NCBI GenBank assembly: GCA_902522825.1
Contig: CABYXE010000005.1
Coordinates: 1-44,132, forward strand
Direction: 5' to 3'
Origin: an uncultured SAR86 cluster bacterium
GTDB lineage: Bacteria > Pseudomonadota > Gammaproteobacteria > Magnimaribacterales > AG-339-G14
Length of the DNA: 44,132 nucleotides
The notes under the pieces are model-generated. The model was not told where the DNA came from. It did no database searches and saw only the letters and a list, made by a program, of their open reading frames with translations. The translations under genes and the position numbers were made by a program. This document shows positions 1 to 44,132 of the stretch, one piece after another; position 1 is the stretch's first letter, and the number at the start of each line of letters is the position of its first letter.

Positions 1-285
1 TCCTTTTTTAGCGCTCATTAATACAAGACCAAAAAAACCAAAAAATACTGCTCCTAAGAAAGTGGACATAATAATAGTATCTAAATGGAAAGACCAAAAA
101 CCCATGTCGGATACCTTGCAAGAAGTCTCATTAAAAAGAGTTTGCTGATGATTTGCGAAGCCCCATGTTTGAGATTTTTCACACCAACCATATGTTAAAT
201 TAGTTAAATGATGGCTGATATAGTCGGACGTCGGCGTTAATTCCGCTGCTCCATTTGTTATTTCTGTAAGATTTTTCTCGGCCAT
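1..285 (-). CDS. atpB: ATP synthase F0 subunit a, N-terminal part (runs off left edge)
   Basis: Reading the minus strand from the ATG at 285-283 gives 95 open codons up to the window edge. The N-terminus contains YISHHLTNLTYG and, further on, FWSFHLDTIIMSTFLGAV followed by a hydrophobic helix. This is the typical start of the gammaproteobacterial F0 a subunit, which forms the proton half-channels next to the c-ring in the inner membrane. It lies 72 bp downstream of parB, the usual position of the atp operon, but atpI, which often precedes atpB, is absent. A good promoter lies just upstream, so the atp operon probably starts here. No clear Shine-Dalgarno is seen before the ATG. The 3' end is outside the window. 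Confidence 0.9.
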   Translation of the reverse strand, partial: MAEKNLTEITNGAAELTPTSDYISHHLTNLTYGWCEKSQTWGFANHQQTLFNETSCKVSDMGFWSFHLDTIIMSTFLGAVFFGFFGLVLMSAKKG

Positions 286-303
286 AAGTTGCTCGGGCAC
301 AGC

Positions 304-333
304 ATTATAGTTAGGTCTGTGCTATCTGTTCAA
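304..333 (-). promoter_or_regulatory. Predicted sigma-70 promoter of the atp operon
   Basis: On the minus strand, TTGAAC (333-328) is followed after 18 bp by a perfect TATAAT (309-304), about 20 bp before the atpB start codon. It sits between the parB stop and atpB, so the ATP synthase operon has its own promoter rather than depending only on read-through from parAB. Confidence 0.6.
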
Positions 334-357
334 GGACTTAATAAAATTTTTTTTAGC

Positions 358-1218
358 TTATTCTTTTTTTCTTAAAGGTTTAATTATTTGATCTAATTGT
401 TCTAGATTTTTATATGTGAAAGTTATTTTTCCTGAACCCTTCTTTTGGTGAGAAATTGTAACCTTTGAACTCAAGACATCGCTTAGCTCTGCTTCCAAAT
501 TTACTATATTAGGGTCTTTAGAAAGCAGAGGCTTTGTGCCTTTTTCTTGCTGATAAGTCTTAGCTAAATTTTCTGCTTGTCTGGTAGACAGTCCTGCTTT
601 AACAATTTTATGAGCAAATTTTTCTTGGATCGCTTCTGGCAAGGTTAATAAAGGTCTGGCATGTCCCATGCTTAAACTACCTGACTCTAGCATTGCTTGT
701 ACCGGGGTAGCTAACTGAAGAAGCCTTAATGAATTTGTTATAGCTGTGCGAGACTTTCCTAAAGAAATACCTAAATCTTCTTGAGTTAAATTGAATTCTT
801 TTTGCAATCTAGAAATACCTTTGGCTTCATCTAACGGATTCAAATCCTCTCTTTGCAAATTTTCAATAAGCCCCATCTTTATTATTTCTTCATCGCTTAA
901 ATCTTTTACGACAATTGGAACTTCCGAAAGCCCTACCATTTTGGCCGCCCTCAGCCTTCTTTCACCAGCTACTAATTCAAACTCTCCTGACGCTGTTTTT
1001 CTAACAATCAAAGGCTGAATAACTCCTTGAGATCTTATGGAGGCCGCAAGATCTTCTAGGTTTTCTGTCGATATATCCGTTCTTGCCTGAAACCTGCTTG
1101 GTGAAATTTTATCTATCCTTGAAAACAACGCATTCTGAATTTCTCCAGACGACGATGCTTCTTCTCCGAGCAGTGCGCTCAATCCTCTTTTCAGGGTTTT
1201 ATTTTTATCCTCAGCCAT
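358..1218 (-). CDS. parB: Chromosome partitioning protein ParB (CTPase, parS-binding)
   Basis: 286 aa, a normal length for chromosomal ParB/Spo0J. The N-domain carries GERRLRAAKM (residues 85-94), the CTP-binding C motif, and ENLQREDLNPLDEA (about 119-132). A helix-turn-helix follows at about 144-165 (LTQEDLGISLGKSRTAITN), and a C-terminal dimerisation segment ends the protein. ParB loads on parS, slides as a clamp using CTP, and works with ParA to segregate the origin. It follows parA directly with no spacer. A perfect parS target is present in this window inside recF (11403-11418), which supports a functional ParABS system. Confidence 0.96.
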   Translation of the reverse strand: MAEDKNKTLKRGLSALLGEEASSSGEIQNALFSRIDKISPSRFQARTDISTENLEDLAASIRSQGVIQPLIVRKTASGEFELVAGERRLRAAKMVGLSEVPIVVKDLSDEEIIKMGLIENLQREDLNPLDEAKGISRLQKEFNLTQEDLGISLGKSRTAITNSLRLLQLATPVQAMLESGSLSMGHARPLLTLPEAIQEKFAHKIVKAGLSTRQAENLAKTYQQEKGTKPLLSKDPNIVNLEAELSDVLSSKVTISHQKKGSGKITFTYKNLEQLDQIIKPLRKKE

Positions 1219-2001
1219 TTAAATAGTCACAACACTGGTTTCAAATTTATTTATTATCTCTCCAGCTAATGCCAAATATGCCAATGTGCCTTTGGCATCG
1301 GGCTCATAATATAAAGCTGGCATTCCAAAGCTTGGAGCTTCTGCTAATTTAACATTTCTTGGAATTACTGTGTCGCACAATTGTTCTGAAAAATGCTCCT
1401 CCAGCTCTTTTGAAACCTCTCTTGAAAGCCTTATTCTGGAGTCGTACATGGTTCTCAATATTCCATTTATGACTATGTTTTCTCCCGTGGCATCATTTAT
1501 CTCTTTAATGGTTTTATTCATTGCTGCCAGGCCTTCTAAAGAATAATACTCACACTGAAGGGGTATTAAAACCTTTGAGGCTGCTCGCAATGCGCTGACT
1601 GATAACATGCCCAAGGATGGGGGACAATCTATGACGACATAATCATAGCCCTCGCCTAGATCCTTTAATTTGTTTTTTAAAATTGTGGTTGGATTTGGCA
1701 AAGAGCTTAATTCGATTTCGGCTGAGATCAAATCTGCGCTTGCTGGTATCAAGTCAAACTTGTATTTTGTTGGCTCTATTATTCTTTCAAGTGAATATTC
1801 ACTACTTACCATCACATCAATTAATGAATGTTCGCTTTTATCTTTCTCTTCCCCTGTTCCTGTTGTAGAGTTTCCTTGCGAATCGAGATCTATTAACAAA
1901 ACCTTGCGCGAAGCAGCTGATAAGGAAGCCGCTAGATTTAAGGCGGTTGTGGTCTTCCCCACACCTCCTTTTTGGTTTGCTACGACTAAAGTAATCAACA
2001 A
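1219..2001 (-). CDS. parA: Chromosome partitioning ATPase ParA (Soj family)
   Basis: 260 aa. The deviant Walker A motif KGGVGKTTT is at residues 11-19, after the usual AVANQ-like strand (LVVANQ). DSQGN and VVIDCPPSLG (Walker B region) follow. The size and motifs fit the short chromosomal Soj-type ParA without an N-terminal DNA-binding domain. The start is a TTG at 2001-1999, chosen because it places the P-loop at the family position and no ATG is available; it lies 10 bp after the rsmG stop. parA and parB are adjacent and form the ParABS module with the parS in recF. Confidence 0.96.
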   Translation of the reverse strand: MLITLVVANQKGGVGKTTTALNLAASLSAASRKVLLIDLDSQGNSTTGTGEEKDKSEHSLIDVMVSSEYSLERIIEPTKYKFDLIPASADLISAEIELSSLPNPTTILKNKLKDLGEGYDYVVIDCPPSLGMLSVSALRAASKVLIPLQCEYYSLEGLAAMNKTIKEINDATGENIVINGILRTMYDSRIRLSREVSKELEEHFSEQLCDTVIPRNVKLAEAPSFGMPALYYEPDAKGTLAYLALAGEIINKFETSVVTI

Positions 2002-2011
2002 AATTACTATA

Positions 2012-2620
2012 TCAGTTTTTTTTATTTTTAATGCTTAAAAATCCACGATTTTTTTGCAGGATTCTTTGCGCGTCTGATGGATAGAACATATGCTCCCAAT
2101 CCTCACTTTGTAACTCCTTCGGCTCTGAAACCATCATCAATATTTCTAAACTGCTTGTTCTTTCTTTGGGCAACAAAGAAAGTAATTTTTTGGGCTCCAT
2201 AACTGCCCTAGTAATTATTAGTTGTTCTTTCAAATGCTCTAAATCTTCTATTCTTCCTTTTATTACAGTCACGTTATGAAGCTCAAGCTCAGCTTGCGCG
2301 TGATGTAAAAAAGACACTTTCTTTTGATTCGGCTCTAACAGGACCATCTGTTTACTTTCGTCTATTATGCTTATAACTATCCCGGGAAGCCCTGCGCCCG
2401 TTCCCACATCTAATATTTTTTCCTTTTTTATAAATGGAAATATACAAGCGCAATCAAGAATATGCTCGTTCATTTCTTTTTGGCTGGTGTTTCTTGAAAC
2501 TAAGTTTCTAGTTTGGTTCCATTTCAATATTAACTGAGCATATCGGTCTAAAAGCTCTATTTTTTTTGATGGTAATTCTAGGTTTGTTTTTTCAAATAAC
2601 TTTTTTAGATGCGTCGTCAT
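2012..2620 (-). CDS. rsmG: 16S rRNA (guanine-527-N7)-methyltransferase RsmG (GidB)
   Basis: 202 aa, matching the usual length of about 205. The SAM-binding glycine loop [14 protein letters not shown] is at about residues 69-82, preceded by [10 protein letters not shown] and HILDC, both typical of the family. RsmG methylates G527 (E. coli numbering) of 16S rRNA; loss in other bacteria gives low-level streptomycin resistance. The ATG at 2620 overlaps the end of mnmG by 29 bp, with a GGAAG Shine-Dalgarno inside mnmG, so translation is probably coupled. The order mnmG-rsmG-parA-parB is conserved in gammaproteobacteria. Confidence 0.95.
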
Positions 2621-4478
2621 TCTTCCATTTATGAGTTTTCTTTAAGTGCACCAGTAACAAAGATATAGTTGCGGGTGTTATGCCAGGAATTCTTTGCGCG
2701 TGGGCTATGGTTCTTGGTTTTACATCTAGGAGTTTTTGTCTTGATTCGTTTGAGAGGCCTTTGATCTCTTTATAGGCAAGCTGCTTTGGAATAAGAGCGT
2801 TTTCATTGGTTTTAATTTTCTTTATCTCTTTTTTTTGTCGGGAGATATATCCGGCATATTTTTCTTCTGTCACCACATCTAAATATACTTCTTCTGGAGC
2901 TTTCTTTAATTTTAATGTTTCGCACAGCTCGTTATAATTTACTTCAGGCCTTTTGAGCGCTTGAAGGGCTGATATTTTCTGATCGCTTTTCGTACGCTTT
3001 GCAAGGGCAAATCCAGGCAAGTCGTCTTTCTTAATTTTAACTTCAGATAGTCTGTCTCTTTCTTTTGCAATTAAATCCATTTTATTTTGAAAGTGATCCC
3101 ATCTCTTTTCGTCAATTAATCCTATTTTTTTTGCTGTGGGCGTTAATCTCTGATCGGCGTTGTCTTCTCTTAATAACAATCTATATTCTGCCCTGCTTGT
3201 AAACATTCTATAAGGCTCTTTGGTTCCTAACGTGACCAAATCATCGATTAATACCCCTATATAACTTTCATCTCTGGCTGAAATCCAAGGATCTTTATTG
3301 TCCAACGACAAACAGGCATTAACCCCTGCTACTAAACCTTGGGCTGCAGCTTCTTCGTATCCAGTTGTGCCGTTTATTTGGCCTGCAAAATACAAATTTT
3401 CTATTTTTTTCGTTTCTAAAGTGTGATTCAACTCTCTGGGGTCGAAAAAGTCATATTCTACGGCGTACCCATATTGTTCAATTTTAGCTTTTTCGAAACC
3501 TGGTATAGATTCAACCATTTGTTTTTGAATACTAACCGGCATGCTTGTTGAGATTCCATTTGGATATACTAATTCTGAATTTAAACCTTCCGGCTCGATA
3601 AATATTTGGTGAGAATTTTTATCAGCAAACCTAAAAATTTTATCTTCGATAGATGGACAATATCTTGGACCTATTCCCTCTATTTTGCCGGAAAACATTG
3701 GTGATTTATCTATGCCTTTCTTTATAAATTCATGTGTCTTCTCTGTTGTTCTTGTGAGAAAACAGCTTATTTGTTTTGGATGTATTTTGGCAGTATTTAT
3801 AAATGACATTGTTGGCCTAGGATCATCACCAGGTTGTTCAGTTGTTTTACTCCAATCAATTGAATTTATGTTTAGCCTAGGTGGCGTTCCTGTTTTTAAA
3901 CGGCCTGTTTTTAAGCCTAAATCTGCAAGAAAATTAGCTAAACTTTTAGAAGAATTTTCTCCTATTCTGCCGCCTTCTTTTGACTCTTCGCCTGTGAATA
4001 ATTTACCGTTCAAGAAAGTCCCAGCGGTAAGAATAACTTTAGTTGTTTTAATTATTTCATCATTTTTTAAAACTATTCCGTGCACTTTTCCCTTTTCAAT
4101 TATCAGCTCGCTTACTTCTGATTCTATTGTTGTAAGTAAGTGTTCACTATCGATAAAATCTTTTACGGAATTGGAATATAGATTTCTATCTGACTGAGAT
4201 CTGGTGGCTCTAACTGCAGGCCCTTTGGATGCATTTAAGACTCTGAAATGAATACCTGCTCTGTCTGCGCTTATTGCCATTAGTCCACCCATTGCGTCTA
4301 TTTCTTTTACTAGGTGGCTTTTACCAATTCCTCCGATTGCAGGATTACATGACATTTGGCCAATAGCTTTTTTTGACTGAGTTACAAGGCAAGTCTGTTT
4401 GCCATATCTTGCGCAAACATAAGCTGCCTCAGTTCCTGCGTGTCCGCCTCCTATTACTATTACTTCAAAGTTATTCAT
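2592..4478 (-). CDS. mnmG: tRNA uridine 5-carboxymethylaminomethyl modification enzyme MnmG (GidA)
   Basis: 628 aa, the standard length. The FAD-binding motif [10 protein letters not shown] starts at residue 10, and the family signatures [30 protein letters not shown] and [17 protein letters not shown] are all present. With MnmE it forms the complex that installs the cmnm5 group on wobble U34 of several tRNAs. Its partner mnmE is the next gene upstream, separated by a 244-bp AT-rich spacer that looks like an origin candidate. Long open frames on the opposite strand of this gene are shadows. Confidence 0.97.
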
Positions 4479-4722
4479 TTCTCTATTGATTATATTATTT
4501 ATATATTTATATATATATTTATATTGTTGTTGTTATTGTTAGGGCTGTCTATTTCTGTTGATAACTCATAAAACGCAACTATAAATTAGATCACAGGATT
4601 TAAAAACCTTGTTTATAAAAAGGCCTTTTAATTGTGGAAAAACTGTAAACCGCTGTTAGTAAAATGTGTTGGTGTTTTTGCTATTAAACTTATTAACAAT
4701 TTTAAAACAAATTAATGACAGT
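4479..4722. other. mnmE-mnmG spacer: AT-rich, candidate replication origin
   Basis: This spacer has no gene. Next to mnmG it holds about 50 bp of almost pure A/T (4487-4524), then a trinucleotide-periodic TTG/TTA run (4523-4541). Beyond it are several near-matches to the DnaA box TTATNCACA, each with one mismatch: TGTTGATAA (4556-4564), TGTTTATAA (4610-4618), TGTGGAAAA (4633-4641) and TTATTAACA (4690-4698). An AT-rich unwinding-like segment beside an array of weak boxes next to mnmG/gidA is the arrangement of the E. coli and Vibrio oriC. No perfect box is present, so this remains a candidate. The mnmG promoter must also lie here. Confidence 0.45.
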
Positions 4723-6033
4723 TTATTTGCCTATGCAGAATGAAGAGAAAATTTCTCCCAATAAATCGTCCGAGGAATAAGGACTTTTTATTTGTCCCAA
4801 ATAACCACTTGCATTTTTAAGATGCTCAGCACAGAGCTCTATGGAAAACTCCTCGCACAAACTACATGCCCTTAAGATTTCGTCATTACAGTTGTTAAGA
4901 AGATTCAAATGTCTAGATCTGGCCGAAAAACTTCCTAAAACCTGATTTTTAGATAAAAAAACCGCATCCACCAGGCAATTTTCTAGTTTGGTTATATTTT
5001 GCTCATATTTAGCCGATATGTTAATCCTCCTAGTCTTTTCATCACCCGCCAAGTCTGATTTATTCAGCACTTTTACAACTTTTTTGCCCTTGGGATATGT
5101 CATTTCGTAGTTAAGGTTGTTGTGGTCTACGACCTCAATGATCAAATCTGCTTCTTCTAAGGCGTTTTTAGCTAGATTTGTGCCTATTTCTTCTATTTTA
5201 TCCTTAGCTCTACTGCTGAGACCTGCCGAATCTATAAGATCGAAAACCAAACCATGTATTTTAACGGATTTTGTAACCAAGTCTCTGGTAGTTCCTGCTA
5301 TTTCGGAGACAATTGACGTTTTTTTCTTTGTAAATACATTCATTAAAGTTGATTTCCCAACGTTTTCAGGGCCAGTTATGATCGTTTTAATGCCTTCATT
5401 CATTAGAACAGCATCACTAGTTGTGTTGATAAAATCCTCTATAGTGATAAGAAAAGAGTCTAAATTAGCGCTAATTTCGCTTAAATCTATATTTGTATCT
5501 TGGTCATTGAAGTCTATTTCTCCTTCTACTCGAGCCCTCATAGACTTAAGTTCAAATATAAGTTCGTCAATCTTTTTCTCAAAACTCCCTGCCAGAGACT
5601 TATTTACAGCTTTAATGTTTTCTATAGATCTCGCTGAAATTAAGTCAGATATTGCTTCGGCTTCTATAAGGCTCACCTTCCCATTTAGATAAGAGCGCAT
5701 AGTAAACTCTCCAGGTTGCGCGTCTCTGCAATCTAGAGTTTTTAATTTAGTTATAAGAAGCTCGACTATAAGGGGGTTGCCGTGACAAGAGATTTCAACG
5801 GTATCCTCTCCGGTGTAAGAGTTAGGCGATATGAAAGAAGTAAGCACACACTTTTCCTTAATCCCGCTTGAAAGTTCAATCTCAGAAATATGAATTTCTT
5901 TATGTGCCATAGACTTTCCTGAAATCTTTTTATAAAGCTTTGAACAGTCTTTGCCAGATATTCTTATAGAAGAAATGGCTCCCGAGCCAGGAGGAGTAGC
6001 ACAAGCAACAATTGTATCTTCGAGGTTTATCAA
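4723..6033 (-). CDS. mnmE: tRNA modification GTPase MnmE (TrmE)
   Basis: 436 aa. The N-terminal tetrahydrofolate-binding domain begins DTIVACATPPGSGAIS. The inserted G domain has P-loop GPENVGKS (221-228), GTTRD (247-251), DSAG (268-271) and NKSD (324-327). The protein ends with CIGK (433-436), the C-x-G-K motif needed for modification. It works with MnmG on tRNA wobble uridine. The start is a TTG 3 bp after the yidC stop, so it is probably translationally coupled. It belongs to the minus-strand run rpmH-rnpA-yidD-yidC-mnmE. Confidence 0.96.
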   Translation of the reverse strand: MINLEDTIVACATPPGSGAISSIRISGKDCSKLYKKISGKSMAHKEIHISEIELSSGIKEKCVLTSFISPNSYTGEDTVEISCHGNPLIVELLITKLKTLDCRDAQPGEFTMRSYLNGKVSLIEAEAISDLISARSIENIKAVNKSLAGSFEKKIDELIFELKSMRARVEGEIDFNDQDTNIDLSEISANLDSFLITIEDFINTTSDAVLMNEGIKTIITGPENVGKSTLMNVFTKKKTSIVSEIAGTTRDLVTKSVKIHGLVFDLIDSAGLSSRAKDKIEEIGTNLAKNALEEADLIIEVVDHNNLNYEMTYPKGKKVVKVLNKSDLAGDEKTRRINISAKYEQNITKLENCLVDAVFLSKNQVLGSFSARSRHLNLLNNCNDEILRACSLCEEFSIELCAEHLKNASGYLGQIKSPYSSDDLLGEIFSSFCIGK

Positions 6034-6036
6034 TTA

Positions 6037-7686
6037 CTAAGAGCTTATTTTTGCCTTTTTAGGACCATGCATGACCATTTGAACTGCGGATACCAAAGAA
6101 TTTAAAAACCAATAAAGAACTAGGCCAGCCGGAAACAAGGCAAACATTACCCCAAAGATTAAAGGCATATATTTGAAAACGTTAGCTTGAATGGGATCAG
6201 CGCCAACAGGCTGAGGCTGAAGTTGCTGCATTCCCCACATAGCAGCCATATTTAAAATGGGAAGAATAAAAAGCGGATCCCTTGCAGATAAATCTGTAAT
6301 CCAAAACAGGAAGGGTGCATATCTTAATTCAACAGTTTCTATTAGAACCCAATAAAAAGCCAAAAAGAAGGGCATTTGCATCAACATAGGCAAACAACCA
6401 AGAGCTGGGTTTACCTTTTCTTTTTTATAAAGATCCATCATCGCCTTAGATAATGCTTGCCTGTCATCGGCGTGTCGCTCTTGTATTTCTTGCATTTTTG
6501 GCTGAACTGCCCTCATTTTCCCCATATTTCGGTATGAAACCATTGATAAGGGCCATAATAAGAGCTTAATCAGAATTGTAACTAAGACTATAGACCATCC
6601 CCAATTTCCAGTTAAATCAAAGAAAACAACCATTGCAGAGTACATTGGCTGACCAATCCACCACAACCAACCATAATCTACAGCCAAATCTAGCTCCGGG
6701 TGAGTCTTCTGCAACTCTTTCTTTATTTTGGGGCCAAAATATACTTTTTGATCAAAGGAAGCTTCCTTATTAGGGCCTATTGAACTGGTTTCGCCGACCA
6801 CACCAACAGAATAAACCCCAGACTTTGAGCTTTTTCTTGCTTGAAATATTAAATTTGAGCCTTCTTCAGGAATAATGGCACTAATAAAATAATGCTCAAG
6901 CAAAGAGACCCAACCCTTTGTTGATAATTCTCTATAGGACTCTTCAGATAAATCTGAAAAAGATATTTTATTGTAATTGTCCGATGAAGTTTGAAAAGCA
7001 GGACCAAGGTAAGCAAAACTTGCAGGATTAAAAATCGAACTATCATCGGCATAAAGGTCTATATCTGATCTATCAATTTTAGAATAGGGCGCAAATGTAA
7101 TTTCTTTACCAGAAAGATTTAAAATATTATCTTTTACGGAAACAAAATAATCATCGTTTTTGTAACTAAATGTTTTAGAAAAAATTATATCGTTTTCTCG
7201 CTTTTCCAGCACAACAAAATTCTTACCTTCCGATTTGTACATGTCCTTAATAGAGAATAAGTTTTCTTTAGAAGCTAAGTCTTTATTCAAAAACTCAAAA
7301 CCACTTACTTGAGAATATTTTTCTGGACCACATTTGTTAAATAATACTTTTCTATCTGAAGAATTTATTTCAGTTGGGTAATTTTCTAGAGTAGTTTTAA
7401 CTATTTCTCCATTCCTTAAATCTAAGTCCAGTGACCAGTATGGAGAATTAAATGTTTTTATATTACTTAATGAGCACGAGTCGACAGATGTCTCTGAAAC
7501 AGAAATATTTTCATTAAAAGTTTCAGGTTCAGCAAACTGTGAAGGTTCACTAATAAGTGAGCGCTCGCTTTCACTTACAACCAATGATTTATTGATATCA
7601 TTTGTTGGAGGATCCCATCTAATTAACAAGAAATAAGAAAATATTAATATTGAAAACATTAAAAAATATCTTTGAAAATTTTCCAT
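6037..7686 (-). CDS. yidC: Membrane protein insertase YidC
   Basis: 549 aa, as for Gram-negative YidC. One N-terminal helix is followed by a large periplasmic domain (about 30-340) and a C-terminal Oxa1-like core with the conserved stretch WPLSMVSYRNMGKMRAVQPK and a final helix FALFPAGLVLYWFLNSLVS. It inserts and folds inner-membrane proteins, alone or with SecYEG; its known clients include the F0 c subunit of ATP synthase and cytochrome oxidase subunits, and genes of both complexes occur in this window. It lies 2 bp after yidD in the rpmH-rnpA-yidD-yidC cluster. Confidence 0.97.
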   Translation of the reverse strand: MENFQRYFLMFSILIFSYFLLIRWDPPTNDINKSLVVSESERSLISEPSQFAEPETFNENISVSETSVDSCSLSNIKTFNSPYWSLDLDLRNGEIVKTTLENYPTEINSSDRKVLFNKCGPEKYSQVSGFEFLNKDLASKENLFSIKDMYKSEGKNFVVLEKRENDIIFSKTFSYKNDDYFVSVKDNILNLSGKEITFAPYSKIDRSDIDLYADDSSIFNPASFAYLGPAFQTSSDNYNKISFSDLSEESYRELSTKGWVSLLEHYFISAIIPEEGSNLIFQARKSSKSGVYSVGVVGETSSIGPNKEASFDQKVYFGPKIKKELQKTHPELDLAVDYGWLWWIGQPMYSAMVVFFDLTGNWGWSIVLVTILIKLLLWPLSMVSYRNMGKMRAVQPKMQEIQERHADDRQALSKAMMDLYKKEKVNPALGCLPMLMQMPFFLAFYWVLIETVELRYAPFLFWITDLSARDPLFILPILNMAAMWGMQQLQPQPVGADPIQANVFKYMPLIFGVMFALFPAGLVLYWFLNSLVSAVQMVMHGPKKAKISS

Positions 7687-7688
7687 AT

Positions 7689-7931
7689 TTATTCTTTCTC
7701 AGGCACGTGATCTATGCCCTTGCCTCCCCAGGGGTGACATTTAGATATTCTCTTTATACCTAAAATTATACCTTTTCTTGCCCCATGTATTTTTAAGCTT
7801 TCAATAAAGTAAGAACTGCAAGTGGGATGAAATCTGCAATTATTTCCAATAAACGGACTAATAAAAGTTTGATAAAACCTGATAGATAATATTAAAAACT
7901 TTACAAATAATTGACTAACTTTTTCTTTCAT
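7689..7931 (-). CDS. yidD: Membrane protein insertion efficiency factor YidD
   Basis: 80 aa. It has an amphipathic/hydrophobic N-terminal segment and the signature cysteine region NCRFHPTCSSYFIES, then HGARKGIILGIKRISKCHPW and GGKGIDHVP, all hallmarks of YidD (DUF37, haemolytic domain). It is thought to assist YidC-dependent insertion at the inner face of the membrane. It is placed between rnpA and yidC, as in most bacteria. Confidence 0.95.
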   Translation of the reverse strand: MKEKVSQLFVKFLILSIRFYQTFISPFIGNNCRFHPTCSSYFIESLKIHGARKGIILGIKRISKCHPWGGKGIDHVPEKE

Positions 7932-7944
7932 TTTAAGTAAATAA

Positions 7945-8277
7945 TTAGAAAGAGGATTCTATCTCTCTTTTAAGTTCAACGAAATTATTTTTTATTTTAT
8001 CTTTGTTAAAAGAGTCTATTTTTTTTCCTACAAAAAAAATAATTTTAAACCCTTCTTTTGTCTTCAGTGTTCTGAGCATCTCTTTAGCAGATCTTTTAGC
8101 GTAATTTCTATTCACAGCAAGTTTTATATTTTTTTTGGGGTATATAAAACCATACTCAATTTTTTTTAAAGAGTGCAAAGATATGTATGCTTTAAAAGCT
8201 CCTGAAGTATGAGTAAAGTCTTTGTCTTTAAAAACTAAGTCAAAATCAGACTTATTTTTTAAAGAAACTAACTTCAA
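7945..8277 (-). CDS. rnpA: Ribonuclease P protein component
   Basis: About 110 aa from the TTG at 8277-8275. The core LKNKSDFDLVFKDKDF and the basic motif VNRNYAKRSAKEMLR (the RNR motif region) identify RnpA, the protein that helps the RNase P RNA process tRNA 5' ends. The frame stays open upstream to 8343, but those 22 extra codons lie inside rpmH in another frame and have no counterpart in the family. The TTG four bases after the rpmH stop gives the family-like start and suggests coupling. No good Shine-Dalgarno was seen, so the start is uncertain. Confidence 0.88.
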   Translation of the reverse strand: MKLVSLKNKSDFDLVFKDKDFTHTSGAFKAYISLHSLKKIEYGFIYPKKNIKLAVNRNYAKRSAKEMLRTLKTKEGFKIIFFVGKKIDSFNKDKIKNNFVELKREIESSF

Positions 8278-8281
8278 AGGT

Positions 8282-8416
8282 TTAGACAGTGAGTGATTTT
8301 CTGCCTTTAGCTCTTCTATTTTTAAGAACTGACTGTCCACCAAGCGTTGAGGCTCTTTTTCTATAACCGTGAGTTCTTTTTCTTTTAATTTTGCTTGGTT
8401 GATAAGTTCTTTTCAT
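8282..8416 (-). CDS. rpmH: 50S ribosomal protein L34
   Basis: 44 aa from the ATG at 8416-8414, beginning [20 protein letters not shown] and ending GRKSLTV: a full-length, textbook L34. The open frame extends 17 codons further upstream to 8467, but the family start is unambiguous. It is divergent from dnaA and heads the rpmH-rnpA-yidD-yidC-mnmE run. Confidence 0.97.
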
Positions 8417-8477
8417 AATTAAAGTTTTAAGAGACGCTGATATTATATTGTTTTTTAAAAAAATCAATTAAAATAAG

Positions 8478-8525
8478 TTATCTACATCTTATCCACAATT
8501 TATATAATGGATATCCTGTGGATAA
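8478..8525. promoter_or_regulatory. DnaA-box cluster between rpmH and dnaA
   Basis: Three 9-mers lie in 48 bp: TTATCTACA (8478-8486, one mismatch), TTATCCACA (8489-8497, perfect) and TGTGGATAA (8517-8525, a perfect box in reverse orientation). A TATAAT at 8503-8508 sits between the perfect boxes, pointing toward dnaA. This supports DnaA autoregulation of the divergent dnaA/rpmH promoters, and the spacer could be (part of) the origin as in Pseudomonas, where oriC lies between rpmH and dnaA. The spacer is only about 160 bp in total, short for a complete origin. Confidence 0.7.
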
Positions 8526-8576
8526 CTTGCTATAAAGATAATAATATCTTAGAAAAGTTTCTTTAGGAGGAATACT

Positions 8577-9908
8577 TTGCAAATTTGGAATAAATGTAAA
8601 AAAAGCTTTGAGAGCAGCTTAGCCCCTGAGCAGTTCGCTACCTGGATAAACCCACTTGAATTCACAGAGTCAGAAAAAATAAACGGCCTTAGATCCTTCT
8701 ATGTTTTAGCTCCAAATGATTTCATTAAAGAATATATAAGAACAAATTTAGATCAAGATTTTAGAAAGTATATAGAAAAAGCATCTGGTTTAAAAAACTT
8801 TTCTTTAACATACGAGCTTGAAAACTCTTTTAACCTATTGAATTTAAAGGAAAAAAAAGAAAATAAAACATCTTTATTTGCCAATAAAGAAAACTCTTTA
8901 ATAGAAAACTTCTCTTTCAGCACTTTTGTAGAAGGAAAATCTAATCATGTGGCTCTTGCTGCGGCTAAACAAATTGCCGAAATGCCTGATGGAGCATATA
9001 ACCCTCTTTTTATATATGGAGGAGTGGGTCTTGGAAAGACTCACCTCATGCATGCAGTAGGCAATCAATTAAAATTAAAAGATCCTTCCAAAAAAATTGT
9101 TTATGTCCACTCAGAAAGATTTGTTGGAGATATGGTGAAATCACTGCAGCTGGGAGCAATAAATGAGTTCAAGAACTTTTACAGGACTGTGGATGCTTTG
9201 CTAATTGATGATATTCAATTTTTTGCCGGCAAAGAACAGTCTCAAGAGGAGCTTTTCCACACTTTTAATGCTTTGCTAGAAGGCGGTCAACAAATGATAC
9301 TTACTTGCGACAGATATCCTAAAGAAATTGTTGGATTGGAGGAAAGACTTAAATCAAGACTAGGCTGGGGTCTTCCTGTTGTAATTGACCCACCAGAACT
9401 TGAAACTAGAGTTGCAATTCTTTTAAGCAAGTCAGAAGAGATGGGCATTGATTTGCCACAAGATAGTGCTTTTTACATAGCACAAAAGGTAAGATCAAAT
9501 GTTAGGGAGCTAGAAGGCTCTCTGAAAAGAGTTGGGGCTAATTCTAAATTTACAAACAGACCTATAGATGTAAATTTAATCAAGGAGTCGCTAAAAGATT
9601 TGCTAGCTATTCAAGCCAGGCAAGTAAGTATAGATAATATTCAAAAAACAGTTTCAGATTATTATAATATAAAGCTTTCAGATCTTCTCTCAAGCAAAAG
9701 AAACAGGTCTTTAGCGAGGCCCAGGCAGCTATCAATGAGCCTAGCCAAAGAGTTAACGAATCACAGCCTACCCGAAATAGGCGAATCGTTTGGAGGAAGA
9801 GACCATACTACAGTTCTGCATGCCTGTAGAAGGATACTAGCCTTAAGAGAGGAAGATAACGGTATAGAAGAGGATTATAAAAAATTAGTAAGGGCTTTAA
9901 CGGCATAA
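8577..9908 (+). CDS. dnaA: Chromosomal replication initiator DnaA
   Basis: 443 aa. The N-terminal domain I ([22 protein letters not shown]) is followed by a short linker, then the AAA+ core with Walker [18 protein letters not shown] (about 148) and Walker [10 protein letters not shown] (about 208). The C-terminal DNA-binding domain carries [15 protein letters not shown] (406-420), the DnaA-box recognition signature. The start is TTG, with AGGAGG at 8565-8570 at good spacing; no better start exists. It heads the tightly packed dnaA-dnaN-recF-gyrB operon, and DnaA boxes upstream suggest self-regulation. Confidence 0.98.
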
Positions 9909-9910
9909 AA

Positions 9911-11011
9911 ATGAAATTTACAGTAGAAAAAAAAGAAATATCTGAAGCTCTTAATTTAGTTGCATCTGTAGCTGAGAAAAGACAATCCATACCCGTTCTT
10001 TCAAATATATTATTAAAAGCTGAAAAAACTGGATTGACTTTAATAGCAACAGATTTAGAAATAGAACTAACTTTCAAAATACCAAAGATAGAACTGATAA
10101 ATGAAGGGGAAACCACTGTCTCTGCAAGAAAATTAGCTGATTTAACAAGGTCAGTTCCAGAAGATACTGTTTTGACTTTTGAATTAATAGAAAATCAATT
10201 AGAAATAAGTGCTTTAAAATTTCAAGCTGATTTTTCAACTTTGCCGGTTGGTGATTTTCCCGTTACAGAAATACAAGAATTTGATAGAGAAGTTGCGTTG
10301 CCAGGAAAGGAATTAGCAGATTTAATAGAGAAAACATCTTTTGCAATGGCATCGCAGGATGTTAGATATTATTTAAATGGCATTCTACTTGAGGTTTCTC
10401 CAAGCCAAATAAATGTAGTTGCTACAGATGGCCATAGACTTGCATGGTCTTGTTGCAAGCTTAAAACAGACTTTACCGATGAAAAGATAATAATTCCGAG
10501 AAAATCCGCTCTTGAGCTTCAAAAGCTTCTGAACCTTTATCCAGAAAATGTAAATATATCCTTTAATTCTAATCAGTTAAAAGTATTTTCAGATGACTAT
10601 ACATTTATTTCAAAGCTGATTGAGGGCTCCTATCCAGATTATGAAAAGGTTTTTCCAAAAGGTACAGAACAAAAACTAAAAGCAAACAAATCACTGGTTC
10701 AAACAGCCTTAAACAGAGCAGCTGTTCTTTCAAATGAGAAATACAGAGGAGTAAAATTTATTCTTGATCAAGATAATCTTAAAATTTGCGCAAATAATCC
10801 TAGCAAGGAAAGCGCTGAAGAAGAGGTTTTGGTTGAATACGCTGGAGATTCTTTTGAAATTGGTTTCAACATATCTTATGTTCAAGAGTCTTTATCAGTC
10901 ATACCAAACAACGAAGTTGAATTTGTTTTTTTTGGATCTGAGAATTCTTGCTTGGTTAAAAATATCGACGATGAAAGCTTGATACATGTAATTATGCCAA
11001 TGAGACTATGA
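9911..11011 (+). CDS. dnaN: DNA polymerase III sliding clamp (beta subunit)
   Basis: 366 aa, the usual length. It starts MKFTVEKKEISEAL, contains YYLNGILLEV and ATDGHRLAW in the second clamp domain, and ends in the nearly invariant MPMRL. It forms the ring that tethers polymerase III. It is 2 bp after dnaA and 3 bp before recF. Confidence 0.98.
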   Translation: MKFTVEKKEISEALNLVASVAEKRQSIPVLSNILLKAEKTGLTLIATDLEIELTFKIPKIELINEGETTVSARKLADLTRSVPEDTVLTFELIENQLEISALKFQADFSTLPVGDFPVTEIQEFDREVALPGKELADLIEKTSFAMASQDVRYYLNGILLEVSPSQINVVATDGHRLAWSCCKLKTDFTDEKIIIPRKSALELQKLLNLYPENVNISFNSNQLKVFSDDYTFISKLIEGSYPDYEKVFPKGTEQKLKANKSLVQTALNRAAVLSNEKYRGVKFILDQDNLKICANNPSKESAEEEVLVEYAGDSFEIGFNISYVQESLSVIPNNEVEFVFFGSENSCLVKNIDDESLIHVIMPMRL

Positions 11012-11014
11012 TAA

Positions 11015-12040
11015 ATGTATCTTTCAAAAATTCATTTAGTTAATTTTAGGCTTTTTTCAGACTCTTTATTTAATTTAGAAGAAACTACGCTGATAACTGG
11101 AAAAAATGGTGCAGGGAAGACATCTGTTCTAGAGGCAATTCACGTTATTTTAAAATCAAGATCTTTTAGAACCTCATCCATGAATAGCTTAATAAATTTA
11201 AATGAAGATAATTTTTTAATTAATGCCAAGCTAGATTCTAAGACTTTAACTTTTGAAAAAAAGAGAAGAAGCGCACCTATAAATAACGGCTATAAAACTT
11301 TGAGTTATAAATACGAAAATTTCCCAGTTCTAATTAATAATTTTAGTTTGGCCTTTCTGGAATCAGACAAGGAAGTGAGAAGAAGGTTTTTGGATTACTT
11401 TATGTTTCACGTGAAACATGACTATATAGAGAGCCATAGAAAATTTAAAAAAACTCTATCAACAAGAAATCGAGCCTTGAAGAAAAACAATGAAGAGGAA
11501 ATAAATATATGGACAAAATTATTATTAGAACAAGCTGAAAAAATAACGGCTGATAGAGAGGAAATACTAAATCAGGTAACCTCGGAAATTCCCCAATTTT
11601 TTAAAAAATTACCTCTTGACGAAAGATGGAAAGATATAGGAAATAAATTGTCCTTAAAGTTTAATAAAGGCTGGGAGGAAGGGCAGTTAATTGAAGTTCT
11701 TAGATCAAATTTTCAAGAGGATATGAGAAGAGGGTTTACAAAGTTTGGCCCTCAACGATTTGATTTAGAAATTAATATTCTTAAAGAAAAGGCGGGCGAC
11801 TTACTTTCTAGAGGAGAGCAAAAACTATTGATTTTATTGATTTTTTTGTGCTTTGGAGAATTTATATCAGAAAAAATAGGAAAGAAAGTTTTTTATCTTG
11901 TTGATGATGCAGCCGCTGAACTTGATGAGGAAAATCTTATTTTAGCCTTCAAATCGTTAGAAAAAGTTAATGGACAAAAAATAATATCAGCAATAAAAAA
12001 ACCAGAAAATATTAAATTAAATAACGTTATTGATTTATAA
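11015..12040 (+). CDS. recF: DNA replication and repair protein RecF
   Basis: 341 aa, a little shorter than E. coli RecF (357). Walker A GKNGAGKTS is at residues 29-37, the ABC-type signature LLSRGEQKLLILL lies near the C-terminus, and Walker B is FYLVDDAAAELD. RecF helps load RecA at single-strand gaps. A perfect parS site lies inside the gene and encodes the peptide MFHVKH of the protein. It is 6 bp before gyrB in the dnaA operon. Confidence 0.96.
   Translation: MYLSKIHLVNFRLFSDSLFNLEETTLITGKNGAGKTSVLEAIHVILKSRSFRTSSMNSLINLNEDNFLINAKLDSKTLTFEKKRRSAPINNGYKTLSYKYENFPVLINNFSLAFLESDKEVRRRFLDYFMFHVKHDYIESHRKFKKTLSTRNRALKKNNEEEINIWTKLLLEQAEKITADREEILNQVTSEIPQFFKKLPLDERWKDIGNKLSLKFNKGWEEGQLIEVLRSNFQEDMRRGFTKFGPQRFDLEINILKEKAGDLLSRGEQKLLILLIFLCFGEFISEKIGKKVFYLVDDAAAELDEENLILAFKSLEKVNGQKIISAIKKPENIKLNNVIDL
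11403..11418. promoter_or_regulatory. parS: parS centromere site inside recF
   Basis: TGTTTCACGTGAAACA is a perfect 16-bp palindrome identical to the universal ParB-binding parS consensus. It lies in the recF coding sequence, about 10 kb from parB and about 3 kb from the DnaA boxes, which is a typical origin-proximal position. Confidence 0.93.
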
Positions 12041-15002
<2,962 letters not shown>

Positions 15003-15003
<1 letters not shown>

Positions 15004-16352
15004 TATTTTATTAAATAGTCTTTAAAGAAGTCAGGAATATCAGAAATATCTATAGTTTTTTGCTCCATAGAGTCTCTGTCTCTAACGGTTACTTGATTTT
15101 TCTCAAGAGAGTCAAAATCAATTGTTATGCAAAGGGGAGTGCCAATTTCATCATGTTTTCTGTAGCTTTTCCCAATATTTCCAGTATTTTCGACCACAAC
15201 TCTGCCTATCCTCAGGTTTTGAAGCTCATTCTTAAGCTTATGAGCTAAATCTACTAGTTCCGAATTATTCTTTTTTAAAGGAATTACAGCTGCTTTAATT
15301 GGAGCTAAATGAGGCTTTAACGATAAAACTACCCTTTCTTTTCCATTTTCCAGCTCTTGGACTTGGTAAGATTCGTTTAGAATGGCTAAAAAACCTCTAT
15401 CCACACCCGCAGAAGGCTCTATTACGTATGGAACGACCCATTCATTGGTTTTTATGTCTTGAATAGCTAACTTCGCGTTAGAAGAGGTGTTTTTGGCAGT
15501 TTTGGCTGAAATTGCCAAATCTTCTTGGTTTTTACTATGAGAACCAAGATCAAAGTCAGTTCTGTTAGCAATTCCCTCTAATTCTTCTAAACCATGTGGA
15601 AATTTATACATAATATCCACAGTTGCTTTTGAATAATGAGCTAAGTCTTCTCCAGTAACGTGGAGTAATTCTAACTTATCTTTAGATACGCCCTGCTCTT
15701 CCCACCAACTTAGTCTATTTTCAACCCATTTTTTGTGCCAATCTTCATCCGATCCAGGCTCAACAAAAAACTCCAACTCCATTTGTTCAAACTCCCTTAC
15801 TCTAAAAATAAAATTTCTTGGCGTTATTTCGTTTCTAAATGCTTTTCCTATTTGAGCTATACCAAATGGTAAAGTTCTAGAAGTTGAATCAACTACATTC
15901 TTAAAGTTTGTGAATATTTGTTGAGCAGTTTCTGGCCTTAGGTATGCAAAACTTGCTCCATCATCAACAGGGCCTACATTAGTTTTGAACATTAAATTAA
16001 ATTGTCGCGGCTCTGTTAAATCTTCTTCTTTGCAATAGTCAGGAACTTGATCTGCTCTAAATCTTTCTCCACAAGATTTACAATCTACCAATGGATCAGA
16101 AAAGGTATCCTCATGACCGGAATATTTAAGCACATCCGGATGAGTCAAAATAGAAGCATCCAATCCTTCTATATCGTCTCTGTCATAAACCATCGATGTC
16201 CACCAGGATTGCTTAATATTATTCTTTAATTCAACACCTAAAGGACCGTAATCGTATAGTCCTTGAAGGCCGCCATAAATTTCATTTGATTGAAATATAA
16301 ATCCTCTTCTCTTACAAAGAGCAACAAGTTCTTCCATTGTTTGAGCTGTCAA
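15003..16352 (-). CDS. glyS: Glycyl-tRNA synthetase, single-chain alpha2 type
   Basis: 449 aa. It begins with [20 protein letters not shown] and [19 protein letters not shown], and has a cysteine cluster CKSCGERF...YC. Class II motif 2 is [19 protein letters not shown] and motif 3 is [14 protein letters not shown], with a C-terminal anticodon-binding domain. This is the homodimeric GlyRS of archaea, eukaryotes, Firmicutes and Actinobacteria, not the alpha2beta2 GlyQ/GlyS enzyme expected in gammaproteobacteria, yet it sits where glyQ-glyS usually lie. No glyQ or beta-subunit gene is in the window. It charges tRNA-Gly. trkH lies upstream and gmhB downstream. Confidence 0.95.
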
Positions 16353-16405
16353 TTTATTTTCCTCATTTCAATTTAAATATGTTTTATATCTATAGTAAGT
16401 GCTTA

Positions 16406-17857
16406 CTAAGACCTCCAAAAGAAAGATGTAAAAAGCACTAGTAGCGTGTAAATTTCTAGCCTACCTAAGATCATGGCAAATGACAAAAAAAGTTTGCTAA
16501 TTCGATTTAATGAATCGTAATTAAAAGTTGCTTCACCTAGTGCAGGTCCTAGATTATTAATACATGAGAAGACTGCTGAGAAAGATGTCTCAAAGGACAA
16601 TCCTGAAGCTAACAAAAGCATAGTCCCCAACAAAAGAGTAATCATGTAAACAGCTAAAAAGCCCCAGACAGAATCTTTAATTTCCTGGTTGATAATTTTG
16701 TTTCCTACCTTTAAGGGTAAAACAGAATTTGGGTGAACTAATTTTTTTAGTTCCTTAACTCCTTGTTTAACAAATATTAAAATTCTAATTGCTTTGATTC
16801 CCCCTCCAGTTGAGCCTGCGCATGCTCCCATGCCTGCTAAACCTATTAGAAAATAAGGCAAGTAAGACGGCATAGAGCTGTGATCTTCTGAAGTGAAACC
16901 AGTAGTCGTTAAAAAGGAGATTGTCTGAAACAATGATTTCATTAGCAAAGATAAATCGTTGCTATTTGAAAAAAGAATTAGAGATATAAATACGAAGATA
17001 AAAGATAAAAAAGCAACACTTGCAAAAAACTTTAGCTCTGGATCTAAAAAGTAACCATTTAATTTTTTCTTTTTAAGGGCTAGGAAGTGCAAAGAAAAAC
17101 TTAAAGCCGAAAGAAACATGAAAATAGATCCAAAAAAATAAAGAAAATCATTATTAAAGTAAGCAAAACTTTGGCTATAGTTAGAGAAACCGCCTATGGC
17201 AACAGTTGTAAATGAGTGTGTGACAGCATCAAAAAAGCCCATTCCTGAAAAAAAGTAAGAAAAACAACAGCTTATAGTCAAAATTAGGTAAACTACCCAT
17301 AAAGATTTGCCTGTTTCTGCCATTTTTGGCCTTAATTTAGTTCCAGATACAGATCCCTGGGTTTCTCCTCTATAAAGTTGCATTCCTCCCACTCCCAACA
17401 AAGGAAATAGGGCTAAAGCAAGCACAATTATCCCTAATCCACCTAACCACTGCAATAAAGCTCTATAAAAAAGCACTGATTTCAACTGAGTATCTAATTC
17501 AGTAATAATTGAAGCTCCAGTCGTTGTAAGGCCTGAGACAGCTTCGAAGTAAGCATTCACTATAGTTAAATTAGAACTTTCTCCAATTACAAAAGGTAAG
17601 CTGGCAAAAATTGAGTATGTAAACCACAATAAAACTGTCAAAAGAAACCCGTCTCTTATCCTTAAGTCTTCATATTCTCTTTTAAAATTTACTCCAACTA
17701 AAAAAAGCCCTGAAAAAAGGGTAATTAAAAATGCATATATAAAAGAAACGACTGAATCTTCTTGATATAAAAAAGCCACTACAATAGGAAGAAGTTGAAA
17801 AAAAGAAAAAATAATTAATCCTATCCCTAAAATCTGTGAAATTAGTCTATATTTCAT
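16406..17857 (-). CDS. trkH: Potassium uptake protein TrkH (membrane subunit)
   Basis: 483 aa, strongly hydrophobic with about 10 or more membrane segments. The selectivity-filter-like loops of the TrkH/KtrB fold are visible: EAVSGLTTTGASI, TTVAIGGFS, TTTGFTSEDHS and FSCINNLGPALGE. ACAGSTGGGIKAIRILIFVK is the typical loop after the third repeat. It forms the K+ channel of the Trk system. The regulatory subunit gene trkA lies immediately upstream on the same strand. Confidence 0.96.
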   Translation of the reverse strand: MKYRLISQILGIGLIIFSFFQLLPIVVAFLYQEDSVVSFIYAFLITLFSGLFLVGVNFKREYEDLRIRDGFLLTVLLWFTYSIFASLPFVIGESSNLTIVNAYFEAVSGLTTTGASIITELDTQLKSVLFYRALLQWLGGLGIIVLALALFPLLGVGGMQLYRGETQGSVSGTKLRPKMAETGKSLWVVYLILTISCCFSYFFSGMGFFDAVTHSFTTVAIGGFSNYSQSFAYFNNDFLYFFGSIFMFLSALSFSLHFLALKKKKLNGYFLDPELKFFASVAFLSFIFVFISLILFSNSNDLSLLMKSLFQTISFLTTTGFTSEDHSSMPSYLPYFLIGLAGMGACAGSTGGGIKAIRILIFVKQGVKELKKLVHPNSVLPLKVGNKIINQEIKDSVWGFLAVYMITLLLGTMLLLASGLSFETSFSAVFSCINNLGPALGEATFNYDSLNRISKLFLSFAMILGRLEIYTLLVLFTSFFWRS

Positions 17858-17880
17858 TATTATTGCTTAAGTTCGCTCAA

Positions 17881-19236
17881 TTACGCTAAAGATCTTTCTA
17901 ATTTATCAAAATTGTCTTTATCTGATAAAAATATGACTAGATGGTCATTTTCAGCTATTTTTAGATCGTGATGAGCAATTTTTACTTCATCATCCCTCAA
18001 AAGAGCTCCTATCATGCACCCTTCGGGAACGTCTATTTCATCAATTCCTTTGCCTATAAGGCCTTTATTCTTTTCTATATCTACAATAACTTCAAGAGCT
18101 TCGGCTTTTCCCCCTTTAAAAGAGTAAGCATTTGCCAATCTAGAACTTACAACATTTTGAAGCACAACCCCTATGGTTATAAGGGTTGGGGCTATAGAAA
18201 CCTCTAAATCTTCATTTTTTATTAGTTCTATGTAATTTTTTTTATTTACCAAGGTTAAAACGTTTTTAGCCCCTTGTTTCTTAGCTAATAGAGAGGACAT
18301 TACATTTGCTTCATCATTATTTGTTACAGCACAAAAAACATCTATTTGATCAATTCCCTCTTCATCTAATAATTCAGAGTCGGAAGTGTCTCCATGTAAG
18401 ACCAAGCTGCTTGAAAGTTTTTCTGATAAATAAATACATCTCTCCTTATCAGCTTCTACAACTTTTACTCTAAAATTTTTCTCTAAAGCCTTGGCAATTT
18501 TTCTGCCAATTCTTCCTCCTCCAGCAATCATTATATTTTTATATCGCGCATCTTCTTCTCTAATTTCCGACATCACTTTTCTTAAATTTGATCTTGCAGT
18601 AATGAAGAAAACCTCATCTTTTTCTTTTATGAAATTATCTCCACTAGGAATAATAACTTCGTTGTTTCTATAAATGGCAGCAACTCTGGTATCTGCACTA
18701 GGGATATGATCTTTTAATTCTGAAATTTTATGACCTGTAATAGGAGCGCCCTTTGTGGCTTTTACTTGAACCATTGAAGCCATAGAATTTCCAAAATCTA
18801 AAACTTGCATAGCGCCAGGTAACTCGATCAATTTTGTTATGTAATTGGTTATTAAATTTTCAGGACTAATGATTACGTCAATGGAATAATCTCCTGCTTC
18901 GAAAATTTCTCTACCCTTTCCAGCCAGATATTGTGTGGCTCGAATTCTTGCCATAGTTTTAGTTTTTTTATTAATATGTTTGACCATTTGACAGGCAACC
19001 ATGTTGACTTCATCCCACTGAGTCATAGCAACGGCTAGATCCGCAGAAGCAATGTCTGCCGATTCTAAAGTTCTTGGATAACAACAATTACCACAAATTG
19101 TTCTTAAGTCATTTTGGTCTGATATTTTTTGTAACTTTTCTTCGTCTATATCTATGAGAGTTACATCATGCTCCTCTGCCAGAATTTGAGATAATTCTGA
19201 TCCGACTTGTCCTGCGCCAAGGATTACAATATTCAA
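17881..19236 (-). CDS. trkA: Trk system potassium uptake regulator TrkA
   Basis: 451 aa with two RCK modules. Each has a Rossmann NAD-binding start (VILGAGQVGSELSQIL at residues 3-18 and IMIAGGGRIGRKIAKALE at about 233) followed by a TrkA-C domain. It binds NAD(H)/nucleotides and gates TrkH. The gene precedes trkH with a 23-bp gap, so the two subunits are co-transcribed. Confidence 0.96.
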   Translation of the reverse strand: MNIVILGAGQVGSELSQILAEEHDVTLIDIDEEKLQKISDQNDLRTICGNCCYPRTLESADIASADLAVAMTQWDEVNMVACQMVKHINKKTKTMARIRATQYLAGKGREIFEAGDYSIDVIISPENLITNYITKLIELPGAMQVLDFGNSMASMVQVKATKGAPITGHKISELKDHIPSADTRVAAIYRNNEVIIPSGDNFIKEKDEVFFITARSNLRKVMSEIREEDARYKNIMIAGGGRIGRKIAKALEKNFRVKVVEADKERCIYLSEKLSSSLVLHGDTSDSELLDEEGIDQIDVFCAVTNNDEANVMSSLLAKKQGAKNVLTLVNKKNYIELIKNEDLEVSIAPTLITIGVVLQNVVSSRLANAYSFKGGKAEALEVIVDIEKNKGLIGKGIDEIDVPEGCMIGALLRDDEVKIAHHDLKIAENDHLVIFLSDKDNFDKLERSLA

Positions 19237-19284
19237 GTTTTTATACCTATAAAAATTATACTCTTACTTAAAACTTTGTGAACT

Positions 19285-20217
19285 TTAAGTAAGATAATTT
19301 CCTACTTTAAAGAAATCTCTAGAGCCATTGTAAAAATCTGCCACAGACATCTTTCTTTTGCTTGGCCTAGATAGTTCTAATATTTCTACCGACAAATCTT
19401 TAGCACCTATTAAAAGTCTCTCTCCTGAAAATTCCAAAATCTTTCCGGGCCCCTTACTTTTAATAGAGCAAAGCTTAGCTTTATGAACGTTAATTCTCTG
19501 TTTTTCATAAGTAGAGTAAGCACAAGGGTTAGGGCTAAAACCATTAATCATATTTTTGATAATCTCTGCTTTTTTATCCCAAGCAATACATGATTCGCTT
19601 TTCAATAACTTATCTGCATAAGACGCTTTAGAATGGTCTTGTTCAATAAATTTAATATTATTTAATTCAATATTTTCAATAGTTTGCAATATTTTATTAG
19701 AAGACACTTTAGACATTTTTTCTGCTAAACTTCCTGAGGTTTCTTCTTCCTCTATAGCTACTTTAAAAGATTCTATAATAGGTCCTTCGTCTAATCCTTC
19801 TGAAAGTTTCATTATAGTAATGCCAGTAAATTTATCTCCATTTATTATTGCTCTTTGTATAGGGGCAGCTCCTCGATAACTTGGGAGTAAAGAAGTATGA
19901 ACATTAACTGATCCATAAGTTGGAAGTTCAAAAATATCTTTAGGAATAATTTTTCCGTAAGCAAACACAATGAGTAAATCCGACTCTATTTCTTTAAAAA
20001 TATTTTTTACCTCCAAGCTCTTTAAATTTTCAGGCTGTATAAAAGGCAAATCATTTTCCAAACAAAAATTTTTTATTGGACCAGGAAGCAATTTTTTCCC
20101 TCTCCCGGCAGGCTTATCCGGCATCGTTAAAATTAAACTTATTTCATGAGATGAATTTAATATCTCTTCTAGACAAGAAATAGAAATATCAGGCGTTGCT
20201 GCAAAAATGATTTTCAT
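19285..20217 (-). CDS. fmt: Methionyl-tRNA formyltransferase
   Basis: 310 aa. The N-terminal formyl-transfer domain has FAATPDISISCLEEIL, MPDKPAGRGKKL, the catalytic-site region VNVHTSLLPSYRGAAPIQRAI and LSEGLDEGPI, with a smaller OB-like C-terminal domain. It formylates initiator Met-tRNA. It is paired with def (10 bp gap), as usual. The gene rsmB (sun), often between fmt and trkA in gammaproteobacteria, is missing here: only 48 bp separate fmt from trkA. Confidence 0.96.
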   Translation of the reverse strand: MKIIFAATPDISISCLEEILNSSHEISLILTMPDKPAGRGKKLLPGPIKNFCLENDLPFIQPENLKSLEVKNIFKEIESDLLIVFAYGKIIPKDIFELPTYGSVNVHTSLLPSYRGAAPIQRAIINGDKFTGITIMKLSEGLDEGPIIESFKVAIEEEETSGSLAEKMSKVSSNKILQTIENIELNNIKFIEQDHSKASYADKLLKSESCIAWDKKAEIIKNMINGFSPNPCAYSTYEKQRINVHKAKLCSIKSKGPGKILEFSGERLLIGAKDLSVEILELSRPSKRKMSVADFYNGSRDFFKVGNYLT

Positions 20218-20226
20218 ATTTAGGAG

Positions 20227-20736
20227 CTATTTTTTTTGTTTTTTTAATCTTAATAACTTTGATCTAATTCTTTCCCTTTTAGTTGAAGAAATATAATCCA
20301 CCATAAGTTTTCCATCTAAGTGATCAGTTTCATGTTGAATGACAACGCCTAACAATCCAGCTGGTTTAATTTTTTTTTCTTTTCCATCTAAATCGTTATA
20401 TGAAATTTCAACATTAACAGGACGAATTACTTCTTCATAAAAACTTGGTACAGAAAGACAGCCTTCTTCGTATCCGGCTTTTTCTTCTTCTTCCAAAATT
20501 TTTATTTTGGGATTAATAAAAACTTGTGGCTCGTCTTTTTCTTCACTTATGTCTATGACAATAATTCTCTTCGGCACACCTATCTGTGTAGCAGCCAATC
20601 CAATACCTTTGAACTCATACATTGTTTCCAACAAATCTTCTGATAAAGATTTTAATTTCTCATCAAAAACTTTTACTTCTTGCGCAATTTCTCTCAATCT
20701 TGGATCTGGAAAAACTAAAATATTTCTTAATGTCAT
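20227..20736 (-). CDS. def: Peptide deformylase
   Basis: 169 aa. All three metallo-site motifs are present: GIGLAATQIG, EEGCLSVPS (Cys ligand) and QHETDHLDGKL (two His ligands and the catalytic Glu). It removes the formyl group from nascent proteins, complementing fmt directly downstream. It is transcribed divergently from purE with a 66-bp spacer. Confidence 0.97.
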   Translation of the reverse strand: MTLRNILVFPDPRLREIAQEVKVFDEKLKSLSEDLLETMYEFKGIGLAATQIGVPKRIIVIDISEEKDEPQVFINPKIKILEEEEKAGYEEGCLSVPSFYEEVIRPVNVEISYNDLDGKEKKIKPAGLLGVVIQHETDHLDGKLMVDYISSTKRERIRSKLLRLKKQKK

Positions 20737-20802
20737 TTAATTAATTACGATAAACATTTATTATAGGTCATAAATTTTAATTAATAATTAACGGAGCAAC
20801 TT

Positions 20803-21291
20803 TTGAAAGTTTCAATAGTAATAGGTTCGAAAACTGACCTAGATTTGGCTAAAGCTGCAGGGGAAGTTTTAGACAGTTTTGAAGTAGAAAATTCCATCAA
20901 TGTCCTTAGTGCCCACAGAATGCCAGAAGTGCTTCAAGAACATATTCAGGCAGAACTCGCTGCGAATACTAAAATTTTTATTGGAATTGCGGGCATGGCT
21001 GCGCATTTAGCAGGAAACATTGCAGCCCACACGTCTGTACCTGTAATAGGTGTACCTGGAGACGGTGGTCCACTGAATGGTTTCGATGCCTTATTGTCTA
21101 CAGTTCAGATGCCAAAAGGGGTACCGGTTGCTACAGTAGCAATTGGAAAAGCTGGAGCGATAAATGCAGGGCACTTAGCCGCTCAAATGTTGGCAATTAG
21201 CGACGAAAAGCTAGAAAAAGCTATAAAAGACGCAAGAATTCAACAAAAACAACAACTTAAGAAGGAAAATGACGAACTTCAGGCTAGCTAA
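20803..21291 (+). CDS. purE: N5-carboxyaminoimidazole ribonucleotide mutase PurE
   Basis: 162 aa. It begins VSIVIGSKTDLDLAKAA, then LSAHRMPE, GIAGMAAHLAGN and PVIGVPGDGGPLNGFDALLS, all class I PurE signatures. It converts N5-CAIR to CAIR in purine synthesis. The start is TTG with a CGGAG Shine-Dalgarno (20792-20796) at normal spacing. The usual partner purK is not adjacent; tsaC follows with a one-base stop/start overlap. Confidence 0.95.
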   Translation: MKVSIVIGSKTDLDLAKAAGEVLDSFEVENSINVLSAHRMPEVLQEHIQAELAANTKIFIGIAGMAAHLAGNIAAHTSVPVIGVPGDGGPLNGFDALLSTVQMPKGVPVATVAIGKAGAINAGHLAAQMLAISDEKLEKAIKDARIQQKQQLKKENDELQAS

Positions 21292-21827
21292 TGCCTGATT
21301 TAAAGAGTTTATTTTTAAAAGACGGTATCTTTGCTTATCCTACAGAGGGAGTTTGGGGCCTTGGATGCAACCCATTTTCTGAAAAAGCAGTTAAAAAGTT
21401 AATAAATTTAAAAAAAAGGCCTAAAAATAAGGGAATTATTATTCTTGCTGGCTCCATGGAACAATTATTGCCTTTTACCAAGCATTTAAATGAAAAATTA
21501 ACAAAAAGAATGAATGAAAAATGGCCTGGCCCTCATACTTGGCTTGTTCCTTCTTCATCTGAAACACCCAAATGGTTGTTGGGCCCAACCGGCTTGTTAG
21601 CGCTTAGATTGAGCAATCATAAAACTGTAAAAGAATTAACTAAATCTCTTAATATGCCAATATGTTCGACTTCAGCTAATATAAGTGGCAAAGAACCTGC
21701 AAAAGATTCAGATGAAATAAGAACTTTTTTTTACGATAAGGTTCATATAATAGAAGGAAAACTAGGCGGTTTGAAAAAACCTACACCAGTTCAAAATTTA
21801 GAAAGCAAAGAATGGATAAGAAAATAA
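21291..21827 (+). CDS. tsaC: Threonylcarbamoyl-AMP synthase TsaC (YrdC family)
   Basis: 178 aa. YPTEGVWGLGCNPF, LINLKKRPKNKGIIILAG, WPGPHTWLVPSS, LLALRLSNH and PICSTSANISGKEPA are the SUA5/YrdC/TsaC signatures. The length fits the short TsaC form. It makes threonylcarbamoyl-AMP for t6A37 of ANN-decoding tRNAs. It overlaps the purE stop by 1 bp and aroE by 16 bp; tsaC-aroE adjacency is conserved in gammaproteobacteria. Confidence 0.95.
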   Translation: MPDLKSLFLKDGIFAYPTEGVWGLGCNPFSEKAVKKLINLKKRPKNKGIIILAGSMEQLLPFTKHLNEKLTKRMNEKWPGPHTWLVPSSSETPKWLLGPTGLLALRLSNHKTVKELTKSLNMPICSTSANISGKEPAKDSDEIRTFFYDKVHIIEGKLGGLKKPTPVQNLESKEWIRK

Positions 21828-22660
21828 AATTTGCAGTAATTGGTTCGCCTATATCTCATAGTCGTTCGCCTGAAATACATTTAGAATTTGCTAGACAAGC
21901 AAATTTAGATATTGAATTCAATAAGGTTGAATTAAGTAAGTCCAATCTAGATGATTGGGTGCACTCTTTTTTTCTAGAAGGCGGAAAGGGGCTGAGTGTG
22001 ACTCTACCTTTCAAAGAAGATTGCTTTGGTTTAGCAGACGAAGTTTCGCAAAGAGCAGATAAAACAAAGGCAATTAACGTTCTCTATAGTAATAAAGGAA
22101 AAATTTTTTCTGATTGTACTGACGGTGTTGGATTGGTAAAAGATCTAGTTGAGAATAACAATCAAAAAATTGAAGAAAAATCTATTTTGTTAATTGGTGC
22201 AGGAGGAGCAGCCAGAGGAGTTTTGCCTTCTCTATTAGAAGAGGCTCCAAAGTCTGTTGTAGTTGCTAACAGGACAGTGGAAAAAGCAGAAAGAATTGTT
22301 GAAGAATTTAGCTCTAAAGCCTATCAGACAAGCAAAAGTTCTAATCTTATAGCCTCAGGTTTAAGCTTTGAAAATATGAAAGATTTCGAATTTGATATTG
22401 TTATCAATGCAACTTCTGTATCAACAGATCCAAGCAAAAATCTAAATTTGGATGAATCTATTTTTAGAAATACTTCCCTAGCCCTTGATTTATACTACTC
22501 TCAGGCCTTTACCCCTTTTATGGATTTAGCAGATAGAGCTAAAGTGCCGATGATAATCGATGGATGGGGCATGCTAGTTGAACAGGCCGCAGAGTCTTTC
22601 TTTCTTTGGACAGGTTTTAGACCTGATACTTCAAAGCTGATTGAGGGGCATGGAGAGTGA
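21812..22660 (+). CDS. aroE: Shikimate dehydrogenase (NADP+)
   Basis: 282 aa. The N-terminal substrate-binding part has VIGSPISHSRSPEIH and LSVTLPFKEDCF (catalytic Lys), and the NADP-binding part has LIGAGGAARGVLPSLL and VVANRTVEKAERI. It ends with IDGWGMLVEQAAESFFLWTG. It reduces dehydroshikimate in the aromatic amino acid pathway. The start overlaps tsaC by 16 bp, implying coupling. The cox operon follows. Confidence 0.96.
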   Translation: MDKKIKFAVIGSPISHSRSPEIHLEFARQANLDIEFNKVELSKSNLDDWVHSFFLEGGKGLSVTLPFKEDCFGLADEVSQRADKTKAINVLYSNKGKIFSDCTDGVGLVKDLVENNNQKIEEKSILLIGAGGAARGVLPSLLEEAPKSVVVANRTVEKAERIVEEFSSKAYQTSKSSNLIASGLSFENMKDFEFDIVINATSVSTDPSKNLNLDESIFRNTSLALDLYYSQAFTPFMDLADRAKVPMIIDGWGMLVEQAAESFFLWTGFRPDTSKLIEGHGE

Positions 22661-22704
22661 GAGCCTAATAAGCTAAAATTACGTTCAAATCACAACAATT
22701 GTTT

Positions 22705-23841
22705 ATGTTTAGAGCTATAAAATATTCATTGAGCCTTCTGGCAGCGCTGACTGCAAACTTCTCCTTTGGGGCTTGGAGTGATTTAAATATGAGTCCTGGG
22801 GTTACGCAATTAAGTCAAGAAATTTTCGGCTTACATATGACCGTGTTTTATGTTTGTTTAGCTATTGGTATTGCCGTCTTATTGGCAATGGCTTTTATTC
22901 TTTTTAAATACAGAAAAAAAGAAGGAGTTAAGCCAGCTGACTTTGATGACAGTACGGCTTTAGAAATTACTTGGACTGTTTTATTTGCTTTAATTCTAGT
23001 AGTACTTGCTGTACCAGCAACTTCTGTAATGATCAAAGCATATGATAATGAAGAAGGGGATATTAATATTTTAATAACAGGGCACCAATGGAAATGGCAA
23101 TACGAATATATTGAAGATGAAGTTGGGTTTTTCAGTAATCTTTCTACATCTTTAGATAAAAGAAACAATCTGGCTCCAAAAGATAAAAATTACCTACTTG
23201 AGGTAGACGAGCCTTTAGTAATTCCCACAAATACAAGGATCAGATTTCTTATCACTGCCAACGATGTCATTCATTCTTGGTGGGTGCCAGATTTTGCAAT
23301 TAAACAAGACGCTATACCAGGCTTTGTTAATACTGGTTGGACGTATGTTAATGAACCAGGAGTTTTTAGAGGACAATGTACAGAACTTTGCGGCGCCTAT
23401 CATGGTTTCATGCCGATTGTAGTTAAAGCCGTTTCTCCAGATGAATATTCTGCTTTCATTAATGAAAAGAAAGAAGCCAAAATTCAACAAGCACTTTTGA
23501 CAGAGAAACTTTGGACAGTAAACGAACTAATGGAAATTGGAGAGGCAACCTACCAAAAAAATTGTGTTGCTTGTCACCAAGTTGGCGGACAGGGAATACC
23601 GCCAGTATTTCCAGCTTTAGTTGGAAGTGAAATAGTCATGAGAAATAAGGCAAGACAAATTGAAATATTAATGGAAGGTGTTCAGGGTGCAGCGATGGCT
23701 TCTTACTCAGAGCAGTTAACAGAAGTAGAAATAGCGGCGGTTATAACTTATACCAGACAAGCATGGGGAAATGCAGACTCCGGCGATGGTAAAATAGTAA
23801 TACCAAAAGAAATTTTAGATTACAAAACTAACAAACTTTAA
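22705..23841 (+). CDS. coxB: Cytochrome c oxidase subunit II with fused cytochrome c domain
   Basis: 378 aa from the ATG at 22705; a TTG two codons earlier (22699) is also possible. It has a signal peptide and two transmembrane helices. The binuclear CuA site is C225-TEL-C229-GAY-H233-GF-M236, preceded by HQWKWQYEY and HSWWVPDF. A C-terminal cytochrome c domain follows, with the heme-binding CVACH at about residues 287-291 and a distal Met candidate near AMASYSEQL. A cytochrome c domain on subunit II is the caa3-like arrangement. It takes electrons from soluble cytochrome c. It is the first gene of the oxidase operon; only 44 bp separate it from aroE. Confidence 0.95.
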   Translation: MFRAIKYSLSLLAALTANFSFGAWSDLNMSPGVTQLSQEIFGLHMTVFYVCLAIGIAVLLAMAFILFKYRKKEGVKPADFDDSTALEITWTVLFALILVVLAVPATSVMIKAYDNEEGDINILITGHQWKWQYEYIEDEVGFFSNLSTSLDKRNNLAPKDKNYLLEVDEPLVIPTNTRIRFLITANDVIHSWWVPDFAIKQDAIPGFVNTGWTYVNEPGVFRGQCTELCGAYHGFMPIVVKAVSPDEYSAFINEKKEAKIQQALLTEKLWTVNELMEIGEATYQKNCVACHQVGGQGIPPVFPALVGSEIVMRNKARQIEILMEGVQGAAMASYSEQLTEVEIAAVITYTRQAWGNADSGDGKIVIPKEILDYKTNKL

Positions 23842-23856
23842 ATTAAGGAATAAAAT

Positions 23857-25464
23857 ATGAGTGCAGTTATAGATTCACATCACGACGATCATCATCATGG
23901 CCCTGCAAAGGGTATCTCTAGATGGTTGTACACAACCAACCACAAAGATATTGGTTCAATGTATCTTTGGTTTAGTCTTATTATGCTGTTTATTGGCGGT
24001 GCCATGGCAATGGTTATTAGAGCAGAGTTATTCGAACCTGGAAGTCAAATAGTCTCTCCAGAGTTTTATAATCAAATGGTGACCAACCATGGTTTGATCA
24101 TGGTCTTCGGGGTAATAATGCCGGCATTTGTAGGTTTTGCAAATTGGATGATTCCAATGCAGATTGGGGCGCCTGATATGGCTCTTCCTAGATTAAATAA
24201 TTTAAGTTTTTGGATACTTCCAGTTGCATTTGGAATCCTTTTAAGTACTTTTTTCATGGAAGGAGGAGCTCCCAATTTTGGTTGGACTTTTTATGCGCCT
24301 TTATCAACCGAATATGCGCCTCCAACAGTAACCTTCTTTATATTTTCTGTTCACATTATGGGAGCTTCATCGATCATGGGCTCAATTAATGTCATAACTA
24401 CGATTTTAAATATGAGAGCTCCAGGAATGACTCTCATGAAAATGCCTCTATTTGTCTGGTCATGGTTTATTACAGCCTATTTGTTAATTGCTGTGATGCC
24501 AGTACTGGCCGGAGCCGTTACCATGATGCTTATGGATATTCACGCAGGAACCAGCTTCTTTAAAGCCGGTGGTGGTGGAGATCCAGTCCTTTTTCAACAC
24601 ATTTTCTGGTTCTTTGGTCATCCTGAAGTTTATATTATGATTCTGCCAGCCTTTGGCATCGTTTCTCATATTATTGAAACTTTCTCAAGAAAACCAATTT
24701 TTGGATATTCCTCTATGGTGTATGCCATTGCATCAATTGCACTTTTATCTTTTGTCGTTTGGGCACACCATATGTTTACAGTCGGAATGCCAATTGCCGG
24801 TGAACTGTTTTTTATGTATTCAACCATGTTGATCGCTATTCCAACTGGAGTGAAAGTCTTCAATTGGCTATCTACAATGTTCAAGGGTTCACTTACTTTT
24901 GAAACACCGATGTTATTTGCTATAGCCTTTGTAGCGCTTTTCACTATAGGAGGCCTCTCAGGAATTATGCTTGCTATCGCGCCTGCAGATTTTCAATATC
25001 ACGATACGTATTTTGTTGTTGCTCACTTTCACTATGTGCTTGTTCCAGGTGCTCTATTTTCTTTATTAGCAGGAGCTTATTATTGGATACCTAAATGGAC
25101 AGGTAAGATGTATGACGAGACTCTTGGAAAAGTTCATTTTTGGATGTCTTTTTTGTCAGTAAACCTAACATTTTTCCCAATGCACTTTGTTGGACTAGCA
25201 GGAATGCCTAGAAGAATTCCAGACTATGCCATGCAATTTGCTGACTGGAACATGATGGTTAGTGTAGGAGCATTTTTATTTGGAATTTCTCAATTACTCT
25301 TTTTATTCATAGTCTTGAAATGTATCTATAACGGGAAAGAAGCTACAAACGAAGTATGGGAAGGAGCAAAAAATAAAGGTTTTGAATGGACTGTAGATTC
25401 TCCAGCTCCTTATCATACTTTCAGTTCTCCTCCTTCTTTAGAGAGTTTAAAAACGAGTTCGTAA
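23857..25464 (+). CDS. coxA: Cytochrome c oxidase subunit I
   Basis: 535 aa with about 12 helices. The family motifs are clear: WLYTTNHKDIGSMYLWFS, FFGHPEVYIMILPAFGIVSH (CuB ligand His and the cross-linked Tyr), WAHHMFTVG (CuB His pair), GGLSGIMLA and HDTYFVVAHFHYVL (heme a and a3 ligands). It is the A-type haem-copper oxygen-reducing and proton-pumping subunit in the inner membrane. An SD (AAGGA) precedes the ATG. A His/Asp-rich N-terminal stretch, HHDDHHHGP, is notable but common. Confidence 0.98.
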   Translation: MSAVIDSHHDDHHHGPAKGISRWLYTTNHKDIGSMYLWFSLIMLFIGGAMAMVIRAELFEPGSQIVSPEFYNQMVTNHGLIMVFGVIMPAFVGFANWMIPMQIGAPDMALPRLNNLSFWILPVAFGILLSTFFMEGGAPNFGWTFYAPLSTEYAPPTVTFFIFSVHIMGASSIMGSINVITTILNMRAPGMTLMKMPLFVWSWFITAYLLIAVMPVLAGAVTMMLMDIHAGTSFFKAGGGGDPVLFQHIFWFFGHPEVYIMILPAFGIVSHIIETFSRKPIFGYSSMVYAIASIALLSFVVWAHHMFTVGMPIAGELFFMYSTMLIAIPTGVKVFNWLSTMFKGSLTFETPMLFAIAFVALFTIGGLSGIMLAIAPADFQYHDTYFVVAHFHYVLVPGALFSLLAGAYYWIPKWTGKMYDETLGKVHFWMSFLSVNLTFFPMHFVGLAGMPRRIPDYAMQFADWNMMVSVGAFLFGISQLLFLFIVLKCIYNGKEATNEVWEGAKNKGFEWTVDSPAPYHTFSSPPSLESLKTSS

Positions 25465-25470
25465 ATAATT

Positions 25471-26007
25471 ATGGAAGCTAGAAAAAGCGTTCTGAAACTG
25501 ACTTTAATAACATTTGGAATGTTTGGTTTCGGCTTTACCCTAGTTCCTATTTATGACATTTTTTGTGATATTACCGGTCTTAATGGAAAAGTAACCGGAC
25601 CAACCATTACTTCTTACGATGAAGAGCTCTTAACTAGAGAAGTAAAAATAACTTTTGTAACTTCTAATAACAAAAGGATGCCTTGGTCTTTTAAATCTAG
25701 CTCTCCCCAAATGAGAGTTGAAACAGGACAAGACTATTTAATGGACTTTACTTTTACCAACACAACAGACAAACCAATGATAGCCCAAGCTGTCCCCAGT
25801 GTTTCGCCTGGAAGGGGAGCTAAATATTTTCATAAGACGGAGTGTTTCTGTTTTGAGCAGCAGTTCTTAGAAGCGGGAGAGTCTATTACGATCCCCGTTA
25901 AATTTATCATTGATCCAGAACTGCCAAACGATATTTCATCTTTGGCTTTAGGCTATACTCTATTTGATGTAACAGAGGAGTTTGCAAATTTGCAAGCCAA
26001 TAAATAA
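25471..26007 (+). CDS. ctaG: Cytochrome c oxidase assembly protein CtaG/Cox11 (CuB copper chaperone)
   Basis: 178 aa. A single N-terminal membrane anchor (residues 9-29) is followed by the Cox11 fold with FVPIYDIFCDITGLNGK-like sequence (VPIYDIFCDITGLNGK). The copper-binding pair in KTECFCFEQQ (C-x-C) and the conserved QAVPSVSPGRGAKYFHK are present. It delivers Cu to the CuB site of subunit I. It is between coxA and coxC, as in most proteobacteria, and overlaps the coxC start by 1 bp. Confidence 0.96.
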   Translation: MEARKSVLKLTLITFGMFGFGFTLVPIYDIFCDITGLNGKVTGPTITSYDEELLTREVKITFVTSNNKRMPWSFKSSSPQMRVETGQDYLMDFTFTNTTDKPMIAQAVPSVSPGRGAKYFHKTECFCFEQQFLEAGESITIPVKFIIDPELPNDISSLALGYTLFDVTEEFANLQANK

Positions 26008-26906
26008 TGTCTGATTCTTCATATTACGTACCTGAAAGTAGTAAATTGCCAATCTTCATGGCCTTTGGTTTATTGTTATTTGTTTTAGGTGCTTCTTTTA
26101 CTATGAACAATTGGGGAGAAGAAGGTTCAAATGCTCATTGGCTTTTAATTGCTTCATTTGCAGTAATTTGGGGCGTTATGTTTTTTTGGTTTGGTAGTGT
26201 GATCAACGAAAATGATTCTGGCTTATACAGCGGACAATTGAACCAGTCTTTTGTTTGGGGAATGGCATGGTTTATTTTTTCAGAGGTAATGTTCTTTTTT
26301 GCATTCTTTTTAGCTCTTGGTTACGTGAGGCTCTTTGCAGTTCCTTGGTTGGGCGGTGAAGGAGAAAAAGCCATTACAAACATTTTATGGCCTGGTTTTG
26401 AAGCAGCATGGCCTCTCTTGGTAACTCCAGACAATGAACAGTTCCCTGGTGCCCATCATAGTATGGCTATACCTGAAATTTCAAAACTTCATACTTGGCT
26501 TCCTTTTTGGAATACGCTTTGTTTAATAACGTCGAGCGGCACAATTGCCCTGGCTGAAGCAGGACTTAGAAAAGGAAACAGAACTGCGTTTAAGTTATGG
26601 ATGGTGGCTACTCTTACTTTAGGCTACATATTCGTATTTCTTCAAGGACTGGAATATTACGAAGCATACTCTCACATGGGCTTAACTTTAGGCGCTGGAA
26701 TTTATGGAACTACTTTTTTCTTACTTACAGGGTTTCACGGATTTCACGTTTGTTTGGGAGCAATAATTTTAACGATTATGACTATAAGAGGTTTTGGTGG
26801 GGCTTTTAGTCATCACGACCATTTTGGCCTAGCCGCGGGATCTTGGTATTGGCACTTTGTTGATGTGGTTTGGATATTTTTAGTTCTAGTAGTTTATATC
26901 TTTTAA
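26007..26906 (+). CDS. coxC: Cytochrome c oxidase subunit III
   Basis: 299 aa with seven predicted helices. Signatures include WGMAWFIFSEVMFFFAFFLALGY (cut here: FIFSEVMFFFAFF), FLLTGFHGFHVCLG and SWYWHFVDVVWIFLVLVVY at the C-terminus. It stabilises subunit I during turnover. A loop of roughly 50 residues between helices carries DNEQFPGAHHSM, as usual in proteobacterial CoxC. Its last 4 bp overlap the convergent DUF2909 gene. Confidence 0.97.
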   Translation: MSDSSYYVPESSKLPIFMAFGLLLFVLGASFTMNNWGEEGSNAHWLLIASFAVIWGVMFFWFGSVINENDSGLYSGQLNQSFVWGMAWFIFSEVMFFFAFFLALGYVRLFAVPWLGGEGEKAITNILWPGFEAAWPLLVTPDNEQFPGAHHSMAIPEISKLHTWLPFWNTLCLITSSGTIALAEAGLRKGNRTAFKLWMVATLTLGYIFVFLQGLEYYEAYSHMGLTLGAGIYGTTFFLLTGFHGFHVCLGAIILTIMTIRGFGGAFSHHDHFGLAAGSWYWHFVDVVWIFLVLVVYIF

Positions 26907-27112
26907 CCGAAAGGAATATTAACTCCAAGTTGTCCGGTATATATGCCAATTGCTACGGTCGCCATAATGAGAAGAGCAAGAGTCACTCTAATTCTTAAAG
27001 TATTTTGTGCTCTTTTTGTGCTTCCTTTATCCTTCATTAGAAAAAAAGCACTGGAAAAAAGACTAATCAGCATTGCTAAAGCCAAAATAACTAAGATAAT
27101 TTTAAATATCAT
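26903..27112 (-). CDS. Small twin-helix inner-membrane protein, DUF2909 family
   Basis: 69 aa with two hydrophobic segments (about 2-27 and 43-60) joined by a basic loop MKDKGSTKRAQNTLRIRVTL. This is the DUF2909 pattern, a small protein often found on the opposite strand inside gammaproteobacterial cox operons between coxC and surf1, exactly as here. Its function is unknown; the position suggests a link to cytochrome oxidase. It is convergent with coxC and divergent from surf1 (14-bp gap). A plus-strand frame in the same place lacks these features. Confidence 0.85.
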   Translation of the reverse strand: MIFKIILVILALAMLISLFSSAFFLMKDKGSTKRAQNTLRIRVTLALLIMATVAIGIYTGQLGVNIPFG

Positions 27113-27126
27113 TTGCAGATTATAGA

Positions 27127-27834
27127 ATGAATGCTGTTATAAGTAATTGGAAACCAACAGTAATTTTTTTCTGTTTATTTCTAATGGTATTATCACTTGG
27201 CATTTGGCAAATAGACAGAGGCTATAATAAAAAAGAATTAGAAAATACTTTTTTAGAACGACAGTCTCAACCCGTTGAAGAGATCAAATATAATGACATA
27301 TCGGCATCTGACCTCTATAAGAATGTTGTTCTAGAAGGAAAATTTTTAAATCAAATTTTCTTCTTAGACAACAAAATCTTCGATGGAAAGCCAGGAGTTA
27401 AAGTTTTTGTTCCTTTTGAATCAGGCGAAAACGGTTTAATTATGGTTTCAAGAGGATGGATAGAGTTTAATGACCGAAATAGGCTGCCTTCAATAGATAT
27501 AGAAAAAAATAGCTTAAAGTTGCAAGGAATCCTAAGACCCGAATCGCAAGATTTTGTTCTTACTAATGAAGTTATGAAAGAAATAAAAAATCCTATGTTA
27601 GTTCAAACAATAAATTTGAAAGAAATTTCCGATTACTTAGGGAAACCTTTATCCCCATATATTTTAGAATTATCAGAGCTTTCAAATTCTGCTTTCATCA
27701 AAACATGGCAACCAATAAATCTAAGTTCATACAGGCATTTTGGCTATGCCGTTCAATGGTTTGGTTTGGGGTTAGTTTTGATCGTGGGATATTTATTTTT
27801 TTTGAGAAAAGGAGATGCCAAAGAAAATGAATAA
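27127..27834 (+). CDS. SURF1 family cytochrome oxidase assembly protein
   Basis: 235 aa. An N-terminal helix (about 10-28, followed by GIWQIDRGYNKKELE) and a C-terminal helix (about 209-228, preceded by RHFGYAVQWFGLG) frame a periplasmic domain containing VMVSRGWI-like IMVSRGWIEF. This two-helix plan and the W-Q-x-x-R and Y-A-x-Q-W-x-x-x motifs define SURF1 (Shy1), which helps insert heme a into subunit I. Its 3' end overlaps the next gene. Confidence 0.92.
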   Translation: MNAVISNWKPTVIFFCLFLMVLSLGIWQIDRGYNKKELENTFLERQSQPVEEIKYNDISASDLYKNVVLEGKFLNQIFFLDNKIFDGKPGVKVFVPFESGENGLIMVSRGWIEFNDRNRLPSIDIEKNSLKLQGILRPESQDFVLTNEVMKEIKNPMLVQTINLKEISDYLGKPLSPYILELSELSNSAFIKTWQPINLSSYRHFGYAVQWFGLGLVLIVGYLFFLRKGDAKENE

Positions 27835-28405
27835 AGGATTTATCACAGCTTTACTGATCTTCTTAACCCCTATCGTAGTTATTACTGTTAGCACTATTTG
27901 GTATTACTCGGGCTATGGCCCAGAAGAAAGGGTGAACTATGGACTTTTACTTTCAGACCCAATAGATATTGGAGAGTTAGACTTAGAATTGGATTATCAA
28001 TACCTAGATGTAGATAGCATGGAAAGAAAATGGATGTTGGTGCATTTTATAAACGACACATGTTTAGAAAGTTGTGCTGATTTAATTTATGTCGCAAGAC
28101 AGGTAAATGTTTTACTTGCTAGACAACAAACTCGAGTTAAAAGATATATAGCAGCTCCAAAAGCACTTAAACCATCCTTAGAAATCTTTTTCTCAACCTA
28201 TCAAGATTTAAACTATATCGAGATTAAAGATGAATCGAGAATCATGAAGGCTTTTGAATTAAACAACATTGATCCTTTCGATCAGCCAAATATGTTTGTG
28301 ATCGATCCAATTGGCAACATTATTCTTCATTATTCTGGAGAAGTAGATGGCAAAAAACTTCTTACAGATCTAAAGAAGCTGCTAGGAGCGTCAAAAATTG
28401 GTTAG
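27815..28405 (+). CDS. SCO-like thioredoxin-fold protein of the cox operon
   Basis: 196 aa from the ATG at 27815, or 192 from the ATG at 27827. The Shine-Dalgarno GGAG directly abuts the first ATG, so the second may be used. One N-terminal helix is followed by a soluble domain with INDTCLESCADLIYVARQVN, where C83-x3-C87 (numbered from 27815) mimics the SCO copper-binding CxxxC, and NMFVIDPIGNIILHYSGEVDG, a thioredoxin-like C-terminal strand. No clear equivalent of the SCO copper-ligand His was found at DPIGN. Genes like this occur between surf1 and ctaA in other gammaproteobacteria. A role in oxidase assembly or thiol chemistry is inferred from context. Confidence 0.8.
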   Translation: MPKKMNKGFITALLIFLTPIVVITVSTIWYYSGYGPEERVNYGLLLSDPIDIGELDLELDYQYLDVDSMERKWMLVHFINDTCLESCADLIYVARQVNVLLARQQTRVKRYIAAPKALKPSLEIFFSTYQDLNYIEIKDESRIMKAFELNNIDPFDQPNMFVIDPIGNIILHYSGEVDGKKLLTDLKKLLGASKIG

Positions 28406-29393
28406 TTTAAATAAATTAAAGATCATTGCTTTGTTAGGGGTTTTTCTAGCATTTTCGGTAGTAGCTCTTGGGGCATGGACTAGATTGGTTGATGCAGGCC
28501 TAGGTTGTCCTGATTGGCCGGGTTGTTACGGCTTTGTTTGGATGCCAACTACAGAAGCAGAAATAAGTCAGGCTAACTCACTTTTCCCAGAAAGAGAATT
28601 TGAAGTTGAAAAAGCAATACCTGAAGTAGTGCATAGATATTTTGCAGGAAGCTTAGGACTTTTAATAATAGCTATTTTTGCAATGTCTTTTTTTCTGAAA
28701 CCAAGAAATAATCTGGTTACAAAACTTTCCGGAGCTCTGACTTTGCTGGTACTTTTTCAATCTACCTTTGGTTATCTAACGGTTAGTTTGAAACTATGGC
28801 CTCAGATTGTATCAATTCATTTACTTGGCGGGTTTGCTACCACCACTCTCCTTTTTTTAATATACGTTAAGTTAAAAGAATTAAACGAAGGTAGTAAGAA
28901 TTTATATCAAATGTCTAGTTCTTCAAAAATATTTTTGAACTGGGCTTTTCCAATATTGATAATACAGATTATTTTGGGTGTCTGGTTGAGCTCAAATTAT
29001 GCTTCTTTAGCCTGTCCAGATTTCCCGCTTTGTCAGGGTCAAATTATTCCTGATGCCAATTTTAAAATGGGTTTTAATTTTCTACAAAGTATAGGCCCAG
29101 ATTATCTTGGTGGGCAATTAGACCATGAGGCAAGGCTGGCTATTCACATAGTTCATAGGTTCGGAGCTTACTTTGTAACAGCTTATTTCCTTTTTCTTGC
29201 TTTTATTTTTGTGAGGGAGAATCAGTATAGGTTTGCTAAAATTTTAACTTCTTTTTTATTCTTACAAGTAATCTTAGGAGTTTCAAACATTATATATTCT
29301 CTTCCTTTATATGTTGCCATCGCCCATAATCTTGGTGCCTTGTTGTTATTAATTTCAATTTCATACTTTAGGTTAAAAGTAAGTGACAGCTGA
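28398..29393 (+). CDS. ctaA: Heme A synthase (CtaA/Cox15)
   Basis: 331 aa with about eight helices. It begins with GAWTRLVDAGLGCPDWPGCYG, the CtaA signature with a loop cysteine pair, and has EVVHRYFAGSLGLL, SIHLLGGFAT, a second loop LACPDFPLCQGQ and HIVHRFGAYFV (heme-ligand histidines). It oxidises heme O to heme A for the aa3-type oxidase. The start is TTG at 28398 with AGGAG 9 bp upstream; it overlaps the previous gene by 8 bp and ctaB by 11 bp. Confidence 0.95.
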   Translation: MVSLNKLKIIALLGVFLAFSVVALGAWTRLVDAGLGCPDWPGCYGFVWMPTTEAEISQANSLFPEREFEVEKAIPEVVHRYFAGSLGLLIIAIFAMSFFLKPRNNLVTKLSGALTLLVLFQSTFGYLTVSLKLWPQIVSIHLLGGFATTTLLFLIYVKLKELNEGSKNLYQMSSSSKIFLNWAFPILIIQIILGVWLSSNYASLACPDFPLCQGQIIPDANFKMGFNFLQSIGPDYLGGQLDHEARLAIHIVHRFGAYFVTAYFLFLAFIFVRENQYRFAKILTSFLFLQVILGVSNIIYSLPLYVAIAHNLGALLLLISISYFRLKVSDS

Positions 29394-30270
29394 AGTAAAA
29401 GAAAAAAGTTATTCTATTAATTTGGGAGCGTATATTCAGCTGACCAAACCCTCGATAATTTACTTATTGGTTTTAACTGCAGCCACGGCGATGTTTCTTG
29501 TTGATGGGTTCGAAACAAATATCTACAAAGCTTTAACTGGGATTTTTGGCATTGGACTTATCGCTGCCTCAAGTGCTGCAATCAATCAGATTTTAGATCT
29601 AGAAATAGATGGAAAAATGAAGAGAACAGATAAAAGGCCTTTAGTTTCAGGGAAAATTCCTGTGATAAATGCTATTACTTTTGCTGCAATTCTATTCATA
29701 ATTGGTTCTTTCCTTTTATTATCTTTTAATAATTTTTTATCCTGGGCACTTACAGTAGCAACTTGGGTCTTTTATGCTTTTTTATATACCAGGATTTTAA
29801 AATTTGCAGGCCCACAAAATATTGTTATTGGCGGGCTAGCTGGAGCAATGCCACCAGTTTTAGGATGGGTTGCACTGACGGGGTCAATTTCACCTTTGCC
29901 TTTATTATTAGTTGCTATCATTTTTGTTTGGACACCTCCCCATTTTTGGGCGCTAGCGATAGATAGAATTGATGATTATGAGAATGCCAATGTTCCAATG
30001 ATGCCGGTAGTTAAAGGGATTGAATATACAAAAATACAAATCCTGCTTTATTCATTTTTACTTTTAGCTTGCTCGCTTTTGCCTTTTGCAATTGGCAGTT
30101 TGGGAATTTTTTATTTTGTATCAGCCAGTTCTTTAGGATTGATTTTTATTTTTTTAGCAGCTCGTTTAATGCAGGATAAGAATAATAGCGGAGCTATTCC
30201 TTTCTTTTTGTATTCAATTATTTATCTAACGATCTTGTTTGTCTCAATGATTCTGGATAGACTGATTTAA
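29383..30270 (+). CDS. ctaB: Protoheme IX farnesyltransferase (heme O synthase)
   Basis: 295 aa UbiA-family prenyltransferase with about nine helices. The two Asp-rich sites are NQILDLEIDGKMKRTDKRPL (about 66-85) and WTPPHFWALAIDRIDDYENA (about 186-205). It attaches farnesyl to protoheme to make heme O, the substrate of CtaA just upstream. The start is GTG at 29383, inside the ctaA end. It could equally be named cyoE; the context here is an aa3-type operon. Confidence 0.96.
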   Translation: MTAEVKEKSYSINLGAYIQLTKPSIIYLLVLTAATAMFLVDGFETNIYKALTGIFGIGLIAASSAAINQILDLEIDGKMKRTDKRPLVSGKIPVINAITFAAILFIIGSFLLLSFNNFLSWALTVATWVFYAFLYTRILKFAGPQNIVIGGLAGAMPPVLGWVALTGSISPLPLLLVAIIFVWTPPHFWALAIDRIDDYENANVPMMPVVKGIEYTKIQILLYSFLLLACSLLPFAIGSLGIFYFVSASSLGLIFIFLAARLMQDKNNSGAIPFFLYSIIYLTILFVSMILDRLI

Positions 30271-30275
30271 TACTT

Positions 30276-30923
30276 ATGACAAAAAATAAAGGCATAACTT
30301 ATACGGTAATTTCTTGCTTGGCCATAGTTTCAATGGTGATAGGCTTATTTGTCTACAGCACAGTCGCAGAGAAAGAATTAACAAACGATCAATACAAGCT
30401 TTTGAAGTTTTATCAACTTAATACAAAAAGAGATTTAAGTGCTTTTTCTTTATTCAAAAATAACGAAGAGTTTACAAATGATGATTTCTTAGGAAAGTGG
30501 GACTTGGTATTTTTAGGCTTTGCTTCATGTCCTGATATGTGTCCCATGACTATGCAGAAATTATCAAAAACTTCTGATCTTCTTTCTCAGAAAGAAGGGC
30601 TGATAGATAAAATTAACTTCGTGATGATCTCAATTGATCCTGATAGAGATAGTCCGGAGAGAATGCATGAATATGCTACGGCTTTTAATTCAGACTTTGT
30701 TGGTGTTTCAGGCGGAATAAAAGACATTTATCAGCTTTCTCTAAATTTGACTTTGCCTTTTACCCCGATAGTAAATTCTAAAAATAAAGATTACGACATG
30801 GATCATAGTATGAATTTGGCTTTGATAGATCCTCAAGGTAAATATTATGGTTTCTTTAAAACTCCCTACACTCCAGAAACGATGTCTGAGGCTCTAGAAA
30901 GTATTATAAAATTCGCTAAATAG
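30276..30923 (+). CDS. SCO1/SenC family copper chaperone
   Basis: 215 aa. One N-terminal anchor helix (about 8-27) is followed by a thioredoxin-like domain. The copper-binding C85-PDM-C89 lies in FLGFASCPDMCPMTMQKL, and H177 in YDMDHSMNLALIDPQGKY is the third ligand. SCO proteins metallate or reduce the CuA site of subunit II. It is the last gene of the cox operon; no clear terminator was seen in the 100 bp after it. Confidence 0.95.
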   Translation: MTKNKGITYTVISCLAIVSMVIGLFVYSTVAEKELTNDQYKLLKFYQLNTKRDLSAFSLFKNNEEFTNDDFLGKWDLVFLGFASCPDMCPMTMQKLSKTSDLLSQKEGLIDKINFVMISIDPDRDSPERMHEYATAFNSDFVGVSGGIKDIYQLSLNLTLPFTPIVNSKNKDYDMDHSMNLALIDPQGKYYGFFKTPYTPETMSEALESIIKFAK

Positions 30924-30947
30924 TCGTATCTTTGTCGTATAAATATA

Positions 30948-30976
30948 TTTCCTACAAAAATAATCTCTGATATAGT
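30948..30976 (+). promoter_or_regulatory. Predicted promoter of the tandem small membrane protein genes
   Basis: TATAGT (30971-30976) is a good -10 element; TTTCCT (30948-30953), 17 bp upstream, is a weak -35. An inverted repeat covers the expected transcription start immediately after the -10. A weak -35 next to an operator-like repeat fits a regulated promoter. Confidence 0.4.
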
Positions 30977-31006
30977 TTTTAAATGAGAATTAATCTCATT
31001 TAAAAA
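30976..31006. promoter_or_regulatory. 13-bp inverted repeat, Fur-box-like operator
   Basis: Two perfect 13-bp arms (30976-30988 and 30994-31006) flank the spacer ATTAA. The core AATGAGAATTAATCTCATT (30982-31000) differs at one position from the common gammaproteobacterial Fur-type palindrome AATGAGAATnATTCTCATT. It lies over the predicted +1 and ends 7 bp before the AGGAG ribosome binding site (31013-31017). It is not a normal terminator, since no T-run follows. It could also act as an RNA hairpin near the ribosome binding site. Confidence 0.5.
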
Positions 31007-31023
31007 AAATATAGGAGAAAAAT

Positions 31024-31434
31024 ATGACACCAGAAATGATTGGGCAAGCTTTTATGATGGGCAGACTTGTTGATGCAATGTCTTTTATAGGGACCATACT
31101 TGCAATTTGGCTGGCTTTAAGAACAGCTAATATGACAGGAGAAAATCCAAAAAGTAATTTATTGACTAAAATTCTATCAACAGGTTTTGGTCTGTGTGTA
31201 ATGGCAGGTAGTTATTTGCAATTTACATATGCAGCTAATACATGGATTAACGCGGCACGCAGGATGCAAGAATTAGGAGTAGATTCCTTTTCAAATCCTG
31301 AAAGAACGCAGGGATTTATTGATTATGTCGGTACCACAGAAACAGCTAATTCTCCTACAATGTTAGGCATAGTGTTTCTTGCGATTATAACAATAATGAT
31401 TTTGGGCCTTATTTGGGGACCCAGAGATAGTTAA
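31024..31434 (+). CDS. Uncharacterised three-helix membrane protein, copy 1 (type I)
   Basis: 136 aa that I cannot assign to a named family. Predicted helices are at about 13-34, 46-70 and 111-131. Features shared with the next three genes: a polar/basic turn after helix 1 (ALRTANM), a Lys before helix 2 (LLTKILSTGFG), a soluble segment with TQGFIDYVGT, an SP motif before helix 3 (SPTMLGIVF) and a C-terminal LIWGP. No signal peptide, cysteine pair or enzyme motif is evident. A strong AGGAG precedes the ATG. It is first in a four-gene paralog array just after the cytochrome oxidase operon, and groups with copy 3 by its R-x-A-N after helix 1 and a tail without PEPKE. Confidence 0.85.
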   Translation: MTPEMIGQAFMMGRLVDAMSFIGTILAIWLALRTANMTGENPKSNLLTKILSTGFGLCVMAGSYLQFTYAANTWINAARRMQELGVDSFSNPERTQGFIDYVGTTETANSPTMLGIVFLAIITIMILGLIWGPRDS

Positions 31435-31448
31435 ACTAGGAGATAAAT

Positions 31449-31868
31449 ATGGAACAAATAGCTTTACTTAACGAATCTTACACCGCGCTTTTAGGAGTAA
31501 GTGGGATATTTTTCATAGGAAATATACTTCTTCTCTGGATGATGTTCAGAGGAGTCACAAACGCAAATTTATACGGAGTTAATACTTTTGGAAAAGTAAT
31601 GCACTCTATAATTTCACTTTGTGTTGTAGCATTTAACATGGGGACTTATGGAAATGTTGCCATGACTATGAACAACTGGGCTTTTGCAGTTTCAGAAACT
31701 GGTGAAGAGCTCACTGGAGGGTTACAACAATTTGTTGACTCAATGGGTGCAACTGAATATGTATCTGCATCTTTAATTCCAACTGATCCGTTAGGAATAG
31801 TCTTTTACTTGGCTATTTTAGTGGGCCTAATCGGTGGGATGTGGGCAGCTCCAGAACCTAAGGAGTAA
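31449..31868 (+). CDS. Uncharacterised three-helix membrane protein, copy 2 (type II)
   Basis: 139 aa, paralogous to its neighbours. Helices are at about 13-34, 47-70 and 113-134. It aligns nearly without gaps: LLLWMMFRGV after helix 1, FGKVMHSIISLCVVAFNMGTYG (helix 2 with the FN motif), LQQFVDSMG, SLIPTDPLGIVFYL before helix 3 and the tail MWAAPEPKE. The SLIPxDPL and APEPKE features are shared only with copy 4, defining type II. It follows copy 1 by 14 bp with its own AGGAG. A strong terminator follows immediately. Confidence 0.85.
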   Translation: MEQIALLNESYTALLGVSGIFFIGNILLLWMMFRGVTNANLYGVNTFGKVMHSIISLCVVAFNMGTYGNVAMTMNNWAFAVSETGEELTGGLQQFVDSMGATEYVSASLIPTDPLGIVFYLAILVGLIGGMWAAPEPKE

Positions 31869-31871
31869 ATA

Positions 31872-31906
31872 AAAAAAAGGGAAGATTAGATATCTTCCCT
31901 TTTTTT
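31872..31906 (+). terminator. Strong intrinsic terminator between copies 2 and 3
   Basis: A perfect 15-bp stem has arms 31872-31886 and 31892-31906, core GGGAAGAT / ATCTTCCC, loop TAGAT, and ends in seven T. It stops only 26 bp before the start codon of copy 3, so copies 3 and 4 must be expressed by read-through, by a promoter inside copy 2, or from a processed transcript. Confidence 0.88.
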
Positions 31907-31932
31907 ATAAAATTTAAAAAAAAGGAGAAAAA

Positions 31933-32337
31933 ATGAACGAATATCAATTATGGACCACTATGAATCTTGGTTTGATGGCAAATGCTGTTTACCAGGCAGG
32001 TGTGTTTTTCTTATTATGGGTGGCTTTTAGAGCTGCAAATCAAATGAGGGCAGAAGATGCTAGTGTTTTAAATAAATCTCTAGTTTCTCTTTTCAGCCTA
32101 GGAATAATCTTTAATGGTTTAACTGTTGGAGCAATACTTTTTAGCCTGCTTGAAGGAACAGCTTATGGATTTGAACAAGTAGAATCTTTAAGTGCTGGTG
32201 CACAAAATTTTGTGGATGTATATGGAACGGGCGAGCCAAATGGAGCGCAAAACATATTTACTGCAAATCCAATTAATACAGGATGGTGGGCAGTAGTTAC
32301 TATTATGTTGTTCGGAAGAATCTGGACTAAAAATTAG
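31933..32337 (+). CDS. Uncharacterised three-helix membrane protein, copy 3 (type I)
   Basis: 134 aa. Helices are at about 14-34, 46-70 and 113-130. Conserved family positions: LLWVAFRAANQM after helix 1 (compare ALRTANM of copy 1), LNKSLVSLFSLGIIFNGLTVG, AQNFVDVYGTG, NPINTGWW before helix 3 and RIWTKN at the end. The AAAGGAG ribosome binding site is strong, but there is no room for a promoter after the preceding terminator. It lies 8 bp before copy 4, so the pair is co-translated. Confidence 0.85.
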   Translation: MNEYQLWTTMNLGLMANAVYQAGVFFLLWVAFRAANQMRAEDASVLNKSLVSLFSLGIIFNGLTVGAILFSLLEGTAYGFEQVESLSAGAQNFVDVYGTGEPNGAQNIFTANPINTGWWAVVTIMLFGRIWTKN

Positions 32338-32345
32338 GAGGAAAT

Positions 32346-32759
32346 ATGACAGAATTTCAAATTATTTCACAATTTAATTCTTTTTTAATAAGTAATGCAC
32401 TTTATTTAATGGTTTTTACTTTCTTGCTCTTCATGGCTTACGGTGGAGTTTATAGAATGAATAAAGACGGAGCTACAATTCTAGGTAAAGTTTTAGGAAC
32501 TTTATTTTCAACAATTGTGGTTTATTTTAATTGTTTAACGCTAGGGTTTCTATACGCCCAACAGCAAGGAGCGGCATATAGTTTATCTCAGTTAGACAAC
32601 TTATCGGAAAGCGCTCAGTCGTTTGTAGACTTTTTTGATGGTGGATCCTTAGATGCATTTTCACTAATACCTGCAGATCCGTTAGCTGTTTTGTTTTTTA
32701 TAGTAGTTTTAATAAGTTTGATTCTACCTATATGGACAGCCCCGGAACCGAAAGAATAA
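32346..32759 (+). CDS. Uncharacterised three-helix membrane protein, copy 4 (type II)
   Basis: 137 aa. Helices are at about 14-36, 46-70 and 112-132. It has MAYGGVYRMN after helix 1, LGKVLGTLFSTIVVYFNCLTLG in helix 2, AQSFVDFFDGG, SLIPADPLAVLFF before helix 3 and the tail IWTAPEPKE, closely matching copy 2. AGGAGG lies just upstream of the ATG. A second strong terminator follows, so each type I/type II pair ends in its own terminator. The function is unknown. Confidence 0.85.
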   Translation: MTEFQIISQFNSFLISNALYLMVFTFLLFMAYGGVYRMNKDGATILGKVLGTLFSTIVVYFNCLTLGFLYAQQQGAAYSLSQLDNLSESAQSFVDFFDGGSLDAFSLIPADPLAVLFFIVVLISLILPIWTAPEPKE

Positions 32760-32769
32760 AAAACTCATA

Positions 32770-32799
32770 AAAAAGGGGGGGTTCTTGCCCTCCCTTTTT
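32770..32799. terminator. Bidirectional terminator after copy 4
   Basis: A 12-bp stem, arms 32770-32781 and 32788-32799 with one G-T pair and loop TTCTTG, is flanked by A-runs and T-runs on both sides. It can end both the plus-strand membrane protein array and the minus-strand oxidoreductase gene, whose stop codon it touches. Confidence 0.85.
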
Positions 32800-33772
32800 A
32801 CATCTCTATTACAACTTTTCCAGTAGCTTTTCTATTTTCTAAGGACGATATCGCTTCTGCGGCATCACCTAAAGAATAGCTTTTAGTAATTTGTGGTTTG
32901 AGCTTGCCTTCAGCATGAAGAGCAAACAATTCGTCAAAGTTTTGTGAATTTTCTTCTGGCTCGGCTCCTGTAAATCTTCCCCAAAAAACTCCAACTATTG
33001 AACATCCTTTTAGTAAAGCTAAGTTGGTTGGAACTTCAGGTATAGGCCCACTAGCAAAACCAATAACTAGTACTCTTCCTTTCCAGTTAATACATCTCAT
33101 GCACTGCATGAAAATATCTCCACCAATTGGATCATAAATAACATCCGCACCTAAACCATCAGTTAATACCTTCACTTTTTCTTTTAATTCGCCATCGCTG
33201 TAATTAATAACTTCATCAGCACCAAGATTCTTTGCGATTTCTAATTTTTCGTCGGTACTAGCTGCAGCAATAACTCTTGCTCCCATTGCTTTACCAATTT
33301 CTATTGCTGTAGTGCCAACACCGCCTCCAGCACCTGTAACTAGAAGGGTTTCACCGGCCTGTAGTTGACCTCTTTGTTTGAGAGCATGATAAGTGGTACC
33401 GTAATTAAGAGGAAATGCAGCCCCATCTTTAAAGTCCATAGTTTCTGGCAGAGGCATTAAGGTCATTTCAAAGGCAACTACCTTTTCAGCAATACCGCCA
33501 TTACCTGTCATGGCAATTACGCGATCACCAACTTTCCAATCGACTACACCTTCGCCAACTTCACTTATGATTCCGGCAATCTCTCCACCTGGAGAAAAAG
33601 GAAAAGGAGGTTGAAATTGATATTTACCTTGAACAATTAAAACATCAGGGAAACTAACTCCTGCTGCCTTAACATCTACAACTACTTGACCTGCTTCAGC
33701 TCTGGGATCCGCAATCTCCTCAACTTTATGAGATTCAACTGGACCAAATTCTCTACAAACATATGCTTTCAT
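32798..33772 (-). CDS. Zinc-free MDR oxidoreductase, NADPH:quinone oxidoreductase-like
   Basis: 324 aa. The medium-chain dehydrogenase/reductase fold is clear: an N-terminal GroES-like domain (GVSFPDVLIVQGKYQFQPPF, PGGEIAGIISEVGEGV) and a Rossmann domain with GAGGGVGTTAIEIGKAMGA at about 147-165. The zinc-ligand cysteines of alcohol dehydrogenases are absent, so it belongs to the quinone oxidoreductase/enoyl reductase group. The substrate cannot be told from sequence. A strong GGAG precedes the ATG. It follows gshA by 10 bp and may be co-transcribed with it. Confidence 0.85.
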   Translation of the reverse strand: MKAYVCREFGPVESHKVEEIADPRAEAGQVVVDVKAAGVSFPDVLIVQGKYQFQPPFPFSPGGEIAGIISEVGEGVVDWKVGDRVIAMTGNGGIAEKVVAFEMTLMPLPETMDFKDGAAFPLNYGTTYHALKQRGQLQAGETLLVTGAGGGVGTTAIEIGKAMGARVIAAASTDEKLEIAKNLGADEVINYSDGELKEKVKVLTDGLGADVIYDPIGGDIFMQCMRCINWKGRVLVIGFASGPIPEVPTNLALLKGCSIVGVFWGRFTGAEPEENSQNFDELFALHAEGKLKPQITKSYSLGDAAEAISSLENRKATGKVVIEM

Positions 33773-33782
33773 AAGTATCTCC

Positions 33783-35333
33783 TTAAATAGCGTTTAAATA
33801 ATCCTTTAAAAAAGTATCAAAATCAACTTCTTTTAAAGACTCTAAATTCATAAGGTCTTTAATTGAAGTTTCTGATGCAATTTTTATATTAGTCGTATCT
33901 TTCTTAAATGCCTTATAGTAAGTTATATTTTCTTGTGCTTTGTTGTCACAAAATTCATCCCAAGTAATATTCTTTTCTTCCATTTCTTTTAAAATCATTC
34001 CAGAGGGAGTTAAATCTGAATCAATTACCTTTGATTTTTGAACTTCTAAAGATTTAAAAATGTTATTTTTTAGGTCGTTTGCTTCAATGGGAAGGGCACT
34101 GGCAAAATCGTAAATTTTATTGAATACTTCCTCAGCAGCACTTTTCACAGAAATAGTTTTTCCATCTCTTTTTAAAAGAAGATTTGGATCTCTGCCGTTT
34201 CTAACGGTGTTGTGCCAATTTTCTTGAATTTCTTCAATTCTATTTTCGTCAAAACTATAGCTTTCATCAATTAGCGAAATCATCAAATAAGCTTCTATAA
34301 AGTAAGCAGTATTTTTATCGATGCTGCCTTTTAAGAAAGGATTGTTATCCAAGCATCTTACTTCAACGTATTCTATACCTTGATCTCTTAGAACATTTAT
34401 TGGTCTTTGCCCACTTTTAATAACTCGTTTAGGCCTGATTGAGCTGTAGTATTCATTTTCAATTTGAATTACAGAGTCATTTATTTGTATGTGTTTATCA
34501 TTCTTTTTTAATCCAATTTTTTCATATGGCGCGTGTTTTTTTGTAAGAGCATGTTTCAAATCAGAAATATATTCATCCAAATTATTATAGGCAATATTGA
34601 GATTATCTTGTGCCTCCGACATATAGCCTAGCTCACTCATTCTTAGACAGGTAGCGTTCTTTAAATATGAGTCTTTGCTATTCAAGGAGTCTAAAAAATT
34701 GTTTCTATTTGTTAAGAAAGTATTTGGTACCACTGGACTTGCTCCAAATAAATAAATAAGTAACCAAGCATTTTTTCTGAAATTTCTTATTAAGTTTAAA
34801 TATTTATCATCTTGAAAAGGCTGAAAAGCAGCATGTGAGCCCTGCCACTTTTTAAAGAAATCTTTGTTTAACGAAAAATTATAGTGAATTCCTGAAACAC
34901 ACTGCATCATACTTCCATATCTATAACTAAGACCAATACGATAAAGTTCTTTGAGTCTTCCGGAATTACTAGTTCCATAATTTGCAATTCTTATATCAGC
35001 TTCGTTTTGAATAGAGCAAGGAATGCTTCCAGGCCAAATTACATCATCTATGTTTTGATGTGTGAAAGCTAAAATTAGCTTTAAATCTGATAAAGATTTT
35101 TCGATTGAAGATGATTTTTGAGTAATGAGCTCTAATAATGCTTCAGAAAAATCAGTTGTTATAAAAGGGTTTGTCAGAGCAGCGCCTAAAGATTTGGGAT
35201 GATCTGAGGAGGATATATTTGCGTTATTTACCCTCAGCGATTCTTTTTCTATGCCTCTTTTAGAAAACTTAGAAAAATTAATCAAATTGAGATCGCTTAA
35301 TTTTTTAAGCGAATCTTGAAAAGCTTTTGACAT
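33783..35333 (-). CDS. gshA: Glutamate-cysteine ligase (GshA, proteobacterial type)
   Basis: 516 aa, matching E. coli GshA (518). Family stretches include FSKRGIEKESLRVN, ALTNPFITTDFSEALLELIT, MMQCVSGIHYNFS, RPKRVIKSGQRPINVLRDQG and YVEVRCLDNNPF. It catalyses the first, ATP-dependent step of glutathione synthesis. gshB is not in the window. A glutathione S-transferase lies 3 kb away, suggesting glutathione use by this cell. The ATG is at 35333 and its Shine-Dalgarno is weak. Confidence 0.95.
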   Translation of the reverse strand: MSKAFQDSLKKLSDLNLINFSKFSKRGIEKESLRVNNANISSSDHPKSLGAALTNPFITTDFSEALLELITQKSSSIEKSLSDLKLILAFTHQNIDDVIWPGSIPCSIQNEADIRIANYGTSNSGRLKELYRIGLSYRYGSMMQCVSGIHYNFSLNKDFFKKWQGSHAAFQPFQDDKYLNLIRNFRKNAWLLIYLFGASPVVPNTFLTNRNNFLDSLNSKDSYLKNATCLRMSELGYMSEAQDNLNIAYNNLDEYISDLKHALTKKHAPYEKIGLKKNDKHIQINDSVIQIENEYYSSIRPKRVIKSGQRPINVLRDQGIEYVEVRCLDNNPFLKGSIDKNTAYFIEAYLMISLIDESYSFDENRIEEIQENWHNTVRNGRDPNLLLKRDGKTISVKSAAEEVFNKIYDFASALPIEANDLKNNIFKSLEVQKSKVIDSDLTPSGMILKEMEEKNITWDEFCDNKAQENITYYKAFKKDTTNIKIASETSIKDLMNLESLKEVDFDTFLKDYLNAI

Positions 35334-35385
35334 GAATTTTTGAGAAGTTGTTAATAAACCTAATGAAAATTATTAAATGATCTAG

Positions 35386-36909
35386 TTAGGTGGAAGGACC
35401 AGAAGCAAGAATTTCATCGGCAACATCAAATTTTGATATATTTTCACTAAACTTAATCGCTAAGTCCTCAGCAGCTTTTTTATACATATCTTGATCGGCC
35501 CATGTTTCTGAAGGGTTAAGAATTTTTGTTTCCACGCCTTCTAATTCAGTTGGTATCTCTACATTCATTATATCAAGCTTAGACTTAGGACTTTCTTCAA
35601 TAGATCCAGATTGAATTGCTTTGATAATATTTCTAGTAGTTGGAATATTAAATCTCTCTCCAACGCCATATGAACCACCAGTCCATCCAGAATTCACTAT
35701 ATAAACTTTACTGCCAAATCCATCTATTCTTTTCATCAAAAGATCTGCATAAACTTGCGCTTTTCTTGGAAAAAATGGGGCACCAAAACAATTTGAAAAG
35801 GTAGAAGATATTTCTTCTGTAGATCCTAATTCCGTTGAACCAACTTTTGCGGTATACCCACTTAAAAAATGATACGCAGCCTGTTCTTTAGATAAAATTG
35901 ATACCGGAGGCATTACACCAGACAAATCACAGGTTAAAAATATTATATTCTGCGGTTCGCCGCCGTAATTTTTTTCTAAATGTTGATCTACATGACTTAA
36001 GGGATAACAAGCTCTGGTATTTTCGGTTAAAGATTGATCAGCGTAATCAACTACTAGAGTTTTGGGGTCAAAAATTACATTTTCTAGGATTGTTCCATTT
36101 TTAATAGCGTTCCAAATAACTGGCTCATTTTTTTGGGATAAATCAACGGTTTTTGCATAACATCCCCCTTCTATATTAAAAACTATTCCATCCCCCCATC
36201 CGTGTTCATCATCACCGATAAGCCATCTATCCGGATCTGCTGATAGAGTTGTCTTTCCAGTACCTGATAATCCAAAAAATAATGACACATCTCCATCTTG
36301 CCCTGCATTTGCAGCACAGTGCATAGATAAAACGTCTTCTTCTGGAAGAATAAAATTCATGATACCAAACATAGATTTCTTCATTTCGCCTGCATAACCA
36401 ATTCCGAGAATCAATATTTGTTTGGTTGAGAAATTAACCATTACCGTTCCATCCGAATTAGTTCCGTGACGATTAGGATCGCAATTAAAGCCAGGAGCCG
36501 ATCTTAGCTGCCAGACGTCTTTTGTCTTTGGATTGAAAGATTCAGGTTGAATGAAAAGACTTTGGCAAAACATATTATGCCAGGCAAATTCGTTCTCAAT
36601 TCTTACTGGCTGATAATGTTCTGAGCTTGCTCCGACATGTAAATCAGCAGTGTATTTTTCTTTATTTTTTAAATATTCTTCTGATTCATCCCAAAGATTG
36701 AGAAATTTTTGAGCTTCTATAGGTTGATTATTTTCACCCCAATCAACAACCTCATGAGTTAACGCGTCATCAACTAAAAACCTATCTGCGGGGCTTCTTC
36801 CAGTTCTTGTGCCTGTAGTAACAACAAAAGCTCCATTTTTCACTTGAATACCTTCGCCTTTCTTTAGTGCGATATCTAATAGATTAGGTATTGGTATATT
36901 ATGGTTCAA
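35386..36909 (-). CDS. pckA: Phosphoenolpyruvate carboxykinase (ATP)
   Basis: 507 aa. [18 protein letters not shown], the P-loop [36 protein letters not shown] and the adenine-binding region near [12 protein letters not shown] identify the ATP-dependent type. It makes PEP from oxaloacetate for gluconeogenesis. The start is TTG at 36909 with GAGAGG six bases upstream; it places the conserved N-terminal GEG and RTGRSP at the family positions. It is divergent from the hydrolase gene, with a 130-bp spacer. Confidence 0.95.
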
Positions 36910-37039
36910 AATTTTCCTCTCTATATTGCCTTCTCTAAAATGATACTGGATTCAGTAAAAGGAAAACTATTATGCCAAATTTTATTGATATATCATATCT
37001 AAAATATAATAAATTCTTTACGAAAACTATTAGGTAATT

Positions 37040-37981
37040 ATGAATGAAGATCTAACCTTTAAGGAAGGTGAATTTGGCTTTGTAAAGTACAAATCTAAAA
37101 ACCCTTTTGAATTTTTCCACATTATTAACGAGCTAGATGAACTGCCAGAGCAAGATCTAGAAGGCTGGTTACTTTTTCCTGAAGAGGGTAAAAAACCTTA
37201 TTCATGTATGGTTTGTGTTCACCACAGCGGCGGCTGGGGCGCAGCACAATACGAGATGATTCGAGATATTTTAGATTCTGGAATAGCAGTTTTTCAAGTA
37301 AATAGCTTCGAAGCTCGCGGCGTTACTTCGACAACAGAAGAGCAGATGGCAGTCACTACTGCAATGATTATGGCAGATGCATTTGAGCCTTTAAAATTCT
37401 TATCCAAACATCCAAATATAGATCCAAATAAGATTGGAATATGCGGATGGAGCTTAGGGGCCGGTTCTTCTTTATATGCTGGATGGTTGCCATTAGCAGA
37501 AAAGCTTGCTCCTGAAGGAGAAAGATTTGCCTTACATTTAAACTATTATCCCTTAGCCTCTTATTGGCCTGATGAAATGAAATGGACTAGTGCCCCGATG
37601 CTTAATCTTATTGGAGATCAAGATGATTACACTCCATTTGAACTAGCACAAAAATTAACGATTGGAATTAATGAAAGCGGAGCCAATTGCAAAGATATTC
37701 TTTATCCTGGAGGACTGCATGGGTTTGATTCGATGTATCCAAAAACTTTTTGGCCAGATTCGATAGCTCCTAAGGTTTCCAGATTTGCAAAAATTGATGC
37801 AAAAGGAGACATGACTTATGAAACAGATGATGGAAGGGTTTTGGCTTTAAATAGTCCTGATGATCGTTTGAAGTTATTTGAAGAAGTTGCCAAATTTGGT
37901 GCTTGGACAGGCGGAACTTGGGACATAAAAAGAACTTGTAAAAAAGATGCTCTTACGTTTCTAAAAGAAAACCTTCTTTAA
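37040..37981 (+). CDS. Dienelactone-hydrolase-like alpha/beta hydrolase
   Basis: 313 aa. The alpha/beta hydrolase core has VCVHHSGGWGAAQY (oxyanion region), the nucleophile elbow CGWSLGAGSS with S138, an acid in GDQDDYTP (D193-D196) and H227 in GGLHGFDS. The overall plan resembles the dienelactone hydrolase family, but the nucleophile is Ser rather than the Cys of classic DLH. No signal peptide is seen, so it is probably cytoplasmic. The substrate is unknown. It is convergent with the next gene, overlapping by 4 bp. Confidence 0.75.
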   Translation: MNEDLTFKEGEFGFVKYKSKNPFEFFHIINELDELPEQDLEGWLLFPEEGKKPYSCMVCVHHSGGWGAAQYEMIRDILDSGIAVFQVNSFEARGVTSTTEEQMAVTTAMIMADAFEPLKFLSKHPNIDPNKIGICGWSLGAGSSLYAGWLPLAEKLAPEGERFALHLNYYPLASYWPDEMKWTSAPMLNLIGDQDDYTPFELAQKLTIGINESGANCKDILYPGGLHGFDSMYPKTFWPDSIAPKVSRFAKIDAKGDMTYETDDGRVLALNSPDDRLKLFEEVAKFGAWTGGTWDIKRTCKKDALTFLKENLL

Positions 37982-38358
37982 AAAATAAAGTCTCTTTTTG
38001 AGTATCTCCAAAAACATATTGCAAAAACAATTATTTCATTCAGGAAAATATAAAAAGTTGTAGTATTAAAACTTCCATCCAGCATAAAACTTATCAACCT
38101 TCCCACTACAAAACTTCCTAAGAATATCGCATAAGTTAAGTAAACTTTTTTTCTAAAATTTATTCTGTAAATAGCAATAAAAGACATAAGCCCTACGAAA
38201 GTAAAAAATGCATATAGGGCTCTCGTTTCATTTAAAAAAACTAACGAGTAATCATAAACTCCAAGTAGACCTATAATAAACTCAGGAAAAAAAAGACCAA
38301 GGACCCCAAAGGTAAACCACTCAACTCCAAACAGAAATAAAAAAACTTTATCTAACAT
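37978..38358 (-). CDS. Four-helix membrane protein, DUF4345-like
   Basis: 126 aa with four hydrophobic segments (about 4-32, 46-63, 73-91 and 102-118). NETRALYAFFTFVGLMSF and VVGRLISFMLDGSFN resemble the E-x-RA-x-Y and G-R-x-x-S-x-x-x-D-G pattern of DUF4345 small membrane proteins. The function is unknown. It shares 4 bp with the convergent hydrolase gene and is divergent from the GST gene. Confidence 0.65.
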   Translation of the reverse strand: MLDKVFLFLFGVEWFTFGVLGLFFPEFIIGLLGVYDYSLVFLNETRALYAFFTFVGLMSFIAIYRINFRKKVYLTYAIFLGSFVVGRLISFMLDGSFNTTTFYIFLNEIIVFAICFWRYSKRDFIF

Positions 38359-38405
38359 AGATTTATAATTAATATCTTTAATCTAAACTATAGTATAAAA
38401 AGATC

Positions 38406-38415
38406 AGTTGCAACT
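38406..38415. repeat. 10-bp palindrome upstream of the GST gene
   Basis: AGTTGCAACT is a perfect palindrome 9 bp before the GST start codon, just after an AT-rich TATAGTATAAAAAG stretch that could hold a -10 element. It may be a small operator; nothing else supports this. Confidence 0.25.
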
Positions 38416-38424
38416 AATACAAAA

Positions 38425-39282
38425 ATGACCCAACCAAAACTTACGCTTTATCACGCCAACTGGTCTCTTTGTAGCCAGATGGTAAGAGTTGCGCTATATG
38501 AAAAAGGTCTTGAATTTGATCATGTGCCCATTAAGTTATGTGACCACTATGAGGAAGCAGAAAATATCTCCAAAGATTATCTTAAAAATATTAACCCTAC
38601 AGGGGTTGTTCCGGTTTTAAAAATCAACGATGAGATCGTCAGAGATAGCGCCTACATTATTGAAAGACTGGATGAGCTGGAAGGAGCAAATAACATAAAT
38701 CTTTGGCCAAAAGAAGAAAGCGAGCGAGAGCGTTTAAGGAACTGGGTTTATGACACAACCATTACTGAAGGAGTGCCAATGGGAAAGACCTTAGGAACAA
38801 CCATTCCACTTTTTTCCATGAGCTTAATAGAAAATTTAATAAAAAAGCTTAGTTTTAAGGCCATTTGGAACATAGTTCTCAGACATCCGCGAAGGGAGAG
38901 AAAAATTGCTTTTGTAACAATGTATTTTTCCTCACTTAAAGATAGAGTTGGTCCTCTCGCATACAAAGGTTTTGTGAAAGGAATACTTGAATTAGAAAAA
39001 AGTTTACCTAAGGATGGATTTCTTTTTGGCGAGTTCAGTCATGCAGATATTAATTTGATGTGTTGTTTTTACAGATTACAAGATTTGAGATTAGATGCAA
39101 TTTTAGATATGCCTGAACTACCTAAAGTTAAGTCTTATTGGGAAAACTTAAAAAATAGAACAAGTTTTAAAAAAGGCATTTTAGATTTCAAAGATCATGA
39201 AGAAAAATTAAATGAAATATTTTCCAATAAAAATAATCCTCACCTTGAAAAATTAAAGGAAAAAATTAAAGGAAAAAATTAA
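38425..39282 (+). CDS. Glutathione S-transferase family protein
   Basis: 285 aa. The N-terminal thioredoxin-like GST domain reads LYHANWSLCSQMVRVALYEKGL (in part), with cis-Pro in NPTGVVPVLKI and the glutathione-binding RDSAYIIERLDE. The helical C-terminal domain holds GEFSHADINLMCCFYRLQDL, the N-capping region of the GST core. It probably binds glutathione in the cytoplasm; the substrate is unknown. It is longer than typical GSTs (about 210), with an insertion at about 125-165 and a Lys/Glu-rich tail. The last codons lie in a 13-bp tandem repeat, so the C-terminus may vary. Confidence 0.85.
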   Translation: MTQPKLTLYHANWSLCSQMVRVALYEKGLEFDHVPIKLCDHYEEAENISKDYLKNINPTGVVPVLKINDEIVRDSAYIIERLDELEGANNINLWPKEESERERLRNWVYDTTITEGVPMGKTLGTTIPLFSMSLIENLIKKLSFKAIWNIVLRHPRRERKIAFVTMYFSSLKDRVGPLAYKGFVKGILELEKSLPKDGFLFGEFSHADINLMCCFYRLQDLRLDAILDMPELPKVKSYWENLKNRTSFKKGILDFKDHEEKLNEIFSNKNNPHLEKLKEKIKGKN

Positions 39283-39300
39283 AGGAAAAAATTAAAGGAA
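39258..39300 (+). repeat. 13-bp tandem repeat across the GST stop codon
   Basis: The unit GGAAAAAATTAAA occurs three times in perfect tandem (39258-39270, 39271-39283, 39284-39296) plus the beginning of a fourth; a diverged copy precedes it. The unit length is not a multiple of three, and the GST stop codon (39280-39282) is inside the second copy. Confidence 0.85.
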
Positions 39301-39372
39301 ATATTTAATTTGAACAAATCCTAAAAATCTAATAATCTAAATCTCCTTATAAATTTTTCAATGGAGAGAAAA

Positions 39373-40182
39373 ATGAAAAAAAATATAAAAATGGCAATTC
39401 TAGTTGCCTTCTTAGGAGTTTTTGTTGCGTGCAGCAGTGAATCAACTCCAACATATTCTGAATTAGGTTCAGATAATTACCCCCAAAAGTTTTATGTTGA
39501 ATACGTGCCTTGCACTTATGGAGCAAACTGGTCACCAGAAGCTTTTAATCAAGACATGCTGCCTGGATGGCAAGAATTACTCGTCGAAGTAGATTCTACG
39601 ATAGTTGCTGCATACGGGCTTACCTATGAAGGTGAAAAACCCGAAGATGCGCCAGGCGATGGATTTTGGCAGTTAATTTGGAATTCCAAGGCTGACGCCG
39701 ACGCCGGCTGGGAAACTTGGGAAAGCTATGAAAAAACTGCAGATTGGAATGAATCCACTGCGGATATCTTGGCTTGTGGCACGAAAGCCGAAACTTTTTC
39801 TTTCGATGCTTATGTTCGAAGAGACGGTAATGCCTTAGGTGCTTTTAATTTGGAGTCTTTTTCTTCAGATTACCAGCAATGTCTTTATAACGAAGGGCAA
39901 GGCTCAAGCGAATTGATTGCAGTGATAGATCAATTTGAAGAATGGATAGAATCTAGCGATTCTTCTATATATGCACCTTACTCTTATGTGGTTTTAGCAC
40001 CAGATTATGAAGATGAAGAAGTAGATCTGTTTTGGGGTAATTTCAACCAAAATGCAGAATTAAGAGAAGCAGGAAATGCTTATTTCTTAAAAACAGGAAC
40101 TGATATTCAAGATGCTTTTGATAAAGTTATGACTTGTGAAGTTCCAATTGATTACGTTACTGGCGAAATACCTTTAACTTAA
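39373..40182 (+). CDS. Putative lipoprotein with two related halves, function unknown
   Basis: 269 aa from the ATG at 39373, chosen over the ATG at 39361 because GGAGAG (39363-39368) sits at the right distance. The signal peptide ends in the lipobox GVFVAC with Cys20, followed by SSES, so it is likely lipid-anchored; no Asp at +2 argues for outer-membrane sorting. The mature part is acidic and looks like a tandem duplication: residues about 40-136 and 143-256 both end in a Trp-rich D-x-F-W / F-W strand, an N-x-x-A-x-A-G segment and a Cys (C135, C255), and each has another Cys (C47, C170). I know no named family for it. It is a single-gene unit ending in a strong terminator. Confidence 0.8.
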   Translation: MKKNIKMAILVAFLGVFVACSSESTPTYSELGSDNYPQKFYVEYVPCTYGANWSPEAFNQDMLPGWQELLVEVDSTIVAAYGLTYEGEKPEDAPGDGFWQLIWNSKADADAGWETWESYEKTADWNESTADILACGTKAETFSFDAYVRRDGNALGAFNLESFSSDYQQCLYNEGQGSSELIAVIDQFEEWIESSDSSIYAPYSYVVLAPDYEDEEVDLFWGNFNQNAELREAGNAYFLKTGTDIQDAFDKVMTCEVPIDYVTGEIPLT

Positions 40183-40186
40183 AAAT

Positions 40187-40217
40187 AAAAAAAGGCTGCC
40201 TAGTGCAGCCTTTTTTT
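40187..40217. terminator. Bidirectional intrinsic terminator (lipoprotein / hupE)
   Basis: A perfect 13-bp stem has arms 40187-40199 and 40205-40217 (core GGCTGC / GCAGCC, loop CTAGT) and A-runs and T-runs on both sides. It lies between the stops of the convergent lipoprotein and HupE genes. Confidence 0.9.
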
Positions 40218-41173
40218 TAAATAACGATACCTATTACTCTATCAATAAACCAATAACTTCCTACGCCACCTAATAAGTAGGAGGCACTGGAATAGGTTAT
40301 TCTTTCTAACTTAATTTTTGAGAGCAAATAGATCCCTAATAAGAAAACAGGAATCATAATTAATTGACCGATTTCTATCCCAATATTGAAAAAAAGCAAA
40401 GACAGTAAAAGCTGATCGTTCGCTATACCAATTTCAGAAAGGGCGCCAGCAAAACCGAAGCCATGAAGCAAACCAAAACCAAAAGCCATCAACCAAGGAG
40501 TCTTGCTTAGTTTGTCTTTAGAATCAATTTCAAAAGCGAGATAGATAATAGTCAAAGCAATTAATGCCTCAATACTTCCAGATGGAAGTTTTACAATACC
40601 CAAAACTGAAAGAGCCAGCGTAAAACTATGCGCCAAGGTAAAAGCAGTTATTGTCTTCAATAAATTTTTCCAACCAAATACTATGAAGACCAAACCCATT
40701 ACGAACAAGAGATGATCAGGGCCTCCTAATAAATGTTCCACTCCTAAAACGAAATAAGCTGTTGGAAAAGTTTGTTCAATCTCAGGTATCTTAATCGTAG
40801 AATTTTTTAAATTCATTAATCCTTCAAATCGTTTCTTGTCTGAAAAATTTATCGTAACCAAAGCATCATTTAAAACGCTTAATCCGACGACTTTAACCTC
40901 AGCTCCTCTTATCGAGGAATCGCAATCTAAATTTATTTTTTCTATAGAATATTTTCCTTGTCTATAGGGACTTTGACTCAGGGCAGTACAATATTCAGGG
41001 AATATTAAAGAAGCCCTTTCTCCAATAGATTTAATTGGATACATCCAAGTTGCTTCGTAACTTCCCTCTTTTTTTTCATCAACAATTAAATGCGCAGGGC
41101 TGAACTCATGGCTTGATAGGTTAGTACCGATCAAGATTAGACTTAAAAAAAGAATTTTTTTAAAAAGCATCAT
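40217..41173 (-). CDS. HupE/UreJ-like membrane protein
   Basis: 318 aa. A signal peptide (residues 2-21) is followed by a periplasmic N-terminal domain of about 110 residues, then a membrane part of about six helices. The HupE/UreJ_2 signatures are present: GVEHLLGGPDHLLFVMGL, FTLAHSFTLALSVLG, FGLLHGFGFAGAL and FFNIGIEIGQL, with conserved His/Asp/Glu inside helices. Classic HupE/UreJ proteins are nickel or metal permeases; no hydrogenase or urease genes are here, so the cargo is unknown. The start overlaps the stop of the parvulin gene by 4 bp (ATGATG over TGA), so the two are coupled. Confidence 0.85.
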   Translation of the reverse strand: MMLFKKILFLSLILIGTNLSSHEFSPAHLIVDEKKEGSYEATWMYPIKSIGERASLIFPEYCTALSQSPYRQGKYSIEKINLDCDSSIRGAEVKVVGLSVLNDALVTINFSDKKRFEGLMNLKNSTIKIPEIEQTFPTAYFVLGVEHLLGGPDHLLFVMGLVFIVFGWKNLLKTITAFTLAHSFTLALSVLGIVKLPSGSIEALIALTIIYLAFEIDSKDKLSKTPWLMAFGFGLLHGFGFAGALSEIGIANDQLLLSLLFFNIGIEIGQLIMIPVFLLGIYLLSKIKLERITYSSASYLLGGVGSYWFIDRVIGIVI

Positions 41174-41970
41174 TGTTTAAAACTTGGACTAATTATTACT
41201 TGATAATCTGTTTTCAGCTCATCAATAAATTCTTTAACTTGCTCGTCTCTTTGGCGCATTAAAAAATCAACTTTGACTTGAGGAATTACTTCCTCAAAAG
41301 AGGGTTGATATTCTTCTCTGGAATCTAAAACCTTTACAAGATGACTTCCATAGGTAGATTCAATTGGTCCTTGCCAAGTATCAATAGATAAATCCGAAAA
41401 CGAAGCTGAGAAATTCTTTCCAAAGTCTCTCTCAATATCTAAGAGACTTTTACTAGAGAAATTTTTTCCCAGCAAAAAAGGGTCAGCACTTAGAATAGAC
41501 TTGTTACTTGAAAGATCTTGCATTGCACGAGCTGCTCGTGATTTTCCTTCTTTGTTCTGAGCAAAATAAAGATGAGTAAAACTAAAACTTTTAGGAATTA
41601 GATAGGACTCCTTAGTTTCTTGATAAAAACTTTCAAGATCTTTAATTGCGGGCTCAGTAGAAATGGTTTCCTGTTTAAGAAAAGTAATTTTCTGTGCAAG
41701 TCTCCTTTTAATTATCCTGTCTTCACTATCTAGCCCAAGCCTCAAAGCTTCTCTATATAGAATTTCTTCTTCAACCAAGCTGTCTATAATTGATCGAATT
41801 TCATCATTATCAGGCTCTCTGCCAACCTGCAAACTCCAAGTATTAATTAAAGCAATTACTTCTTCATTTGAAATATAAATAGTCTTTTCTTCGTTAGGAG
41901 GGTTTAGAAACAGGTCTATCAAAAAAATTGATAAACCTATTCCTAAAAATAAGGTTAGTTTTTTAGACAC
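41170..41970 (-). CDS. Parvulin-type peptidyl-prolyl isomerase, membrane-anchored
   Basis: 266 aa. A single N-terminal helix (about 5-22) anchors a periplasmic protein. A SurA/PpiC-like helical part (about 30-95, with SLVEEEILYREALRLGLD, typical of this group) precedes a PPIase-like domain at about 120-225 with FSFTHLYFAQNKEGKSRA and the C-terminal GPIESTYGSHLVKVLDS. The domain is somewhat reduced, so catalytic activity is uncertain. It sits between the DUF3604 gene (8-bp gap) and hupE (4-bp overlap), suggesting that it folds or matures one of those products. Confidence 0.82.
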   Translation of the reverse strand: MSKKLTLFLGIGLSIFLIDLFLNPPNEEKTIYISNEEVIALINTWSLQVGREPDNDEIRSIIDSLVEEEILYREALRLGLDSEDRIIKRRLAQKITFLKQETISTEPAIKDLESFYQETKESYLIPKSFSFTHLYFAQNKEGKSRAARAMQDLSSNKSILSADPFLLGKNFSSKSLLDIERDFGKNFSASFSDLSIDTWQGPIESTYGSHLVKVLDSREEYQPSFEEVIPQVKVDFLMRQRDEQVKEFIDELKTDYQVIISPSFKQ

Positions 41971-41978
41971 AAATCTAA

Positions 41979-43724
41979 TTATTCAATATATTCTGCTAAA
42001 TCTGATTGCATTGATTGAGCAGCAGGTAATTCATTAGACCCAGTTGGCACAAACCAAATTGGGGATGACCAAGCTCTTTCTTGAATAGTGTCATGAATAT
42101 CTGGTCTAGGGGCAAGGCCTCTTCTTAATGCATCCCAAGTAGACCATCGACAAGTTGGATTTTCTAAAACTCTGACGTAATAGAAAGCTCTATCGTTTGG
42201 ATTAAAATCAGGATCTGTCCAAGTTGCTTTTAATTCAGCAGAACCAACATCTTTTGAAAAGGCGCAAGTCTCTATATCAACTCTAGCTCCATTATCAGGA
42301 CATCTGTTTGTAGTGGGATCAACTTGCAAGCCATTAGAACAGGCAACGTCATATATTACTTCTGTTGGCGATGCATCAAATTGATTTACCGATCCTTTAA
42401 TGATTTGTACTCTTTGCAAAGGCGCGCCATGTTTATCTCTTTGAGCCCAGACTAAAAAGCTTGGAACTTTTTCGCCATCAGCCAAAATCTCTCCACCCAT
42501 TGTCGAACTACTCGCGTAGGCAGCTTTCACCAAATTTTCATCATTCAAATCCAATTTATTGGTTTCAAAGCCTCCAAAAAATCTAACTTTCATTCTATTT
42601 CCAGTTGTCGCAAATGTCTCTTTACGACGCATTGCTGAGAATAGTGAATCTCTAGTATTTTCTTCAGCCCAAACACCAGCTAGACCGGATGCGCCCCAAG
42701 TTTCAAAACCTGTATTTGCATAAGTTCCTTGATCAGTCTCAGTTAAACTTACACCTGCTCCTCCTTGAGGTAATTGCGAAGCTTGTAAATCAGATAAAGG
42801 CACACTTCCTCTTCCTTCGGGCGTACCGTCAATGATTCCTATCTTAGACCAAAAATCATTCTCGCTATATGCTCCAGCACCGGTATGCGAATCGCTTGCT
42901 CCTATTAGACCAAATTTGAAGGGGTTACCTTGAGCGCTATATTCTAGAACCATTCCCTTTAAAAATGCTTCTCTGACGTAACCTCCGGAAGGAAAACTAT
43001 AAGTCCTTGGAAAAGAGCCGATTCTAGAATCGTATATTCCGAAATCTGCAAATTCATCGTTAGGAGATAAAAGCGGATGAGTGTCGGAAGTACCTTTTAC
43101 TTGAGTCATTTCCACTAAAGGTTCATTTCTCATTCGCATTTCAGAATATGCTTGAGTGATTGGTTTTCCGTTGAAGGTTTGCATGTCAAACATAGCTCCA
43201 TTTGACCCATTAGAGTTGTGAGGAATAGCTATTGAATCAATTCCCATTTCTCTTAAACCATCCATCCATTTCCACAAATTTTCCGGATTTATTGAATCAA
43301 TCCTTGTATGTGGCCTTACTGGTATTTGGTTGCCTTTAAATATTACATTTCTGTGCAAGTTTCCATTACCTACATCTGTTGAAGTAGTAAATTCATAAGC
43401 CGAAAAAGTTGTAAATTTGCCTGGATCATTCGCCTCTTCGGCAGCACGGACGATGTCTGCCCAAGCAGAAATATGTGTGTCATGGTCAAAAACCGTGGAG
43501 CCCAATTGCAAATGAGGAGTAAGTACCGCTCTCCATAACGTTGGATCCCACCAAGGTCGAACGTCAGTTAGAATATTTCTCACTTGACTACCAAATAAGT
43601 TAAATCTATCAACTATGGACTCTACGTTAAGGTTCTCCTCTCTATTTAAATTATGAAATACATCAACGCCTGGCAGGGTTGACGCATAGGATGAAGTATC
43701 AGACCAAGCACTTATCATTCCCAA
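41979..43724 (-). CDS. DUF3604 family protein, missing its N-terminus
   Basis: 581 aa from a TTG at 43724, but this is not a true start. The first residues, LGMISAWSD, match the middle of the DUF3604 domain, where family members have DH-x-E-x-LG-M, and the frame continues two codons upstream as FL before sense is lost and a stop appears. The N-terminal part with the signal peptide and the metal-binding GD-x-H-x-HT motif is absent. The remainder is intact: SAYEFTTSTDVGNGNLHRNV, IPHNSNGSNG, GLIGASDSHTGAGAY, RRKETFATTGNRMKVRFFGG and AWSSPIWFVP. DUF3604 proteins are PHP-like, probably exported, and of unknown substrate. It is clustered with the parvulin and HupE genes. Confidence 0.85.
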   Translation of the reverse strand: MGMISAWSDTSSYASTLPGVDVFHNLNREENLNVESIVDRFNLFGSQVRNILTDVRPWWDPTLWRAVLTPHLQLGSTVFDHDTHISAWADIVRAAEEANDPGKFTTFSAYEFTTSTDVGNGNLHRNVIFKGNQIPVRPHTRIDSINPENLWKWMDGLREMGIDSIAIPHNSNGSNGAMFDMQTFNGKPITQAYSEMRMRNEPLVEMTQVKGTSDTHPLLSPNDEFADFGIYDSRIGSFPRTYSFPSGGYVREAFLKGMVLEYSAQGNPFKFGLIGASDSHTGAGAYSENDFWSKIGIIDGTPEGRGSVPLSDLQASQLPQGGAGVSLTETDQGTYANTGFETWGASGLAGVWAEENTRDSLFSAMRRKETFATTGNRMKVRFFGGFETNKLDLNDENLVKAAYASSSTMGGEILADGEKVPSFLVWAQRDKHGAPLQRVQIIKGSVNQFDASPTEVIYDVACSNGLQVDPTTNRCPDNGARVDIETCAFSKDVGSAELKATWTDPDFNPNDRAFYYVRVLENPTCRWSTWDALRRGLAPRPDIHDTIQERAWSSPIWFVPTGSNELPAAQSMQSDLAEYIE

Positions 43725-43727
43725 AAA

Positions 43728-43946
43728 GAATCGCAGGAATTAATGTTAGCTCGTAATCCAAAATATATATTAAGAAACTATCTTGCGCATCAGGCTATTG
43801 AGAAAGCTGAAAAAGGTGATTATTCTGAAATAGATCTTTTGATAAATTTACTTGCTAAGCCATTCGATGAGCATTCAGAATTTGAAACTTATTCAGCAGC
43901 ATCTCCAGAATGGGGTAAGTCTCTGGAAGTATCTTGCTCTTCGTAA
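43728..43946 (+). pseudogene. selO: 3' fragment of selO (YdiU, protein adenylyltransferase)
   Basis: The frame from about 43728 to the stop at 43946 encodes NPKYILRNYLAHQAIEKAEKGD-type sequence (NPKYILRNYLAHQAIEKAEK) and ends in SPEWGKSLEVSCSS, the conserved C-terminus of SelO/YdiU. SelO is a pseudokinase-fold enzyme of nearly 500 aa that transfers AMP to proteins; only about 70 C-terminal residues remain and the catalytic domain is missing. The homology starts at the point where the opposite-strand DUF3604 homology stops (about 43725-43730). It is either a real deletion/inversion remnant or a chimeric join in the assembly. Confidence 0.85.
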
Positions 43947-43980
43947 CCAAAAGATAAAAAAACATTCCTGTAAAAAAGTA

Positions 43981-44010
43981 GAACCCCCGAGGCCGAAGCT
44001 TCAGGGGTTC
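43981..44010 (-). terminator. Intrinsic terminator for the minus-strand gene at the right edge
   Basis: The arms GAACCCC (43981-43987) and GGGGTTC (44004-44010) enclose a second short stem GAGGC/GCTTC with one G-T pair and a CGAA loop. On the minus strand a run of six T follows (43977-43972). On the plus strand no T-run follows, so it serves the gene ending at 44062 rather than the selO fragment. Confidence 0.7.
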
Positions 44011-44061
44011 AAGGGGGGGAGAAGAAACTCTTAAAAAACTTTATTCGTTTCTAACTTCGAT

Positions 44062-44132
44062 TTAAGCACCGAAAGTTAAGATTCCTAAACTACCTACATA
44101 AAGTAGGGTAGAGAAGCAAGCAACATAACCCA
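44062..44132 (-). CDS. C-terminal end of a membrane protein (runs off right edge)
   Basis: The minus strand reads GYVACFSTLLYVGSLGILTF-GA then TAA (44064-44062), a hydrophobic helix typical of a membrane protein C-terminus; the other two minus frames stop early. A terminator on the same strand follows about 50 bp later, which supports a real gene end. Too little is present to name it. Confidence 0.45.
   Translation of the reverse strand, partial: GYVACFSTLLYVGSLGILTFGA

Follow-up and report, generated by a model that had tools for sequence, protein, structure and literature searches.

A small membrane protein family of SAR86 bacteria whose copies are exchanged in the interval between sco1 and qor

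Why do four consecutive, related genes for small membrane proteins stand directly behind a complete cytochrome oxidase operon, and what do they do there? The question is raised by a stretch of 44,132 nucleotides (contig CABYXE010000005.1; here the window) from a SAR86 bacterium that belongs to GTDB family AG-339-G14, labeled f1 in the following. The named loci with which it was compared come from SAR86 single-cell and metagenome assemblies, strain AG-339-G14 among them, all of them drafts, and the genus labels g1, g3, and g4 serve as handles. In the published naming of the SAR86 families, AG-339-G14 equals RedeBAC7D11, D2472 comprises subgroups I to IV, TMED112 equals CHAB-I-7, and the family SAR86 is the one containing Magnimaribacter (PMC11582366). 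Our families f2, f3, and f4 presumably correspond to SAR86, D2472, and TMED112, respectively.

The genes upstream of the array are arranged in the order coxB-coxA-cox11-coxC-surf1-ctaA-ctaB-sco1, and Pfam matches to COX2, COX1, Cox11, COX3, SURF1, CtaA, a UbiA-type CtaB, and SCO1 confirmed the full oxidase operon that had been read from the sequence alone, as an aa3-type oxidase and assembly gene set. Beyond this set, qor, and a few others, the window genes lack a Pfam-based name and were named by eye; for instance, a 196-amino-acid (aa) gene in the surf1-ctaA interval (27815-28405, plus strand) looks thioredoxin/SCO-like by eye, with no Pfam match at 1e-5. In the AG-339-G14 genomes that span the array, its left border is always sco1 (SCO1/SenC, PF02630; 30276-30923, plus strand), and its right border is always qor, encoding a PIG3-like zinc-binding dehydrogenase/quinone oxidoreductase (32798-33772, minus strand). 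Between them lie four open reading frames on the plus strand, each with an ATG start and an AGGAG-like Shine-Dalgarno sequence upstream: copy 1 (31024-31434, 136 aa, three hydrophobic helices), copy 2 (31449-31868, 139 aa), copy 3 (31933-32337, 134 aa), and, after a gap of only 8 nucleotides (nt), copy 4 (32346-32759, 137 aa), assigned by phylogeny to types T1, T2, T3, and T4, respectively, with copy 1 in a deep T1 clade. A near-perfect, terminator-like hairpin flanked by A/T runs (31872-31906) occupies the 64-nt gap between copies 2 and 3, and a second terminator-like hairpin on the plus strand (32775-32793) closes the array, in the space where copy 4 and qor converge.

All six pairs of copies were homologous beyond chance, with z values of 3.5 to 25 for local alignments against locally shuffled controls and BLASTP E-values among the copies of 6e-3 (1 versus 4), 6e-23 (3 versus 4), and 2e-23 (2 versus 4). 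The tandem paralogy proposed in the sequence-only reading is thereby borne out, and the motifs that it listed are all present (an invariant K49, Q-x-F-[VI]-D, and a final Trp; R-x-A-N in copies 1 and 3; SLIPxDPL and APEPKE in copies 2 and 4; FN in copies 2 to 4), as are hairpins with T-runs after copies 2 and 4. That reading had further paired copy 1 with copy 3 and copy 2 with copy 4 and had taken the four genes for a duplicated two-gene unit. In a 121-row tree, which was based on ∼140 columns and from which alone the type names coined here were taken, copies 2 and 4 formed one clade (support 100/96), as proposed, while copy 1 was placed in a separate clade with genes from SAR86 family f3 (99/89) and copy 3 attached to the side of copies 2 and 4 (97/90). 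Constraining types 1 and 3 together cost 11.5 log units (p-AU 0.052), so that the pairing of copies 1 and 3 appears disfavored; moreover, copy 3 scored about as high against copy 4 as copy 2 did (74 versus 76 bits). With copy 1 on a separate, ancient branch and copies 2 and 3 equally close to copy 4, the four genes probably did not arise as a duplicated pair.

To what family, then, do the four proteins belong? A 35-row profile detected the family in 145 of 203 SAR86 genomes and in 35 of the 40 high-quality ones. Among 369 Gammaproteobacteria genomes drawn across the class, four matched, all of them SAR86, and in a draw of 399 genomes across the phylum Pseudomonadota, which partly overlaps the former, the sole match was the window's own genome; none of the 763 draws of non-SAR86 Gammaproteobacteria or Pseudomonadota carried a family member. 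The family is thus restricted to SAR86 in the samples searched. Searches of Pfam, NCBIfam, PHROGs, PADLOC, and PDB sequences gave no match beyond weak noise, in keeping with the initial impression of no known family: no profile of a characterized family matched confidently, the PADLOC anti-phage defense models gave no match up to an E-value of 0.1, and no bacteriocin or colicin immunity profile of Pfam or NCBIfam matched. No homologue was found among the viral contigs, phage records, or plasmid records searched, and a phage or plasmid origin was rejected on this ground. An Rfam match to GibS was attributed to chance (32.7 bits, against a cutoff of 115 bits). Published SAR86 genomics and other literature, covering few subscription journals, contained no description of the family, which was previously unnamed.

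The AlphaFold2 model of copy 2, built from a 35-row alignment, confidently predicts a three-helix membrane protein (pLDDT 93.8, pTM 0.82), with helices at residues 3 to 42, 46 to 82, and 114 to 132 and a short one at 90 to 99. With this confident model, Foldseek found no credible relative in the PDB or among viral models (best E-value, 0.3) and no similarity to solved folds such as three-helix SemiSWEET-type transporters. Only K49 and W132 were invariant among 35 diverse members, and W30 and R34 were nearly so; no His, Cys, or acidic residue was conserved in the membrane, so the sequences give no hint of a cofactor or an ion site. The loop between helices 1 and 2 carries basic residues and the second loop is acidic. 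By the positive-inside rule, the N terminus is likely outside, loop 1-2 inside, the acidic loop 2-3 outside, and the C terminus inside, which would make this an inner-membrane protein. Conserved sites occur on both membrane faces and entropy is nearly even by region (1.8 to 2.25 bits), so a variable periplasmic face is weakly supported. The CvpA/Colicin V production protein (PF02674) is alike in being a small multihelix inner-membrane protein and weakly matched 5 of the 35 members in Pfam (best E-value, 1e-3; below the curated cutoff). Homology to it was rejected, as profile-profile comparison with hhalign gave a probability of 6.3% over 31 columns, and the genome has a separate, genuine CvpA elsewhere.

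The composition of the array varies among relatives. All 39 f1 genomes that span the sco1-qor gap carry one to four family copies there (one copy in 3 genomes, two in 16, three in 16, and four in 4), and the gap is never empty. The copies sort into about nine old clades (T1 to T7, T2b, and T2c) that are combined in changing strings, e.g., T1-T2-T3-T4 in the window and T3-T4, T6-T4, T1-T4-T2b, T2-T5-T7, and T1-T2-T6-T4 elsewhere. Several types are common to genera g1, g3, and g4, each of which is monophyletic in the flanking-gene tree, where all four genera are intact. T1 took the first position in all 22 arrays that carry it and was followed, at 20 of 21 junctions, by the next copy (mostly T2) after 8 to 25 nt without a hairpin, whereas hairpins follow most non-T1 copies; most junctions after T2 and T5 have a GC-rich hairpin with a T-tail, after which there are often only tens of bases to the next start codon. 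These hairpins may act as transcription terminators or as stabilizers of the mRNA. A coupled front pair of T1 and the following copy therefore does hold, and to that extent the coupling of two subunit types assumed in the sequence-only reading survives, while the repeated two-gene unit is not supported. The obligate hetero-oligomer deduced from it is unlikely, because type 1 is missing from 17 of the 39 arrays. Integron cassette arrays are alike in their tandem genes, many with a hairpin, their cassette-like exchange, the little room for internal promoters, and the conserved front order. They differ in that the hairpins found here, each a GC stem followed by a T-tail, resemble intrinsic terminators rather than attC sites, and in that all genes here belong to one family; no integrase was noticed near the locus when the window's open reading frames were inspected by eye.

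Comparison of close relatives showed that the sco1-qor gap is a site at which family copies are swapped. Between genomes G001 and G005, the flanks sco1-ctaA and qor-pckA were 92 to 100% identical in DNA, while the array was 46 to 65% identical, and the borders of identity were sharp, one lying where sco1 ends and the other close to where the 3′ end of qor begins. Across genera, copy 4 of G063 (g3) was 94 to 96% identical in amino acids to g1 copies (96% to copy 3 of G002, against 53 to 73% for most flanks), its copy 3 was 91% identical to copy 1 of G005, and copy 3 of G007 was 89% identical to copy 3 of G027, whereas ctaA, ctaB, sco1, gshA, and pckA in these cross-genus pairs were 52 to 75% identical. 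The exchanged segment can take in the right border: in G007 (g1), copy 3 and qor together form a g3-like block with 82.5% DNA identity, against ∼69% on either side. The qor of G063 was 87% identical to that of the g1 genomes to which its copies 3 and 4 are close, and the other flanking genes of G063 were 52 to 74% identical to theirs. Overall, 15 of 99 family genes had their nearest relative in a different genus, versus 1 of 262 flank genes, and this sole exception was the G007 qor inside the transferred block. Many of the genomes are single-cell assemblies (AG-/AH- names) and the borrowed copies lie on contigs with both native flanks, and thus binning error is not the explanation. In G032, gshA is joined in frame to a type-5-like family gene (466 aa; L130:5950-7350); this is probably an assembly chimera, because gshA normally runs in the opposite direction.

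Similar replacements were found outside f1. At one f3 site (L062 versus L071), the annotated neighbors were mostly 83 to 92% identical and the family genes 31%, one being T1-like and the other of a second deep type. In f2 (L057 versus L061), neighbors were mostly 89 to 100% identical, the family gene 37%, and the adjacent secreted protein 51%, and an extra copy was present. Swapping therefore occurs in three SAR86 families and at different chromosomal sites. Beyond the f2 secreted protein, on the edge of the swapped segment, a gene for a PhoD-like phosphatase (L057:5281-6279, L061:5010) was 70% identical. The locus shares with the replacement-type flexible islands of marine bacteria a fixed site, conserved flanks, and alternative contents in close relatives, and recombinational exchange between lineages was observed as well (copy 3 plus qor of G007; the g1-like copies 3 and 4 of G063); a link to phages and predators, proposed for such islands, is a further point of likeness. 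One such island, a glycosyltransferase hypervariable region with outer-membrane modification genes, has been described from a single-cell genome of SAR86 (PMC3569297). Compared with that island, the array described here is small (0.5 to 2 kb), consists of one three-helix family, is never empty, and has types that cross genera.

Each type is under strong purifying selection: within types (pairs of 84 to 99.5% identity), dN/dS was 0.07 overall. It ranged by region from 0.05 to 0.12, with the highest values in the N terminus (0.12) and the periplasmic loop (0.09), and positive selection on the periplasmic loops was not seen. The diversity is old and maintained rather than the product of fast mutation. 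Codon usage offered no proxy for abundance in this genome, since even its ribosomal genes lack a usable bias. In puf/puc light-harvesting genes, small membrane polypeptides are likewise encoded in pairs, with multiple isoforms and intergenic hairpins, but the present family has no conserved His ligand and no sequence or fold match, and rhodopsin presence is only loosely linked to it. A strict link to proteorhodopsin was rejected, since both are common in SAR86 and exceptions run both ways: no rhodopsin was detected in G016 and G018, and G037 has a rhodopsin without a family member.

One gene outside the array is a candidate partner. The lipoprotein-like secreted protein encoded at 39361-40182 (plus strand; 273 aa) is hypervariable, with 51 to 66% identity within g1, compared with mostly 84 to 89% for its neighbors, and its homologues or other secreted proteins of ∼240 aa are encoded immediately next to the family gene in f2 and at several f3 loci. 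This adjacency is suggestive only, because the superfamily, which had no match in Pfam or NCBIfam, has several copies per SAR86 genome. Its structure model (pLDDT 55.6) was too poor for a fold search. A gene for a DUF4345 membrane protein (PF14248; 37978-38358, minus strand) lies near this variable gene.

The four genes of the window represent one configuration of an exchangeable array, and we tentatively propose, with confidence a little short of even, that its products share a fixed core role and offer alternative periplasmic specificities. Single copies or short runs are replaced between strains and genera, the borders falling at sco1 and qor or slightly past them. Homologous recombination, with the conserved flanks as anchors, is the likely route, given that the mosaic borders fit and neither an integrase nor a mobile element was noticed. 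The proteins would likely sit in the inner membrane with the N terminus out and the C terminus in. It is about an even call that they perform one core job, with W30, R34, K49, and W132 at the cytoplasmic face, and present several specificities to the periplasm. As a lead, rare types might be favored when something outside the cell recognizes the common ones; ejection of phage DNA across the inner membrane or a toxin that targets membranes would rank ahead of substrate or lipid specificity as the agent. The low dN/dS counts against this proposal insofar as it speaks against a fast point-mutation arms race, as does the never-empty array, whose constant occupancy sets it apart from optional genes for defense or immunity and would also be compatible with a housekeeping function that has niche variants. 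The negative searches of phage, plasmid, and viral-contig records and of PADLOC weigh against it as well. That the family forms an order-wide inner-membrane specificity system, possibly with the hypervariable secreted partner, in which types are exchanged among species because they control the access of phages or membrane toxins to the cytoplasm, we regard as unlikely.

Other readings were weighed against the exchangeable array. The proteins could instead be small oligomeric channels, transporters, or lipid or quinone binders with a core role, their types tuned to substrates or conditions and exchanged in the course of niche adaptation. At least one copy is always present in f1, conservation is order-wide (145 of 203 genomes), purifying selection is strong, and no toxin or phage genes were noticed nearby, so this is a possible explanation to which we give somewhat less credence; it meets difficulty in the lack of a conserved membrane acid, His, or Cys and of a solved-transporter fold match, and in near-identical flanks that carry different types, a turnover exceeding the apparent need of niche tuning. 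Small three-helix proteins in tandem diverged copies with turnover and cross-genus sharing would also suit a cassette of orphan membrane immunity proteins against pore-forming bacteriocins whose toxin genes are absent. This seems improbable: there was no immunity or bacteriocin match in Pfam or NCBIfam and no toxin-like neighbor was noticed, the arrays are never empty, the family occurs throughout SAR86, and free-living plankton rarely meets pore-forming bacteriocins.

Even less credible is an ordinary lineage-specific family shaped by local duplication and loss, with old paralogues sorted per genome and no transfer. The types common to g1, g3, and g4 may predate the genera, and some of the pattern may be due to sorting. 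However, the identities of 89 to 96% across genera against 52 to 75% for the flanks, together with the cotransferred G007 qor, mean that sorting alone is insufficient, and two blocks at least, those of G063 and G007, contradict it. A respiratory-chain accessory, among the roles left open by the sequence-only reading, or an assembly factor for the adjacent oxidase is suggested by the position of the array directly behind coxB to sco1 in the window, but we consider it highly improbable. The cox linkage is confined to AG-339-G14, the family gene in f2 to f4 lying at unrelated sites that lack cox genes in the vicinity; in genus g4, the array is separated from sco1 by intervening genes; copies are exchanged while oxidase genes are not; and no copy matched a cox-family profile in Pfam or NCBIfam. 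The g4 insert includes a 439-aa gene (L043:9887-11206, with equivalents in L046, L048, and L053) that looks beta-propeller-like by eye and has no Pfam match.

A family found in these searches only in SAR86, present in most of its well-assembled genomes and yet swapped between species at fixed sites, is a sign of strong selection pressure on this abundant ocean bacterium and suggests an outside agent or substrate that selects for variety. The sco1-qor interval is a compact locus in which to study the forces behind the diversity of uncultured plankton, be they phage entry, toxins, or substrates.
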